This document shows positions 1 to 64,000 of a DNA stretch of 64,000 nucleotides, piece by piece. This DNA is from Psychromonas sp. L1A2. GTDB lineage: Bacteria > Pseudomonadota > Gammaproteobacteria > Enterobacterales > Psychromonadaceae. Position 1 is the stretch's first letter. Each line of letters begins with the position of its first letter. The position numbers and the translations under genes are program-made. A model generated the notes under the pieces. That model was not told the origin of the DNA and searched no databases. It was given only the letters and a program-made list of their open reading frames with translations. The DNA lies in the NCBI RefSeq assembly GCF_009828855.1, contig NZ_WUAG01000002.1:744001-808000 (forward strand), read 5' to 3'.

Positions 1-114
1 CTAATTTTATCCCAGAGATCTTTTACCTTACATTCCATTCTTTTATCCTTAACTATTAAATCTATATTCTATCGGCATTTTATTAAACGCTAGACTTCTA
101 TCTCGTTAGCCGAT

Positions 115-153
115 TTATTTTTAGGTGCGATTGTTTATTTTTAGGTGCGATTA
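115..153. repeat. 20-bp tandem duplication downstream of fieF
   Basis: Two copies of TTATTTTTAGGTGCGATT lie in tandem 20 bp apart just past the fieF stop codon. A related string (TTTTTTAGGTACGACTG, near 184-200) forms the end of the fieF coding region itself. The 3' end of the gene therefore looks to have been duplicated outward, probably by replication slippage. No function is evident. Confidence 0.6.
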
Positions 154-169
154 TTTGTTTCAGATACTG

Positions 170-1078
170 TTATTTGTTTTTAATTTTTTTAGGTACGACT
201 GAAATAGGATCTAAATGAATCAATATATCGGCTCCAGGAAATGCCGCCTCAAGAGCAAACTCTAATTCATCCGCTTTTTCATGTGCATCAAATAAACTTT
301 GCTCATCATCTAGCTCTAAGTGTAATTGTATAAATTTAATATAACTTGAATAACGAGTTCTTAAGTCATGGACACCACGTACACCTTCAACTTTATAAGC
401 AAGTTTAAGGATTAATTCTTGCTCTTCTTGTGGTAACTGTTTGTCCATTAAAGCGTCAATTGATTGAGTTCCAATCTCCCAAGCTCCGTGTAAAATATAA
501 AGACTCACTGCAATTGCAAATACACCATCAGCCCAGTTCCAACCATACCCAGCTAACACAATAGCTAACAACACTGCGCCATTAAGAATAATGTCTGTTC
601 GATAATGTAAAGCATCGGCTTTAATGGCCATACTATTCGTTTTAATCACCACATAACGTTGAAATAAAACTAATGCGATAGTGACAACTAACGAAAGCAG
701 CATAACAGAAACACCTAAACTACTGGCGTGAATTTGATTGTTATTTACCACGGCAGAGATGCCATTGATCATTAGAAAAACAGATGAGCCAGAAATAAAG
801 GCAGCTTGTGCCAATCCAGCTAAACTTTCCGCTTTACCATGCCCAAAGCGATGTTCTTTGTCTGCGGGTTGTAAGGCAATTTTTATTGCAAATAGATTAA
901 TAATAGAGGTAGTGACATCCATTAATGAGTCAGTCAAAGCGGCGAGAATACTTGATGAACCAGTCATGATCCAAGCAATTAATTTAACAATAATTAATAA
1001 AGAGGCTGCAATAATGGCAGCTTGGCCAGCTCGTTTAACTAAATAAGCATATTCTTCGGGATGCGCTGATTGATTCAC
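170..1078 (-). CDS. fieF: Cation-efflux pump FieF (cation diffusion facilitator)
   Basis: A 302-residue cation diffusion facilitator, an inner-membrane proton antiporter that exports Fe2+, Zn2+ or Cd2+. About six membrane segments fill the first 210 residues, followed by a cytoplasmic metal-binding domain ending in ILIHLDP. The transport-site tetrad is visible as D50/D54 (DSLMD) and H158/D162 (HYRTD), and HRFGHGK at 76-82 matches the family. Length fits E. coli FieF (300 residues). It lies next to cpxR, as fieF does near the cpx locus in enterobacteria, which supports FieF over other CDF members. Metal specificity is inferred from the family. Confidence 0.9.
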   Translation of the reverse strand: MNQSAHPEEYAYLVKRAGQAAIIAASLLIIVKLIAWIMTGSSSILAALTDSLMDVTTSIINLFAIKIALQPADKEHRFGHGKAESLAGLAQAAFISGSSVFLMINGISAVVNNNQIHASSLGVSVMLLSLVVTIALVLFQRYVVIKTNSMAIKADALHYRTDIILNGAVLLAIVLAGYGWNWADGVFAIAVSLYILHGAWEIGTQSIDALMDKQLPQEEQELILKLAYKVEGVRGVHDLRTRYSSYIKFIQLHLELDDEQSLFDAHEKADELEFALEAAFPGADILIHLDPISVVPKKIKNK

Positions 1079-1599
1079 AATGATATAGCTCTGAAAATTG
1101 TTGGACGATCATTATACCCGTTATCATTTCAGATACAAAACCAGTAAATATCAGTCAATTTTTATTTGAAAAATATTATTTAAATATGGATGAATTAGTC
1201 CATCACTTGCTTATCTACTTATCTACTTATCTACTTATTTACTTATTTACTTATTTATCGAAAGTTTAGACTTCAAAGCTCAAAGTATTTAATCGTAAAA
1301 ACCTATTCTCTTTATTTCGTAGATTCAAGTTTTCAATCGATTTAATACAAGCAAGTATATATACAGAATATTTATCCGACCAATCAATCAATTACTCACA
1401 ATATCTAAAACATAAGTACATACGATAACGAAAAATACCTCTTTATAGGGTATAATTGACAAATAAAGGCTACATTTAAGTTGAATAAGACGATATAGGC
1501 ATAGAAATAAAAGATTTAACATTGAAATAAAATAAATTTAAATAAAATGTTAAGTAAAAATTGCCATTTTTAACAGCCAATTTCACAAAGGCTTACACG
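1079..1599. other. Intergenic region fieF/cpxR with 8-bp tandem repeat and a solo repeat end
   Basis: A 521-bp gap between divergent genes. Near 1115-1127 it carries ATTATACCCGTTATCA, resembling one end of the 'tatacccgttacc' repeat family seen at 2321, 38663 and 39457. At 1211-1257 there are about six copies of the 8-mer TTATCTAC/TTATTTAC. A -10-like TATAAT lies near 1449-1454, some 150 bp upstream of cpxR. I see no cpxP-like or other gene in this gap. Confidence 0.5.
1211..1257. repeat. 8-bp tandem repeat (TTATYTAC, about 6 copies)
   Basis: Three copies of TTATCTAC are followed by two of TTATTTAC and a partial copy. This is a simple-sequence tract in the fieF-cpxR gap, one of many short tandem repeats in the intergenic DNA of this window. 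Confidence 0.8.
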
Positions 1600-2307
1600 A
1601 TGAAAAATCTACTTTTAATTGATGATGATAAAGAATTAGTATCCTTATTGGCTGATTTTCTAACGTCAGCGGGATTTAATATAGAAGTTGCTTACGATGG
1701 TGAGCAGGGGTTATCTAAAATACTAAGTAAAAATTATAATCTGATCCTATTAGATATAATAATGCCTCGTATGAATGGGTTTGAAGTATTAAGGCTATTA
1801 CGGCAAAAAAATGACACGCCAGTGTTAATGCTGACCAATAAAAGTAATGAAAAAGATATACAACTTGCTTTAGAAATGGGCGCTGATGATTACATATCAA
1901 AACCTTTCAGTGAGCAAGAACTACTCAAACATATTCAAGCAGTATTACGTTATACAGAATATAAAACAGGTAATACTGACAATAAAGTAAGTCATATGGA
2001 TATTGAATTGTTCCCGACTCAACAACAAATCACCTGCCAAGGCTTTACTATTGAATTAACCTCTACAGAGTTATTATTATTAGAAAAATTTCTAACGTAC
2101 CCAGGGAAACTATTAACAAGATCAGATCTTAGTGAACAGATTTTAGGCAAAAAATTACAACCATCAGATCGTAGTATTGATATGCATTTAAGTAATTTGA
2201 AACGTAAAATTCCAATTCGTTTAGATGGCCAATTACGAGTTAAAAATATTCGAGGTAGAGGATATATTTGGTTAGATGAACAAGAGCCAATAATGCAAAG
2301 TGGTTGA
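1600..2307 (+). CDS. cpxR: CpxR-like OmpR-family response regulator (orphan)
   Basis: A 235-residue two-component response regulator. The receiver domain (about 1-120) has the acidic pocket D8-D10, phospho-acceptor D52 (LLDIIMP), a conserved Thr in VLMLT and Lys in SKPF. The OmpR-type winged helix (about 140-232) contains ILGKKL, DRSIDMHLSNLKRK and RGRGYIW, very close to CpxR, the envelope-stress regulator. An in-frame TTG at 1561 would add 13 residues, but the ATG at 1600 starts the domain exactly as in CpxR. Usually cpxA follows directly. Here no kinase gene is present and the next 455 bp hold a MITE-like repeat. Whether the protein is still phosphorylated, and by what, is unknown. Confidence 0.85.
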   Translation: MKNLLLIDDDKELVSLLADFLTSAGFNIEVAYDGEQGLSKILSKNYNLILLDIIMPRMNGFEVLRLLRQKNDTPVLMLTNKSNEKDIQLALEMGADDYISKPFSEQELLKHIQAVLRYTEYKTGNTDNKVSHMDIELFPTQQQITCQGFTIELTSTELLLLEKFLTYPGKLLTRSDLSEQILGKKLQPSDRSIDMHLSNLKRKIPIRLDGQLRVKNIRGRGYIWLDEQEPIMQSG

Positions 2308-2762
2308 CTTACCTGAGCTATATAACCCCTTTACCATTCAAAGTATAAATTCAGCAAATGATGAAGTGAACAAATGCTAGACAGAAAGAGGAAGATCTAA
2401 CGGGTTAAATCGACACTTTCTAACAACGGAGGTGTTTATTTCATCGCTTGTCTTCTAGTTCGTTAGCTTCAAAACCAACTCTGCGTTGCAACCTTCGATA
2501 AGGGCAGATTATTGTCATCATGGTGAGTCTTGATTTGGAGTTCAAGCTAACGACTTAATAATGCATCTTGATTGGTAACGGATATCGCTATTAAAAAACA
2601 ACTCTATATAGCACCTAAAGAATGATTAACTGATGGTATTTATCATTGATAGGTGAATGGCTCTAATCGACAAAATAGCTCAGCTATTTATTGTGATTGG
2701 TATAAAATAACGCCTTGTCGATTTTAGCGATATTACATCAACCACAAAAGTAGAGTTTATAA
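2308..2762. other. cpxR-trmL gap where cpxA would be expected
   Basis: These 455 bp hold no open frame of kinase size. Most is the MITE-like repeat at 2321-2585. The remainder (2586-2762) carries an inverted repeat (TAATCGACAA near 2666, TTGTCGATTTTA near 2713) and presumably the trmL promoter. I found no recognisable cpxA fragment by eye. Confidence 0.5.
2321..2585. mobile_element. MITE-like repeat, family B copy 1
   Basis: About 265 bp. It begins TATAACCCCTTTACCATTCA and ends GGTAACGGATAT, so the termini are imperfect inverted repeats of TATACCCGTTACC. Internal strings such as AAGAGGAAGATCTAACGGGT, ACTTTCTAACAACG and TTGATTTGGAGTTCAAG recur in the copy at 39457-39746. There is no transposase frame, so any mobility would need an enzyme supplied in trans. 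Confidence 0.75.
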
Positions 2763-3227
2763 ATGATTGAAGTTGCATTGTACGAACCAGAAATCCCACC
2801 TAACACGGGTAATATCATCCGCCTATGTGCGAATACCGGCTGTGTATTGCATTTGATTGAACCACTTGGTTTTGATTTAGATGAAAAAAAAGTAAGACGT
2901 GCTGGGTTAGATTATCGTGAAATGACCAATGTTTTCATACATAAAGACTTTGATAGCTTTCTAAAAGTCGTTGAAGGTAAGCGTTTGCTAGCTTGTACAA
3001 CTAAAACAACCACCTATCACCATAATGCAAACTTTCAAGATGGCGATGTATTACTATTTGGTCCTGAAACACGTGGTTTACCAGCAATAATATTAGATGC
3101 ATTACCATTAGAACAAAAATTACGTATCCCTATGAGAGCCGAAAGTCGCTCGATGAACTTATCCAATGCTGTTTCTGTATTTGTTTATGAAGCTTGGCGT
3201 CAGCTAGATTTCCCGGGTGCAGTATAA
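2763..3227 (+). CDS. trmL: tRNA (cytidine/uridine-34 2'-O)-methyltransferase TrmL
   Basis: A 154-residue SPOUT methyltransferase that 2'-O-methylates the wobble base of tRNA-Leu isoacceptors using SAM. The family motifs are all present: [15 protein letters not shown] at the N-terminus, FGPETRGLP in the middle, and LRIPM followed by [18 protein letters not shown] forming the C-terminal knotted cofactor site. Length equals that of E. coli YibK/TrmL (157). From memory, trmL often lies next to cpxA in vibrios and relatives, which is why the cpxR-trmL gap is notable. Confidence 0.93.
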
Positions 3228-3375
3228 ATAAACGGGTATAACTCTCATTTATTAATATGGATGCGCTTATACCGACAAGATTAATTAATAGAATTCATTT
3301 TATTGTTATCATAATACTATTAACGGTTTATACACTTAAGTGTTGAACCTGTATTTAAAAATGATTGGAGTTTAA

Positions 3376-3567
3376 ATGAATAACAAAGTGATGGGTTTAG
3401 TACTGATCGTTTTCGGTATTATATTATTTTTATGGGGTTATGACGTCTACCGTTCGCAAGAGATTGAAGCGAGTAGCGTTATTCCTCCACTTCGAGCATG
3501 GGTTGGCATGGTAGTGGGTGCGATTAACGTTTTTGTTGGAGTGTTAAAGCTAAAATCAAAAGCCTAA
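3376..3567 (+). CDS. DUF3185 family small membrane protein
   Basis: A 63-residue protein with two hydrophobic segments (about 5-24 and 42-60) separated by a short loop containing YDVYRSQEIEA. The pattern VMGLVLIVFGIILFLWGY resembles the DUF3185 family. It is preceded by TTGGAG seven bases before the ATG, a good ribosome binding site. Function unknown; an inner-membrane location follows from the hydrophobic segments. The assignment rests on recall of the family, not a search. Confidence 0.7.
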   Translation: MNNKVMGLVLIVFGIILFLWGYDVYRSQEIEASSVIPPLRAWVGMVVGAINVFVGVLKLKSKA

Positions 3568-3621
3568 CCTCTCATAGCTAATCCAAAATTGAAATGTCGT
3601 TAAACGGCAATAAAGCAATGC

Positions 3622-3677
3622 GTCATAAAAAATGTAGTCATAAAAAATGTTGCCATAAAAAATGCAGCCATAAAAAT
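3622..3677. repeat. 15-bp tandem repeat (GYCATAAAAAATGYW, about 4 copies)
   Basis: Units start at 3622, 3637, 3652 and 3667 (the last is partial), with small changes such as gtc/gcc and gta/gtt/gca. It lies between the DUF3185 gene and the shared terminator. Confidence 0.8.
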
Positions 3678-3690
3678 ACCACAATAAAAA

Positions 3691-3715
3691 GGAGAGCTAT
3701 CGATAGCTCTCCTTT
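3691..3715. terminator. Bidirectional terminator between DUF3185 gene and recJ
   Basis: A perfect 22-bp palindrome with half-site GGAGAGCTATC (3691-3712) is preceded by AAAAA and followed by TTT, so it can act for both convergent genes. Confidence 0.8.
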
Positions 3716-3722
3716 ACTATTT

Positions 3723-5450
3723 TTATCTTGGTTCTAACATTTGCACTAATAACTGCACGGTTCTTTGTCCTCTAAACTCATTAACATCTAAACTATAAAC
3801 ACAAAAAACTTCCTTAACAGATAAGTTCGGCCATGCTTCTGGATCAATGTTAAAAGCAATGGCATCAATTAATTTATCACCTTGTTGTAATACCATTTTT
3901 AAATGTTTCAGACCCACAATTCGCTGTTGTTTTAATTCAAACACACCGTCAAAAATAGGTGCAGGAAAGCCTTGTCCCCATGGCCCTGCATCACGTAATT
4001 CTTGTGCAATACTTAAATCAAACTGGTCTGCTGCTAATTGTCCATCCGATAAAATAACATTTTGTAATAAATGTTCTTCAACCTGTTCTTTTAAAATAGC
4101 GTTTAAGGTGTCATTAAATAAATTAAAATCTTTTTCTAACAGGCTTAACCCTGCAGCCATTGCATGACCACCAAACTTCAAAATGACACCAGGAATTTTT
4201 TTATCCACTAGATCCAACATATCACGAATATGCACACCAGGGATCGAGCGAGCAGATCCTTTAATTTGTCCATCATTCGCACGTGCAAAGGCAAAGGTTG
4301 GGCGGTAATATTTCTCTTTAATTCGTGATGCGACTAAACCAATCACACCTTGATGCCAATCAGCTTCAAATAAACATAACGCCAATGGTAAATTATCTTG
4401 GTCTATAGAAAGTTTTTGTAAGCTCACCATGGCCTCTTGCTGCATGCTTTGTTCTATTTCTCTGCGAGATAAATTAAGCGCATCAAGCTCTGTTGCTAAT
4501 GTATTTGCTCGCAGATGATCTTCGCATAATAGTAATTCAACACCATGGCTCATTTCATCTAAACGCCCTGCTGCGTTTAACCTTGGTCCTAATGAAAACC
4601 CTAAATCAGTTGCCACTAGTTGTTGTTGATTACGTTTAGCAACTTGAATCAACGCACTAATTCCAGGACGACAAAATCCCGCTCTAATACGAGCGAGTCC
4701 TTGATGTACTAGTGTTCGATTATTTGAATCTAATTTAACGACATCAGCTACCGTACCCAAAGCAACAATATCTAAAAAATCAGCTAAATTAGGTGCAGGG
4801 AAGTGTGTAAAACAACCCTTTTCTTGCATTAACGATTTTAAAGATAACATCACATAAAATGCAACGCCTACACCCGCTAAGTTTTTACTTGGGAAGTCAC
4901 ATCCAATTTGATTCGGATTAACAATAGCATCGGCAATAGGGGTTTCGTCACCTGGTAAATGGTGATCAGTAACCAACACTGAAATACCCAACTTTTTAGC
5001 ATGTGCAACACCGCTAATACTGGAAATACCATTATCCACTGTCATTAATAAATTTGCGCCTTGTTGTGCAGCAAGATCAACAATTTCAGGACTTAATCCG
5101 TAACCGTAATCAAATCTATTCGGGATTAAATAATCTATATTTTGAAAGCCTAGTGCTTTTAAAGACAGGACACTTAATGCAGTGCTCGTTGCACCATCTG
5201 CATCAAAATCACCAATAATAATTATTTTTTGGCGAGTTAGGTAAGCTTGATACAACAATTCACAAGCATCACTCATTCCCTTTAATTGATTCGCATGAAT
5301 CAATGTTTTGGTACTGTTATCTAATTCGCTATCAGCTTTAATGCCTCGACTAGCATAGAGTTGAGTTAATAATGGAGAGCAAGATAATGACAATAAACTA
5401 CTATCATGTTGAAGGCGTTGTTGTACTTGTGTTGTTATTTCTGAAGACAT
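3723..5450 (-). CDS. recJ: Single-stranded-DNA-specific exonuclease RecJ
   Basis: A 575-residue RecJ, the 5'-3' ssDNA exonuclease of RecF-pathway recombination and mismatch repair. The DHH phosphoesterase core has GDFDADGATS (D81/D83/D85), DNGISS and the DHH triad in VTDHHLPGD. The DHHA1 part has FGGHAMAAG and the C-terminal OB-like domain completes the fold. Length fits E. coli RecJ (577). A GTG at 5462 would add four residues (MQFF), but the ATG at 5450 aligns the LYASRG motif with E. coli RecJ. It is the last gene of the conserved xerD-dsbC-recJ cluster. Confidence 0.93.
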   Translation of the reverse strand: MSSEITTQVQQRLQHDSSLLSLSCSPLLTQLYASRGIKADSELDNSTKTLIHANQLKGMSDACELLYQAYLTRQKIIIIGDFDADGATSTALSVLSLKALGFQNIDYLIPNRFDYGYGLSPEIVDLAAQQGANLLMTVDNGISSISGVAHAKKLGISVLVTDHHLPGDETPIADAIVNPNQIGCDFPSKNLAGVGVAFYVMLSLKSLMQEKGCFTHFPAPNLADFLDIVALGTVADVVKLDSNNRTLVHQGLARIRAGFCRPGISALIQVAKRNQQQLVATDLGFSLGPRLNAAGRLDEMSHGVELLLCEDHLRANTLATELDALNLSRREIEQSMQQEAMVSLQKLSIDQDNLPLALCLFEADWHQGVIGLVASRIKEKYYRPTFAFARANDGQIKGSARSIPGVHIRDMLDLVDKKIPGVILKFGGHAMAAGLSLLEKDFNLFNDTLNAILKEQVEEHLLQNVILSDGQLAADQFDLSIAQELRDAGPWGQGFPAPIFDGVFELKQQRIVGLKHLKMVLQQGDKLIDAIAFNIDPEAWPNLSVKEVFCVYSLDVNEFRGQRTVQLLVQMLEPR

Positions 5451-5518
5451 AAAAAACTGCACGATAAGGGATTATCAATGCAGTTTATTATGAATGGAGC
5501 AATAGCTGAAGTATTACT

Positions 5519-6271
5519 CTATTTTTTTTGTTCTATTGCTTGCAGTAAATTATCAGCAGGTAAGTAACCAGGCATCATTCTACCGTCTTCTAAGAACAAC
5601 GTTGGTGTTCCCGTAATACCTAAAGCAACACCTAAGTTATATTGGTCAATAACATTATTGTCACAGGTAACTGGTTTAATACTACGACGTTTTTTTGCTT
5701 CATCCATTGCTGCTTTTTGATCATCCGCACACCATACTGAGACCATAGTACGGTACGCATTGGAGTTAACACCGCCACGAGGGAAAGCAAGGTAACGAAT
5801 AGTAATGCCTAACTTATTATAATCAGGAATTTCAGAGTGTAACTTCTGACAATAAGCACAACTTGTATCAGAGAAAACAGTGACAACGTGCTTTTCATTC
5901 TCTGCTTTATAAACAATCATGTCTTTTTCAAAATCTTTGATTTTTGCAAAATGTTCAGCAGTGTTAGCTTTGCGTATTGCAGCAACCTTTGAGCTGGTTA
6001 GGTTATTCATACTATTATCTAAATCGAAAATGTCGCCATTTAATAAATATTGACCATTTTCACTAATGTAATAAATAGCCCCTTGGCTAACGATTTCATA
6101 CAACCCTTTTACAGGTGATTCACTAATAGAATCCACGTCTACTTTTAATGATTCCAATTTTTTGATTAATGATTCATTTACTTCGTTCGATGCAGCAGCA
6201 AAGCTGCTTGAGCTAATGAGCACCCCCACAATTAATGCGCTTACACTTTTTTTAACGTTAAATATGGACAT
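5519..6271 (-). CDS. dsbC: Periplasmic thiol:disulfide isomerase DsbC
   Basis: A 250-residue DsbC precursor. A signal peptide (KK, hydrophobic core, probable cut in SSFAAAS near residue 27) leads to an N-terminal dimerisation domain and a thioredoxin domain. The active site is C138-A-Y-C141 in VFSDTSCAYCQKLH. E. coli has CGYC, so the dipeptide differs. A cis-proline loop (TGTPTLF) and the second cysteine pair (VWCADD, VTCDNN) are present. It sits between recJ and xerD as in E. coli. Expected role: isomerising wrong disulfides in the periplasm, kept reduced by DsbD. Confidence 0.92.
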   Translation of the reverse strand: MSIFNVKKSVSALIVGVLISSSSFAAASNEVNESLIKKLESLKVDVDSISESPVKGLYEIVSQGAIYYISENGQYLLNGDIFDLDNSMNNLTSSKVAAIRKANTAEHFAKIKDFEKDMIVYKAENEKHVVTVFSDTSCAYCQKLHSEIPDYNKLGITIRYLAFPRGGVNSNAYRTMVSVWCADDQKAAMDEAKKRRSIKPVTCDNNVIDQYNLGVALGITGTPTLFLEDGRMMPGYLPADNLLQAIEQKK

Positions 6272-6497
6272 GATGACCCCTGAAAAATTAAATTAATGAC
6301 GATTGATTATGCCTACCTTAATGCATAAAGTGAATGGCAATTGGCCATATTCGCAATATCTTAAATAACATTGGCTTAACATTTTATTCAAGACTCTGTG
6401 AGAAATCATTTTTGGCATTAGTTTCTATTAATTTCTTATCTACATTTAAATAGACAAGAATAGCTAACCACAAAATAATTATTATATTATGGCTATA

Positions 6498-7394
6498 TTA
6501 GGCACGAGGATGATGTTCACTGTGCAATGCTTTTAATCTATCTTTAGCGATATGAGTATAAATTTGCGTAGTGGATAAATCACTATGACCTAACAACATT
6601 TGTACGACACGTAAATCAGCCCCATAGTTCAGTAAATGAGTCGCAAAAGCATGGCGCAATACATGTGGAGATAATGACTCTTTATCAATACCAGATAATT
6701 GTGCATAAAATTTAATCCGATGCCAAAAGGTTTGTCTGACCATTTGAGAACCACGACGGCTCGGAAATAACACATCACTACTCTGGCCAGATAATAACGC
6801 AGAGCGCATTTCTTCAATATAACGCTCTAACCAATACACAGACTCTTCACCTAAGGGGACTAATCTTGTTTTATTACCTTTCCCCGTGACACGTATCACG
6901 CCTTGTTGTAAGTTTATTTCTTCCATGGTTAATCCCACCAGCTCAGAAACACGTAATCCTGTCGCATATAACACTTCTAACATGGCTTTATCTCGAAACT
7001 GTACGGGATCATTTAGTTCTGGTGCAGATAACAAGGCATCCACTTCAGATTCAGATAAGGACTTAGGTAACGGTTTAATTACTTTAGGGCTTTCCAGCTT
7101 TGAACTGGGATCATCGCTACGTATTTTTTCTCGACATAAGTATTGATAATAACGACGAATAGCACTCATCAAACGGGCCGTAGAGGTGTTTTTATAATCA
7201 ATTTCACCTTGTAAACGTGCTTCAAAATAATCGCTTAAATGTTTTTCACTCGCATCACTTAATACAACCTCTTCTTTTTGTAAGTAAATTTCTACTAAAC
7301 TCAAGTCATGACGGTAGGAATCTAAGGTGTTTTTGGATAATCCTCTCTCTAACCAAAGAGAATCTAAAAATTGTTCGATGCTTAATACTTCCAT
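6498..7394 (-). CDS. xerD: Site-specific tyrosine recombinase XerD
   Basis: A 298-residue recombinase that, with XerC, resolves chromosome dimers at dif. It has the N-terminal SAM-like core-binding domain (1-100) and a catalytic domain with R148 (ATGLRVSEL), K172 (GKGNK), H244 and R247 (HVLRHAF), H270 (LLGHSDLS) and nucleophile Y279 (TTQIYTH). Length is exactly that of E. coli XerD (298). Its position upstream of dsbC-recJ and divergent from fldB marks it as XerD and not XerC or a mobile-element integrase. Confidence 0.95.
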
Positions 7395-7451
7395 TCCAAC
7401 GGCCTTAACGGTAAATTAGCGCCTCTTTTATTTTTCTTCAAAAGGTCACAT

Positions 7452-7970
7452 ATGAAAATCGGTTTATTTTATGGTTCTAGCACTTGTTATACAGAAATCG
7501 CTGCAGAAAAGATTCAAGCAGAGCTAGGTGAATCATTAGTTGACCTATTTAACATAAAAGATGATGGTTTAAGCAAGATAAATGATTACGATATTGTTAT
7601 TTTAGGCATATCAACTTGGGACTTTGGTGAACTTCAAGAGGATTGGGGTAAGTTATGGGATCAAATTGATGGGCTTAGTGTGAGTGGTAAAATTGTCGCT
7701 ATTTTTGGATTAGGTGATCAGGATGGTTACAGTGAATGGTTTGTTGATGCAGTCGGTATGCTGCACGAAAAGTTACTACCACAACAACCCAACTTCATTG
7801 GTTACTGGCCAACTGAAGGTTATAACTTTGATGCATCTAAAGCACTCTCTGAAGACGGAGACTATTTTGTAGGATTAGCTTTAGATGAAGATACACAATA
7901 TGAATTAAGTGATCAGCGAATAAGCGATTGGTGTTTGCAAATTTTAGAAGAGATGCAGGTTTTACTGTAA
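7452..7970 (+). CDS. fldB: Flavodoxin FldB
   Basis: A 172-residue long-chain flavodoxin. The FMN phosphate loop is [12 protein letters not shown] at the N-terminus and the isoalloxazine loops are [12 protein letters not shown] and [12 protein letters not shown]. It would be a low-potential electron carrier in the cytosol, for example for radical-SAM enzymes such as the PflA encoded 3 kb away. Its place divergent from xerD, separated by 57 bp, matches E. coli fldB. A CACAT ATG context gives only a weak ribosome binding site (AAAGG 8 bases upstream). Confidence 0.9.
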
Positions 7971-8310
7971 CCCCTCTCCCCCACTTTAATACAACAAACC
8001 TTCAGGTGAAAACTTGAAGGTAAGCAATCTATTACCTCTTTCATACCACTTGTCGTTTATTACCCCATTTAAGACTTGGTTTTATAGTCTATGATTATAA
8101 AGAATATTTAAAGTCACTGTACCACGGCACAACGCCTGAAAAAGCGAATAACATTTTATAATGTTGCTGCATAAACAAATCTCTTAAAAGAACAAATTCG
8201 AATAAAACTGTAATTTAATTACAAGTCATCAAACAAGTTGATGTGAATCAACTTTTGTACATAGGCATTTGTTAAACTAAGCACTAATTCATCACGGGGT
8301 AACTTCTAAG
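7971..8310. other. fldB-pflB intergenic region
   Basis: It holds a hairpin with arms ACCTTCA (7998-8004) and TGAAGGT (8015-8021), possibly a weak terminator for fldB because it lacks a T run, and then the FNR-type promoter annotated separately. I see no focA gene, which usually precedes pflB in gammaproteobacteria. Confidence 0.6.
8238..8278 (+). promoter_or_regulatory. FNR-type class II promoter of pflB
   Basis: TTGATGTGAATCAA at 8238-8251 is a perfect match to the FNR consensus TTGAT-N4-ATCAA. A -10-like TAAACT lies at 8273-8278. A start near 8285 would put the FNR site centre about 40.5 bp upstream, the class II spacing. This predicts anaerobic activation of pflB-pflA and a leader of about 250 nt. 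Confidence 0.8.
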
Positions 8311-8511
8311 ATGCAAGTAGACAATCGCACTAACAAGCTTTTAGCTTATCAAATAACAAGCAAGCCTCAGAACATTGCTGACAATAAAATAAGCAACGCT
8401 TTTTTATCTGACTCTTATCTTGCGACCAATACAAGCCTGTTTATTGTCTTGTTATTTATGGCCTACTTTTTAAACCCTCAACAGAATACGCATTTTAACA
8501 TTATTTTTTAA
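8311..8511 (+). CDS. Possible 66-residue leader ORF upstream of pflB
   Basis: An ATG-initiated frame of 66 codons inside the predicted pflB leader, ending 25 bp before pflB. The first half is polar; the second half has one hydrophobic segment (SLFIVLLFMAYFL). The upstream GGGGT is 11 bases from the ATG, a poor ribosome binding site, and I do not recognise the sequence. It occupies the position where focA normally lies, but it shows no resemblance to the formate channel. It may be a small membrane protein or simply an open frame by chance. Confidence 0.3.
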   Translation: MQVDNRTNKLLAYQITSKPQNIADNKISNAFLSDSYLATNTSLFIVLLFMAYFLNPQQNTHFNIIF

Positions 8512-8536
8512 TCACTAACGGTAAAGGTAAATCTTT

Positions 8537-10822
8537 ATGACTAATTTAAACGAAGCATTTGTATCAGCATGGGAAGGTTTTGCAGGTGACGCTTGGAAAA
8601 CTGACGTTAACGTTCGCGACTTTATACAACAAAATTACACACCATTTGATGGTGATGAAGGCTTCCTAGCGGATGCAACACCTGCAACAGATACGTTGTG
8701 GGAAAAAGTAATGGAAGGCATTAAACTAGAAAATGCAACACATGCCCCTGTTGATTTTGATACAGACGTTGTTTCTACTATTACTGCTCATGATGCAGGT
8801 TATATTAACCAAGACTTAGAAACGATTGTTGGCCTACAAACTGAAAAACCATTAAAACGTGCGCTTATCCCTAACGGTGGTATTCGTATGATCGACGGTT
8901 CTTGTAAAGTGTACGGAAAAGAATTAGACCCAACTATTCGTAAAACTTACTCTGAATACCGTAAAACACATAACCAAGGTGTATTTGATGTTTACACTGG
9001 TGACATTCTTAAATGTCGTAAATCAGGTGTATTAACAGGATTACCTGATGCATATGGTCGTGGTCGTATCATTGGTGATTACCGCCGTGTTGCTTTATAC
9101 GGTATCGATTACCTAATGACTGAAAAAGCAGCTCAGCATAAAAGCTTGGAAGCTGAACTTATCGCAGGCACTTCATTAGAAGATACAATGAAGTTACGTG
9201 AAGAGATCTTCGAACAGTATCGTGCACTTGCGCAAATGAAAGAGATGGCGGCTAAATACGGTTCTGACATTTCAGGTCCTGCACAGAATGCTAAAGAAGC
9301 AATCCAATGGACTTATTTTGGTTACCTAGCAGCAATAAAATCTCAAAATGGCGCGGCAATGTCATTTGGTCGTACAGCGACGTTCTTAGACATTTACATT
9401 GAAAAAGACCTAAAAGCAGGCGTCATTACTGAAACTGAAGCACAAGAGTTAATCGATCATCTTGTAATGAAATTACGTATGGTACGTTTTCTACGTACAC
9501 CTGAATATGATGACCTATTCTCTGGCGACCCAATTTGGGCAACAGAATCAATCGGTGGTATGGGTGTTGACGGTCGTACATTGGTGACTAAAAACTGTTT
9601 CCGATTCTTACATACTCAATACACTATGGGTCCTTCTCCAGAGCCAAACATTACTGTTTTATGGTCTGAAGCATTACCAATTAACTTCAAAAAATACTGT
9701 GCAAAAGTGTCTATCGATACCTCATCTATCCAGTACGAAAATGATGACTTAATGCGTACTGACTTTGATAATGATGATTACGCTATCGCTTGTTGTGTAT
9801 CTCCGATGATTGTTGGTAAACAAATGCAATTCTTCGGTGCACGTGCCAACTTAGCAAAAACATTGTTGTACTCCATCAATGGTGGTGTTGATGAAAAATC
9901 TAAAATGCAAGTGGGTCCTAAAACATTACCAGCGATCACCTCTGAAATTTTAGATTATGATGAAGTTTATTCTAACCTTGATCACTTCATGGATTGGTTA
10001 GCAGAACAATACGTGACTGCACTTAACTGTATTCACTACATGCACGACAAATACAGCTACGAAGCGTCACTAATGGCACTTCATGACCGTGATGTTGAAC
10101 GTACAATGGCTTGCGGTATTGCGGGTCTATCAATTGCTGCCGATTCACTAGCTGCGATTAAATACGCAAAAGTACGTCCAATTCGTGATGAAGATGGTAT
10201 TGCAACAGACTTTGAAATCGAAGGTGATTACCCTAAATTTGGTAATAACGATTCACGTGTTGATGATATTGCTTGTGAGCTTGTTGAAACGTTCATGAAA
10301 AAAATCAAATCACGTCCAATGTATCGTAATGCACGTGCAACACAGTCAATTCTTACTATTACATCTAACGTTGTATATGGTAAGAAAACAGGTAACACAC
10401 CTGACGGCCGTCGCTCTGGTGCGCCTTTTGCTCCAGGTGCAAACCCAATGCACGGACGTGATGAGAAAGGTGCTGTAGCATCACTAACATCGGTATCTAA
10501 ACTACCGTTTGCTTATGCTCAGGATGGTATTTCTTATACTTTCTCAATCGTACCAAACGCATTAGGTAAAACGGACGATTCACAAAAATCTAATCTTGCT
10601 GGTTTAATGGATGGTTACTTTAAGCACACACCTGAAATTGAAGGTGGTCAACACTTAAACGTAAACGTAATGAACCGTGAGATGCTATTAGATGCAATGG
10701 AATATCCTGATAAATATCCTCAGTTAACCATTCGTGTATCAGGTTATGCAGTGCGATTTAATTCATTAACTGCAGAACAAAAACAAGATGTGATCACGCG
10801 TACTTTTACAGCTAAACTGTAA
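8537..10822 (+). CDS. pflB: Formate C-acetyltransferase (pyruvate formate-lyase)
   Basis: A 761-residue glycyl-radical enzyme converting pyruvate and CoA into acetyl-CoA and formate under anaerobic conditions. The adjacent catalytic cysteines are in [10 protein letters not shown] (near residue 420) and the radical glycine is G736 in RVSGYAVRF, 25 residues from the C-terminus as in E. coli PflB. Length matches (760). GGTAAAG precedes the ATG at useful spacing. The activase gene pflA follows 196 bp downstream after a strong hairpin, so the two may be transcribed partly independently. Confidence 0.97.
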
Positions 10823-10869
10823 GAGTCACGATAAAAAGATTAACTTTTGGTTAGCCTGCTATAATTGAA

Positions 10870-10906
10870 AAAGGTTTCATTCTTCGGAATGAAACCTTTA
10901 TTTTTA
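10870..10906 (+). terminator. Terminator after pflB with UUCG tetraloop
   Basis: A perfect 13-bp stem (AAAGGTTTCATTC / GAATGAAACCTTT) closes a TTCG tetraloop at 10883-10886, followed by ATTTTTAT. It lies between pflB and pflA and would lower readthrough into pflA. Confidence 0.92.
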
Positions 10907-11018
10907 TCAACCAGTTTCTTTTTATTAAAACAACAGTATTTATCTATATTAACTTTGAATTCATTCGATGATAAACAACAAGAGTTAATACAAATAATTA
11001 TATTCATGAGGTTATAAA

Positions 11019-11759
11019 ATGTTAGTCACTGGACGAGTACACTCGGTAGAAACCTGCGGCACCGTTGATGGGCCAGGGATCCGCTTTATCATTTTCTTGC
11101 AGGGATGTTTAATGCGTTGTCAGTATTGCCATAACCGTGATACCTGGGATACAGAGGCGGGTAAAGAGATGACCGTTGAAGAACTAATGAAAGAGCTGCT
11201 TCAATATCGTCATTATATGGAAGCATCTGGCGGTGGTATTACTATTTCAGGCGGCGAAGCGATGCTTCAACCTGAATTTGTTTTAGCCATGTTTAAAGCA
11301 TGCCGTTTAGAAGGTATCCACACTTGTTTAGACACTAACGGCTTTGTTCGTAAAATAGATGAGACTACAAAAGAAATTCTTAATCACACTGATTTAGTCT
11401 TATTAGATATTAAGCAAATGGATAATAAAAAACATATCGATTTAACCCATGTTAGTAATAAATACACGTTAGAGTTTGCTAAATATTTAGCCGAACACGA
11501 TCAAGCGGTATATCTACGCTATGTTGTCGTGCCTGGGATTACAGATAGCTTGAAAGATGCACATTCGCTGGGTCAATTTATTCAACCGATGAAAAATATA
11601 GAAAAAATCGAAATGTTGCCTTACCACGAGTTAGGTAGACATAAATGGATTGAAATGGGCGAAATTTATCCTTTAGAAGGCGTGCATGCCCCCACCAGAG
11701 AAACAATGGTTGCCGTACAAGATGTACTCTTACAATATCATAACAGTGTTATTTTTTAG
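11019..11759 (+). CDS. pflA: Pyruvate formate-lyase activating enzyme
   Basis: A 246-residue radical-SAM enzyme that installs the glycyl radical on PflB. The CX3CX2C iron-sulfur motif is C30, C34, C37 in GCLMRCQYC, preceded by TVDGPGIRF, and [17 protein letters not shown] is the family's SAM-binding region. Length equals E. coli PflA (246). A GAGGT ribosome binding site lies about 8 bases upstream of the ATG. Flavodoxin or ferredoxin is the known electron donor for this family, and fldB is nearby. Confidence 0.96.
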
Positions 11760-11919
11760 CTTTTAAGTTTAATTACAACTTAAGGTTTATCTTAGATAAA
11801 ACATTATTTATGACTGGTATTTTTTAACTCCTCGTCATAAATAGTCGTAATTCCTGATTAAGGCAGTGTAAACTGTCTTTCTCTTGATACTCACTTTCTA
11901 TTTTAAAGCAGTAAACTCT

Positions 11920-12735
11920 ATGACGCCTTTCATTTGTCCGCTATGCCAAAGCACATTCACGCAAACTAATAACACTCAAATTTGCCAAAATAATCATCAC
12001 TTTGATATTGCAAAAGAAGGTTATCTTAATTTATTACCTGTACAGTCTAAAAGCTCTAAAAACCCAGGTGATAATCAAGAGATGATGATGGCAAGACGTG
12101 CTTTTCTGAATACTAGCGGTTACTTACCACTCGCGGAAAAAGTAGCGCAAATAAGCCAGCAATATTTGGAGGGTGTGGAAAACGCGCAAATTTTAGATTT
12201 AGGCTGTGGCGAAGGTTATTACACGGATATTATTCATCAACGACTTCCACAACATAATATCTGTGGCATTGATATATCTAAAGTGGCTATCCGTTACGCC
12301 GCTAAACGCTATAAAAAGATCCACTTTTGTGTCGCTAGTGCTTATCAAGTCCCGCTTATAGATGAAAGTGTTGATCTAATGACGCGTATTTACGCACCTT
12401 CAAAAGCACAAGAGTTATTACGCTTAATAAACAAAAAAGGGTATTTAATAACAGTGACCCCTGCCCCACGGCATCTGTATCAATTACGTGAAGCGATTTA
12501 CGATAATGTGAATGACCATGCTCAAGAGAATGAAGCAGTAACAGGTTTTACAAAAATAGAACAAATAGGGCTAAATTATGAGTTAATGATTGACCAGACT
12601 CAGCAATTAAAAAACCTGATCAACATGACCCCCTTTGCTTGGAAGTTTACGCCTGAGAAGCTAGCGGATTTGCTTAGCTTATCTCAATGGAAAATAGAAT
12701 GTGATTTCAATATTGAAGTCTTTCAAAAAGATTAA
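11920..12735 (+). CDS. rlmA: 23S rRNA (guanine-745 N1)-methyltransferase RlmA
   Basis: A 271-residue methyltransferase modifying G745 of 23S rRNA. The N-terminal zinc site CPLC...CQNNHHFD is followed by GYLNLLPVQ and the SAM-binding ILDLGCGEGYY, and the sequence RIYAPSKAQELLR fits RlmA. A longer frame starts at 11884, but the ATG at 11920 places the zinc finger at the N-terminus as in E. coli RlmA (269). It ends with a 4-bp overlap with the convergent yfbV. Confidence 0.9.
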   Translation: MTPFICPLCQSTFTQTNNTQICQNNHHFDIAKEGYLNLLPVQSKSSKNPGDNQEMMMARRAFLNTSGYLPLAEKVAQISQQYLEGVENAQILDLGCGEGYYTDIIHQRLPQHNICGIDISKVAIRYAAKRYKKIHFCVASAYQVPLIDESVDLMTRIYAPSKAQELLRLINKKGYLITVTPAPRHLYQLREAIYDNVNDHAQENEAVTGFTKIEQIGLNYELMIDQTQQLKNLINMTPFAWKFTPEKLADLLSLSQWKIECDFNIEVFQKD

Positions 12736-13181
12736 ATCAATTCATTATTATATAAAAAGTTATCTCCTCCTTTTCTAAACCCTTTATTTAACAATTTAGC
12801 AAGATCGATAAACCGAGGTTTATCGATCATCACATGTAATCCAGGTTGCTTACCATTTAATACCCCTGCTATTTCAATATACCAAGTAAACAATTGTGGT
12901 GAGAGTATTTGTTGAGAACGCTTACCTAACCATAAAAGACAATGCACTGGTAAACCAATCAAAAATAAAATAAAAGTAGCCGTACTTGCCCAAGAAAAAT
13001 AAAGAGGGAAAATAATATAAAGAGAAGCGACTAATACAATAAAAAGCGGGAAAATTTTAATCAGCAATTGTGTATAGCAAATCATTTTACTATCAATAAA
13101 TAACGAGTATAGGCAGTTTTGTTTAGGCCATGTTTTTAAATATTGATCGCCTTTTTTTAATAAATCAAAAAACGTAAACAA
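12732..13181 (-). CDS. yfbV: YfbV / UPF0208 family membrane protein
   Basis: A 149-residue inner-membrane protein with two hydrophobic segments (about 44-62 and 67-90) inside polar termini. The start FDLLKKGDQYLKTWP and the segment FTWYIEIAGVLNGKQPG are typical of YfbV, which in E. coli (151 residues) limits MatP-dependent constraint to the Ter region. Its position divergent from ackA-pta is the same as in E. coli. Genes convergent on the left overlap by 4 bp. Confidence 0.88.
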   Translation of the reverse strand: MFTFFDLLKKGDQYLKTWPKQNCLYSLFIDSKMICYTQLLIKIFPLFIVLVASLYIIFPLYFSWASTATFILFLIGLPVHCLLWLGKRSQQILSPQLFTWYIEIAGVLNGKQPGLHVMIDKPRFIDLAKLLNKGFRKGGDNFLYNNELI

Positions 13182-13519
13182 TTAAATTCTCCTCTAAAAA
13201 CTTCAATAAATAGACACACAAATCATAGTCAGTTTAATACAAAAAATATATTTGTCTTAAACTTGATTTGAAATAACTTTTTATTCAATTGTCATTTGTA
13301 ATTTTATTACATAAATGTAAGATAAAAACTATAATTTAATGTGCGTAATGTAACTAAGCAACATAAATAAGCCAAAGTAACTCAATCAAATTAACTAGAT
13401 AAAAGTAACTAGGCAAAGCAAAGAAGCATTACTTAAATTGTCTCTAATTATTATACCTTAGCTTAATATCGAACATTGCTTTGATATTTTTGTTTATTTT
13501 TTACTGACTGGAATCTTTC
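13182..13519. promoter_or_regulatory. yfbV/ackA divergent intergenic region
   Basis: 338 bp between divergent genes. A -10-like TATAAT lies at 13330-13335 on the plus strand. TTGATTTGAAATAA near 13264 resembles one half of an FNR site but lacks the second half. Degenerate 'aagtaact' strings recur at about 13374-13412. I cannot assign an operator with confidence. Confidence 0.35.
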
Positions 13520-14719
13520 ATGAGCAATAAATTAGTCCTTGTACTCAACTGTGGTAGTTCTTCACTTAAGTTCGCTGTAATCGACGCAAATAATGGCGAT
13601 GAAGTAATCAGTGGTTTAGCTGAATGTTTCAACCTTCCTGATGCACGCATCAAATGGAAATTCAACGAAAAAAAAGAATCAACAAGTCTTCCAGAATATA
13701 GTGCTCACTCAGCAGCAATTACTTTTATTGTGGAAGAGATAATCAAAAAAATTGACGGTCTTGAATCTCAGTTTATTGCGGTAGGGCATCGTATTGTTCA
13801 TGGGGGAGAAAAGTTCACTGAGTCAGTGATTATTGATGAAGCTGTTTTAGAAGGTATTGAACAATGCTCATCACTTGCACCACTTCACAATCCCGCACAT
13901 GTTTTAGGTATTAAAGCCGCGCTAAAAGCCTTCCCAACGTTAACTCAAGTAGCTGTATTTGACACTGCTTACCACCAAACCATGCCAGCTAAAGCGTTTC
14001 TATATGCCTTGCCATACAACCTGTATAAAGAAAAAGGCATACGTCGTTACGGCATGCACGGTACAAGCCACTTATTTGTAACTAATGAAGCGGCAAAAGC
14101 ATTAAATAAACCCGTTGAAGAAACGAATATCATTTCTGCTCATTTAGGTAACGGTGCATCAGTAACAGCGATTAAAAACGGACAATCAGTTGATACTAGT
14201 ATGGGGATGACACCTCTTGCAGGTTTAGTGATGGGGACTCGTTGTGGTGACATTGATCCAAGCATTATTGAACACCTGATTGAACGTGAAGGTTACAGCT
14301 TAAAAGGTGTAATGGACATGTTACAAAAACAAAGTGGTTTATTAGGTATTTCTGGCCTTTCTAGCGATTTTCGTGATATCGAACAGAACTACGAAAAAGG
14401 ACATGAAGGTGCTATATTAGCAGTTGATATGTTCGCTTATCGCTTAGCAAAATATATCGCTTCTTATGCAGTACCACTTGGACGCATTGATGCGATTGTA
14501 TTCACTGGCGGTATTGGTGAAAACTCTGTACGTATTCGTACAAAAGTGTTGGATAACTTAGCTATATTTGGTTATCAAATAGATGCAGACAAAAATAAAA
14601 CTGCAATATTAGGCGGAGCTGGCATCATTACTGCTGATAACTCACCCATCGCAATGGTTATTCCAACTAACGAAGAATGGGTTATTGCGCAAGATTCAGC
14701 TAAACTAGTATCTGCATAA
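13520..14719 (+). CDS. ackA: Acetate kinase
   Basis: A 399-residue acetate kinase making ATP and acetate from acetyl phosphate. Family signatures are [12 protein letters not shown] at the N-terminus, [31 protein letters not shown] and FTGGIGENS near the C-terminus. Length matches E. coli AckA (400). It lies 60 bp upstream of pta, forming the acetate-overflow operon that supplies ATP when PflB produces acetyl-CoA. Confidence 0.97.
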
Positions 14720-14779
14720 TCTAAGTTAATTTCAAGGGAGTATTTACTCCCTCTTTATGATCTATTAAAAGGAATAGTC

Positions 14780-16945
14780 ATGGCTCGTACAATAATGCTA
14801 ATACCAATTGGTTCTGGTGTCGGTGTCACTTCGGTAAGTCTTGGAATGATCCGCGCGATGGAACGCCAAGGTGTTGCCGTTAATTTCTACAAACCAATCG
14901 CACAACCTCGTCAAGGTGATCTCGGAACAGAGCGTTCGACGACAACACTTCGTAACTCAAGTAACATTCTTCCCCCAGAACCTTTTGCAATGAAATATGC
15001 AGAAAACCTGATTTCATCTGGGCGCACTTCAGAATTACTTGAAAATATCGTAGAACGTTTTCGTGAAGGCACTAAAGATAGTGACGTTATTATTGTTGAA
15101 GGCTTAGTACCAACAGATAAGCACCAATTTGCTAATAACATCAACTACAGTATCGCTAAAGCACTCAGTGCAGAAATGGTATTTGTAACGCATCCTAGTA
15201 ATGACACTTCGCAACAACTTAAAGAGCGCATGGAAATTGCTGTCTCTTCATTTGGCGGCAAAGAAAACAAACGTATTGCTGGTTGTATTATCAATAAAGT
15301 AGGCGCGCCTATTGATGAAAATGATAAAACAGGCGTTGATATCACTGAAGTATTTGATATTCCAGAAGCGAGTATCAATAACAATCTTGAAGTGTTACAA
15401 ATGTTCAGCAAAAGTCCACTGCCTATCTTAGGTTGTATACCATGGAGCGCTGACTTAATTGCGCCTCGTGTTAAAGACTTAGCGGTTCATTTAGAAGCAA
15501 AAATTCTGAACAAAGGCGACCTAGAAAATCGCCGTCTACATTCAGTCACATTCTGTGCTCGTTCAATTCCAAATATGGTTGAGCATTTTAAAGCAGGCTC
15601 AATGTTAGTAACTTCTGGCGACCGTAGTGATGTAATCATCGCAACTTGTCTAGCTGTAATGAATGGCATGAAGATCGGCTGTTTACTACTAACAGGCGAT
15701 TACATGCCTGAAGAAGAAGTATTAAAACTTTGTAGAAGCGCAATGGATTCAGGTTTACCTGTATTGCTTATAAAAAGTAATACTTGGCAGACAGCTCAAC
15801 GCTTACAAAACTTCAACATGGAAATTCCAGTTGATGACCTTGAGCGTATTGAGAAAGTACAAGAATACATCGCGAGCCACATTGATAAGCATTGGTTAAA
15901 TACATTAACTGAAGACTCTTCATTATCTCGTCGTTTATCTCCACCAGCATTCCGTTACCACTTAACTGAATTAGCTCGTAAAGCAAATCAACGTATTGTT
16001 TTACCTGAAGGTGAAGAACCACGTACGATTCAAGCAGCTATTATTTGTGCACAACGTGGTATTGCTAAACCTGTTCTATTAGGTAATCCTGAAGAGATTC
16101 ATCGTATAGCTACACAACAAGGCATTGTCATCTCTGATGAAGTCGAAATTGTTAACCCTATCGATGTGATTGAACAATACGTAGCACCTATGGTTGCATT
16201 ACGTAAAGGTAAAGGCCTAACGGAAGTCGTTGCTCGTGAGCAATTACAAGACCCTGTAGTACTAGGTACTATGATGTTAGCTGAAGGTGAAGTTGCTGGT
16301 CTAGTATCAGGTGCTGTACATACAACGGCAAATACTATTCGTCCTGCATTACAGTTGATTAAAACGGCACCAGGCGCAAGCTTAGTCTCTTCAATCTTCT
16401 TCATGTTATTGCCAGACCAAGTATTAGTTTACGGTGACTGTGCAATAAACCCAGACCCAACAGCAGACCAATTAGCAGATATCGCAATTCAATCTGCTGA
16501 TTCAGCAATTGCCTTTGGTATTGACCCAAAAGTAGCGATGATCAGTTACTCTACTGGTAATTCTGGTGCCGGTTCTGATGTTGAAAAAGTACGTGAAGCA
16601 ACTAAAATTGCACAAGAGCGTCGTCCTGACTTATTAATAGATGGCCCATTACAATATGATGCTGCTGTTATGGAAAATGTTGCAAAAAGTAAAGCACCAG
16701 ATTCTAAAGTCGCAGGTCAAGCAACGGTATTCATCTTCCCTGATTTGAATACAGGTAACACGACATACAAAGCGGTACAACGTAGTGCTAACTTGATCAG
16801 TATCGGTCCGATGCTACAAGGTATGCGTAAACCAGTTAATGACTTGTCACGTGGTGCATTAGTAGATGATATTGTTTACACCATCGCGTTAACAGCAATT
16901 CAAGCAACGCAAGCAAACGAAAAAGCAGCTTTACTAGAAAAATAA
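14780..16945 (+). CDS. pta: Phosphate acetyltransferase (long form)
   Basis: A 721-residue enzyme that converts acetyl-CoA and phosphate into acetyl phosphate. It is the long enterobacterial form: an N-terminal BioD-like P-loop domain beginning [18 protein letters not shown], a DRTGG domain (about 230-350), and the catalytic C-terminal domain with [28 protein letters not shown] and [15 protein letters not shown]. Length fits E. coli Pta (714). AAAAGGAATAG precedes the ATG. Confidence 0.97.
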
Positions 16946-17004
16946 TTTTATGATTAATTTTAAACTTCTCTAAAGCTCGTTGATTGAGCGCTAAGCTCTG
17001 CAAT

Positions 17005-17056
17005 AAAAGCCCCATTTACCTTTATTAAGTAAGATAAAGATAAATGGGGCTTTTTT
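17005..17056 (+). terminator. Terminator after ackA-pta
   Basis: A 14-bp stem, AAAAGCCCCATTTA (17005-17018) against TAAATGGGGCTTTT (17041-17054), with a 22-nt loop and a T run. Confidence 0.88.
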
Positions 17057-17176
17057 ATGAGCGCACCATTTAAATTGACATTAAAAGTAGTAATTTTTGA
17101 TTTAAAATGCTGGTAAGCTACACCTAATATAGTTAAACCGAATCCTAAAAAATAATATTTATCATGGAGAAATACA

Positions 17177-17767
17177 GTGAAATATTTTTTATTAACGAGT
17201 TTGATATTATTAAGCTTTTTTACACAAGCAAAACAAGCAAATAGTGATTTTGGTTATAGCATGGACATTCCTGATACTTGGTCACCATTAACAGGCCCTG
17301 AAATCAAAGCGAACCCAGAGTTATTTAACTTTGAAGATGTAAACAACATCCCTGATCCCTTATTACAACAAATAATCCCAATGATTAGATCTGGAAAAAT
17401 GGATTTTTATTTTTTGCCTGATAACACTAATAATTTTGCAGACAATATCAATGTAATGAAGCAGATAGGACAAGTGGCAACAACACCAGAAAAAATAAAA
17501 GAAACCTGTGCAGCAATCCCTGTTGAATTAACTAACCTTTTTCAACGAAATATCAGCCTTTATACTTGTGAAAAAGCACAAGTATCAGGAAAAGATGCGC
17601 TTTATGTAAAATTTGATGGTGCATTAGCAGATACAACAACGATGCAATACCATATTAAAATATCAGAAAATGTATTTTTAATTTTTACAGCGACACTAAA
17701 AAATAGCAGCTTTAACGATGCTGAAGCTGATATTCATCAAGCGATTAGCACAATTCAGCTAAACTAA
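17177..17767 (+). CDS. Putative secreted protein of unknown function
   Basis: A 196-residue protein starting at GTG, with GGAGA six bases upstream. A signal peptide is clear: MKYFLLTSLILLSFFTQAKQ with a likely cut near residue 18-20. The mature part begins NSDFGYSMDIPDTWSPLTG, which resembles the PsbP/DUF1795 style of exported domain (a 'YSMDIPDTW' opening and strand-rich remainder), but I cannot assign it firmly. Two cysteines (ETCAAIP, LYTCEKA) could pair in the periplasm. It stands alone between two terminators. Confidence 0.75.
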   Translation: MKYFLLTSLILLSFFTQAKQANSDFGYSMDIPDTWSPLTGPEIKANPELFNFEDVNNIPDPLLQQIIPMIRSGKMDFYFLPDNTNNFADNINVMKQIGQVATTPEKIKETCAAIPVELTNLFQRNISLYTCEKAQVSGKDALYVKFDGALADTTTMQYHIKISENVFLIFTATLKNSSFNDAEADIHQAISTIQLN

Positions 17768-17867
17768 AATTAAGTAAACTAATTCAAGAGCTAAAAGTAA
17801 GTCACTTTGAATAAGTTAGTTTATTTAAAAAATAAATAGATAGATAACTAGCTCGGTAACTAGATAA

Positions 17868-17937
17868 GTAACTAGATAACTAGATAACTAGATAACTAGA
17901 TAACTAGATAACTAGATAACTAGATAAATTAATTCGC
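17868..17937. repeat. 8-bp tandem repeat (ATAACTAG, about 8 copies)
   Basis: Near-perfect tandem copies of ATAACTAG, with degenerate units reaching back to about 17842. The unit is close to self-complementary at CTAG, so the array could form several alternative hairpins. Confidence 0.85.
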
Positions 17938-17956
17938 TGATACAAAATAATAAACA

Positions 17957-17983
17957 ACAAAAAAGGAGCTATTTAAGCTCCTT
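17957..17983 (-). terminator. Terminator of the methyltransferase/permease unit
   Basis: Inverted repeat AAGGAGCT (17963-17970) / AGCTCCTT (17976-17983). Read on the minus strand the stem is followed by TTTT, so it serves the minus-strand gene that ends at 18123. Confidence 0.75.
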
Positions 17984-18122
17984 ATGATTATTTACAATGG
18001 CTAATTTACGACTTTAATGATCTTAATTTATAATGCATTGTATTTATTTTACTGAGTCGATTATTGCCAACAAATCTAATTTATCGCCTTACACCAACAT
18101 TATTCTTCTGACATCAGTACTA

Positions 18123-19061
18123 TTATTCTGATATCTCCACTAAGACGCATTTTAAGCCTTTGTCTAAGTCAATATTCGTATATTCCATAGGTGGCTTAAT
18201 AACATCGATCACTTTCGCTTCAGGACAATGTTCAGCTAATGAATCATAAATAAATTGAAAATCCAGATCTGGGCTGTTTAAGCACAATAAAGCTTGTCCG
18301 CCTTTATTGAGTAACTCGGGTAAACGACGCATAATTTTAGGATAGTCACGTTGGATATTAACACTGCCCTTCTGTAAAGATGGAGGATCAGCAATGATAA
18401 TATCGTAAGGTCCTAAACGTTTCACTTTGCCCCAAGACTTAAACAAGTCATGCCCAAGGTATTTAACCTTCGCTAAATCATGTCCATTTAATCGATGGTT
18501 ATCGCGCCCTACAGCTAAAGCCGCTTTGCTCATGTCTAAATTAACAACCTGTTCAGCTCCACCCGCTAATGCAGCAGCAGAGAAAGCACAAGTATAAGAA
18601 AATAAATTTAAAACACGCTTTCCTTGGCTGTTATCTCTTAGCCAAGTACGGCCATTTTTCATATCTAAGAAAATACCGTAATTTTGGTTTTTACCTAAAT
18701 TAATTTTATAAGATAGCCCATTCTCACAAGCTACATAATCACTGACGGCTTCACCATATAAGACTTCTGTAGGCGCTAAATCTCGGCAACGAAATTGCAC
18801 TTGAATACTCGTAACAGAAAATCCTTTTTTAGTCATTTCAGCTAATAAAAATTGGCTTAAATCAGCTAACCATTGTTGGCTTTCTTCTTTGTAAAGGATC
18901 ACTAAAATAACAGGCGATAACCAATCAATATTGAAATGTTGATATTCAGGATAACAAAAACCTCGCCCGTGAAATAAACGCGCCATCTCTTTATCTTGTT
19001 GCATATCGTTGTTCGATACTGCTTTAGGAAAATGCATTTTTTCTAACAATGGTGCAAACAT
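18123..19061 (-). CDS. Class I SAM-dependent methyltransferase (RlmI/RlmK-like)
   Basis: A 312-residue Rossmann-fold methyltransferase, probably acting on rRNA. The RlmI/RlmK-like layout is visible: YKINLGKNQNYGIFLDMKNGR, the SAM-binding VLNLFSYTCAFSAAALAGGA, and the catalytic DPPSLQKG motif (usually DPPxF in RlmI). There is no PUA domain at the N-terminus. A longer frame begins at 19187, but the ATG at 19061 follows the upstream permease stop codon by one base, so the two are probably translationally coupled. Substrate unknown. Confidence 0.8.
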   Translation of the reverse strand: MFAPLLEKMHFPKAVSNNDMQQDKEMARLFHGRGFCYPEYQHFNIDWLSPVILVILYKEESQQWLADLSQFLLAEMTKKGFSVTSIQVQFRCRDLAPTEVLYGEAVSDYVACENGLSYKINLGKNQNYGIFLDMKNGRTWLRDNSQGKRVLNLFSYTCAFSAAALAGGAEQVVNLDMSKAALAVGRDNHRLNGHDLAKVKYLGHDLFKSWGKVKRLGPYDIIIADPPSLQKGSVNIQRDYPKIMRRLPELLNKGGQALLCLNSPDLDFQFIYDSLAEHCPEAKVIDVIKPPMEYTNIDLDKGLKCVLVEISE

Positions 19062-19062
19062 A

Positions 19063-20223
19063 TTATTTTTCTTCTTTGGTAGTAGAGTTAACGAACGTTT
19101 CTGATTCTGCTTCACCTGTATTGGTAACCGGTAAATCGAATGAATTAACACAGGTTTCGCCATCAGTCTCTTTATCTTCGCAGGCAATTTCCAATGCTTC
19201 GACCTCTTCGTCAGAACTTAATAAAATAGAAAACCAACGGCCATCTTCGCTATTTTCTAAGGCAATTTTTAAAATCATCGTTAACGGAACCGATAACAGC
19301 ATACCGACTACGCCTAGTAGCCATCCCCAAAAAATTAATGAGAGAAATACAACTAACGTTGATAAACCTAAACTTCGCCCCATGAAACGTGGTTCGACCA
19401 CATTTCCCATGATCATATTAACGCTAACAAATAACCCAACAACAACAGAAGCATAACCAGCACCAAGCTGTAAGAAGGTGAGAATAACAACAGGCACTGC
19501 AGCAATAATTGAACCAATATTAGGGATATAATTTAATAGAAAAGCTAATAAGGCCCATAACACATAGAATTGTACGCCCATTCCCCACAACACAGTACCA
19601 ATGATGACCCCAGTAGCAAGACTAACCATGGTTTTAATTGCCATGTACTGATTTACCATGGTTAAGAAATGATCTAAGCGTTTTTCTGTATGCGCAGAAT
19701 CATCAAAAGCCATGTGTAGTTTCTTTGTAAATACTTTTCCTTCAGCGAGCATAAATACAACCGTTAAGAGCAATAAAAATATATTGCCTAATACACTGCT
19801 AAAGCCGGATAAGGTTGTTGTCACTAAATTCATGACTTTTGCGGGATCAAAATAACCTCGGAGTTCAGCCATTGAAATCACAATATCGTGATTTGCTAAC
19901 CACCCTATTAACCAAGTAATTTGCTCTGATAATTGTGCTTCATAAGTTGGAATCGCTTTTCTAAAATCATTTACAGCAGCGCCAATTACCCCGCCCAAAA
20001 TAATAAACAGAGAAAAGATAGTAAAAATAACAAGGGTGATCGCTAACCCTCTCGGCACTTTTTTACCTTCAAGATAATTAATCGCAGGGTTACATATAAT
20101 TGCGACAAATAAAGAAAGTAAAAAGGGAACAACAATCGGTGCAGCTACTTTTATACCTGCTAGTGAAATGACTAAAGCAGAAAAATATAAAGCCGTACGT
20201 GCCGCGGTGGATGCATTAACCAT
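19063..20223 (-). CDS. AI-2E/PerM family transporter
   Basis: A 386-residue inner-membrane protein of the AI-2 exporter/PerM superfamily. Hydrophobic segments occur at about 12-55, 63-90, 150-175 and 205-330, with family motifs such as PNIGSIIAAVPVVIL and FWGWLLGVVGMLLSVPLTMILKI. The last 55 residues are an acidic tail (SSDEEVEALE, EDKETDGE) not usual for the family core. It is the first gene of a two-gene unit with the methyltransferase. The substrate is unknown; only some family members export AI-2. Confidence 0.82.
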   Translation of the reverse strand: MVNASTAARTALYFSALVISLAGIKVAAPIVVPFLLSLFVAIICNPAINYLEGKKVPRGLAITLVIFTIFSLFIILGGVIGAAVNDFRKAIPTYEAQLSEQITWLIGWLANHDIVISMAELRGYFDPAKVMNLVTTTLSGFSSVLGNIFLLLLTVVFMLAEGKVFTKKLHMAFDDSAHTEKRLDHFLTMVNQYMAIKTMVSLATGVIIGTVLWGMGVQFYVLWALLAFLLNYIPNIGSIIAAVPVVILTFLQLGAGYASVVVGLFVSVNMIMGNVVEPRFMGRSLGLSTLVVFLSLIFWGWLLGVVGMLLSVPLTMILKIALENSEDGRWFSILLSSDEEVEALEIACEDKETDGETCVNSFDLPVTNTGEAESETFVNSTTKEEK

Positions 20224-20425
20224 TTTGCACTTTCCTTAATGGGATTATGTTCTAAATAACGTAATTAAATCGAAGTATAAAGGATAGTGAATGATTAATA
20301 AAAATTACTTAACCTTATATTTTAACCAATTGATATATAAGCATATAATAATACTATTTAAATATTTATTATTATTTTAGTAGTAGATTTTATAATAAAT
20401 ATCTATTTATTAGACCTTATCCAAC

Positions 20426-20447
20426 ATAAGTGACCTAGATCACACAA
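20426..20447 (+). promoter_or_regulatory. CRP-like site upstream of adhE
   Basis: The 22-bp site has the core GTGACCTAGATCAC and A/T-rich flanks, near the CRP consensus TGTGA-N6-TCACA. Its centre (20436.5) would be about 84 bp upstream of the predicted adhE start. Confidence 0.65.
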
Positions 20448-20473
20448 AAAACAACACAAAGCATCACGTTAAA

Positions 20474-20514
20474 GTGATCTTGATCAATATGACAATCTCA
20501 TATCTTCCTATAAT
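20474..20514 (+). promoter_or_regulatory. FNR-type class II promoter of adhE
   Basis: GTGATCTTGATCAA (20474-20487) matches TTGAT-N4-ATCAA with one mismatch. A perfect -10, TATAAT, lies at 20509-20514. A start near 20521 puts the site centre about 40.5 bp upstream, the same geometry as at pflB, suggesting joint anaerobic control of both genes. Confidence 0.75.
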
Positions 20515-20609
20515 CAAGTTGAAAGTTATTTACTAAGTCTGTTTTTAAATACACCGTTTTAATAAAGCACTTTTAAAATTTTTAAATTTATTAAACTTTG
20601 GAGAAATAT

Positions 20610-23285
20610 ATGACAGTAACTAATGTCGCAGAACTAAATGCAATGGTGGCTCGCGTAAAAGCAGCACAAAAAGAATTTGCAAACTACTCACAAGAGCAAG
20701 TTGACAAAATATTCCGCGCCGCATCTTTAGCAGCCTCTACAGCACGTATTGAACTTGCTAAAATGGCAGCCACTGAATCTGGTATGGGTATTATGGAAGA
20801 CAAAGTAATTAAAAATCACTTTGCTTCTGAATTTATTTACAACAAATACAAAGACGAACTGACGTGTGGTGTCATTGAACGCAATGAAGAAGGCGGTACT
20901 ATTACTATCGCTGAGCCACTAGGGATTGTTTGTGCCATCGTTCCAACAACTAACCCGACATCAACAGCTATTTTCAAAGCGCTAATTTGTCTTAAAACAC
21001 GTAACGGTTGTATCTTCTCTCCGCATCCACGCGCTAAAAATGCAACTAACTTTGCTGCTAAAATTGTATTAGAAGCAGCAGTTAAAGCAGGTGCTCCAGA
21101 GAACATTATTGGTTGGATTGATGAGCCTTCAGTTGAGCTTTCAAACAAACTAATGAAACATGACGATGTTAACATGATCCTTGCAACAGGTGGTCCTGGC
21201 ATGGTTAAAGCGGCTTACTCTTCAGGTAAACCTGCTATCGGTGTTGGCGCGGGTAATACCCCAGTTGTTATCGATGAAACAGCAGATATCAAACGTGCGG
21301 TTTCTTCAATCTTAATGTCTAAAACATTCGATAACGGTGTTATTTGTGCTTCTGAGCAAGCAGCGATTGTTGTTGAATCAATTTACGACGAAGTAAAAGC
21401 ACGCTTTGCAAAATACGGCGCTAAAGTACTAAACAAAGCAGATGCAGATAAAGTGCGTAAAGTGATGATTATCGATGGTGCGCTTAACGCAAAAATCGTT
21501 GGCCAACCAGCATACAAAATTGCTGCACTAGCAGGTGTTAAAGTACCAACTTCTACTAAAATTCTTATCGGTGAAGGCTTAGAGGCATCTTGGGATGACG
21601 AGTTTGCACATGAGAAACTATCTCCAACATTAGGTTTATTCAAAGCCAAAAACTTTGAAGATGCAGTACGTCAAGCAGGTATCGTTTTAGACATAGGTGG
21701 TGTGGGTCATACGTCAGTACTTTACACTGACCAAGACGCGAACGCTGATCGTATCGCTTACTTTGGCGACAAAATGAAGACTGCACGTATTCTTATTAAT
21801 ACACCAGCGTCTCATGGCGGTATCGGTGACCTTTACAACTTTGAACTTGCACCTTCATTAACACTAGGTTGTGGTTCATGGGGTGGTAATGCCATTTCTG
21901 AAAACGTAGGTCCTAAACACCTTATCAATAAAAAGATAATTGCTAAGAGAGCTGAAAATATGTTGTGGCATAAACTACCAAAATCAATCTACTTCCGTCG
22001 CGGCTGTTTACCTGTTGCAATGACAGATCTTGAAGGTAAAAAACGTGCATTAATCGTGACTGACCGCTTCTTATTCAACAACGGTTACATCGATGATTTA
22101 CGCAGTATCTTAAAAGAAAAAGGCATGGAAGTTGAAGTATTCCATGAAGTAGAAGCCGATCCTACGTTAGCAGTCGTAAAAGCAGGCGCAGCAGCTTGTT
22201 TAAGCTACCAACCAGACGTTATCTTAGCAGTTGGTGGTGGTTCACCAATGGACGCGGCAAAAATCATGTGGGTAATGTATGAACACCCAGAAACAGATTT
22301 TGAAGACTTATCAATGCGTTTTATGGATATTCGTAAACGTATCTACAAATTCCCTAAAATGGGTTCTAAAGCTGAATTAGTATGTATCACAACGACTTCT
22401 GGTACTGGTTCTGAAGTAACACCATTTGCCGTGGTAACTGATGAAAAAACAGGTCAAAAATATCCATTAGCAGATTACGAACTAACACCAAACATGGCGG
22501 TTATCGATGCTAACTTAGTCATGGACATGCCAAAAACTTTATGTGCATTTGGTGGCTACGATGCGGTAACGCATGCAATGGAAGCTTACGTTTCTGTATT
22601 AGCGAATGAATACTCTGACGGCCATGCGTTACAAGCACTTAAAATGTTAAAAGAGTACTTACCAAGCTCTTACCAAAACGGCAAAAAAGACCCAATTGCA
22701 CGTGAGAAAGTACATAACGCAGCCACTATCGCTGGTATGTCATTTGCCAATGCATTCTTAGGTGTTTGTCACTCAATGGCACACAAACTAGGTGCTGAAT
22801 TCCACATTCCACATGGTTTGGCTAATGCGTTATTAATTTCGAATACGATTCGTTACAACGCAACAAATAACCCAACTAAACAAACTGCATTCTCACAGTA
22901 CGATCGCCCTAAAGCACGTGCTCGTTATGCAGAAGTAGCAGCACACTTAGGCTTTATTACAGGTAACACTGAAGATAAACTAAACGCCCTACTAAACTGG
23001 TTAGAAGAGTTAAAAGTAGCATTGGATATTCCATTATCAATCCAAGCAGCTGGCGTTAACGAAGCTGAATTCATGGCGAAATTGGATTCACTAGCAGAAG
23101 ACGCATTTGATGACCAATGTACAGGTGCAAACCCACGTTACCCATTAATCGCAGAGCTTAAAGAAGTATTAATCGCTTCTTACTACGGTACTGCTTACGC
23201 TGACGTAATGGATGCACCAGAAGTAGAAGTTGCAGTAAAAGAAGAGAAAAAAGTAATTAAGAAAGTTAAAGAATTAGTTAAATAA
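20610..23285 (+). CDS. adhE: Bifunctional acetaldehyde-CoA/alcohol dehydrogenase
   Basis: An 891-residue fusion enzyme reducing acetyl-CoA through acetaldehyde to ethanol and regenerating two NAD+. The N-terminal aldehyde dehydrogenase half has the catalytic cysteine in DNGVICASEQ (near residue 246). The C-terminal iron alcohol dehydrogenase half has GGGSPMDAAK, GGYDAVTHAMEAY and HSMAHKLGAEFHIPHG with iron-binding histidines. A longer frame starts at a TTG at 20598, but that TTG is part of the TTGGAG ribosome binding site. The ATG at 20610 follows at seven-base spacing and gives exactly the E. coli AdhE length (891). The tail is Lys/Glu-rich. Confidence 0.97.
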   Translation: MTVTNVAELNAMVARVKAAQKEFANYSQEQVDKIFRAASLAASTARIELAKMAATESGMGIMEDKVIKNHFASEFIYNKYKDELTCGVIERNEEGGTITIAEPLGIVCAIVPTTNPTSTAIFKALICLKTRNGCIFSPHPRAKNATNFAAKIVLEAAVKAGAPENIIGWIDEPSVELSNKLMKHDDVNMILATGGPGMVKAAYSSGKPAIGVGAGNTPVVIDETADIKRAVSSILMSKTFDNGVICASEQAAIVVESIYDEVKARFAKYGAKVLNKADADKVRKVMIIDGALNAKIVGQPAYKIAALAGVKVPTSTKILIGEGLEASWDDEFAHEKLSPTLGLFKAKNFEDAVRQAGIVLDIGGVGHTSVLYTDQDANADRIAYFGDKMKTARILINTPASHGGIGDLYNFELAPSLTLGCGSWGGNAISENVGPKHLINKKIIAKRAENMLWHKLPKSIYFRRGCLPVAMTDLEGKKRALIVTDRFLFNNGYIDDLRSILKEKGMEVEVFHEVEADPTLAVVKAGAAACLSYQPDVILAVGGGSPMDAAKIMWVMYEHPETDFEDLSMRFMDIRKRIYKFPKMGSKAELVCITTTSGTGSEVTPFAVVTDEKTGQKYPLADYELTPNMAVIDANLVMDMPKTLCAFGGYDAVTHAMEAYVSVLANEYSDGHALQALKMLKEYLPSSYQNGKKDPIAREKVHNAATIAGMSFANAFLGVCHSMAHKLGAEFHIPHGLANALLISNTIRYNATNNPTKQTAFSQYDRPKARARYAEVAAHLGFITGNTEDKLNALLNWLEELKVALDIPLSIQAAGVNEAEFMAKLDSLAEDAFDDQCTGANPRYPLIAELKEVLIASYYGTAYADVMDAPEVEVAVKEEKKVIKKVKELVK

Positions 23286-23308
23286 TTATCTCTAAAAAAA
23301 TGATTATC

Positions 23309-23333
23309 AAGCCTGCTTTATGCAGGCTTTTTT
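23309..23333 (+). terminator. Terminator of adhE
   Basis: Stem AAGCCTGC / GCAGGCTT with a 5-nt loop (TTTAT), followed by TTTT. Confidence 0.9.
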
Positions 23334-23439
23334 GTACCTGAGATTCCAAGTCAACGAATTAACCTCTGAAACTAAAGCAGAGACAATAAAGCAATGGCAA
23401 GAATCATGATAAAAATAAAGTTGCAGTTAAAGATAAGTT

Positions 23440-23600
23440 ATACCAATGGAATTAAATAAGTGATCAGAGATTGCGCAGGAAAAATTAACACTAATAAGGC
23501 GTGAGTTGTAGGAGATAGTTGTTCTCACTTCAAAACTCACAACGCAGTTAGGGGGGATTTTAACCAGCAAGAATAATCACCTTATTAATTCTTTTGGTAT
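23440..23600. mobile_element. MITE-like repeat, family A copy 1 (161 bp)
   Basis: It starts ATACCAATGGAATTAAATAA and its other end reads, on the opposite strand, ATACCAAAAGAATTAATAAG, giving roughly 20-bp inverted termini. The flanks suggest a TTA (or TA) target duplication: TTA precedes and follows the TACCAA...TTGGTA core. The copy at 24903-25063 has the same length and differs at only a few positions. There is no coding capacity. The right end supplies the stop codon of the neighbouring minus-strand gene. Confidence 0.85.
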
Positions 23601-23845
23601 TAATTTTTAACGGCGAGCTTTGATGTCAAAAAATAGATAACGGCACTTTGTACAAACAAAGAGAAAGTCATTGAGAACGAATACCAATTATTATAAAAAC
23701 TGTCAGTGTTATTGCCCAATAAGCCTGTTGCCTCAAGAAGTTGAAGCGGCCAAACACAATATAAATTTGATAACTCACTATCCAACATAATCAATATAAA
23801 CAAAGTGGCCACTGAAAAAACAAATGAAATAGTAAATAACTTCAC
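23600..23845 (-). CDS. Small two-segment membrane protein, unknown
   Basis: An 81-residue frame starting at GTG 23845, with GAGG eight bases upstream. The open frame extends further (to 23935), but without a ribosome binding site. Two hydrophobic segments (LFTISFVFSVATLFILIML and SFSMTFSLFVQSAVIYFL) flank a polar middle with NNTDSFYNNWYS. The TAA stop straddles the end of the family A repeat, so the repeat may have inserted into the 3' end of a longer gene and truncated it. I do not recognise the family. Confidence 0.5.
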   Translation of the reverse strand: MKLFTISFVFSVATLFILIMLDSELSNLYCVWPLQLLEATGLLGNNTDSFYNNWYSFSMTFSLFVQSAVIYFLTSKLAVKN

Positions 23846-23936
23846 AGGTAATACCTCATATATCTTCAAATAAATAACCCCTTGTTCAGAGGTAAAACAA
23901 TGATTCAAAGTAAGCAACGAAAGGTTAAAAAACAAC

Positions 23937-24116
23937 TACTTTTCATTTAATTTCGTTGTTGTGCAACACGACTCACTAAACCAGTAGGAATACTGCCAAT
24001 ATTAGCAGAGAGCATTGTCGCCGATAGGGCGAAGCCACAGTCAAGAAATCCCCAACTGACTCAACGAACGAAGACGATAAAAAATCAAACTTTTTGCTTT
24101 TTGTATAAATATCTGC
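23937..24116. other. Gene relic shared with 25797-25852
   Basis: On the minus strand, about 55 bp (24019-24074) aligns with 25852-25797. Translated, the two read SSFVESVGDFLTVASPYR and SSLIQSVVPLLAVVSPCR, so they are clearly related. Neither has an intact frame around it. The region therefore holds a small decayed copy of a dispersed sequence of unknown origin. Confidence 0.45.
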
Positions 24117-24148
24117 TTGACTCTGTACCTAGGTACAGAGTGTAGGAT
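24117..24148 (+). promoter_or_regulatory. MerR-type promoter/operator of the regulator-metallothionein operon
   Basis: A -35 TTGACT (24117-24122) and a -10 TAGGAT (24143-24148) are separated by 20 bp, the overlong spacing used by MerR-family activators. The spacer lies within a perfect 22-bp palindrome (24120-24141, half-site ACTCTGTACCT), matching the style of ZntR/CadR/PbrR operators. The start codon of the regulator is only 11 bp beyond the -10, so the mRNA would have a very short leader. Confidence 0.85.
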
Positions 24149-24159
24149 AGGAGCTATCG

Positions 24160-24615
24160 ATGAATGAGAAGAAACCCATAACCATTGGCGTGCTGGCTAA
24201 AGCAGCAAATGTTGGCGTAGAAACAATTCGTTTTTATCAAAGAAAAGCCATTATTGAACAACCACCAAAAACGAATGGATTTCGTCATTATTCTAATGAA
24301 GATATTCGTATTGTTCGCTTGGTGAAGAAGCTTCAAGGTGTTGGCTTCTCCTTAGATGAAATTAAGGATTTTCTCATTTTCGATCATTGTTGTAGTCAAT
24401 CACGATCAGTCGTTAAGCATAAATCGTTAACAAAAATTGAAGAAATTAAAACACAGATTTCTGATTTACAAGCAACGGTAGAAGCATTAGAAATGTTTTC
24501 ACATTCGTGTGGTTCAAGTAAGAGCATAGAGACTGGTTGTCATTTATTAGATTGTTTTGAAAATCATTGGCAGTGCTGTAGTACTGACAACGACCCTAAC
24601 CTAACTGGAGAGTAA
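24160..24615 (+). CDS. MerR-family heavy-metal-responsive regulator (CadR/ZntR/MerR subgroup)
   Basis: A 151-residue transcription regulator. The N-terminal winged helix-turn-helix reads TIGVLAKAANVGVETIRFYQ and FRHYSNEDI, followed by a dimerisation coiled coil (about 85-113). Metal-site cysteines are C77-C78, C117 and C127, placed much like C79/C114/C115/C124 of ZntR and C82/C117/C126 of MerR. Extra cysteines occur at C132 and C139-C140. The gene sits directly under its own MerR-type promoter, so it is probably autoregulated, and is followed after two bases by the metallothionein-like gene. The exact metal (Cd, Zn, Pb, Hg or Cu) cannot be settled from sequence. Confidence 0.88.
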   Translation: MNEKKPITIGVLAKAANVGVETIRFYQRKAIIEQPPKTNGFRHYSNEDIRIVRLVKKLQGVGFSLDEIKDFLIFDHCCSQSRSVVKHKSLTKIEEIKTQISDLQATVEALEMFSHSCGSSKSIETGCHLLDCFENHWQCCSTDNDPNLTGE

Positions 24616-24617
24616 GC

Positions 24618-24743
24618 ATGAGTGAAGTATGTAAATGTTGTGAAGATAAAAAAACACCGAACTGTTGTTGCAATACAGACAACTGTAAGTGTGCAGAAAG
24701 TTGTGCTTGTGGTGATTGCTGTAGCAATTCGGATTGCTGCTAA
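24618..24743 (+). CDS. Cysteine-rich metallothionein-like protein (41 residues)
   Basis: A 41-residue frame with 14 cysteines (34%), no histidine and no aromatic residue. They fall in clusters CKCC (5-8), CCC (16-18), CKCAESCAC (23-31), CC (34-35) and CC (40-41), with Lys, Asp, Asn and Ser between them. This is the composition of a metallothionein, which would bind several d10 metal ions through thiolates in the cytosol. GGAGAG at the end of the regulator gene serves as ribosome binding site, and the ATG is two bases past that gene's stop, so translation is coupled. It differs in length and pattern from the histidine-containing zinc-finger-like SmtA/PseMT bacterial families I know. Confidence 0.82.
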   Translation: MSEVCKCCEDKKTPNCCCNTDNCKCAESCACGDCCSNSDCC

Positions 24744-24768
24744 ACCCTTTTGAATCTGATGCTATAAA

Positions 24769-24820
24769 CTGCCTATCAATTATTAAGCACTTTAAATTGA
24801 GCCAAGATAGGCAGCTTTTT
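24769..24820 (+). terminator. Terminator of the metallothionein operon
   Basis: Inverted repeat CTGCCTATC (24769-24777) / GATAGGCAG (24806-24814) followed by CTTTTT. The loop is about 28 nt, longer than usual. Confidence 0.7.
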
Positions 24821-24877
24821 AACCAAAAATATCCAGTACGCTTTATAAAGTACAAAAATCAGTACAAGACTTATCAA
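24776..24877 (-). CDS. Possible 33-residue membrane peptide
   Basis: A TTG-initiated frame with a strong AAGGGGAG ribosome binding site about six bases upstream. It reads as one hydrophobic helix (ISLVLIFVLYKAYWIFLV) and a basic/polar tail. It overlaps the terminator of the convergent metallothionein operon and lies next to a family A repeat. No homolog is known to me. It may be a genuine small protein or the remnant of a gene interrupted by the repeat. Confidence 0.3.
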   Translation of the reverse strand: MISLVLIFVLYKAYWIFLVKKLPILAQFKVLNN

Positions 24878-24902
24878 AGTGACTCCCCTTAATTTTTTGC
24901 TT

Positions 24903-25063
24903 ATACCAATGGAATTAAATAAGTGATCAGAGATTGCGCAGGAAAAATTAACACTAATAAGGCGTGAGTTGTAGGGGGTAGTTGTTCTCACTTCAAAATT
25001 CACAACGCAGTTAGGGGTGATTTTAACCAGCAAGAATGATCATCTTATTAATTCTTTTGGTAT
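24903..25063. mobile_element. MITE-like repeat, family A copy 2 (161 bp)
   Basis: Same length and orientation as the copy at 23440-23600, with the same termini and only a few substitutions (for example gggggtag for ggagatag and gatcat for aatcac). The element's flanks again read TTA on both sides. Two near-identical copies 1.46 kb apart bracket the metal-resistance operon. Confidence 0.87.
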
Positions 25064-25138
25064 TATCATCATTCATCGTAATAAATTTAAACCAATTTCA
25101 TTGCTAAGATGTACTACTTCTACCCACTGCTTTATTTT

Positions 25139-25327
25139 TTAGGCGTTCTTTGTAGCCTTAATTTGTATCATTCTTTTTGTAAGATCTTTTTGAAGAATAT
25201 TGACGTTATAAGGCGTCATTGTCTTCCACTTTTGGCACTCCTTTCTCGTTCTTCCACATCCTAAGCACCAGCCTTTGGTTGCTGAGAAATCACACTGGTC
25301 GATACAAGGACTTTTTCTTTTTTTCAT
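25139..25327 (-). CDS. DUF1289 family protein
   Basis: A 62-residue protein with the DUF1289 pattern: SPCIDQCDF at the N-terminus, then KGWCLGCGRTRKECQKW and a short helical tail. The four cysteines (C8, C12 in PCIDQC and C21, C24 in WCLGC) suggest a small metal-binding knuckle. Function is unknown; members are common in proteobacteria. The frame starts with ATG preceded by a GAAATG context and no strong ribosome binding site. Confidence 0.85.
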   Translation of the reverse strand: MKKRKSPCIDQCDFSATKGWCLGCGRTRKECQKWKTMTPYNVNILQKDLTKRMIQIKATKNA

Positions 25328-25420
25328 TTCAGGTATCTCGTTTTATTGATCTCATACTCAAAGCTTAGACAGGAATAGATTCTAACACTGTAAAGCGGTT
25401 AAATACTTCGGATAAACTTT

Positions 25421-25650
25421 ATACCGATTACATTAAATAAGTGATCTAAATTTTGCGCAGGAAAAATGACTTAGTTTAAGGCGTAAATTGAGGCCTTTCG
25501 AAGATTAACTTCGTTAATCGTCTGTCGGTGAATTAACTAAAACATGTTAATTCATTAATAGGTTGTGCCCTTTACGAAATTTACAACGAAGAAATAAGTT
25601 ATTTTAACAAATAAAATAGATCAGTTAATTAGTGTGATTGGGATTACTAT
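25421..25650. mobile_element. Divergent MITE-like repeat related to family A (about 230 bp)
   Basis: It starts ATACCGATTACATTAAATAA, then GTGATCT and GCGCAGGAAAAA as in family A, and ends in GTGATTGGGATTACTAT, an imperfect inverted terminus. The interior carries a GATTAACTTCGTTAATC hairpin and TTTACAACGAAGAAATAAG. It shares the left third and the TTACAACG region with the 161-bp copies but is about 70 bp longer, so it is a separate subfamily. Confidence 0.65.
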
Positions 25651-25676
25651 AAGTTTATTAAATTAAGCGGCAGTAT

Positions 25677-25925
25677 TCACTGACCAATCCAGTCATTATC
25701 TCCGAATGTCTTATAAAAGCGATTGATGATGTGGAGTAAAAAACGATTCGGTGACAATCTCTTTGCTGCCTTTTTCTGATAAAAGAAAGATGTTCCACCG
25801 ACAGGGCGAAACAACTGCCAATAAAGGCACCACAGATTGGATGAGCGAAGACCAGTTAACACAATACCTGCAAGCTAAAAACAGGACTCGCAGAGCTCCT
25901 CCGCTCATAACACTAAGCTGCACCT
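25677..25925 (-). pseudogene. Decayed reading frame, unknown origin
   Basis: Two overlapping minus-strand frames (one ending at 25711, one at 25677) look like one older sequence broken by a frameshift near 25800. One frame reads NWSSLIQSVVPLLAVVSP; the other continues VGGTSFFYQKKAAKRLSPN. The segment 25797-25852 is related to 24019-24074. I cannot name the parent gene, and it could also be a non-coding dispersed repeat. Confidence 0.35.
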
Positions 25926-26194
25926 AATTCGACATGCGCCCCTAAAAACAAACCTGATTCAAATAAGCTTATATTCATCCCCCTTTTTTGCCTATCAATT
26001 TGATTGGAAATATCCATGGGAAAAATAAGGTATTTCATAGACAAATTTACTATTTAAGCTTAAATTAACAACACACTAATAATAACCATTATCATTTAAA
26101 TCCATGTTATTACTTTGTTAACACTTATTGTTTGCACCGTAAGAGAAATAGTTAAACAACGATTTAAAACTAAAAAATTATACTAGGTGGTCAC

Positions 26195-27712
26195 ATGAAC
26201 AAAAAAACAATTCTTATGATTTTAGATGGCTGGGGTACTTCTCCAGACCCTAAAGTATCAGCACCAGACAATGCTAATATTCCCTTTCTAGATTCTTTAT
26301 ATCAAAACTACCCTAATGCTTCGCTACGAACTGATGGTGAACATGTCGGTTTACCATCAGGGCAAATGGGTAATAGTGAAGTTGGCCATATGAACCTAGG
26401 TGCTGGGCGTATTGTTTACCAAGACTTAGCAAAAATTAATATCGCAGTAGCAGAGAAAACGTTATCTAAAGAGCCGGTACTGGTTGATGCACTTCAATAT
26501 GCTAAAGATAACAATAAAGCGGTACATTTCTTAGGTTTATTAAGTGATGGAGGAGTTCATTCTCATTCTAGCCACTTAAAAGGCTTTATTGATGCAGCAC
26601 AAGAAGCTGGTATACAGCAATCATACGTACATGCTTTTACCGATGGACGTGATGTTGACCCAAAATCAGGCAAAGCCTCGATTGCAGATTTAGAAGCCTA
26701 CATTGAAAACACCAATACCCAAATTGCTTCTCTTACTGGCCGTTATTATGCAATGGATAGAGATAATCGTTGGGAACGCGTTCAGCTAGCTTATGATGCA
26801 CTCGTGAATGGTGTTGGTGTAAAAGCGACAGATGCCATCAGCGCAATTGAACAAAGTTATGCAGATGGCGTAACAGATGAATTTGTTAAGCCAATTATTT
26901 TAACTGATGATCAGGCACAACCACGCGCGACAATTAAAAAAGATGATGTTGTTATCTTCTTTAACTTCCGTACTGACCGAGGTCGTGAATTAACTGAAAT
27001 GTTAAATCAACAAGACTTCCCAGAGCAAAATACGACAAAGCTCGATTTATACTACGTGACAATCACTAACTACAGTGATGCCTTTGAAAATGTAAAAGTC
27101 ATTTACAACAAAGATAATATCAATGAAACGTTAGGCGAAGTGTTAGCTAAACACGGCAAAAAACAGATTCGTATTGCTGAAACAGAAAAATATCCACATG
27201 TGACGTTTTTCTTTTCAGGTGGTAGAGAGGAACCTTTTGAAGGAGAATCTCGCATCTTAAAAAATTCGCCTAAAGTAGCTACCTATGATTTACAACCTGA
27301 AATGAGTGCTTATGAACTGCGTGATGCGTTAATACCAGAACTGAACAAAGGTGAAGCAGACTTTGTTTGTCTTAACTTTGCTAACGGCGATATGGTAGGG
27401 CATACAGGTATGATGGACGCAGCAATTAAAGCCTGTGAAGCAGTAGACGAATGTGTCAAAGATGTTGTTACTGCAGCCCTTGCTAATGACTATACAACAT
27501 TGATTATCGCCGATCACGGTAACTGTGAAACCATGATCAACCCAGATGGTAGTCCAAACACCGCACACACGACCAATCCAGTACCGGTGATTTTAGTCGA
27601 TAAAGATCTTAAAAATATTGAAGATGGTGTGTTAGGCGATATGGCACCAACAATACTGAAATTAATGGGTATAGAACAACCTGCCGTAATGACAAGACAT
27701 TCATTAATTTAG
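26195..27712 (+). CDS. gpmI: 2,3-bisphosphoglycerate-independent phosphoglycerate mutase
   Basis: A 505-residue manganese-dependent enzyme interconverting 3- and 2-phosphoglycerate in glycolysis. The alkaline-phosphatase-fold metal site has D11 (LDGWG), catalytic S61 in QMGNSEVGHMN, and the C-terminal DHGNCE and AHTTNPVP motifs. AGGTGG lies 7 bases before the ATG. The N-terminal wording (TSPDPKVSAPDNANIPFLDS) resembles, from memory, Flavobacteriia enzymes more than the E. coli GpmM type, and the gene sits beside an accessory pocket, so acquisition by transfer is possible. Function is secure; origin is inference. Confidence 0.93.
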   Translation: MNKKTILMILDGWGTSPDPKVSAPDNANIPFLDSLYQNYPNASLRTDGEHVGLPSGQMGNSEVGHMNLGAGRIVYQDLAKINIAVAEKTLSKEPVLVDALQYAKDNNKAVHFLGLLSDGGVHSHSSHLKGFIDAAQEAGIQQSYVHAFTDGRDVDPKSGKASIADLEAYIENTNTQIASLTGRYYAMDRDNRWERVQLAYDALVNGVGVKATDAISAIEQSYADGVTDEFVKPIILTDDQAQPRATIKKDDVVIFFNFRTDRGRELTEMLNQQDFPEQNTTKLDLYYVTITNYSDAFENVKVIYNKDNINETLGEVLAKHGKKQIRIAETEKYPHVTFFFSGGREEPFEGESRILKNSPKVATYDLQPEMSAYELRDALIPELNKGEADFVCLNFANGDMVGHTGMMDAAIKACEAVDECVKDVVTAALANDYTTLIIADHGNCETMINPDGSPNTAHTTNPVPVILVDKDLKNIEDGVLGDMAPTILKLMGIEQPAVMTRHSLI

Positions 27713-27746
27713 TTTATGCAATATAGTGTATAAAGCCTCTACTTTA

Positions 27747-27771
27747 GCAGGGTAGGACAACTACCCTGCTT
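27747..27771 (+). terminator. Possible terminator of gpmI
   Basis: Stem GCAGGGTAG / CTACCCTGC with loop GACAA, followed only by TTCC. The stem is strong but the T tract is poor. Confidence 0.5.
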
Positions 27772-27866
27772 CCGGTATAAATCGCATATTCATTAAATAT
27801 ACAACATTGAATATACAACAGTATTTTTCACAGCTTTATACCGCTTTTTGGTTTAATTTAGACTGG

Positions 27867-27959
27867 TACATATTAAATTTGTAGGGGTCTACAGCTTTAG
27901 CTCTCTCTACATATTAAATTTGTAGGGGTCTACAGCTTTAGCTCTCTCTACATATTCAA
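27867..27959. repeat. 41-bp tandem duplication next to cls
   Basis: Two identical 41-bp units (27867-27907 and 27908-27948) and the start of a third (TACATATT). Each unit holds TGTAGGGGTCTACA, a short inverted repeat, and AGCTTTAGCT, so each transcript copy could form hairpins. They lie just past the cls stop codon and might serve as its terminator region. Confidence 0.85.
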
Positions 27960-27967
27960 GTGAAAAA

Positions 27968-29446
27968 CTATAACAACGGGCTAAAAAGATATAGAAAACC
28001 TTCCAATAAACGTTTGAAAAAAGGTCGTTGCTGCCACTTCTCTAAGGTTAGTTGGTTAGACGCTAAAGTGTACTGCATTTGTGCAGTTAACAACTCTCCT
28101 GCAAATCTTGGATTATCAATTAGCATGGTCATTTCGAAGTTTAACCAAAAGCTACGTAGGTCTAAATTAACCGTCCCTACTAATGCAATTTTCTCATCAA
28201 TAACGATACTTTTACTATGTAACAAACCACCATAGAATTGATGAATCTCGACACCCGATTTTAATAAATCTTCAAAGAAAGCACGCGAAGCATACTTAAC
28301 CATTACTGAATCATTTTTAGCAGGAAGAATAATTTTAACGTCTACCCCTCGCATTGAAGCCACTTGTAATGCAGTTAACAAACTTTCATCGGGTACAAAA
28401 TAAGGTGATGTTAGCACTAAACTATATTTAGCTTCATAAATAGCGGTTAATAGCACTTGATGAATACCTACTTTGCCAAATTCAGGGCCAGAAGGAATAA
28501 GCTGAGAATTTTCATCTCCTGCAATACAAAATAAAGATTTATTGGCTTCGGGTAAATGCAAGCTTTGTTCTGTCTCTAAACTCCAATCCCATAAAAATAA
28601 TCCCTGCATATGTTGTACGATAGGCCCTTCACAACGCACCATCAAATCAATCCATTCACCCACACCTTTATCTATTTTGAAATAAGCAGGATCCACTAGA
28701 TTCATACTACCGGTATAAGCAATATGATCATCAATACACACTAATTTACGATGCAACCTCAGATCTTGTCTTTGAAATAATAAGCGAAATGCACCTACAG
28801 GCAAACCTTCAACCACTTCCACACCTGCTTGTCGTAATTGAGCTGGCAAATTAGAGTTTAAAAAGTCATGGCTGCCTACTGAATCCAACAATAATTTACA
28901 TTCAACTCCCCTGATAGCGGCTGACTTTAACTCCTCTAATAACTGGTCAACTAAACCACCTTGATTGCAGATATAAAACATTAAATAACAATGTTTTTTC
29001 GCATCTTTAATTTCTTTAGTAAGCTCTAATAAAATATCATCGGTAGTGGTTAATAAAGTATGTTTATTACCTTTAACCATTGGCATATTGGTATAAGACT
29101 CAACAAATGATTGCATTGCATGGGCATTTTCACTAATCAGCTCTTTGCTTTGCTTATAAGTCATCGCTTGTTCTTGGATCCACTCTAAGAAAGTACCTGA
29201 TATTAATTTACGTTGTCTGCTTCGCTTTGCACCTAGATTTAATTCACCAAAAATGAAGTAACCAATCATGCCGACTAAAGGTATTGCAAACATAAGAAAT
29301 AACCATGCCAGTGATACACCGATTGGTTTACGTTTTAAGACAACTCTTACTGACATTAACGTTAATAAGCCAAAATACAATGTCGCTGAAGCGGCGATAT
29401 ATATTTCGCTTTCTAACCAATTCATATTCAAACCAAGGTGTTCCAT
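27968..29446 (-). CDS. cls: Cardiolipin synthase (ClsA-like)
   Basis: A 492-residue phospholipase-D family enzyme that joins two phosphatidylglycerols into cardiolipin at the inner membrane. Two N-terminal membrane segments (about 12-32 and 40-62) are followed by two HKD domains: LHRKLVCIDDHIAYTGSMN (near 225) and LHSKSIVIDEKIALVGTVN (near 405). Size matches E. coli ClsA (486). An internal ATG seven codons in is an alternative start. The first HKD carries the expected His, Lys and Asp. Confidence 0.92.
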   Translation of the reverse strand: MEHLGLNMNWLESEIYIAASATLYFGLLTLMSVRVVLKRKPIGVSLAWLFLMFAIPLVGMIGYFIFGELNLGAKRSRQRKLISGTFLEWIQEQAMTYKQSKELISENAHAMQSFVESYTNMPMVKGNKHTLLTTTDDILLELTKEIKDAKKHCYLMFYICNQGGLVDQLLEELKSAAIRGVECKLLLDSVGSHDFLNSNLPAQLRQAGVEVVEGLPVGAFRLLFQRQDLRLHRKLVCIDDHIAYTGSMNLVDPAYFKIDKGVGEWIDLMVRCEGPIVQHMQGLFLWDWSLETEQSLHLPEANKSLFCIAGDENSQLIPSGPEFGKVGIHQVLLTAIYEAKYSLVLTSPYFVPDESLLTALQVASMRGVDVKIILPAKNDSVMVKYASRAFFEDLLKSGVEIHQFYGGLLHSKSIVIDEKIALVGTVNLDLRSFWLNFEMTMLIDNPRFAGELLTAQMQYTLASNQLTLEKWQQRPFFKRLLEGFLYLFSPLL

Positions 29447-29653
29447 GTACTTCCTAATAAAAAGTAAAATGCTGCCGTGAAAGACTGCTAAATGAAAATG
29501 CTATTAATAAAGTAAACGTGAAAGAAAAGCTATCCATTTCAATAGTGAGCTATTTTTCTGTATAAACAAGAAGTAGAACAAATAAGTAAAATAACCAGGA
29601 TATGCTAGATGTTAGTAAAAAATAATATAACAGTCGTTATTTTAAAGTGATAT

Positions 29654-29700
29654 TTTTGTAGTGATAATTTTGTAGTGATAATTTTGTAGTGATAATTTTG
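29654..29700. repeat. 15-bp tandem repeat (TTTTGTAGTGATAAT, 3 copies)
   Basis: Perfect units at 29654, 29669 and 29684, with flanking degenerate versions (ATATTTTTGTAG before, TTTTGCAATGACAAT after). Confidence 0.88.
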
Positions 29701-29741
29701 CAATGACAATGTTGAATGATACTTGGCATAAACCAAACACC

Positions 29742-29774
29742 ATTCACAATTCACAATTCACAATTCACAATTCA
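29742..29774. repeat. 7-bp tandem repeat (TTCACAA, about 4.5 copies)
   Basis: Perfect tandem copies of the 7-mer lie about 35-65 bp downstream of the stop codon of the minus-strand PAS-GGDEF-EAL gene. Confidence 0.88.
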
Positions 29775-29806
29775 AATAGTAAGGTAAGAGTATAACTAGG
29801 AAGTGA

Positions 29807-32512
29807 TTATTTACGTTTATTACACCTCAAGTAAAAAGTAGCTTCGGCCGCTGTCATTACCTCTTTTTGATTATTCCATTTATCCTGCGTTAATATTTTA
29901 TCACCACTAGTAAGGCAAGGATCGTTTTCTATTGTTTCCCCTACTACATCAATACCAAGTGAGTTTGCTAACACAAACACAGACTTGAGCATCGCTTCTC
30001 CCGCTAAAAATCCAGGCACTCCTTGGATAAAATGTTTGGAAATTTTGAATTTATCGATATTGAGTTTATCAATTGAGTATAAAACAGATCGTTCAGCACC
30101 AAATCCTTCAACGGTAAGTGCAATACCTAATCGACTTAAGTTGAGTAAGTTTTCTTGAACTCTATACAGATCATTACTAAATAAACTTTCTTCAATTTCA
30201 AACTCAAACCAATTTGCTTTAGCGCCTGTATTTAACAGTACTTTCTGAATTGAGGCAATTAATGAAAGTTGTGATAATTCCAATTTAGACAAAGGAAGTG
30301 CTATTCGGCCAAAATTAATACCTGATGCATGCCATTTTGCAGCTTGTTTAGCGGCCTTAGTAAACATTTTAATGCCTAACTCAATTAATATACCTGATTG
30401 TTCAGCAAGCATTAAAAATCTTTCTGGTAACAACACGCCTTGCTCAGGGTGATGCCATCTCAACATGCATTCAATAGCGACAATTTGACGTTTATTAAGA
30501 TCATATTGAGGTTGGTAATAAACCTCAAATTGGTCTTCCACAAGTGCTAATTTTAATTCATTTTCACGTGCTAATTGATGAGTAGAATTAACTGTTAATT
30601 CATTAGTATAAAAGTGATAAGCACTGCTTTTATCTTGCTTACTACGAAGCATTGCAGTTTCAGCATTAGATAGAACAGTATCTAACTCGATACCGTCATC
30701 AGGACAAATACTAATACCAATTGAAAGGGATAAGTCGACAGCCACGCCTTCGATAGTAATTGTTTCAGAAAATTGCTGGGCTATCTGTCGTGCAATTAAA
30801 GCAACAACTTGTTCATTATCAAGCTCCTCAATCACTAAAACAAACTGATCATCACCAATACGAGCAATGAAGTCTTTATCTGAAGCAGATTGTTTAAGAC
30901 GTTTTGCTACATCTCTAAACACTAAGTCACCTTGATTATGACCATAGCGTTCATTAATTGTTTTAATGCCTTTAATCTCGATAAACAAAATCCCTATTGG
31001 AATTTGTTTATGATTAGAACGAGCAATAGCTGTCTCTAAATGATTAAATAAAGCAATACGATTATTAAGGCCAGTTAAAGAATCATGTTTAGATAAATAC
31101 TGGATTTTTTCTTCGTTGTATTTATTTTGAGTCAAATCAGTAAAGGAATAAACGCGATTATCAATCTCGGTTTCATTGTGTTTGATTTGATAAACTTCTA
31201 ACCAAAAATAACCAAGATCACCTTGTTTAGTATAAAAATTAACATCACCTTGCCATTTACCATGACTTAATAATGCTCGCTCAATATTAATAAACAATCG
31301 ACGATAATCACGACCATAAGCAAATGAAGCTATTTTTTGATTTAATAGTTCTGCTTTAGAATAACCCGCAATATCTAAACAAGCATCGTTAGCAGTGATG
31401 ATTAAACCTGTATTGTCAGTGACTAAAATACCATCACGACTATTTTCAAATACAGCATTAGCTAATTTAAGCTGCCTTTTAATAATACTTTTTTCAGTGA
31501 TATCTCGCCCAATAGCAATTAAACCTTGGACTTTTCCGTCTTTATCTTTAAGCGGTACTTTTTGCATAAAGATATAATGTTCTTCACCATTATTATAAGT
31601 AAGGTATTCGTTATTAACGTATATTTCATTATTTTCAATTACTTGAGTATCTTGAGCTTGACACATTCGAGCTTGGTTAATTTCAAATAATTGGTCATCT
31701 TTTTTACCAAGGATGTCAGCTTCAGGACAGCCTACAAACTCTTCGAATTGTTTATTACAACCAATAAAACGACTTTCTAAGTCTTTAAAGAAGATTAAAT
31801 CAGAAGAAAGATTTGCAGTGGCGCGTAACATAACACGTTCTTTTTCGATGGTTGCCTTGGCCGTATTCATCTCTGAAATATCAAATAACAAACCAACTTT
31901 AAGGTCGCTATCATCAGCAACTTCTTCACGAATCAAAAACTCACGTTTAATACCAGTGACATCGCGCATTTCAAATTCAAGTAAACGAATTTGATGATCA
32001 TTAACCATTCTTAAAGTTGAGTTGTTAACTTTATCAATAACGCCATTAGGTAAAACCTCTTGCAAGCATTGCCCAATTAAATCATCTGGTAACAACCCAA
32101 ATATTTGAGAAAAATAAGTATTGCAATATACAATGATACTTTGTGAGTTTTGGTAGTAAATAGGGATGCTAATGTAATCTAAAGCTGATTTAACTTCTGC
32201 TGAAACAAGGTTCATCATTTCAGGAGAAGGTATATTGACCGATTTAAGATTAGGCTCTTCATTCGTCAAATAAATACAGTGAGTCTCTGGGTGCTTTTCT
32301 GTAATGCTTTTTCTTACAGAATTTAAAACCGGCCTTTCACAAATAAAATAATGATAATGATCTTCACTAATCATTGTTTCAAGTTCATTCGCACAAATAT
32401 GATGAACAATACTAAAATCACTAGTAGTAGAATTAATGGGTAACAAGGCTTCAACTAACTTAATATTATCGCCTATGTATAACACCTTATTAACTTTACT
32501 CAACAATATCAT
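29807..32512 (-). CDS. PAS-GGDEF-EAL protein with degenerate catalytic motifs
   Basis: A 901-residue sensor-like protein: an N-terminal receiver-like or unknown segment (1-100), three PAS domains (about 110-225, 230-345, 350-470), a GGDEF-like domain (480-640) and an EAL-like domain (650-885). The signature loop reads RIGDDQF instead of GGDEF. The EAL motif reads IECML, and the normally invariant DDFGTG loop reads EGFGAE. Both enzymatic activities for cyclic-di-GMP are therefore probably lost, and the protein may bind the nucleotide or act as a scaffold. It has no membrane segment. The C-terminal 30 residues (SGDKILTQDKWNNQKEVMT) are unlike typical EAL tails. Confidence 0.85.
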   Translation of the reverse strand: MILLSKVNKVLYIGDNIKLVEALLPINSTTSDFSIVHHICANELETMISEDHYHYFICERPVLNSVRKSITEKHPETHCIYLTNEEPNLKSVNIPSPEMMNLVSAEVKSALDYISIPIYYQNSQSIIVYCNTYFSQIFGLLPDDLIGQCLQEVLPNGVIDKVNNSTLRMVNDHQIRLLEFEMRDVTGIKREFLIREEVADDSDLKVGLLFDISEMNTAKATIEKERVMLRATANLSSDLIFFKDLESRFIGCNKQFEEFVGCPEADILGKKDDQLFEINQARMCQAQDTQVIENNEIYVNNEYLTYNNGEEHYIFMQKVPLKDKDGKVQGLIAIGRDITEKSIIKRQLKLANAVFENSRDGILVTDNTGLIITANDACLDIAGYSKAELLNQKIASFAYGRDYRRLFINIERALLSHGKWQGDVNFYTKQGDLGYFWLEVYQIKHNETEIDNRVYSFTDLTQNKYNEEKIQYLSKHDSLTGLNNRIALFNHLETAIARSNHKQIPIGILFIEIKGIKTINERYGHNQGDLVFRDVAKRLKQSASDKDFIARIGDDQFVLVIEELDNEQVVALIARQIAQQFSETITIEGVAVDLSLSIGISICPDDGIELDTVLSNAETAMLRSKQDKSSAYHFYTNELTVNSTHQLARENELKLALVEDQFEVYYQPQYDLNKRQIVAIECMLRWHHPEQGVLLPERFLMLAEQSGILIELGIKMFTKAAKQAAKWHASGINFGRIALPLSKLELSQLSLIASIQKVLLNTGAKANWFEFEIEESLFSNDLYRVQENLLNLSRLGIALTVEGFGAERSVLYSIDKLNIDKFKISKHFIQGVPGFLAGEAMLKSVFVLANSLGIDVVGETIENDPCLTSGDKILTQDKWNNQKEVMTAAEATFYLRCNKRK

Positions 32513-32575
32513 TCCACCTTAAATCAAAATAAATTTAGTATATAAAAATCAAACACTTAATAAAACAAAAAAAGA

Positions 32576-32607
32576 TAAAAAAAGGGAACTTAAGCTCCCT
32601 TTTTTAT
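32576..32607 (-). terminator. Terminator of purL
   Basis: A stem of about 11 bp with one G-T pair, AAAGGGAACTT / AAGCTCCCTTT, with A runs on the left and T runs on the right, so it can function on both strands. It lies just past the purL stop. Confidence 0.8.
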
Positions 32608-32616
32608 TGCTATTAT

Positions 32617-35600
32617 CTAACCTAACTGTTTACGAACATTTCTAAACATCCGCATCCATGGGCTATCTTCTCTCCATTCATCAGGGTGCCAAGAGTTAGC
32701 AACCGTCCTGAATACTCGCTCCGGATGAGGCATCATGATTGTGACACGACCATCTTTCGAAGTAAGACCTGTAATACCATTTGGCGAACCATTTGGATTA
32801 GCTGGGTAAGCTTGAGTATTGTTACCATAGTTATCAATAAAGCGTAATGCAATAGTATCACTTGCCTCAATAGCAGCAAGATGTGAGCTATCTTTCACTT
32901 CTACACGGCCTTCACCATGAGAAACAGCAATTGGCATATGTGAACCCGCCATATCATTTAAGAACAATGAGTTAGACTTTTGCACTTCAACCAAACTAAA
33001 ACGCGCTTCAAAACGTTCAGAGTTATTTCTAACAAAACGTGGCCATAAATCAGAACCTGGAATTAACTCATTAAGATTCGATAGCATTTGACAACCATTA
33101 CAAACACCTAGTGCAAATGAATTCTCACGCTCAAAGAACGTTTGGAATTGGTTACGAGCTTGTTCATTAAACAAGATTGACTTAGCCCAACCTTCCCCTG
33201 CACCTAGTACATCGCCGTAAGAGAAACCACCACAAGCGACTAAGCCTGCAAAGTCTTCTAACTGAACATCACCCGATAAGACATCACTCATGTGAACATC
33301 AATCGCCGAGAAACCAGCACGGTTAAAGGCAGCCGCCATCTCTTGTTGAGAGTTTACACCTTGTTCACGTAGAATTGCCATACGAGGTTGAACACCTTTA
33401 GCAATATAAGGAGCAGCAACATCTTCGTTAATATCAAAGGTTAATTTAGTTGATAGGCCAGGATCTTTATCATCTAATTTAAGATCAAACTCTTGTTGTG
33501 CACATTCAGAGTTATCACGTAGCGATTGCATTTTAAGGGTTGTTTCAGCCCAGATTCCACGGAATTCAGCACGCTTAGCAGCTAAAACTTCTACCCCATC
33601 ACGAATAAATTCGATTTTATCCGTTGTGTTTAATGAACCAATCACTAATGAACTTGATGATAAACCGTGTCCAGCCAGCGTATTTAAGACTGCTTCTTTA
33701 TCTTCACGTTTAACTTGAATTACAGCGCCTAGTTCTTCTGAATATAGAGCAGAAAAATCATCACTACCTACTTGGTCAAGCTTAACCGTTACACCACAAT
33801 GTCCAGCAAAAGCCATTTCAGTGATTGTTGAGAATAAGCCACCGTCACTTCTATCGTGGTAAGCTAATAATTTTTTATCTGCAACTAGTGTTTGTACGGC
33901 ATTAAAGAACCCTTTTAATAATTCAGGATTATCTAAATCAGGTGTTGTTTGACCTAACTGCTTATAAACTTGCGCAAGTGATGAACCACCTAGACGATTT
34001 TTTCCATTACCAAGGTCAATTAAAATTAAATCAGTCTCACCTTGATCGGTACGTAATTGCGGTGTTACCGTATTACGAATATCACGAACCGCACCAAATG
34101 CAGTAATAATTAAAGACAATGGAGAGATAACTTCTTTCTCGCTACCGTCTTCTTCCTGCCAGCGCGTCTTCATTGACATTGAGTCTTTACCAACAGGAAT
34201 AGTCAGTTCTAATTCAGGACATAACTCTTCACCAACGGCTTTAACCGCTTCATACAAACCAGCATCTTCACCAGGGTGACCCGTTGCAGACATCCAGTTA
34301 GCAGATAATTTAATGCGTTTGAAATCACCGATATCAGAACAAGCAATATTAGTAATTGATTCAGCCACCGCCAAACGAGCAGAAGCACCGAAATTAAGCA
34401 ATGCAACAGGTGTACGTTCACCCAATGCCATCGACTCACCAAAGTAAGTATCATAACTTGCAGCAGTTACTGCACAATCGGCAACAGGTACTTGCCAAGG
34501 GCCAACCATTTGGTCTCGAGCCACTAAACCAGTAACAGTTCGGTCGCCAATAGTAATAAGGAAAGTTTTTTCAGCAATAGACGGTAAACGTAATAAACGT
34601 TCCGCCGCTTCTTTAACCGTTGCACCAGAAAGATCTAATGCTTTACCTTGAGCTGTTTGTGTTTTTACATCGCGATGCATTTTAGGCGCTTTACCTAATA
34701 ATACTTCTAACGGCATATCGATTGGTTTGTTATCAAACTCAGCATCGTTAAGCGTTAAATGCATCTCTTCAGTTGCTTCACCGATCACAGCATATAATGC
34801 GCGTTCACGTTTACAAATGGCTTCAAAGGTTGCTAAGTTTTCAGGCTTAACCGCCATTACATAACGTTCTTGAGATTCGTTACACCAAATCTCATGCGGC
34901 GCCATACTTTTCTCATCATTTGGAATCGCACGTAGATCGAAAATACCACCACGTCCGCCATCATTCACAAGTTCAGGCATTGCATTTGACAATCCACCAG
35001 CACCGACATCGTGAATAAATTGGATTGGGTTATCTTCACCCATCTGCCAACAACGGTCGATCACTTCCTGACAACGACGTTCCATTTCTGGATTTTCACG
35101 TTGTACTGAAGCAAAATCTAAATCTTCTGATGAAGCACCTGAGTCCATTGATGATGCAGCACCACCACCTAAACCGATGTTCATTGCTGGGCCACCTAAT
35201 ACAATGAGCTTAGCCCCAACCGGAATTTCTTTCTTTTGGACATGTTCGCGGCGAATATTACCTAGGCCACCTGCCAACATAATTGGTTTGTGGTAACCAC
35301 GGATCTCACTCCCATTATGGCTTTCAACTTGTTCTTCGTAAGTACGGAAGTAACCTAGGATATTTGGACGACCAAATTCATTATTGAATGCAGCTCCACC
35401 TAAAGGCGCCTCAAGCATAATGTCTAATGCAGAAACGATACGACTTGGTTTACCAAAATCAGTTTCCCATGGTTGCTCGAAGCTTGGAATACGTAGGTTA
35501 GAAACAGAGAAACCCACTAAACCTGCTTTTGGTTTAGAGCCAATACCTGTTGCGCCTTCATCACGAATTTCACCGCCAGAACCAGTTGCAGCGCCAGGGA

Positions 35601-36513
35601 AAGGTGAAATAGCCGTTGGATGGTTATGTGTTTCTACTTTCATCAAGATATCAATATCTTCATGGTGGTAGCCAAATTCACGGTCATCAACGCTTGGGAA
35701 GAAGCGACCTGCTTTGTAACCTTCCATTACCGCTGCGTTATCACTGTAGGCAGATAAAACATGTTCAGGATGTAATTCATGTGTATTACGAATCATTTTG
35801 AACAATGATTTAGGCTGTTTTTGGCCATCAATTGTCCAATCGGCATTGAAGATCTTATGACGACAATGCTCTGAGTTTGCCTGTGCAAACATCATTAATT
35901 CAATATCGTTAGGGTTACGACCTAACTTGATAAAGTTTTCAACTAAGTAATCTATTTCATCAGTTGCTAACGCTAAACCTAAGCTCACATTGGCTGTTTC
36001 TAACGCACTACGCCCTTGCCCTAAGACATCTACGCTAGTCATTTCACCAGGTTTGCCTTGCACAAATAACGTAGCCGCATCATCTAACGATGTTAATACC
36101 ACTTCCATCATTCGGTCATGCAATAAACCTGTTAATGCTTTAATTTGTTCTGCATTTAATTCTGTAGCCGTTTCAACATAATAAGCAATACCACGCTCTA
36201 AGCGTTTTACTTTAGTTAAACCACAGTTTTTAGCAATGTCCGTTGCTTTTGATGACCAAGGCGAAATAGTGCCTGGGCGTGGCGTGACAAAGAGAAGTAT
36301 CCCTACTGGGTCATGCTCTGCTATCTTCGGTCCGTAAGTTAATAGCTTTTGTAATACAGCTAACTCTTGGTCATTTAAAGAATCAGATAAATCTGCAGCA
36401 TGCATAAATTCTGCATATATGCCTGTCACAGGTAAATCTAATGCTTCACAGTTTTTCAACAACTGATTAACACGAAATGTCGATAAGGCAGGTGCCCCTC
36501 GCAAAATTTCCAT
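32617..36513 (-). CDS. purL: Phosphoribosylformylglycinamidine synthase
   Basis: A 1298-residue single-chain FGAM synthase, step 4 of purine biosynthesis. It holds the N-terminal PurS-like part, two AIRS-like ATPase halves with [21 protein letters not shown] and [12 protein letters not shown], and a C-terminal glutaminase with nucleophile Cys in [11 protein letters not shown] and the His in [10 protein letters not shown]. Length matches E. coli PurL (1295). The divergent mltF-like gene is its neighbour in E. coli as well. I see no clear PurR box in the 194-bp gap. Confidence 0.97.
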
Positions 36514-36707
36514 AGGTTATTACTCTCGTTGGATAAATAAATGAACTTGGGTTTAGCTCAATATTATAAAAGAAAAGCATTTTTTATTAAATAGAAACAC
36601 TCTATAGTCTATGATAAATAACCCTCTTAATTGGTAAATAAATGGATATTTAAATCGTTTATTAGATAATCTACCAACTCTACTAACTGGATTGGCACAT
36701 TTTGCTT

Positions 36708-38519
36708 ATGAATAAACCTGTTTTTCTTTCCTGTATCGCGATCAAATTAAAATTATTTATAACCAGTGCATTGGTCTATTTGTTGAGTGCATGTAATCCA
36801 TTTATACATACAACTCACTTAGAAGAGATGCAAACTCGCCAAACATTAATAATGGGAACCATCAATAGTTCATTAACATATAGTTACGATGGTGATAATT
36901 ACAGTGGATTAGATTATGAACTAGGAAAGAAATTCGCTACTTATTTAAAATTGAAACTTGTTATTAAAGAATTTGATAATTTAGATGAGTTATTTACAGC
37001 ATTAGAGAATGATGAGATTGATTTTGCAGGTGCTGGACTGACATTAACGCCAAAACGAGCAGAAAAATATCGTAGCTCACCGCCTTATTATTATTTATCT
37101 CAAAAACTTGTTTACCATAAAGGAACCTATCGACCGCGTGACATGTCTGATATCGATGCACCAATTAACGTATTAAAAGGTAGTAGCCATGAAGAAAATA
37201 TTAATGAGTCTTTAGAAGAATACCCAGACCTTGTTATCAAGGTATTAGAGAATGAAGATCAAGAATCTTTATTACAAAAAATAGCTGAAAAAGAAATTGA
37301 ATATGCCATCGTAGATAGTACAACGTTGGCCCAAAAACAACGTTATTACCCATCACTTGCCGAAGCATTCACTATCTATGAAAAACAACCTGTTGCTTGG
37401 TTAATACGCAAAGCACAAGATGACTCACTGTATTCTGCAATGATTGAATTCATGGGTAACCAATATAAATCAGGCACCATTGCAAAAATAGAAGAAAAGT
37501 ATTTTGGTCATATTGGTGAATTTGATTATGTCGATACACGTACTTTCCTAAAAAGAATCGACAATAGATTACCTAAATACGAAAATCTGTTTAAAAAATA
37601 TGCGACACCAGAAGTGCCATGGTTATTACTTGCATCAATCAGTTATCAAGAATCTCATTGGGACCCTAAAGCTCGCTCTCCAACGGGCGTCCGCGGAATG
37701 ATGATGTTAACCCGTGATACAGCCAAATTTGTTAACGTTAAAAATCGCTTAGACCCAGAACAAAGTATTCAAGGAGGAGCAAAATACCTTTCTCAATTAA
37801 TTCAGAGATTACCTGAAAGTATCCCGGCAGATGAAAAGATCTGGTTTGCTTTGGCATCTTATAATATTGGTTTAGGTCATTTACTTGATGTTCGAAGAAT
37901 TACCAAAATGAAAAAACAAAACCCTGACTCATGGGCAGACGTAAAAGAAAACTTACCTTTATTACATCAACGTAAATGGTATACAAAAACACGTTATGGT
38001 TATGCTCGTGGACGAGAAGCAAAACACTATGTAGATAATATACGAGAATATTTAAAAACCTTAACGTGGCATGCCCAAGAGCAAGAGAAAGCACTTAAGA
38101 TAGAAGCTGAGAAACAGGCCGAAATTGATAGACTTGCGGCTATTGAACAAGCAAAACAAGCTAAAATAGAAGCAGATAAACAAGCTGAAATTGATCGACT
38201 TGCCGCTATTGAACAAGCACAACAAGCTAAAATAGAAGCAGATAAACAAGCTGAAATTGAAAGGCTTGCCGCTATTGAAAAAGCAAAACAAGCTAAAATA
38301 GAAGCAGATAAACAAGCTGAAATTGATCGACTTGCCGCTATTGAAAAAGAAAAGCAAACGAGAGCGGAAGCTGAGAAAAAGGCTGAGGCTGAAAAATTAG
38401 CTGCTGCTGAAAAAGCGAAGCAAGCTAAAATAGAAGCAGAGAAAAAAGCAGAAATAGAAGATAAAATAAAAGCGATTGAGTTAGAAAAAAAAGCGATTAC
38501 TGAAAAAATGAGTAAATAA
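36708..38519 (+). CDS. mltF: Membrane-bound lytic murein transglycosylase MltF with TolA-like tail
   Basis: A 603-residue lipoprotein. The signal ends in the lipobox LLSAC with C29, so it should be membrane-anchored. Residues about 40-265 form a solute-binding (SBP_bac_3) domain, and 290-450 an SLT transglycosylase domain with catalytic Glu in SYQESHWDP and GVRGMMMLT. E. coli MltF ends near 518; here about 120 extra residues form a coiled coil of 22-residue repeats (KQAEIDRLAAIEQAKQAKIE type). The frame's upstream TTG at 36702 has no ribosome binding site; the ATG at 36708 starts the lipoprotein signal directly. It is divergent from purL as in E. coli. Confidence 0.9.
   Translation: MNKPVFLSCIAIKLKLFITSALVYLLSACNPFIHTTHLEEMQTRQTLIMGTINSSLTYSYDGDNYSGLDYELGKKFATYLKLKLVIKEFDNLDELFTALENDEIDFAGAGLTLTPKRAEKYRSSPPYYYLSQKLVYHKGTYRPRDMSDIDAPINVLKGSSHEENINESLEEYPDLVIKVLENEDQESLLQKIAEKEIEYAIVDSTTLAQKQRYYPSLAEAFTIYEKQPVAWLIRKAQDDSLYSAMIEFMGNQYKSGTIAKIEEKYFGHIGEFDYVDTRTFLKRIDNRLPKYENLFKKYATPEVPWLLLASISYQESHWDPKARSPTGVRGMMMLTRDTAKFVNVKNRLDPEQSIQGGAKYLSQLIQRLPESIPADEKIWFALASYNIGLGHLLDVRRITKMKKQNPDSWADVKENLPLLHQRKWYTKTRYGYARGREAKHYVDNIREYLKTLTWHAQEQEKALKIEAEKQAEIDRLAAIEQAKQAKIEADKQAEIDRLAAIEQAQQAKIEADKQAEIERLAAIEKAKQAKIEADKQAEIDRLAAIEKEKQTRAEAEKKAEAEKLAAAEKAKQAKIEAEKKAEIEDKIKAIELEKKAITEKMSK
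38105..38465 (+). repeat. 66-bp coding tandem repeat in mltF
   Basis: About five units of 66 bp encode the 22-residue motif KQAEIDRLAAIEQAKQAKIE(A/D). The middle three are nearly identical in DNA, and the outer ones have drifted. Near-identity at DNA level suggests recent slippage or recombination, so length may vary among strains. Confidence 0.88.
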
Positions 38520-39026
38520 GTTCTGCTCTGTTAGTAACAAGTAGTAACAAGAAAAATAATAAATAACGGCAAAATGATGACTGATAAAACGTCTCTATTT
38601 ATATTCGCCACGTCTTACTAAATGACAGTCGATACCAGAGAAAATAGAGATGATCAGTTAACTATACCCGTTACTTTACTATTCAAGGTGCAACATTCAA
38701 CAAGTAGTAAAGTGAACAAATTATAGGTAGAAAGAGAAAGTTATAACGGCTTAAATCGCCCCTTTCTAATAACAAATATATTTGGATTCCAAGCTAATCA
38801 CAGAACAAAGCAACTTGACCGGTACTGGGTATAAATCAATAAAAACTGACTTACATTAATCATATTAATTTAACTTCTGTTTCATAACTCAAAACCCAAA
38901 AAACAAAAAACAAAAAACAAAAAAACACTAAAACCTATCAAATCGATAAATACAATCGATTTTACCTATCTAACTATTTGAAATATTATTACCACATAAA
39001 CTAAACACGATGACCAAGGTAAAAAT
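38520..39026. other. Intergenic region mltF-CBS gene
   Basis: 507 bp. It holds a shortened family B repeat (38663-38833) and a poly-A/C tract (repeats of CAAAAAA at about 38897-38924). An inverted repeat TCTCTATTT/AAATAGAGA spans 38594-38651 and might terminate mltF, but it has no T run. Confidence 0.5.
38663..38833. mobile_element. MITE-like repeat, family B copy 2 (171 bp, internally deleted)
   Basis: It begins TATACCCGTTACTTTACTAT and ends CTGGGTATA. ATTCAAGGTGCA, AACAAGTAGTAAAGTGAACA and GGTAGAAAGAG match the longer copies at 2321 and 39457, but about 100 bp of the interior is missing. Confidence 0.75.
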
Positions 39027-39440
39027 ATGAATAAGCAAACAGTTAAACAAATCATGCGCAAACAACCGATAACTATTCAATGTAAAACACCATTAACAGA
39101 AATCATTCATATTTTAGTCACAAGCCAACAAGCTCAACTACCAGTCATTAATAAGAATAAACAACTGATTGGTATGGTGTCACTTATCGATTGCCAAACA
39201 GCATTATTAATTAGTGCTTATCATTGTGATAAACCAGTAACAGTGAACGATGTTATGAAAGAAGAATTTACTTTTTTAAATGAAGATGAAGATTTGTCTG
39301 AAGTGGCGATCAATACCCAAAAACAAACGGAGAATATTTTCCCTGTTCTTAAAGACGGTAAATTAATTGCTATTTTAAGACGTACTGATTTATTGGTACA
39401 TCTACAAAAGAATCTGTCTCTCTGCTCAAAAGCTCAGTAA
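39027..39440 (+). CDS. CBS-domain pair protein
   Basis: A 137-residue stand-alone CBS pair (Bateman module). CBS1 covers about 5-60 (VKQIMRKQPITI, LPVINKNKQLIGMVSLIDC) and CBS2 about 75-130 (VNDVMKEEFTF, IFPVLKDGKLIAILRRTDLL). Such proteins sense adenine nucleotides or act as regulatory subunits. It is flanked by two family B repeats, with no obvious partner gene. Function unknown beyond the fold. Confidence 0.85.
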   Translation: MNKQTVKQIMRKQPITIQCKTPLTEIIHILVTSQQAQLPVINKNKQLIGMVSLIDCQTALLISAYHCDKPVTVNDVMKEEFTFLNEDEDLSEVAINTQKQTENIFPVLKDGKLIAILRRTDLLVHLQKNLSLCSKAQ

Positions 39441-40104
39441 AGCTACAAATATACTCTATACCCCTTACCATTCAAGGTGCAAAATTCAGCAAGTAGTGAG
39501 TTGATGTGAAATGAAGAAAGGTGAGGTGAACAGATGCTAGGCAGAAAGAGGAAGATCTAACGGGTTAAATTGTCACTTTCTAACAACGAAGATGTTTGCT
39601 TCAAAGCTTGCTCTCTGGGTCGTTAGCTTGAAAACCAACTCTGCATTGTAATCTCCGATAATAACTAATCATTGTCATCATGTTGTACCTTGATTTGGAG
39701 TTCAAGTTAACGACTCAACAAAACATGGTGAACGGCAACGGGTATAAAAACTTAATATATTAAAATTTATTAGCATTACGATTTCATTATCCAGAATTGA
39801 AGTTAGTGATTAAAAAACAACGGCAGATAAGAAAAATCTTTTATTTGCCGTTTTCAGAGCTTCAAGTCATCCATTAAATTTTTTATTTCCTGAACCTTTC
39901 AACTCCTCGCTGATCATTTATATTCTTATTAATAGACCTATTTTATATAACAACTACTCCACTCAAACAATTAATTATGTACTTGAAATAAAAGAAAAAT
40001 TTTACAATTATAGATTAAATAAAAATTTCTTTATGCAAAGCAACTGTACAAAACAAGCAAACAAAGGCAGAGTGCACACCCTTTTAAGTAATGAGTAAGT
40101 AATT
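39441..40104. other. Intergenic region CBS gene-EamA transporter
   Basis: 664 bp. It holds a full-length family B repeat (39457-39746), then a hairpin with arms AACGGCAGATAA / TTATTTGCCGTT (about 39819-39852) followed by TTC, a possible terminator. The rest up to 40104 is AT-rich with no gene. Confidence 0.55.
39457..39746. mobile_element. MITE-like repeat, family B copy 3 (290 bp)
   Basis: It begins TATACCCCTTACCATTCAAG and ends GGCAACGGGTATA, imperfect inverted termini of about 13 bp. Its interior shares AAGAGGAAGATCTAACGGGT, ACTTTCTAACAACG, TCGTTAGCTTG, ATTGTCATCATG and TTGATTTGGAGTTCAAG with the copy at 2321-2585, with a short extra block near 39489-39515. There is no reading frame. Confidence 0.8.
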
Positions 40105-41004
40105 ATGAATGTTCTGTTGGCTATGTTGGCCGCTTTTTTATGGGGTACAACCTACGCAGTTACACAATATTCTTTACCTGGTTGGCCTCCATTATTATTA
40201 GGTGCAATACGTGCTCTACCTGCCGGATTATTATTACTTGCGATTAAGCCGAGTATGCCAGAAGCAAAACATTGGCCTATTTTAGTACGTTTAGGTTCAA
40301 TCAATATTGCACTATTTTTCGGCTTGTTATTTATCATGGCTCAAACTCTACCTTCAGCAATATCAGGTGTAGGCATGGTTTCGCTTCCTGTCTTTGCCAT
40401 GTTTTATTACTGGCTATTACACAAAAAGAAGCCTACAAAAATACAATTTATATCCGGCATAACCTTAATTACATTAGCATGGTTTTTATTTGATCCTTTG
40501 AATTTAACACTCAACCCAGTGGGTCTAATTGCGATGATTGCTGCACTGGCGAGTATTGTAATTGGTAGTAATATCATTCAAGGCTTAAGAGGTAAAATGC
40601 ACTGGTGGTCAGTACTCTGTTGGCAATTAATTATTGGTGGCAGTATATTAACGGTTATTGCTTTTGCTCATGCCCTGTCATCGCCAACTCAATATATCTC
40701 AGTTTTAAAGAACATTAGTTTACTTAATGTAATCGGCTTAGCTTGGTTAGTTTTCCTCAATACAATATTAGCTTATGGTTTATATGTTTGGTTAATGAGT
40801 CGAATGTCAGTCGTAGAGTTTACTTTTGCCGGTATTAGTAACCCAGTTGCCGGTATTTTAATGGGGCTCATATTAGTGGGAGATCAATTTACACTCAACC
40901 AATACCTTCTAATGGCATTAATTATTGCCACATCATTAATTGGCTCATTGCTCAGTACTTACTACGAACGTAAAAAACTCAAAGAAAATAAAAGTAGCCT
41001 CTAA
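40105..41004 (+). CDS. EamA-family drug/metabolite transporter
   Basis: A 299-residue inner-membrane protein with about ten hydrophobic segments arranged as two EamA repeats. It begins MNVLLAMLAAFLWGTTYAVTQ, and the second repeat has LAWLVFLNTILAYGLYVWLMSR and GISNPVAGILMGLILVGD, all typical of the DMT superfamily. The substrate cannot be predicted; relatives export amino acids or metabolites. It stands alone between long intergenic regions. Confidence 0.85.
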   Translation: MNVLLAMLAAFLWGTTYAVTQYSLPGWPPLLLGAIRALPAGLLLLAIKPSMPEAKHWPILVRLGSINIALFFGLLFIMAQTLPSAISGVGMVSLPVFAMFYYWLLHKKKPTKIQFISGITLITLAWFLFDPLNLTLNPVGLIAMIAALASIVIGSNIIQGLRGKMHWWSVLCWQLIIGGSILTVIAFAHALSSPTQYISVLKNISLLNVIGLAWLVFLNTILAYGLYVWLMSRMSVVEFTFAGISNPVAGILMGLILVGDQFTLNQYLLMALIIATSLIGSLLSTYYERKKLKENKSSL

Positions 41005-41684
41005 TAAAATGACTTTACTGATAGCTATTAACTTTCATTTATCGTTATCAGTAACACCTGTCTAATATTAATAAACTTATATCAATTGGTATTAGATAAG
41101 TAATCTAACTAAAAAATATAGCAAGGCTAAAAACATACCCAAAACAGACCACCAGTTAACAACTCAACCTTATTTATCGTGGTAGTTAAACTCTCAGTAA
41201 AACCTACTTAAAAGTTAATATAACCTGCTCTTTGAATAGTGGAAGGGTGATATTATTAAATACCAATCCATTATATTTTTATATCATACCGAGCCCTTAG
41301 TTTTATGTAGTTCAAGGTAAATCATCAAAACAATAATTTGTTATTGGGGGGCGATTTAACACAAAAACACCTGAAAATAACAGCGCGGCATCGATTTGCT
41401 TTTCCAATATTAAGGTTAATATAAGAATGGAAAGCCCAAAAAATCAAAATAAAACCCTATAAATACAAATTAAGTCTTATTTCTACCCATTAATATTTGC
41501 GATAAAAATCAAATAAACATATAAATATTAATACGCTTTAATTAATGCTTACCTCTACAGTCGTTAAATAAAAAAGTTAAATAACAAGGTTAGATAACAA
41601 AGTAAGTCTGGTAGTAATACAAAGCAAAGTTATCAAAAGTATTATAAGAGAAGCGTTTTAACCATTTAAAAAGACACACGCAAT
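41005..41684. other. 680-bp intergenic region with no recognisable gene
   Basis: The region is AT-rich. An inverted repeat TACTGATA/TATCAGTA (about 41015-41052) may close the EamA transcript. At 41083-41110 a string ATCAATTGGTATTAGATAAG recalls a family A repeat end, but no partner end is visible. I see no riboswitch fold or RNA gene by eye. Confidence 0.4.
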
Positions 41685-43553
41685 ATGATAAAAAATAAAA
41701 CCTTACACTCAAATATTAAAGCTAAACGACTTATTCAGATATTCTGGGCAGTAGAACTCACCTTATTTTTGTCATCTATTCAAAAGGTTTATCTTGGAGA
41801 GTATTTTCATTCATTTTTGATTGTGCTTACCAATATCATTCTTATCGCTGTCTACCTCTTAGCTAAGCAGCAAAAAGTACAATTTGCCGCTACCTTAGCC
41901 CTCTCAGTGATGACTATTTTTGCGACTTTTTTTATGTGGGCTCACGGTGGTATTTATGATCCAATATTATTAGCCTACCCTTGTCTTTTAATCGTAGCCT
42001 CAATGGTAGGGTATAAAAAATTATTTATTAGTTTAATTACTTTTATGAGTATATCTATTTTATTGAACACCATTGTTAATTATCAGGGATGGTACATCAA
42101 TGAGATCGATACAAACTATATAGACAGTTCAATAACCATCTCATTGATCATTTTGTTGATTAGTTCTATTTCTTGGATGGTTTATTCTGACTTTCACATA
42201 TTGTGGAATCAATTATCGGATGAACATACACAAGCATTGGCATCAAAAAAGAAAATAGAAAAGTTAATACACCATGATATTTTAACGGGTTTACCTAACA
42301 GAATGATGGCCCATAGTATTTTTAAAGAAGCAACGTCCAAAAACAACAAAAAAGTGTGCTTGATGTTTATTGATATAGATAACTTCAAACAAGTAAATGA
42401 TGGATTAGGCCATAAAACAGGTGATGAATTACTAAAAGAGTTATCTAAAAGACTCAGTAATGAAATGAAAAATTTGGACTTTGTATGTCGTTTTGCTGGT
42501 GATGAATTTGTTATTATTCTTCAGTCAGCAAAAGATGAAGAAGTTATTTCTCAGGTGGCACATAATATCATTAAAACAATAAGAGCCCCTTTTCGATATC
42601 AGAATCATGAATTATTCTGCACTTGTTCTATTGGCATTTCGGTCTTTCCAAGTGACGGTGTAGAGTTTGATGCCTTAATTCAAAATGCTGATACCGCCAT
42701 GTATCATTCAAAATCAATTGGAGGGAATAGTTTTCATTTTTTTAATACTTACATGGACCGCCAAGGGCACAATTATATAGCTGTGGTGACAGACTTAAGG
42801 AAGGCATTGAAAGAGCAGCAGTTCGTTCTCTACTTTCAACCTCAAATTGATTTACTAACCCAAAACATCATTGGTGCAGAAGCATTAATTCGCTGGAACC
42901 ATCCTAAAAAAGGCTTATTATTTCCTGACTCATTTATTCCACAAGCAGAAAAATCTGGGTTAATTGTAGAAATTGGTGAATGGGTTTTATACTCCGCATG
43001 TGTTACTTGCAAATCATTTATTGAACTTGGCTTTAATGATTTTTCAATCGCAGTAAATGTTTCACCCCAACAGTTTAAACGTAATAATTTTTATAAAATA
43101 GTGCAGTCAGTCCTGAAAATAACAGGATTACCAGCACGGCATTTAGAGCTTGAAATGACAGAGTCATTACTCGTTGATAAGTCAGATGAACTAAAGCAAA
43201 CCCTTAAAAGTTTAAGCGATCTTGGTGTTAGCTTTTCGATTGATGACTTTGGAACGGGATATTCAAATTTGAGTTATTTACAAGCATTTGAAATTGAAGT
43301 GCTTAAGATTGACCGAACATTTGTTAAAGATATAGAACAAAACCCTAAAAATAAGGCCTTAGTTACCGCGATTATTCAAATGGCTAAAGGGCTTTCTTTA
43401 CGCACTGTTGCAGAAGGTGTTGAAAGCCAGGAAGTAGCAAGTCTACTAAAGACATTACACTGCGATAGTGGCCAAGGGTATTATTGGGCTAAGGCTCTTC
43501 CTGAGAAAGAATTTATAGCATTTTCAAAAAAGTATGCGACTACATATGACTAA
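41685..43553 (+). CDS. Membrane-anchored GGDEF-EAL protein
   Basis: A 622-residue cyclic-di-GMP enzyme. About six hydrophobic segments in residues 10-175 form a membrane sensor region. The GGDEF domain (about 195-355) has the signature FAGDEFVIIL, the AGDEF variant often still active. The EAL domain (about 370-615) keeps GAEALIRWNHP, ELEMTESLLV, DDFGTGYSNL and AEGVE, so phosphodiesterase activity is likely. The signal sensed is unknown. It contrasts with the degenerate relative at 29807-32512. Confidence 0.88.
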   Translation: MIKNKTLHSNIKAKRLIQIFWAVELTLFLSSIQKVYLGEYFHSFLIVLTNIILIAVYLLAKQQKVQFAATLALSVMTIFATFFMWAHGGIYDPILLAYPCLLIVASMVGYKKLFISLITFMSISILLNTIVNYQGWYINEIDTNYIDSSITISLIILLISSISWMVYSDFHILWNQLSDEHTQALASKKKIEKLIHHDILTGLPNRMMAHSIFKEATSKNNKKVCLMFIDIDNFKQVNDGLGHKTGDELLKELSKRLSNEMKNLDFVCRFAGDEFVIILQSAKDEEVISQVAHNIIKTIRAPFRYQNHELFCTCSIGISVFPSDGVEFDALIQNADTAMYHSKSIGGNSFHFFNTYMDRQGHNYIAVVTDLRKALKEQQFVLYFQPQIDLLTQNIIGAEALIRWNHPKKGLLFPDSFIPQAEKSGLIVEIGEWVLYSACVTCKSFIELGFNDFSIAVNVSPQQFKRNNFYKIVQSVLKITGLPARHLELEMTESLLVDKSDELKQTLKSLSDLGVSFSIDDFGTGYSNLSYLQAFEIEVLKIDRTFVKDIEQNPKNKALVTAIIQMAKGLSLRTVAEGVESQEVASLLKTLHCDSGQGYYWAKALPEKEFIAFSKKYATTYD

Positions 43554-43619
43554 TAGTTTAATTCTAAATAATAAGAATTTGCCAAGTTCAAGTTAATGGC
43601 GACTAAAGGGGAATTTAAA

Positions 43620-43790
43620 TTAGTCTTTCTTTTCAATCGTCACTTGAATATTTTTACTATTACCTGCAAACCATTTTTGCACATATAAACTACCAACAAT
43701 CGGAGCAGTCCCCTCTTCAGGCACTTCTTTATAGCGAACACTATTTTTAGTTTCTTTTTCAATTTCAAAATTAATGACTTTACTAGACAT
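43620..43790 (-). CDS. Conserved 56-residue protein overlapping tadA
   Basis: A 56-residue frame on the minus strand, ATG at 43790. It reads MSSKVINFEIEKETKNSVRY, then KEVPEEGTAPIVGSLYVQKW and FAGNSKNIQVTIEKKD, a compact strand-rich protein. The start overlaps the tadA stop by 8 bases (AATGTCTAG), and GGAG lies eight bases upstream inside tadA, so translation is coupled. The sequence resembles small uncharacterised proteins I recall from other proteobacteria. Function unknown. Confidence 0.75.
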   Translation of the reverse strand: MSSKVINFEIEKETKNSVRYKEVPEEGTAPIVGSLYVQKWFAGNSKNIQVTIEKKD

Positions 43791-44331
43791 TATCTTTTTC
43801 TCCTTTGTTTGCTTTCTTTAAGGCTTTCTTCTCTTTACGTCGACGTTTAAAAAAATCACTTATTTTATTCGCACATTGCTCGTCATAGAGTCCAGATGTA
43901 ACGTCAACTTGATGGTTTAACTTATCGTTACAAACCAAATTAAAGACACTGCCTGCCGCCCCTGTCTTATAATCTCCAGCACCATAAACCAAGCGTTTAA
44001 TACGGGCATGAACGATTGCTCCTGCACACATAGGGCAAGGCTCTAATGTCACATACAAAGTACAGTCAGTAAGACGATAATTTTGCAAAGCTTTACCAGC
44101 CTTGCCTATCGCTATAATTTCCGCATGAGCACAGGCATTGTGATCTAAAATAGAGAGGTTCCAGCCTTCACCAACAATTTGGTTATCTTTAACTAATACA
44201 GCACCAACAGGAATTTCTCCTACTGCTTCTGCTTTATCAGCCAATGATAACGCATGTAACATCCAATCCTGATCTGTGTAATCATCTGTTTTTACTGCTT
44301 CAGTACTTTGTTCATTCATAATGTAATTCAT
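43783..44331 (-). CDS. tadA: tRNA-specific adenosine deaminase TadA
   Basis: A 182-residue zinc deaminase converting A34 of tRNA-Arg(ACG) to inosine. The active site is visible: HAE in NACAHAEIIAIGKA (zinc His and catalytic Glu) and PCPMCAGAI (two zinc Cys). Length fits TadA (about 167 in E. coli) with a Lys-rich C-terminal tail (RRRKEKKALKKANKG). The second ATG (MNEQST) is a plausible alternative start. A large 13-bp minisatellite lies just upstream, so the 5' leader is unusual. Confidence 0.93.
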   Translation of the reverse strand: MNYIMNEQSTEAVKTDDYTDQDWMLHALSLADKAEAVGEIPVGAVLVKDNQIVGEGWNLSILDHNACAHAEIIAIGKAGKALQNYRLTDCTLYVTLEPCPMCAGAIVHARIKRLVYGAGDYKTGAAGSVFNLVCNDKLNHQVDVTSGLYDEQCANKISDFFKRRRKEKKALKKANKGEKDNV

Positions 44332-44338
44332 AGACTTT

Positions 44339-44654
44339 GTTCATATATAGTTCATATATATAGTTCATATACGTAGTTCATATACGTAGTTCATATACGT
44401 AGTTCATATACGTAGTTCATATACGTAGTTCATATACGTAGTTCATATACGTAGTTCATATACGTAGTTCATATACGTAGTTCATATACGTAGTTCATAT
44501 ACGTAGTTCATATACGTAGTTCATATACGTAGTTCATATACGTAGTTCATATACGTAGTTCATATACGTAGTTCATATACGTAGTTCATATACGTAGTTC
44601 ATATACGTAGTTCATATACGTAGTTCATATACGTAGTTCATATACGTAGTTCAT
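44339..44654. repeat. 13-bp minisatellite (CGTAGTTCATATA, about 22 perfect copies)
   Basis: From about 44362 to 44653 the 13-mer repeats with no visible change, after two degenerate units (TTCATATATAG, TTCATATATATAG) at 44339-44365. It fills the gap between the tadA start and the pilD stop, that is, the tadA promoter/leader side. Each unit contains TACGTA and TATA-like strings. Perfect identity suggests recent expansion and likely length variation among isolates. Confidence 0.95.
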
Positions 44655-44708
44655 TTTATATTCTGTATATATCGTATGCTTAGATAACATAACTTGAAAA
44701 TATATTCC

Positions 44709-45581
44709 TTATAAAATAAATGAATAATATAACGAGGTTAATTCAACGCCATACATTAAATATACCCAACCAGCGATGGCTAAATATGGGCCGAATGGCA
44801 AAGGTCTGCTTTGCTTGTCTTTTGATGCTAAAAGTACTGCAATGCCAATAATGGCACCAGCAAATGAAGATAAAATAATAATTAACGGCAGCGCTTGCCA
44901 TCCAAACCAAGCACCTAATGCAGCCAGTAATTTAAAATCACCGTACCCCATGCCCTCTTTGCCCGTTAATAATTTAAAAGCCCAATAGATAGACCACAAC
45001 GTTAGATAACCAAAAGCAGCACCTAAAACAGCATCTTGTAAACCAATAAATGTACCTGACATATTAATTAACAAACCCAACCATATTAATGGCAAAGTTA
45101 GTTGATCAGGTAATAACATCGTATCAAAATCAATAAAGGTTAAACTAATTAATACCCAAGTAAAAATTAATGCATATAAAACAGGCCAACCAAAAGGAAT
45201 AATGTAAGCAACGGCTAATGACATTAAACCTGTCAGCAGTTCTATACTCGGATAACGGACAGGTATTTTACAATCGCAATGCTTACAACGACCTTTTTGT
45301 AGCAACCAGCTTACCAATGGAATATTTTCCAGTGAGCCAATTAAATGGCTACACTTAGGACAACGAGACCGAGGTAATACTAAATTAAAAGTAGATTGTT
45401 CGACCTTGATATTGGCATCAGGGAAGCATTCAGCACACTCAGCTTCCCAACTTCTTTGCATCATTACAGGTAAACGATAAATCACAACATTTAAAAATGA
45501 ACCAACCAATAAGCCTAAAACTAAAATCAGACCAAAATAGAAAGATGGAACTTGCTCCATCAACATGATCACTTCATTCAT
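44709..45581 (-). CDS. pilD: Prepilin leader peptidase / N-methyltransferase PilD
   Basis: A 290-residue inner-membrane aspartic protease that processes type IV pilins and type II secretion pseudopilins. The N-terminal zinc motif is CPKCSHL...RCKHC, followed by about seven hydrophobic segments. Catalytic aspartates are in FIDFDTMLLPDQLTLPL and GMGYGDFKLLAALG. Length equals the P. aeruginosa and E. coli families (about 290). It lies alone here; the usual pilABC genes are not in the window. Confidence 0.92.
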   Translation of the reverse strand: MNEVIMLMEQVPSFYFGLILVLGLLVGSFLNVVIYRLPVMMQRSWEAECAECFPDANIKVEQSTFNLVLPRSRCPKCSHLIGSLENIPLVSWLLQKGRCKHCDCKIPVRYPSIELLTGLMSLAVAYIIPFGWPVLYALIFTWVLISLTFIDFDTMLLPDQLTLPLIWLGLLINMSGTFIGLQDAVLGAAFGYLTLWSIYWAFKLLTGKEGMGYGDFKLLAALGAWFGWQALPLIIILSSFAGAIIGIAVLLASKDKQSRPLPFGPYLAIAGWVYLMYGVELTSLYYSFIL

Positions 45582-45639
45582 AATTGCCTTTACTTTTTAA
45601 TGAGTTACTTGGGTTAATTGTTTTTATTAATAATATGGA

Positions 45640-46074
45640 TTAACTTACTGTAGGTGCACAAATTTCGTCATCTACAAAAAAGTAAGCAATCTCACGAGCA
45701 GCAGACTCAGGACTATCTGAACCATGAACCGCATTGTAACGAGTTGATTCTGCAAAATCTGCACGGATAGTACCAGGTGCGGCTTGAGTGGGATCCGTTT
45801 TACCAATTAACTCACGGTAAGCTGGAATAATATTTTCACCTTGCAACACTAAAAGCATGGTCGGTCCAGACGTCATGAATTCTACAAGTGGTTCATAAAA
45901 CTCTCTGCCTTCATGCTCTGCATAAAAACCTTCAGCTTGCTCTCTTGTTAACTGCATCATTTTTGCAGCAACAATAGTAAACTTTGCACTTTCAAAACGT
46001 TGTAAAATAGTACCTGTAAGTTGTTTACTAACAGCATCGGGTTTAATCATGGAAAGTGTTCTTTCTAATGGCAT
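45640..46074 (-). CDS. ndk: Nucleoside diphosphate kinase
   Basis: A 144-residue enzyme balancing NTP pools by phosphate transfer. The catalytic His is H117 in [13 protein letters not shown], and the N-terminal [12 protein letters not shown] and [17 protein letters not shown] match Ndk. Length matches E. coli (143). AGGAGC lies 5-10 bases upstream of the ATG on the minus strand. Confidence 0.96.
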
Positions 46075-46240
46075 AATAGCTCCTTAAATCAAATTAATTG
46101 TAAGTGCAATATACCCCGTATAGATAGTAGCTATCAATAACAACATAACTACAGGGGAAGTTAATATCACATTTAATTAATATAGGTGAGTATTTATCGA
46201 ACAGAGAGATGCTTTCCAATAAAAATACTTAAGGACATTC

Positions 46241-47149
46241 ATCATCAAACGTTACCTTTCCTCATCACGATTAAAAAAGAGCATTGTATTTAGCATTTTA
46301 TTATTTATCACATTAATACTTTTATCTCGCTTTTTGCCAAAAAGTCCATCAAAGATGACCTTGATAGATCAGCAACAAAGTCATTACTTTTCAACTTGCC
46401 CTGCATTAGCAAATATTCAAATAACACAAACGACGGATTCTCTTTCTAGCCCTTTTTCATTATTAAACTGGAATATTTATAAACAACAAAATCCACAATG
46501 GTCTACAAAATTAAATGAATGGGCTTCTCAAGCTGACTTAATTACATTACAAGAAGCAAAATATGATCAAGCGTTGATCGACTTTAGTCAGCAACAACAA
46601 CTTACTTATTTTCAAAATATCGCTTTTAACTATAAAAATGATAGTTATGGTGTGAGTACATCTAGTCGAGTACAGGCTTCACAGGCTTGCGGTACTCGAT
46701 ACCCAGAACCTTGGACGATGGTCCCTAAAACAGGTATTGCTACTATTTATCCAATTGCTGATACAGTACTTGAAAGTTCATCGAGCATCAGTTCAAAAGA
46801 GTCATTATTATTAATCAATTTACATGGGGTAAACTTCACCTTCACTGCAGAACCATTAAAAGCACAAGTCAGCCCTTATTTACAACTAATTAAGCAACAT
46901 AAAGGGCCTATTCTGATTAGTGGTGACTTTAATACTTGGAGTGAAGATCGAACAACGGAAATCATCGATACGTTGGTAAACGAAGGTTTTAATGAAACAC
47001 AATTCACTAAAGACAAACGTCTGATCGTATTCGGTCTTCCCTTGGATCATGTATTTTATCGAGGATTAACGCTGATTAAAGCACAAAGCATTTCCACCAT
47101 TGCCTCAGACCATAGCCCACAATTAGTCACCTTTGCTTTACCAAAATAA
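46241..47149 (+). CDS. Endonuclease/exonuclease/phosphatase family protein, probable AUC start
   Basis: The EEP domain is clear: NWNIYKQQNPQW, LITLQEAKYD, GDFNTWSED, LDHVFYRG and ASDHSPQ give the metal and catalytic residues. The frame has no ATG, GTG or TTG until TTG 46334, yet the in-frame codons before it encode a basic start and a hydrophobic helix (KKSIVFSILLFITLILLSRF), a convincing signal anchor. AAGGA at 46231-46235 sits 5-8 bases before two ATC codons (46241, 46244), and an in-frame TAA lies at 46220. An AUC start, or an ATG mutated to ATC, is the simplest reading. Related to YafD-like proteins; substrate unknown. Confidence 0.7.
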   Translation: MIKRYLSSSRLKKSIVFSILLFITLILLSRFLPKSPSKMTLIDQQQSHYFSTCPALANIQITQTTDSLSSPFSLLNWNIYKQQNPQWSTKLNEWASQADLITLQEAKYDQALIDFSQQQQLTYFQNIAFNYKNDSYGVSTSSRVQASQACGTRYPEPWTMVPKTGIATIYPIADTVLESSSSISSKESLLLINLHGVNFTFTAEPLKAQVSPYLQLIKQHKGPILISGDFNTWSEDRTTEIIDTLVNEGFNETQFTKDKRLIVFGLPLDHVFYRGLTLIKAQSISTIASDHSPQLVTFALPK

Positions 47150-47196
47150 AGATAAATATTGAAAAAATAATATTTGAAAGGTGAAGAACAGCAACA

Positions 47197-47586
47197 GAAT
47201 CGCGCAGCGCTTAATTGGCAAGGCCTTTATAGCTTAAACAGTTGATTTTTTTAGAAGTATCTAGAGGACATTTGGAACGGTACACGAGACTAAAAAAAAC
47301 ATGACCCCAGCCCTTAATTGGCAAGGTCTTTATAACTTAGATAATTGAATTTATTTAGAAGTGTTGAGATGAAATTTGGAGCGGTACACGAGACTAAAAA
47401 AACACATGACCCCAGCCCTTAATTGGCAAGGTCTTGATAATTTAGATAATTGAATTTATTTAGAAGTGTTGAGATGAAATTTGGAGCGGTACACGAGACT
47501 AAAAAAACACATGACCCCAGCCCTTAATTGGCAAGGTCTTGATAATTTATATAATTGAATTTATTTAGAATTGTTGAGATGAAATT
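47197..47586 (-). repeat. Array of decayed tRNA-Gly units (about 105 bp each)
   Basis: Units beginning TTTGGAGCGGTACACGAGAC recur at about 47271, 47375 and 47480, and the fourth repeat is the first intact tRNA gene (47587). Between them, TGACCCC and GGCAAGGTCTT persist, but TCGAACTCG is replaced by TAAAAAAACACA and the 5' half of the tRNA is lost. A more eroded partial unit lies at 47197-47270. They therefore look like degenerate duplicates of tRNA-Gly with conserved blocks and replaced blocks. Confidence 0.8.
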
Positions 47587-47662
<76 letters not shown>

Positions 47663-47689
47663 TTCATAATTTAGTTTTATATATTAGCT

Positions 47690-47765
<76 letters not shown>

Positions 47766-47826
47766 TTCATATAAAACTATTTGGAAAAATAAGTTACAAG
47801 GTATTTAACAAAATATCTTATAAAAT

Positions 47827-47902
<76 letters not shown>

Positions 47903-47977
47903 ATCACATTTTCCTGCAACAAACTTTCTTATAAAGAAAAAAGGTACTTGGTAATACCTGTTCGTTACGAGGTGCGA

Positions 47978-48005
47978 ATTATAGAGATGGCGTTAATGAT
48001 TGCAA
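47978..48005 (-). promoter_or_regulatory. Promoter of the tRNA-Gly array
   Basis: On the minus strand, TTGCAA (48000-48005) and TATAAT (47978-47983) are separated by 16 bp. The next bases are TCGCACC, a GC-rich discriminator typical of stringently controlled stable-RNA promoters. Confidence 0.75.
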
Positions 48006-48088
48006 GCTTTTTTTAGCTATTTTAGTCTCAACAAAGCTTGTATGTAGAGTTTTTAAACAAATCCTAAAAAGCTTGCTCAAAAACCAAC

Positions 48089-48628
48089 CTAATAGTTGAA
48101 AAAATGCTTTTGGTAATGCTGTAACTCTGAAATTGACTCTTTAATATCTTGTAAGGCTAAATGTGTCCCGGTTTTTTTATGAGCTTCAACCATTTCAGGC
48201 GCCCAACGACGACCTAATTCTTTTACTGTACTCACATCAATATTTCGGTAGTGGAAAAAAGCTTCTAACGTCGGCATATGTTTAACCATAAAACGACGAT
48301 CTTGACCAATACTGTTTCCGCATAAAGGAGCTACTCCAGCAGGAACCCACTCTTGTAAAAATGCTAACGTTTCTTGTTCTGCTTGTTCGCAACTGATTTT
48401 ACTTGCTTTTACTCGTGCTGTTAGCCCTGATTTACCGTGATGCTCTGTGCACCATTCATCCATCGCATTTAATGCAGCATCACTTTGATGAATAACAAAC
48501 TGTGGGCCTTCAGCTAAAATATTTAAATCGCTATCCGTAACTATCGTTGCAATTTCAATAATTTTATCGCTATCAGGATTTAACCCTGTCATTTCTAAAT
48601 CAATCCATACCAAATTATTTTTGTTCAT
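48089..48628 (-). CDS. orn: Oligoribonuclease
   Basis: A 179-residue DEDDh 3'-5' exonuclease degrading 2-5-nt RNAs, including pGpG from cyclic-di-GMP turnover, which is relevant to the EAL proteins here. Motifs are [10 protein letters not shown] (Exo I), [10 protein letters not shown] (Exo II) and the C-terminal His/Asp region [16 protein letters not shown] (Exo III). Length matches E. coli Orn (181). It is divergent from rsgA as in E. coli. Confidence 0.95.
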
Positions 48629-48724
48629 TTTGATAACCGCCCTTTTCTATTGATGAATAGCTTAATTATGTGGAAAATATAGTATGATACGCCATTCAAA
48701 TCGCCAGTGTAGCAAAGGAAGCCT

Positions 48725-49765
48725 GTGACTAAGAAGAAAAAACTCAGTAAAAACCAAATTCGTCGTGTTCAAAGCAATCACAATAAACGCTTAACACCTA
48801 AAAACGATAAACAATGGGATGAGTCTGAACTGGGTCCACAACTGGAAGGTTTAGTCGTAAGCCGATTTGGACAGCATGCTGATATTGAAGATCAAGAAGG
48901 CAAAGTAGAACGTTGTACTCTACGTCGTTCAATCCGCTCTCTCGTTACTGGTGACAGAGTAGTATGGCGAGCAGGTAAAGAATCACATCAGGGCATTAGC
49001 GGCGTTATCGAAGCGGTGCATCCGCGTAAAACGGTATTAACACGTCCAGATTATTATGATGGTATTAAACCAATTGCAGCTAATATCGACCACATTATCA
49101 TTGTTAGCTCTATCGCACCTGAATTCTCCCGTAATATTATTGACCGCTACTTAGTGGCTTGCGAAGATATTGGCATCACGCCTATTATCGTTTTAAATAA
49201 GGTTGATTTACTAGATGATGAATCAGCAAAAATTATTGATAAAGAATTACAAAGCTACCGTGATATTGGCTATCACGTACTTTACAGTTCAATGCACGGT
49301 ACAGGGTTAGATGCTTTAAAGTCAGTAATGAAAGACAAAATTAATATCTTTGTTGGTCAATCTGGCGTGGGTAAAACATCATTATTAAATATGTTATTAC
49401 CAGAAGTAGAAGCCGTGACTGGCGAGATATCCGAAGGATCCGGTCTTGGTAAACATACAACGACAACGGCACGCTTATATCATTTCAGCGATGGAGGTGA
49501 TTTAATCGACAGCCCAGGGATCCGAGAGTTTTCACTATGGCATTTAGAAGCAGAACGTATTGCCAGTGGATTTATAGAATTTAGAGAGTACTTAGGTAAC
49601 TGTCGTTTTCGTGATTGTAAACATCAAGCAGATCCTGGGTGTGCACTAGTTGAAGCGGTTGAAAATGGGCATATAGACAACGCTCGATTTAAGAGTTTCT
49701 TGCGTATTTTAGAAACCATGGATGATGCCAAAAATGCACGTCACCGAGATCCTAATGTTTATTAA
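48725..49765 (+). CDS. rsgA: Ribosome small-subunit-dependent GTPase RsgA
   Basis: A 346-residue circularly permuted GTPase checking 30S maturation. After an OB-fold (about 40-115), the G motifs appear in order G4 (LNKVDLL), G1 ([14 protein letters not shown]), G3 (DSPGIREF). The C-terminal zinc knuckle is [14 protein letters not shown]. The start is GTG with AAAGGAAG about 4 bases upstream. Length matches E. coli RsgA (350). Confidence 0.95.
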
Positions 49766-49875
49766 ACATTAAGTTTAATGACTGTATTTAATGATATTAG
49801 TCGTTAGCGATATAAAATTAATTATGTGATAAAAGAATAACAATACTCACAACACTAACAATAGAGAGTTTTAAA

Positions 49876-50739
49876 ATGAGCGGTAAACTAAAAATTATTG
49901 GCCAATATATTTTACCCAAACACTCGGTGACTTTCATCGCAGGTAAATTAGCTAATGCTAAAATGGGCAAATTTACGACTTTTTTAATTACTCAGTTTAT
50001 TAAAAAGTTCAAAATAGATATGAGCGAAGCAAAATATTCAGAACCTTCTGACTTTGCCACTTTTAATGATTTCTTCACACGTGAATTAAAAGAAGATGTC
50101 CGTACAATTATTGAAGGCGATCAAAATCTAGCCACACCAGTAGATGGCTGTGTTAGTCAACAAGGTGATATTAAATCAGGTCGTATTTTTCAAGCAAAAG
50201 GACATGATTTTAGCCTACGAGAATTATTAGGCGGTCGTGATGATGTAGCTGCACCTTTTGATGATGGTATCTTTTCAACAGTTTATTTAGCACCTAAAGA
50301 TTACCACCGTATTCATATGCCAATCACCGGTAAATTAGAACAGATGATCTTTATACCAGGTGACTTATTCTCAGTTAATCCATTAACGGCACAAAATGTT
50401 CCTAACTTATTTGCACGTAATGAACGTGCTGTTGCCATTTTCTCTACGGCAATCGGGCCAATGGCGATGGTTTTAGTGGGCGCTACGATTGTTGGTAGTA
50501 TTGAAACTGTATGGGAAGGCACATTAAAAGCTCAAAAAAATAAAGAGCTTCAATACTGGGATTACCAAGACCAAGAGATCATCTTAGAAAAAGGGGCTGA
50601 AATGGGGCGCTTTAAACTAGGCAGTACTATTGTTGCTTTATTCCCTAAAGACAGTATTGAATTTAGTGAAGATCTAGCACCTTCAAGTGTAACGCGTTTA
50701 GGTGAGTTATTTGCAACAGTAAAGCAAACCGCTGAATAA
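49876..50739 (+). CDS. psd: Phosphatidylserine decarboxylase
   Basis: A 287-residue proenzyme making phosphatidylethanolamine at the inner membrane. The self-cleavage and pyruvoyl site LGST has S250 in GRFKLGSTIVALFP, and YHRIHMPITG and SVNPLTAQNVPNLFARNERA are family motifs. Length fits proteobacterial Psd (E. coli 322, shorter in other species). It follows rsgA by 110 bp in the same direction, as in E. coli. Confidence 0.95.
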   Translation: MSGKLKIIGQYILPKHSVTFIAGKLANAKMGKFTTFLITQFIKKFKIDMSEAKYSEPSDFATFNDFFTRELKEDVRTIIEGDQNLATPVDGCVSQQGDIKSGRIFQAKGHDFSLRELLGGRDDVAAPFDDGIFSTVYLAPKDYHRIHMPITGKLEQMIFIPGDLFSVNPLTAQNVPNLFARNERAVAIFSTAIGPMAMVLVGATIVGSIETVWEGTLKAQKNKELQYWDYQDQEIILEKGAEMGRFKLGSTIVALFPKDSIEFSEDLAPSSVTRLGELFATVKQTAE

Positions 50740-50778
50740 AGAAATTAAGTAGAAAAACCAATAATAACAAGGGTTGTA

Positions 50779-52314
50779 ATGTCAAACATATCGAGTGAAC
50801 AATATTTAAAGAAAATCTTATTAGCACCAATTTATGAAGCGGCTATCGAGACTAAACTACAACCTTTAAATAAGCTATCTGCACGTCTAGATAATCACAT
50901 ATTATTAAAACGCGAAGATTTACAGCCAGTACATTCATTTAAATTACGCGGCGCTTACAATAAGTTATCAAGCCTGAGTGAACAGCAGAAAAAAAATGGT
51001 GTGATTGCCGCATCAGCAGGCAACCATGCTCAAGGTTTAGCATTATCTGCACAAAAAATGGGTGTCAAAGCAACCATCGTTATGCCTAAAACGACGCCAG
51101 ATATTAAAGTGAGTTCTGTACGTAGTTTTGGTGCGACGGTTGTCTTAACAGGTGACTCTTTTGACGCAGCAAACGCTTATTCATTAGCCTTAGCAAAAGA
51201 GCACGGTTATACCTTGATCCACCCTTTTGATGATCCAGATATTATTGCAGGGCAAGGAACCGTAGGAAAAGAGCTTTTACAACAAGATGCTCACCTAGAC
51301 AAAATATTTGTACCGGTAGGCGGCGGTGGTTTAGCAGCAGGTATCGCTGTTTATATCAAACAACTATTACCACACATTCAAGTGATTGCAGTAGAACCTG
51401 AAGATGCAGCTTGTTTAAAAGCAGCATTAGCTGCAGGTAAGCCAGTGACATTACCAAAAGTAGGTTTATTTGCAGATGGCGTGGCGGTAAAAACAATTGG
51501 CCAAGAAACATTCCGTTTATGCCAGCAATATATTGACGATGTTGTTACTGTGAGTAGTGATGAAATCTGTGCTGCAGTAAAGGATATTTTTGATGATACA
51601 CGTGCTATTGCAGAGCCTGCAGGTGCATTATCACTAGCGGGCTTAAAGAAATACACTCAACAGCATCAAATAAAGGATCAACGTTTAGCGGCTATTTTAA
51701 GTGGTGCAAACGTTAACTTCCACGGCTTACGTTATGTATCAGAAAGATGTGAATTAGGCGAACATAACGAAAGTATTTTGGCTGTCACAATTCCAGAGCA
51801 ACAAGGGGCATTTTTAGCGTTTTGTAATGAGCTTGATGGACGTGCAATCACAGAGTTTAATTATCGTTATAGCGATAGTAAACAAGCCAATATTTTTGTT
51901 GGCGTGAGAACACCACAAGGTATTGATGAACTAACAAGTTTAACTGATAAGCTAACTGTTGCAGGCTACTCTGTTACCGATTTAAGTCAAGATGAAACCG
52001 CTAAGCTACATGTGCGTTATATGGTGGGAGGTGTTCCTTCACAGCAGTTAACCGAGCGGTTATATAGTTTTGAATTTCCAGAGCATCCTAATGCATTGTT
52101 AAAATTTTTAAACCTATTGGGGATGCATGCCAACATTACTTTATTCCATTACCGAAATCACGGTGCTGCATATGGGCAAGTGTTAGCGGGGTTTGAAGTC
52201 GATGATTCACAAGTTGCAGAGTTTAGTGAACACTTAGATGCATTAGGCTATAACTATAAAGATGAAACGTTGAATCCTGCATATCGATACTTTTTGTCAC
52301 ATACAAATAACTAG
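50779..52314 (+). CDS. ilvA: Biosynthetic threonine deaminase (IlvA)
   Basis: A 511-residue PLP enzyme turning threonine into 2-oxobutyrate, the first step to isoleucine. The PLP lysine is K55 in HSFKLRGAYN, and the phosphate loop is GGGGLAAG. The C-terminal third holds two ACT-like domains (about 325-510), marking the allosteric biosynthetic form and not the short catabolic TdcB. Length matches E. coli IlvA (514). Other ilv genes are not adjacent. Confidence 0.94.
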   Translation: MSNISSEQYLKKILLAPIYEAAIETKLQPLNKLSARLDNHILLKREDLQPVHSFKLRGAYNKLSSLSEQQKKNGVIAASAGNHAQGLALSAQKMGVKATIVMPKTTPDIKVSSVRSFGATVVLTGDSFDAANAYSLALAKEHGYTLIHPFDDPDIIAGQGTVGKELLQQDAHLDKIFVPVGGGGLAAGIAVYIKQLLPHIQVIAVEPEDAACLKAALAAGKPVTLPKVGLFADGVAVKTIGQETFRLCQQYIDDVVTVSSDEICAAVKDIFDDTRAIAEPAGALSLAGLKKYTQQHQIKDQRLAAILSGANVNFHGLRYVSERCELGEHNESILAVTIPEQQGAFLAFCNELDGRAITEFNYRYSDSKQANIFVGVRTPQGIDELTSLTDKLTVAGYSVTDLSQDETAKLHVRYMVGGVPSQQLTERLYSFEFPEHPNALLKFLNLLGMHANITLFHYRNHGAAYGQVLAGFEVDDSQVAEFSEHLDALGYNYKDETLNPAYRYFLSHTNN

Positions 52315-52326
52315 TAAGCATATTAT

Positions 52327-53400
52327 ATGATGTACTTAATATCTTCATTGAAGTTAGCAAAAATTGTACATAAATTAACGCAAAACTTAACTTGGTTAGC
52401 AATGTTAGGATTGATGTTGTTACAAGCGACTATTACCTATGCTTTATTTATTTTAGCAGGGGAAGTAGAAATAATAACTCACCCAATTCAATTTTTTTAT
52501 TACAACATGGTAGTTATTTCAACGGTTGGATTTGGCGACTTTAGCCCAGTAACTGACCTTGGAAAATTGGTTGTCGCCTTGTGGCAGATTCCATCAGGTT
52601 TAATTGTGTTTGCTACATTTATTGGTAAAGCAACTCAATTATTTATTGATATAGCGAGAAATAATATGAACGGTAATAATGACTTTTCAGACCTAACTGA
52701 TCACATTCTTTTATTATGTTGGGATGAGTATTCTACCAAGCAAATTATACAATTAATTTTAGGGGATAAAAAACGTCAAAAGCGTCAAATATTACTTTGT
52801 GTTACTAAAGATATGAAAAATCCGTTACCTGAAATAGATGAACTATCATTTGTTAAATTAAGTACTTTTTCAGATAAAAAAGAGCTTGAACGAATTGCGT
52901 TACAAAAAGCAAAACGTATCATTATCGATGGACAATCAGATGATGAAACATTATCTATTGCACTCAGTATTGCTACATTTACAGATAAAAATGCCAATAT
53001 TACCGCACATTTTTTTGATGAGACTAAAGCTCAATTATTAAAAATGCATTGCCCTAGTATAGAGTGCAGTATCGATAATAGTGCGCAGATGATGGTAAGA
53101 AGTATGCAAGATCCTGGATCAAGTCAAGTGACAGAAAGGCTACTTTCCACATTAAACGGCGCAACACTTTATAGCTTTTTAGTACCTGAACTGGAAAAAG
53201 AGATCAATTTTGGTCAATTGTTTGATGCTTTTAAGCATCGCTATAACATGATTTTATTAGGCTTTAGTAAGCATAAAAATGGTCAAGATATGCACTTAAA
53301 TCCATCTGATGAAGAGATCATCGACAGCCATTATCATTTACATTATATTGCAAATGAACGTCTTGATGAAAATGATATTGATTGGAAGAGTATCGTTTAA
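52327..53400 (+). CDS. Two-segment K+ channel with RCK-like domain
   Basis: A 357-residue putative potassium channel. Two membrane segments (about 22-44 and 82-105) flank the selectivity filter STVGFGDFSP, so the pore is of the K+-channel kind. The remainder (125-345) is a cytoplasmic nucleotide-binding RCK/TrkA_N-like domain beginning DHILLLCWDEYS. It starts 12 bp after ilvA. The ribosome binding site is weak, so coupling to ilvA is possible. The activating ligand is unknown. Confidence 0.8.
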   Translation: MMYLISSLKLAKIVHKLTQNLTWLAMLGLMLLQATITYALFILAGEVEIITHPIQFFYYNMVVISTVGFGDFSPVTDLGKLVVALWQIPSGLIVFATFIGKATQLFIDIARNNMNGNNDFSDLTDHILLLCWDEYSTKQIIQLILGDKKRQKRQILLCVTKDMKNPLPEIDELSFVKLSTFSDKKELERIALQKAKRIIIDGQSDDETLSIALSIATFTDKNANITAHFFDETKAQLLKMHCPSIECSIDNSAQMMVRSMQDPGSSQVTERLLSTLNGATLYSFLVPELEKEINFGQLFDAFKHRYNMILLGFSKHKNGQDMHLNPSDEEIIDSHYHLHYIANERLDENDIDWKSIV

Positions 53401-53490
53401 TAAACATTGAACTTGATTAGTACGAGGATAAAGGTATGTTTCCTCTCCATCAATTAAACTTATTCATTTTATGCTAGGAAGCAACAAACA

Positions 53491-54489
53491 ATGAGTATCA
53501 CCACAAGTATGCCTCAATCTAATTTTTTATCGTTATTAGATCCTATCATTCAAACTATGCCGACTTGGTTCCAAGAAGGTGGTGTAGTGATGTGGCCATT
53601 ACTTTTAATCTCTTTTTTAATCACTGTTGTCGCTTTAGAGCGTTTATATTTCTGGGTTATCTATCATAGTCAGAAAGAACGTTTTTTATTACAAGAGTGC
53701 TTTGCTGCTTTATATAATAAACAAAAAACAGAAGCCTTATTAGTTTGTAAAAAATTAGAAACCCCCGCATTAAAAATGATTAGTGAAGGTATTTCGATGC
53801 TGCCTTTCCCCCCTAAAGAAAAAATGCTTTTAGATACAAAAAAACAAATAAATTTAGTTTCTAGAGGTCAATCTTTCTTACATAAAGCATTAATAGTGAC
53901 GCCAATTCTAGGCATTTTAGGTACGCTAATAAACCTAATCAACGCTTTCAGTAGTATTGAACTTCAAGAAAGTGAGAACATCGGTGTTCTTCTTAAAACA
54001 ATCACAGAGTCTCTAATTCCAATTGCGGCTAGTCTCATTATTTTGTTATTCATTTTGATACCTCAACAATTCTTTCGTACACAAATTTATAAAATAACAC
54101 TACATTTAGAAAATGTACGTAGCCAGTTTGATCACATTTGTCTGCAAAAGAATTTAATCAGAAACAATTTTTCAGAAAATATGGGTACCATGGTAAAAAA
54201 TGATGAGAACACTCTCGATGAAGAAAGAAAAGACTGTCATAGTAAATCGGTATCAGAACAAACACAGATGCCTTACCATTATGAGTTTTCAGAAGAAACA
54301 GGGGAAATAAATGTTTCTATTCATGAGCAAACAGAAGATATCAAACGGGTACCAACTTCATCAATTGCTGAAATGTACAACAATGAATTACTAACCGTTG
54401 AAAATACTGAATATGAGTCAACTATTGTTGAAAATGACCCAGTTCCAACCAAAATTGAGTCAACGCCTAAAGTGAACTTAAATAGTTAA
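53491..54489 (+). CDS. ExbB/TolQ-family proton-channel protein with C-terminal extension
   Basis: A 332-residue MotA/TolQ/ExbB protein. Three hydrophobic segments (about 30-56, 128-150, 170-195) with TPILGILGTLINLINAF and ESLIPIAASLIILLF are typical of ExbB. The last 130 residues form an acidic, probably disordered tail (PYHYEFSEETGEINVSIHE) that ExbB does not normally have. A TonB-like gene follows 50 bp later, but there is no exbD gene between or beside them. Confidence 0.8.
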   Translation: MSITTSMPQSNFLSLLDPIIQTMPTWFQEGGVVMWPLLLISFLITVVALERLYFWVIYHSQKERFLLQECFAALYNKQKTEALLVCKKLETPALKMISEGISMLPFPPKEKMLLDTKKQINLVSRGQSFLHKALIVTPILGILGTLINLINAFSSIELQESENIGVLLKTITESLIPIAASLIILLFILIPQQFFRTQIYKITLHLENVRSQFDHICLQKNLIRNNFSENMGTMVKNDENTLDEERKDCHSKSVSEQTQMPYHYEFSEETGEINVSIHEQTEDIKRVPTSSIAEMYNNELLTVENTEYESTIVENDPVPTKIESTPKVNLNS

Positions 54490-54539
54490 ATAGACAAATT
54501 TTTCGAACTAAATAGTAATACGTAGAGTAAAAATATATT

Positions 54540-55763
54540 ATGAAAACTTCTTATCATTATTTTCCATTTATTGTTATAAGCCTATTATTACACTACTTAT
54601 TTTTTTATTTTAATAGTGATACATCTTCAGAAAATTTTCCTATTACTCAAACTTACACTTCTATAAAAACAACTGACGAAATCATAGCACCTTCAAAATC
54701 AATACCAATGTCACTACCGCAACTCAATGCTATTCAATCAATATCAGTCGCAACATCAACACCACGACAGCAAACAACTCAAACAAAAAAAGTAACCTCA
54801 ATAACATTGCCAGAAACCACTCAAACAGAAATTGTTAAACTATCAACATCATTACAACAAAGTACTAGCACAGAGCCAGTTGAGCCATCGATATCGCAAA
54901 AAAAAGTCACTCAAGCTGAAATAATAGTCCCATTAACAACGCAGCAGAAAATGGCTAAAACTGAAATAATGACATCATCAACAACGATCCAAGAAATAAC
55001 TCAAACTAAAATAGTCACATCATCAAAACCACAAGAAATAACTCAAATAGAACAAGGTGAGTCATCGCTCTCATTACCTGAAGAAAATGAAATAGTTAAA
55101 ATTGAAAAAGTCTTACCTGTAAAAAGCTATCAAGTGAATGTTAAGACACATACATCCAATGAAGTTGCCCTACTAAAAGAATATGTATTTGAACGAAACC
55201 TAGTAAACTTGCCAAAACTTGCAATATCAAAACCAAGTAAGAAAAACAAAGTTAAAAAAACCAGTATCAAAAACACTACTGCGAAATCAACTCGACCCGT
55301 GATTACCATGAAGAATAGTGAAATAACGGCTAAAACAAAAACAAATAAAACCAATCGACAAATGACAGTATTGGACACAAGAGACTTCAATAATAAAACG
55401 TCTACGGTAGCGCAATATAATTCTGCAACAACGGCGAAACGAATTTTCAAACCAAAGTCAGATATAACGAACACATCAATGGCAAAACAAGGTAACTTAT
55501 TACCACAAGCAACGGCCGTATCAGGTAAGGCACCTTCTTATCCAAAACAAGCAGCCTTGCAACAACAAAAAGGCCAAGTCGTGGTGAATATGACTGTCTT
55601 ACCAAGTGGTACAACTAAAGAAGCGGAAATCATTCAATCTAGCGGCCATGAAATGTTAGATAAAGCTGTATTAAACTTTATTACTCGTGAATTATTTATG
55701 CCATCATTAGAAGGTCAGGATAGAGTCCCGAGTAAACAATCATTTTTTTATAGTTTCGAATAA
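54540..55763 (+). CDS. TonB-like energy transducer with Thr/Ser/Gln-rich linker
   Basis: A 407-residue protein with one N-terminal membrane anchor (FIVISLLLHYLFFYF), a long periplasmic spacer (about 25-330) and a TonB C-terminal domain (PSYPKQAALQQQKGQVVVNM, then ILPSG/VLPSG-type turn and a final FFYSFE). The spacer is repetitive, with STS, TTQTEI and TQTKIVTSS units, and is rich in Thr, Ser, Gln and Lys; the usual Glu-Pro/Lys-Pro repeats are missing. It is paired with the ExbB-like gene upstream. Confidence 0.78.
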   Translation: MKTSYHYFPFIVISLLLHYLFFYFNSDTSSENFPITQTYTSIKTTDEIIAPSKSIPMSLPQLNAIQSISVATSTPRQQTTQTKKVTSITLPETTQTEIVKLSTSLQQSTSTEPVEPSISQKKVTQAEIIVPLTTQQKMAKTEIMTSSTTIQEITQTKIVTSSKPQEITQIEQGESSLSLPEENEIVKIEKVLPVKSYQVNVKTHTSNEVALLKEYVFERNLVNLPKLAISKPSKKNKVKKTSIKNTTAKSTRPVITMKNSEITAKTKTNKTNRQMTVLDTRDFNNKTSTVAQYNSATTAKRIFKPKSDITNTSMAKQGNLLPQATAVSGKAPSYPKQAALQQQKGQVVVNMTVLPSGTTKEAEIIQSSGHEMLDKAVLNFITRELFMPSLEGQDRVPSKQSFFYSFE

Positions 55764-55779
55764 AAAACAAGATCAAAAA

Positions 55780-55801
55780 AAGCCAATCAGGTGATTGGCT
55801 T
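55780..55801 (+). terminator. Terminator of the exbB-tonB unit
   Basis: Perfect inverted repeat AAGCCAATCA / TGATTGGCTT with a 2-base centre, preceded by AAAAAA. The T run is short on the plus strand. Confidence 0.6.
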
Positions 55802-56166
55802 AGATAGTTATTATTTTATTAAGCTATAGCTTTATTAAGATATATTAACATTAATTGTTGTTTAAAGCATAAGTTGTCATTTAACAACTAAGAGAGGCCT
55901 TTAAATATGGGGGGAAGTATAATCATTCAAATGAAAAAATAAAGCATAAAGTGGCACAAAATAGCTATAATATAGCATAAGATGGCATAATATCTATCTA
56001 CACCGACTCTCAAATGACCATTTATATTGAAAGTTGTAACCTCTCATAGAGTTAAAGGCAGTTTTTGAAAAACACAGGTTAATTTCAGCGTGCTGATGCC
56101 TTCAGATGTGCTCACCTCCCATTTAATGAAATCATAATTTGACCAAGTTTTTTACATTTATGTAAG
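55802..56166. other. Gap at the edge of the defence island
   Basis: 365 bp, AT-rich, with no gene. GCATAA/GGCATAATAT strings repeat in 55943-56000 (AAAGCATAAAGTGGCACA, ATAGCATAAGATGGCATAA), forming a short imperfect direct repeat. No tRNA or clear attachment site is visible, although this is where core genes give way to accessory ones. Confidence 0.45.
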
Positions 56167-57246
56167 ATGTTTAATAAATCGGCGGGACATCTAAGTGAGA
56201 ATAAAATGTATAAGACTTACAAGCTAGACTCTAGTTACGTGTTATTAGGAAGTGCTATTGCATACTCTCCATGGCAGATAGGTATATTCATTATTGAAGG
56301 TTTGTATCTAAACAAACGTAATGAGCTAAAATGGTACAACTATCTTGCAGACAATCGCCATGTGCAGTTTTATTCTATCGAAGAAGCTCTCAAATATACT
56401 GAATCTTTAAACACTCACTTACAAGGAAGCATAACTTCACAATGTAGTGGTACAGATGAAGAAGTATCACTACGATTAAAGGTATCCAAATCAGTTACGT
56501 GTAAAAACAGGCTAATTACGGAAGAAATTCAGATGTATAATATTGCAATTTCTCGCCACTCCAAAGCAGTCACCCCCACATTCGATTCACTTGAAATTAG
56601 TCTAGAAAAATTAAAAAAACCTCTATTTGAACAATTAAAGCTTACCCCCTATATCAGTATATTCGCATGCCCTTTACATAAAGTACTTCTAATCCGAAAC
56701 CCAAAGAAAAAGACTAATTGGCGACAACATACGAACCTAACCAAGAAACGCTTAGAACTATTTTATCGTTCACGAATTTGTGAAGGATTTGCACTATCAG
56801 TAGAAAATCACTGGGGGGAAACTAAAGCGGAAATCCGAAGACTATTGCTACCCAGAGCGAATCAACTCCTACAGCTTGCCAGTGTTAAAAGACTTCTGGC
56901 TGAAGCACTAATAAAGGGCCAAAAAGTATTAGTTTGTGGAAGTTATGTATTTTGGTACGAGGAGTCGAATTTGCAATGGGAAGTGAAGTTAACCAAAAAC
57001 ACATACGATACGTCTTCATCAAAAATTCTATGGGACGAGGGAATCATACAATCTAAAAATCATGGACGCTTAATCGTCCTCCCTTACAAAAAAAATGATG
57101 GTAATAAAATCAATGGTCATACTAAAAATGCCCCCAACGACTCACCCGCTTTACCTAGACATAAAGATGAATACATTGAGCTACCTTTTACCAAGCTAGG
57201 AGGGGATCTGATGTATGAGCTTATGGGAGAAATGAACTATCAATGA
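56167..57246 (+). CDS. Unidentified 359-residue protein beside the defence cluster
   Basis: A 359-residue protein I cannot assign with confidence. There is no signal peptide or membrane segment of note. The middle is basic (RNPKKKTNWRQHTNLTKKR), and the C-terminal 80 residues carry a distinctive block: ILWDEGIIQSKNHGRLIVLP, then GHTKNAPNDSPALPRHKDEY and ELPF. I have a vague memory of this block in proteins tied to mobile islands, but cannot name the family. A second ATG at 56206 is an alternative start. It points toward the convergent STAND gene. Confidence 0.6.
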   Translation: MFNKSAGHLSENKMYKTYKLDSSYVLLGSAIAYSPWQIGIFIIEGLYLNKRNELKWYNYLADNRHVQFYSIEEALKYTESLNTHLQGSITSQCSGTDEEVSLRLKVSKSVTCKNRLITEEIQMYNIAISRHSKAVTPTFDSLEISLEKLKKPLFEQLKLTPYISIFACPLHKVLLIRNPKKKTNWRQHTNLTKKRLELFYRSRICEGFALSVENHWGETKAEIRRLLLPRANQLLQLASVKRLLAEALIKGQKVLVCGSYVFWYEESNLQWEVKLTKNTYDTSSSKILWDEGIIQSKNHGRLIVLPYKKNDGNKINGHTKNAPNDSPALPRHKDEYIELPFTKLGGDLMYELMGEMNYQ

Positions 57247-57292
57247 AAATATTTTTATCCAATTCTACTAAAGTTAGATATTAAGTTAAGCT

Positions 57293-57323
57293 AACTTGCC
57301 AACTCTAAATTAATTGGCAAGTT
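57293..57323. terminator. Hairpin between convergent genes
   Basis: Perfect 10-bp arms AACTTGCCAA and TTGGCAAGTT with an 11-nt loop. There is no T tract on either side, so termination by this hairpin is uncertain. Confidence 0.5.
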
Positions 57324-57440
57324 ACTAAATTGGTAATTCGTTTTTATTCGCACTGGTTGGAAAATACTCAAATAATTTTTCCCATCGACATCTCTGCATA
57401 GGTTATAGCGACTTAAACTAATAAGCCTCTTTATTTATAA

Positions 57441-60173
57441 TTATTTTTTTCCGGTTAGCTCAAAATATTTACTCTTTAATTGAGTTTGATATTTTTCTGA
57501 TGAACACAATTCAATAGCTTCAACTAAAGGAGTTAAATAATCAGAGTCCTCTAATGATCTCAAAATATCACTCTTTAATTCTAAAGAAGCCGTCCTAAAT
57601 TGACCATTGAGACCATCTAATGCTAATTCAACGCTCTTCAATGCGATATCAGGCTTATCCTGCAATTGAGCTTTAGCTAACCAGTAATACTTTTGCGGAC
57701 TTCTATATTCAGCTTGAACCAATTCATTGCATATTTCTTCAGCTGATTCATTATCCCCAATCAAATGCCTAGCTTCTGCAAGACGTAACATATAATAATT
57801 AGATTTTTTAATTGTTGATTCATAGAATTCTATCGCTAAGTTCAATAAATCTTTGTAGTTTTCGGTATCTCTCAATCGCCCAATTTTTCCTGCTTCCCTA
57901 TAAAGATCTCCCATAGAGTTCTTTACATCATCATCAGAAACAGAATCAAATGTTGGTAAAGGAAGGTACTCAAAAGTTTCCGCAAATTTTTCAGGAAAAT
58001 TATATGACCAATCCGAAGCAAAGGAAGAGAATGCCAAATAAGCATAATCATACCCAAATGCCATAGACTCTTTTATTATATTGGATATTAGGTCCGCATA
58101 TTTACTGTTAAACAGATCTCTGTAACTACTCATTGATTTCCAAGAAACAACTTCGAAAGAGCTCAGCATAATTGGGATAGAAGCACTATTATCAGCTTCC
58201 CATGACTCCATTATTTCCAATATTAGGCTTTTTGCCTCCTCTTCTCTTTTAGACTTCGCATAGATTCTAGCTAACTGAAGTTGTGCTTCCCTCATCGGGA
58301 TAGGTAATTGACACAATTTAAAAAATTCAGACTCTGCGGAAGGGTCTTTCAGCCTTTTTAAAGTCTTGGCATAGTGATGCCTTACTCTTGATTCAATTTC
58401 CATTCCAGAGAACATTTTTAAAAGTGTTTCAAAAATGGGCAATTTGTCTTTTAATGTACTTTCTGCAGCATGATAATCATCACACTTGATTGACAAGTAT
58501 TCAGTTTCAACCAGTTGAATAATTAGGAAAACCATTAATTCATTTTCTTCGGTCTTATCAACTTCAATTAAATTAAGCAACTCCTCAGGCTTGGGGATAA
58601 GCGAATAATTTATCTTATTCAAAGGGCTCGCATTTATATAAGCATATAAATAAATATTCTTACCCGTTTTCTTAAGGAGCAAGCCAATCAAATCAAGATG
58701 CCTATATGACGTTCTTAGAAAAGCATCCAAATCTTCGCTATTCTGCTTTGACAAAAGCAGTGAAAATTTATTATCAATATCCATCGGAACAATACTATCT
58801 AAATTATTAATAGCCTCAAAAATTATGTCATGTACCTTAAGTAAATTATGGCTAGACTTGGTTAGAATGGTTGAGTCTTCTAGCTCAATTATTCCGATTG
58901 ACTTCAATACCGACTTAGCAAAGGTTAAATCAATTAACTTACTTTGGCATGCTTTTAAAAATGATAATTGAGTTTGCAGAGGCACAATTAAATGACCAAG
59001 TAATCTTTCTGTTAATTTTTGATTTTTATTATCTTTATACTCTGATACAACTTCACAATCTGACTTAATATCTTCCCAGTCACATCTTTTATTAATTATA
59101 TTTTTATTCATAAGTGCATAAATAAGTGGGTCCCCCCCAACAATCCCATAAACTTTATCAAGTATGTCTTCAGGGCATTGCACGCTCGCACCAAACTCTA
59201 ATATTTTTTTTGCTAGCGACTTATTTAATAATGGGAGAGGCAGATAATCAGGCTCAGAACAATCTCTACGAGAAGCTAGAATTACTGAATTATTGCTACA
59301 AATTTCATTTAAGTCTTTAACTAAAACGGCAGCACCGAGATTATCTAAAACCAAAAGACATTTCCTTGTTTTCAGTAAACCTAATACATTTTGACTATGT
59401 CCGTTTCTGAGCACGTCAGAACTACCAAGCTCATTTAGTGAGTGAATTTCAGTCCCATCAATCCACAAGACAATATCAAACTCACCTTTTAAGGTGTTGG
59501 CGAGATAGTTACAAATACTCGATTTTCCTAGCCCACCAAAACCAGCTATAACAACAGACTCACCATCAAGAAGCATTCCTATTAATTCTTCTTCAAGTTC
59601 TCCTCTTACTTGATAATTACTATCTTTTTTGGGAAGAGTAAAGTTCAATAACGACTCGTTAACTATATTTTGTACACAGGGAAGAAATGTAGATATTAGG
59701 TTAGTAATTCCTTCATCGAATAAAAGCTCATCAACTATATATTCTGCAATTTTTCTTCCATCCCAGATTATTAGATCAACATGTTCTTCCTGTTTAATGG
59801 TATCTACATATTTAGTGATTTTTTTTTGTTCGTCAGGAGGACATACACGATTATTCAAGAGAAAAAGGGTTTTTAAAGTTTCAGGGTAATGTTCTAGCGA
59901 GTGTTTTGTATCTTTTTCAATTTTATCCAACTTCTTAAAATAAGTTGCATCAGTACTATATTCAGCGACAATTGTTCCACATTGAGAGAAAGTATCGACA
60001 ACAGACTTAACCGGGGCACCGGCTAAGTTAGTTCCACGATGAAATAACTCCACATTCTTTAAATAGCTGCATGATATGATATAACCAAGCCGCTCAAAAT
60101 TGTTACCAGTTATTGCCTCCCCAATTTCCGTTGTAATACGTGCTATATATGCCAGTCTAACTTCAGCTTTCAT
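57441..60173 (-). CDS. STAND/NB-ARC NTPase with N-terminal nuclease-like domain and helical-repeat C-terminus
   Basis: A 910-residue protein of the STAND class. Walker A is GFGGLGKSSI (211-220) and Walker B CLLVLDNLG (272-280). Residues 1-170 look like a small alpha/beta domain; FERLGYIISC, VAEYSTDATYFKK and DLIIWDGRKIAEYI are reminiscent of PD-(D/E)XK-like modules in Avs and related defence proteins, but the catalytic triad is not certain. The C-terminal half (about 560-905) is helical repeats of TPR type (AEARHLIGDNESAEEICNEL). It lies 156 bp after the helicase gene, on the same strand. A defence role is inferred from architecture and neighbours. Confidence 0.78.
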   Translation of the reverse strand: MKAEVRLAYIARITTEIGEAITGNNFERLGYIISCSYLKNVELFHRGTNLAGAPVKSVVDTFSQCGTIVAEYSTDATYFKKLDKIEKDTKHSLEHYPETLKTLFLLNNRVCPPDEQKKITKYVDTIKQEEHVDLIIWDGRKIAEYIVDELLFDEGITNLISTFLPCVQNIVNESLLNFTLPKKDSNYQVRGELEEELIGMLLDGESVVIAGFGGLGKSSICNYLANTLKGEFDIVLWIDGTEIHSLNELGSSDVLRNGHSQNVLGLLKTRKCLLVLDNLGAAVLVKDLNEICSNNSVILASRRDCSEPDYLPLPLLNKSLAKKILEFGASVQCPEDILDKVYGIVGGDPLIYALMNKNIINKRCDWEDIKSDCEVVSEYKDNKNQKLTERLLGHLIVPLQTQLSFLKACQSKLIDLTFAKSVLKSIGIIELEDSTILTKSSHNLLKVHDIIFEAINNLDSIVPMDIDNKFSLLLSKQNSEDLDAFLRTSYRHLDLIGLLLKKTGKNIYLYAYINASPLNKINYSLIPKPEELLNLIEVDKTEENELMVFLIIQLVETEYLSIKCDDYHAAESTLKDKLPIFETLLKMFSGMEIESRVRHHYAKTLKRLKDPSAESEFFKLCQLPIPMREAQLQLARIYAKSKREEEAKSLILEIMESWEADNSASIPIMLSSFEVVSWKSMSSYRDLFNSKYADLISNIIKESMAFGYDYAYLAFSSFASDWSYNFPEKFAETFEYLPLPTFDSVSDDDVKNSMGDLYREAGKIGRLRDTENYKDLLNLAIEFYESTIKKSNYYMLRLAEARHLIGDNESAEEICNELVQAEYRSPQKYYWLAKAQLQDKPDIALKSVELALDGLNGQFRTASLELKSDILRSLEDSDYLTPLVEAIELCSSEKYQTQLKSKYFELTGKK

Positions 60174-60329
60174 TTTGTACGCCTTAATTATAATTTTTAG
60201 ATTACTATCTCATCTAGTCACTTAGCTCGAAATAATTTCCCAGTTATCTTTTTATCTTTCGAATAAATGATGCCAAACTATACGTATGACACATTATCCA
60301 GTTTATTCTTAAAGGATATAAAAGTTGAA

Positions 60330-62111
60330 TTAATCATACGGAAACACATGCTGTTCTAATATCGTTGTGGGATATTTAGGATACCGTTGACTTCCTCTTC
60401 CTTGTTCCGATATTAGATGCAAGTGCTTCCTCGCTCTTGAACCAATAACATAAAGCAGTTTATATGCGCTATTTGCATCAGTCTCATTGAAGTGAGGCAC
60501 AATGCCTTCAAGTAGGCCGTAAGCAATTACAACATCAAACTCAGCACCTTTGACACCATGAATTGTTGATACAGTGATTCCTTTCTTCTCTCCGAATACT
60601 TTCTTAAAATCAGTTATACTTCCTGCATAGCCTTCATTCTCACTAATGATTCTATCTACTCGTTTACTGGCACTTTCAAAAAAAGCAGTCCGATGGTCTG
60701 ATAAAGAAGGGTAAACAGTTAAATCTATTTCGAGAGAAACTTCTAGTTTCTGAAAATATTTGTCTAGATAATTGAGACCATCCTCTTCAGAACAATCAAT
60801 ACTATTAAAAACCTTTAGGAGCTTCTTAGGAGTAATACTACTGATTGGATAACTTTCAGCCTCAAGTAACTTAATTATTTCAGAGGCCCATCTTAGCCTT
60901 CTTATATAGATTGACGGAGATGGTTCCGTAAGTGCGATTTTTGTTACTTTATACCAAAAATTATCTTCATCTCTAGCAAAAGGGGTCATACCTGGGCCAT
61001 TAAAGTCGTATTCAGGCAGCAATGCGATTAGTTTTCTTGTCATGCTTGCTAAATGAATCCACCAAGGAGCGACAATACATATCTCATTTTCATTTATATT
61101 TTCATCTTCAATTGAAGCACGGATTAAGCCAGCTAACTGCGGCGCTAAATAATCTTTATGAACGGAGCAATTAAACGTCACAGTACTTTGAAAAGCAGAA
61201 AAATCACCTGCTGCATTAATAGCAGATGGGTATACTTTGTAATTGGAAAAATGGTTGATGATACGCAGCGAACTACGATAGTTTTTATTTAGTTGTTTCT
61301 CTACAAAGCATTGTCCACTCAATTGTTCTAACTCTTGAAGCGAAATAGCGTACCCGCCAAGAGAGCCGTATATAGCTTGATTTGGATCACCTACAATAAA
61401 ACCTTTAACCCCCCCGCGACCAGCCTTTAATATCCTAGAAAATATTGAATATTGTATCTCTCTGGTATCTTGAAACTCATCAATTAACACGTGCTTAAAG
61501 AGGCGACTCAAAGTGACACTAATAAGTGGTTGACTATCTATTAATTGATAAGCGTAAAGAAGTATCAGTTCAAAATCGACCTGGTTCTCTGAAATAAGTT
61601 TTTGGTGATAAAGGTTAAGCACTGCAACTACATTATTTCTTGTAGCTAAAGTGCATGATGAATACTCTAGCCTCGTTGATGTGAAATAATGGTTACAATC
61701 ATAATACGATATAGTAGGGTTACTAATGCTCTTACAAAGCAGGGAAATTATTTCTTCTGAATCGTATGAGTTTATTATGCTATAGCCATTTTTAAGATTT
61801 TGATGAAAAACGCCGTATGGCTTTAGAATCCATTCGATACAAAAGCCATGAATTGTGCCGATCCACAATTTTTTAGTATCTATACCTAATAATTCAATGC
61901 GTTCTTTTATTTCTTCCGCAGCCCTATTTGTATAGGTGATAGCCACAATCCATTTTTTTTGTTCATCCAACTCTGATAATTCTTTCGCTATTTTGTAAGT
62001 TAAAGCTCTAGTTTTACCGCTACCGGGTGCGGCTACCAAAAAGATGTTGCGATCATCTTGGATCGCATCTATTTGCTCATCATTAAGCTGACTAATATCG
62101 ATAATAGACAT
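60330..62111 (-). CDS. gajB: UvrD/Rep-like superfamily 1 helicase (GajB-like)
   Basis: A 593-residue SF1A helicase. Motif I is AAPGSGKTRAL (about 27-37), Ia TYTNRAAEEIKERI, II LIDEFQDT, III GDPNQAIYGSLGG, IV KNYRSS and V/VI STIHGVKGAEFDVVIAYGL. GajB of Gabija has this fold and a similar size (about 500 residues). It starts three bases after the stop of the OLD-type gene, so the two are coupled, which is the Gabija arrangement. Confidence 0.85.
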   Translation of the reverse strand: MSIIDISQLNDEQIDAIQDDRNIFLVAAPGSGKTRALTYKIAKELSELDEQKKWIVAITYTNRAAEEIKERIELLGIDTKKLWIGTIHGFCIEWILKPYGVFHQNLKNGYSIINSYDSEEIISLLCKSISNPTISYYDCNHYFTSTRLEYSSCTLATRNNVVAVLNLYHQKLISENQVDFELILLYAYQLIDSQPLISVTLSRLFKHVLIDEFQDTREIQYSIFSRILKAGRGGVKGFIVGDPNQAIYGSLGGYAISLQELEQLSGQCFVEKQLNKNYRSSLRIINHFSNYKVYPSAINAAGDFSAFQSTVTFNCSVHKDYLAPQLAGLIRASIEDENINENEICIVAPWWIHLASMTRKLIALLPEYDFNGPGMTPFARDEDNFWYKVTKIALTEPSPSIYIRRLRWASEIIKLLEAESYPISSITPKKLLKVFNSIDCSEEDGLNYLDKYFQKLEVSLEIDLTVYPSLSDHRTAFFESASKRVDRIISENEGYAGSITDFKKVFGEKKGITVSTIHGVKGAEFDVVIAYGLLEGIVPHFNETDANSAYKLLYVIGSRARKHLHLISEQGRGSQRYPKYPTTILEQHVFPYD

Positions 62112-62114
62112 GAG

Positions 62115-64000
62115 TTAGAGCTTTTCAACAAAGGAGTTAGACTTTAATGGAATATCAGCTAGCATATCGGCTTTTAACGCACTTAAAACCCCACCGAACG
62201 CTTTACAGGTAATATATTTAGGTTCAAACAAATTTACTCCTTGTTCAATAGGAGTTAAATATGCATTCCATTGATCATAAGTACTCTGGTCTTGCGGTAA
62301 ATTAAGAGCCTGTAAGTATGCTCTACCATTTTCTATGAATGTTTTTAACTGCTGTAAACGGAATTCCATAATTTTTTCAATAATTGATCTATTAAAAGAC
62401 CCATGAGAAAATATTAAAGCATCAATAATATATGCTGGTAGCTGAACGTTAAAGTTTATAGCCCCAGATAGTGTAATGGCAAACCAGCCTTTCCCTTGGT
62501 GGTTCGCCATTGTGAGAGCTCTTGAACCAAATTTATCTATAGTAGAAAGTAGATCTGTACGAGAGGCAGTGACAGTCGCTTCTTGAGAATATACGTCTTT
62601 TAAAATGTCGATTAAGCAATTACTGTTTCCTGACTTAACAAAATCCACTTCAAACGTATGCTCTGCATAAAAAGGGGATAACCACTCATTCCCATTACAA
62701 AAAGCATCTAGAGTTATTTTTCGTGCGGCACCTTTATCATGGGAACCTTGTGCTTTATTTTTTTTCTTTTTAGTTGCTGAATTATCTTCAGGTTGAATAG
62801 TGGTATCAAAAAACTTGCTATCAAGATCGGTAATCACAGCACACTTTTTTCTAATCCTGTCATCATGGAATAGAAGAGCAATATTTTCGAATCCTGTACT
62901 TCGCATGTTGACTAGTGTTATACCTAGCTCGTCTAAACTTATACCGAGTACTTTTTTGATTAGAACAGGAATTAAAATTTCTTCTGCGTCACCTTCAACC
63001 AAAATAACACTCTTAGCAAAAAGCAAATTACTTCTAATAGCGTCTAAGTACCTTTCAATAAAAGATATTTTTTGTGGCGACAACCCATTTGATGGTTGGT
63101 AAGCAACGCAGCCATTATTGGTTTTAGATATGACATTTACACGGTTTATATTGCTGACTTCAGAAATATGACTTGAATGTGTTGAATATATTATTTGTGT
63201 ATTGGCGTAGTTAACTTTATCAAAAAGCGATTTTTGTATATGAGTATGAACATGAGCCTCTGGTTCTTCAATTAAAAGGAAGTTAGCTATAGTGTCATTT
63301 GGACGTTGATACTTAAACTCCAATAGCTTGAGTGTTAAAAAAATTAGGTTTGCACCGCCAAGACTCATTTCATAGATACTGCCTTCGTATCCATCATTCG
63401 ACTCATCAACAAACAATTTAAGAGATTGGAATAGTTCTTCAGCTTCGTCTGAAAGATCAGATTTTATTGCAATAGATGACGGCGAATACGTATCACCTAA
63501 AGCATCATTTATTGTCTCTTTGATATTAGATTTTATTTCTTTAACATCAGATAAGGTTTCTATCGATGTATTTAAGTCCTCAACAAGCTGGATTATAGGG
63601 TCAAACTCAGCTTGGTTTATTGATTCGCTTTTTAATTTTAATAATTTATGAAGGGGGTTGGTTCTGCTGTTTCTGAAGTCCGAAACAACATCTCTAAGAG
63701 CCTTTACAAAAGTAAATGCAACTTCATCAGATATCGAAAGGATATTAGGAAGTTTGGCACCAATTAAAGAGTTATCTATTAGAGCAGGAAAATCTACACT
63801 ATCAAAATCACCAACGATCTGTCGATATACCAAAGGATCATTAAAATCTGCATTACTTTTCCCTGTAAACATAGGCTCGTAATCTGCAATAGTTATAACA
63901 TTTCGCAAAGCCTCTAGCCCAGTCACATCACCAACAGTTAGTTGGCTAAGGGCGTTTCTAATATTTGCTTTGGGTCTAAAAATAAAATTGTAAGTTGCCT
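62115..64000 (-). CDS. gajA: OLD-family ATPase/TOPRIM nuclease (GajA-like), truncated by window edge
   Basis: The minus-strand frame ends at 62115 and stays open to the right edge. The GTG at 63926 is not the true start: 24 more in-frame codons precede it to 63998, and the Walker A region (expected at the N-terminus) lies outside. What is seen: an ABC-type signature MSLGGANLIFLTLKL, Walker B LLIEEPEAHVH, and a TOPRIM nuclease with ILVEGDAEEILIPVL and ITDLDSKFFD. That is the GajA domain order. Gabija is a known anti-phage system in which GajA cuts DNA and GajB supports it. Assignment to Gabija is strong by architecture and pairing, not confirmed by search. Confidence 0.85.
   Translation of the reverse strand, partial: ATYNFIFRPKANIRNALSQLTVGDVTGLEALRNVITIADYEPMFTGKSNADFNDPLVYRQIVGDFDSVDFPALIDNSLIGAKLPNILSISDEVAFTFVKALRDVVSDFRNSRTNPLHKLLKLKSESINQAEFDPIIQLVEDLNTSIETLSDVKEIKSNIKETINDALGDTYSPSSIAIKSDLSDEAEELFQSLKLFVDESNDGYEGSIYEMSLGGANLIFLTLKLLEFKYQRPNDTIANFLLIEEPEAHVHTHIQKSLFDKVNYANTQIIYSTHSSHISEVSNINRVNVISKTNNGCVAYQPSNGLSPQKISFIERYLDAIRSNLLFAKSVILVEGDAEEILIPVLIKKVLGISLDELGITLVNMRSTGFENIALLFHDDRIRKKCAVITDLDSKFFDTTIQPEDNSATKKKKNKAQGSHDKGAARKITLDAFCNGNEWLSPFYAEHTFEVDFVKSGNSNCLIDILKDVYSQEATVTASRTDLLSTIDKFGSRALTMANHQGKGWFAITLSGAINFNVQLPAYIIDALIFSHGSFNRSIIEKIMEFRLQQLKTFIENGRAYLQALNLPQDQSTYDQWNAYLTPIEQGVNLFEPKYITCKAFGGVLSALKADMLADIPLKSNSFVEKL

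Follow-up and report, generated by a model that had tools for sequence, protein, structure and literature searches.

A predicted self-regulated metallothionein operon with a MerR-type switch in the marine bacterium Psychromonas sp. L1A2

Introduction

Metallothioneins are very small proteins that are about one third cysteine, carry CxC and CC motifs and lack aromatic residues. Proteins that bind metal through thiolates usually look like this, as would a cysteine-only protein of 41 aa with CxC and CC motifs. Bacterial examples with a tested function are few: the accessible text of PMC7387436 counts two before that 2020 work, SmtA (encoded beside the repressor SmtB) and MymT. SmtA is described as a protein of 56 aa with histidine ligands, its repressor SmtB being encoded divergently, and the metallothionein operons of Pseudomonas are described as lacking metal regulators (accessible sections of PMC7387436 and PMC12193353). 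Staphylococcus epidermidis is named as the exception without histidine among the studied bacterial metallothioneins, in the part of the 2025 review PMC12193353 that was accessible. In the accessible sections of PMC7387436, PMC12193353 and PMC9337993, bacterial metallothioneins either are under the control of SmtB or Zur or have no sensor encoded locally.

Two described systems come close to an activated metallothionein. In Synechococcus WH8102 a metal sensor activates the metallothionein gene bmtA; the sensor is Zur, a Fur-family protein for zinc that is encoded elsewhere (PMC9337993, accessible sections). The nearest regulatory parallel is CadR-Zrd of Pseudomonas aeruginosa, in which a MerR-family regulator activates a small cysteine-containing protein proposed to sequester Zn/Cd. 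According to the accessible text of the same paper (PMC12301328), Zrd has two CXXC-N10-CXXC zinc ribbons, its gene is not linked to cadR, and CadR does not control its own gene. In MerR-type sensors the choice between +1 and +2 metals is set by a selector residue (PMC9909328 and PMC3431237, accessible sections). It lies 35 residues before the first loop cysteine and in the divalent-metal regulators is a cysteine from the other protomer. No MerR-metallothionein operon of the kind described below was found in the open-licence PMC literature.

Here we analyse a two-gene unit of Psychromonas sp. L1A2 within a stretch of 64,000 nucleotides (the window). We predict, with a probability of roughly 0.77, that it is a self-regulated metallothionein operon, pairing a metal-sensing MerR-type switch with a small metal-trapping protein.

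Operon architecture and predicted operation

The original prediction of a two-gene unit behind a MerR-type promoter (Table 1) is supported by the conservation of the pair and by the promoter layout in the genomes that carry it (six Psychromonas and one Gayadomonas). Six of the seven carriers share this layout; in the remaining one, G015, the -35 element reads TGGACT. Promoters of the MerR superfamily have a palindrome and a spacer of 19-20 bp, and both are present here. The palindrome had been placed inside the 20-bp spacer; its length, its perfection and the spacer length are as claimed, but it also overlaps the last three bases of the -35 element.

Table 1. Features of the operon and its flanks, in positions of the window.
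Feature	Position	Strand	Details
MITE-like element, copy 1	23438-23602		165 bp; direct copies 96% identical, flanking the operon; terminal repeats by eye
Overlong MerR-type promoter	24117-24148	+	TTGACT 24117-24122, 20-bp spacer 24123-24142, TAGGAT 24143-24148
Presumed operator	24120-24141		Perfect 22-bp palindrome, GTAC-N4-GTAC core
Possible ribosome site of merR	24149-24153	+	AGGAG, read by eye
MerR-family regulator	24160-24615	+	151 aa, seven invariant Cys, Arg82 where metal valence is set
Metallothionein-like protein	24618-24743	+	41 aa, 14 Cys, no His
Terminator-like inverted repeat	24769-24814	+	CTGCCTATC ... GATAGGCAG, then CTTTTT
MITE-like element, copy 2	24901-25065		As copy 1

The operator is present in all seven carriers and is perfect in five, with one mismatched pair each in L006 and in Gayadomonas. 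A search of 24 Psychromonas genomes with at most two mismatches gave matches in nine. In all six Psychromonas carriers a match lies at the operon, and the only other match in these carriers falls inside a 572-aa ORF of G000. The three non-carriers with matches (G003, G017 and G021) have them at mer-type loci, the neighbours being named by eye. Palindromes of at least 22 bp occurred three times in 60 simulated windows (first-order Markov) and twice in the real window, and the palindrome by itself is less striking against chance than the cysteine-rich ORF. The second palindrome of the window (perfect, 28 bp, 3688-3715) lies between two converging ORFs and is probably their shared terminator.

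The -10 element ends at 24148, which would put the first base of the transcript near 24155. That is beyond the AGGAG and only about 5 nt from the merR ATG, and merR would have almost no leader when transcribed from this promoter. GGAG precedes the ATG of the small gene in all seven carriers. If merR has so short a leader and the metallothionein gene retains its good ribosome site, induction may produce much trap and little extra sensor. Downstream, the arms of the terminator-like repeat are exact (9-11 bp) in all six Psychromonas carriers, and the loops differ. The fold of the single sequence has a z-score of -1.88, with 8 of 200 shuffles equally good. Behind the Gayadomonas operon there is only an unrelated 10-bp repeat that lacks a T run. 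Our promoter and terminator scan, limited to 16-18 for spacers and 3-8 for loops, listed neither the promoter nor the stem.

We propose that, without metal, a MerR-type dimer on the palindrome would keep the promoter with its overlong spacer nearly silent. A thiophilic metal ion in the cell would bind the cysteine cluster of the regulator at the C117/C127 loop, perhaps with help from C77-C78 and from the tail cysteines C132, C139 and C140. The metal-bound regulator would untwist the DNA and let the polymerase make a single transcript of both genes, which would stop at the conserved stem. The 41-aa protein would hold a small number of metal ions in a cluster with its thiolates and lower the free metal, and the system would return to its off state. 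We infer the dimer, the DNA distortion and activation by the regulator from what is known of the MerR family; metal binding by the 41-aa protein is a further prediction. With sensor and trap in so compact a unit, a reporter could reveal the inducing metal directly.

The regulator

The regulator scores above the cut-offs of three Pfam MerR models (PF13411, 54.1 vs 21.6 bits; PF09278, 41.8 vs 25.4; PF00376, 29 vs 28.2), in agreement with an N-terminal winged HTH of MerR type. Its highest NCBIfam score, 94.4 bits, is to the Hg MerR model TIGR02051 and lies below the cut-off of 150.85. The CueR, ZntR and CadR-PbrR equivalogs are also all below cut-off (TIGR02044, 78.1 vs 147.4; NF007069, 77.6 vs 143; TIGR02043, 74.1 vs 167.95; TIGR02047, 58.4 vs 151.45). 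The predicted fold resembles PbrR691, CadR, CueR and MerR; the monomer model has a mean pLDDT of 71.7 and a pTM of 0.49, with residues 75-79 and 117-127 under 50. As expected for the superfamily, a predicted dimerisation helix (residues 81-116) is followed by a two-cysteine metal loop.

Cysteines had been noticed at positions 77, 78, 117 and 127, with three more near the C-terminus. All are there, the last three being C132, C139 and C140, and all seven are invariant in the seven carriers. In the alignment, C117 and C127 fall on the loop cysteines of the ZntR, CueR and MerR rows. The selector position is Arg82 in every carrier, with the CC pair 4-5 residues earlier. Divalent-metal sensors (MerR, ZntR, CadR/PbrR) have cysteine at the selector and the Cu(I) sensors of CueR type have serine, so that the regulator has the residue of neither class. 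By its profile scores and these residues it is a member of the MerR superfamily that falls outside every tested metal equivalog, and is no standard MerR, ZntR, CadR or CueR. It may offer a natural test of how MerR proteins choose between +1 and +2 metals without the usual selector cysteine. The G015 copy (L005), in the carrier with the altered -35 element, is six residues shorter at the C-terminus and is perhaps decaying or retuned.

The seven carrier regulators form a clade (100/99), joined to a group of sister regulators at 91/88 and 92/93 in two trees; support for the sister placement is moderate. The first tree included 18 of 23 non-family loci (L042-L064, the loci with DNA from regulator matches in 59 of 394 genomes of the order), leaving out L043, L045, L046, L047 and L059. 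The analysis lacks L086, L087 and L090, and the second tree also L088; that tree has 11 open forks and flagged long branches. The sister MerR group (L116, 4697-4718, and L115-L120, L122-L124) comes from Alteromonadales and alphaproteobacteria.

The sister regulators share further traits with those of the carriers. All 11 sister rows have His or Arg at the selector and none has a selector cysteine. The sister operators are of a related type, and that of G540 differs from the 22-bp palindrome of the window only in the two central bases. Neither the CC insert nor the cysteine tail of the carrier regulators is present in the sister rows that were compared, and their neighbour genes are others. Nine sister loci were read in detail: in seven a glutaredoxin/MauE-type gene (including glutaredoxin-MauE fusions) adjoins the regulator, and four have genes for copper or heavy-metal export near. 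The G607 locus has a CopA-type ATPase and a cupredoxin, with ArsR- and arsenate-type genes downstream (by eye); in G659 the immediate neighbour is an RND pump of the CusA/CzcA family, and a cupredoxin lies at a greater distance. At the Paracoccus locus there are a P-type ATPase, a multicopper oxidase and a copper-binding protein, and at that of Sphingobium copCD. Six more loci of the sister type (L043-L048, two of them in the tree) have a glutaredoxin-like gene and no copper gene within ~1.5 kb.

Which signal is sensed

A monovalent signal, Cu(I) or Ag(I), is our tentative choice, held at rather less than even odds. We prefer it only slightly over Hg(II), Cd(II) or Zn(II), because the regulator and its sisters lack the selector cysteine and some sisters have copper genes near. 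A gene cluster type with a copA-linked MerR is described for Alteromonas macleodii in the accessible text of PMC8478169. That MerR has a very long branch and does not group with the sister clade; it has Trp where C117 aligns and Cys 35 residues before. Its placement and residues weaken both the copper argument and a simple selector rule.

A divalent soft metal, a possible signal to which we give a slightly smaller share, would be a variant of the self-regulated metallothionein operon. The regulator would then be a diverged Hg(II) or Cd/Zn/Pb sensor, with the C77-C78 pair in place of the selector cysteine, and the small protein a Zn/Cd/Hg thionein. The regulator resembles MerR(Hg) in fold, in the GTAC-N4-GTAC core of its operator, which is as in mer operators, and in its best NCBIfam score, which two sister regulators also have with the Hg MerR model. 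Both trees put it on the Hg-MerR side (100/98 and 93/96), and the outer half-sites and the 20-bp spacer are as in E. coli zntA. Against a divalent signal, Arg takes the place of the selector Cys, which ZntR, two CadRs and all 13 rows given the label mer-type have. A divalent site might, however, be re-formed by the CC pair. No mer-like gene (merT/P/A included) was recognised by eye among the neighbouring ORFs.

The share left by monovalent and divalent metals falls roughly to redox or other signals. A redox signal is possible because glutaredoxin/MauE-type genes are commoner than copper genes at the sister loci (7 vs 4 of 9), and the six additional sister-type loci repeat the glutaredoxin association. 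The regulator would in this case sense disulfide or electrophile stress through its seven cysteines, and the small protein would act as a thiol buffer. We consider such a unit improbable, given the export genes near some sister loci, the metal-loop cysteine pair kept in the regulator and the metal-thiolate form of the 41-aa protein.

The small cysteine-rich protein

The small gene is as originally described: it follows the regulator after two bases, has 41 codons and encodes 14 cysteines and no histidine. The protein is 34% cysteine, with CxCC, CCC, CxC and CC motifs and no F, Y, W or H, and thus has the composition of a metallothionein. No other of the 514 ORFs of at least 25 aa in the window reaches 25% cysteine, or even 18%, and 60 first-order Markov windows contained no ORF with at least 25%. 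No match was found among the Pfam and NCBIfam models, including the SmtA-type model PF02069 (none at E 1 or better). PF02069 had no match in any of the 24 Psychromonas genomes, and the Synechococcus elongatus control gave a match. The solved structures provided no credible relative, the one match having an E-value of 7.1.

Like SmtA/BmtA and the Pseudomonas metallothioneins, all of the PF02069 type, the protein is small, cysteine-rich and bacterial, and, as with smtA, its gene adjoins that of its own presumed metal regulator. The operon differs from the PF02069 types in having no match to that model, no histidine and a MerR-type regulator transcribed in the same direction. From CadR-Zrd it differs in its 14 cysteines in 41 aa, encoded right beside the regulator. 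The suggestion that the protein is a short all-cysteine type, perhaps undescribed in bacteria, stands in so far as it falls outside the SmtA/PF02069 model; the absence of histidine is not unique, given the S. epidermidis protein.

The best reading of the sequence is that the unit works like a metallothionein operon, one whose trap has no PF02069 match. A bolder form of this proposal, which we find doubtful, is that the small proteins are a new family of short cysteine-only metallothioneins sharing an operon with their own MerR-family activator, itself a new type of sensor. The sensor would be kin to the glutaredoxin- and copper-linked MerR group without selector cysteine, would have gained a C77-C78 pair and a cysteine tail, and might respond to Cu(I)/Ag(I). 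In either form the operon would add a cysteine-only family that annotation of short genes may miss.

The small protein could instead be a metallochaperone or sensor accessory that delivers or strips metal without bulk sequestration, as might be expected of a gene coupled only to its regulator, two bases away, in a two-gene unit that lacks a pump. We rate this as less probable still than a redox unit: a cysteine content of 34% suits a cluster protein, and a pump was recognised nowhere beside the operon in the stretches read by eye.

Conservation and distribution

Whether relatives keep the 41-codon frame was named at the outset as one point on which the original prediction could fall. The frame is conserved: the small gene is full length in six of the 24 Psychromonas genomes, the window's own included (G000, G009, G012, G015, G019 and G020), and the regulator matches at E 1e-25 or better in the same six. 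A family search of 394 genomes of the order added one carrier, Gayadomonas joobiniege pG7 (G712), with a small protein of 44 aa and a regulator 58% identical. All 14 cysteines of the small protein are invariant in the seven carriers. The regulator profile finds these seven at E 1e-82 or better, the next match in the order being at 1.5e-33. The genome sets of the order and the class are samples.

The dN/dS values are rough, the sequence being short, and leave out the Gayadomonas pairs, which were not codon-aligned. They are ~0.03-0.21 in the five pairs involving the window copy and reach ~0.34 in other Psychromonas pairs; L006 and L007 differ by two amino-acid changes and no silent ones. The small gene is under purifying selection. 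The two-gene pair is real, and conservation in the carriers makes chance untenable. A chance cysteine-rich frame behind an ordinary MerR gene, for which only the missing family-model match might speak, is refuted by the seven genomes, the invariant cysteines, the mostly low dN/dS and the GGAG before every start codon.

Weaker matches do not extend the family. The first search with the small protein gave any match at E 10 in 11 of 60 genomes, six full length and five partial (E 0.014 or worse). At E 0.01 ten of the 394 genomes of the order matched, seven of them being the family; the weak matches in G479, G657 and G666 were rejected, as there is no cysteine-rich ORF there. In the class sample the small protein matched in three of 369 genomes (the window's own and two in unrelated frames), and the regulator at E 1e-40 in one, the window's own. 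A scan of genome contigs with two strict peptide patterns, by which distant members could be missed, gave 21 pattern matches, six of them confirmed.

Around the 23 non-family regulator loci, within ~1.5 kb on each side, we found no comparable small cysteine gene behind the regulator (at most 100 aa, at least six Cys, more than 13% Cys). The GDCCVYCSYG proteins near three of these loci (71-78 aa, 11 Cys) are longer and of another type.

Virus, plasmid and phage origins were rejected. Viral contigs gave 88 pattern matches with the small-protein alignment and 49 with the regulator alignment, none confirmed by tblastn. The window's small protein had no match in 72,556 plasmid records (tblastn, E limit 10), and 24160-24743 had none in 50,697 phage records (blastn).

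Genomic context

In all six Psychromonas carriers the operon adjoins the same cls-like and GGDEF-like genes (names by eye). Two non-carriers, G002 and G003, have adhE-like and cls-like genes near each other (by eye) without the operon, and no trace of it turned up in those stretches with tblastn at E 1. The cls-like protein of G003 is 99% identical to that of the carrier G012, which suggests that G003 lost the operon recently.

DUF1826 and CobW-type GTPase genes are often zinc-related. Genes of both kinds adjoin the Gayadomonas operon (L037, 10005-11911), and an IS66-like pair (by eye) lies ~7 kb from it.

In the window, the MITE-like element that flanks the operon on both sides has a partial third copy of 28 bp (25419-25446). 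There are at least 41 matches genome-wide, on both contigs (189 candidates, 40 of them scored). Of the 41, 40 are 96-100% identical, so the element has been amplified recently. A mobile cassette was rejected on these genome-wide matches and on the operon's constant position beside the same two genes in the Psychromonas carriers.

Just downstream of the operon, a DUF1289 protein is encoded on the minus strand (25139-25327). Further along the window lie three tandem tRNA-Gly(gcc) genes (47587-47902, minus strand).
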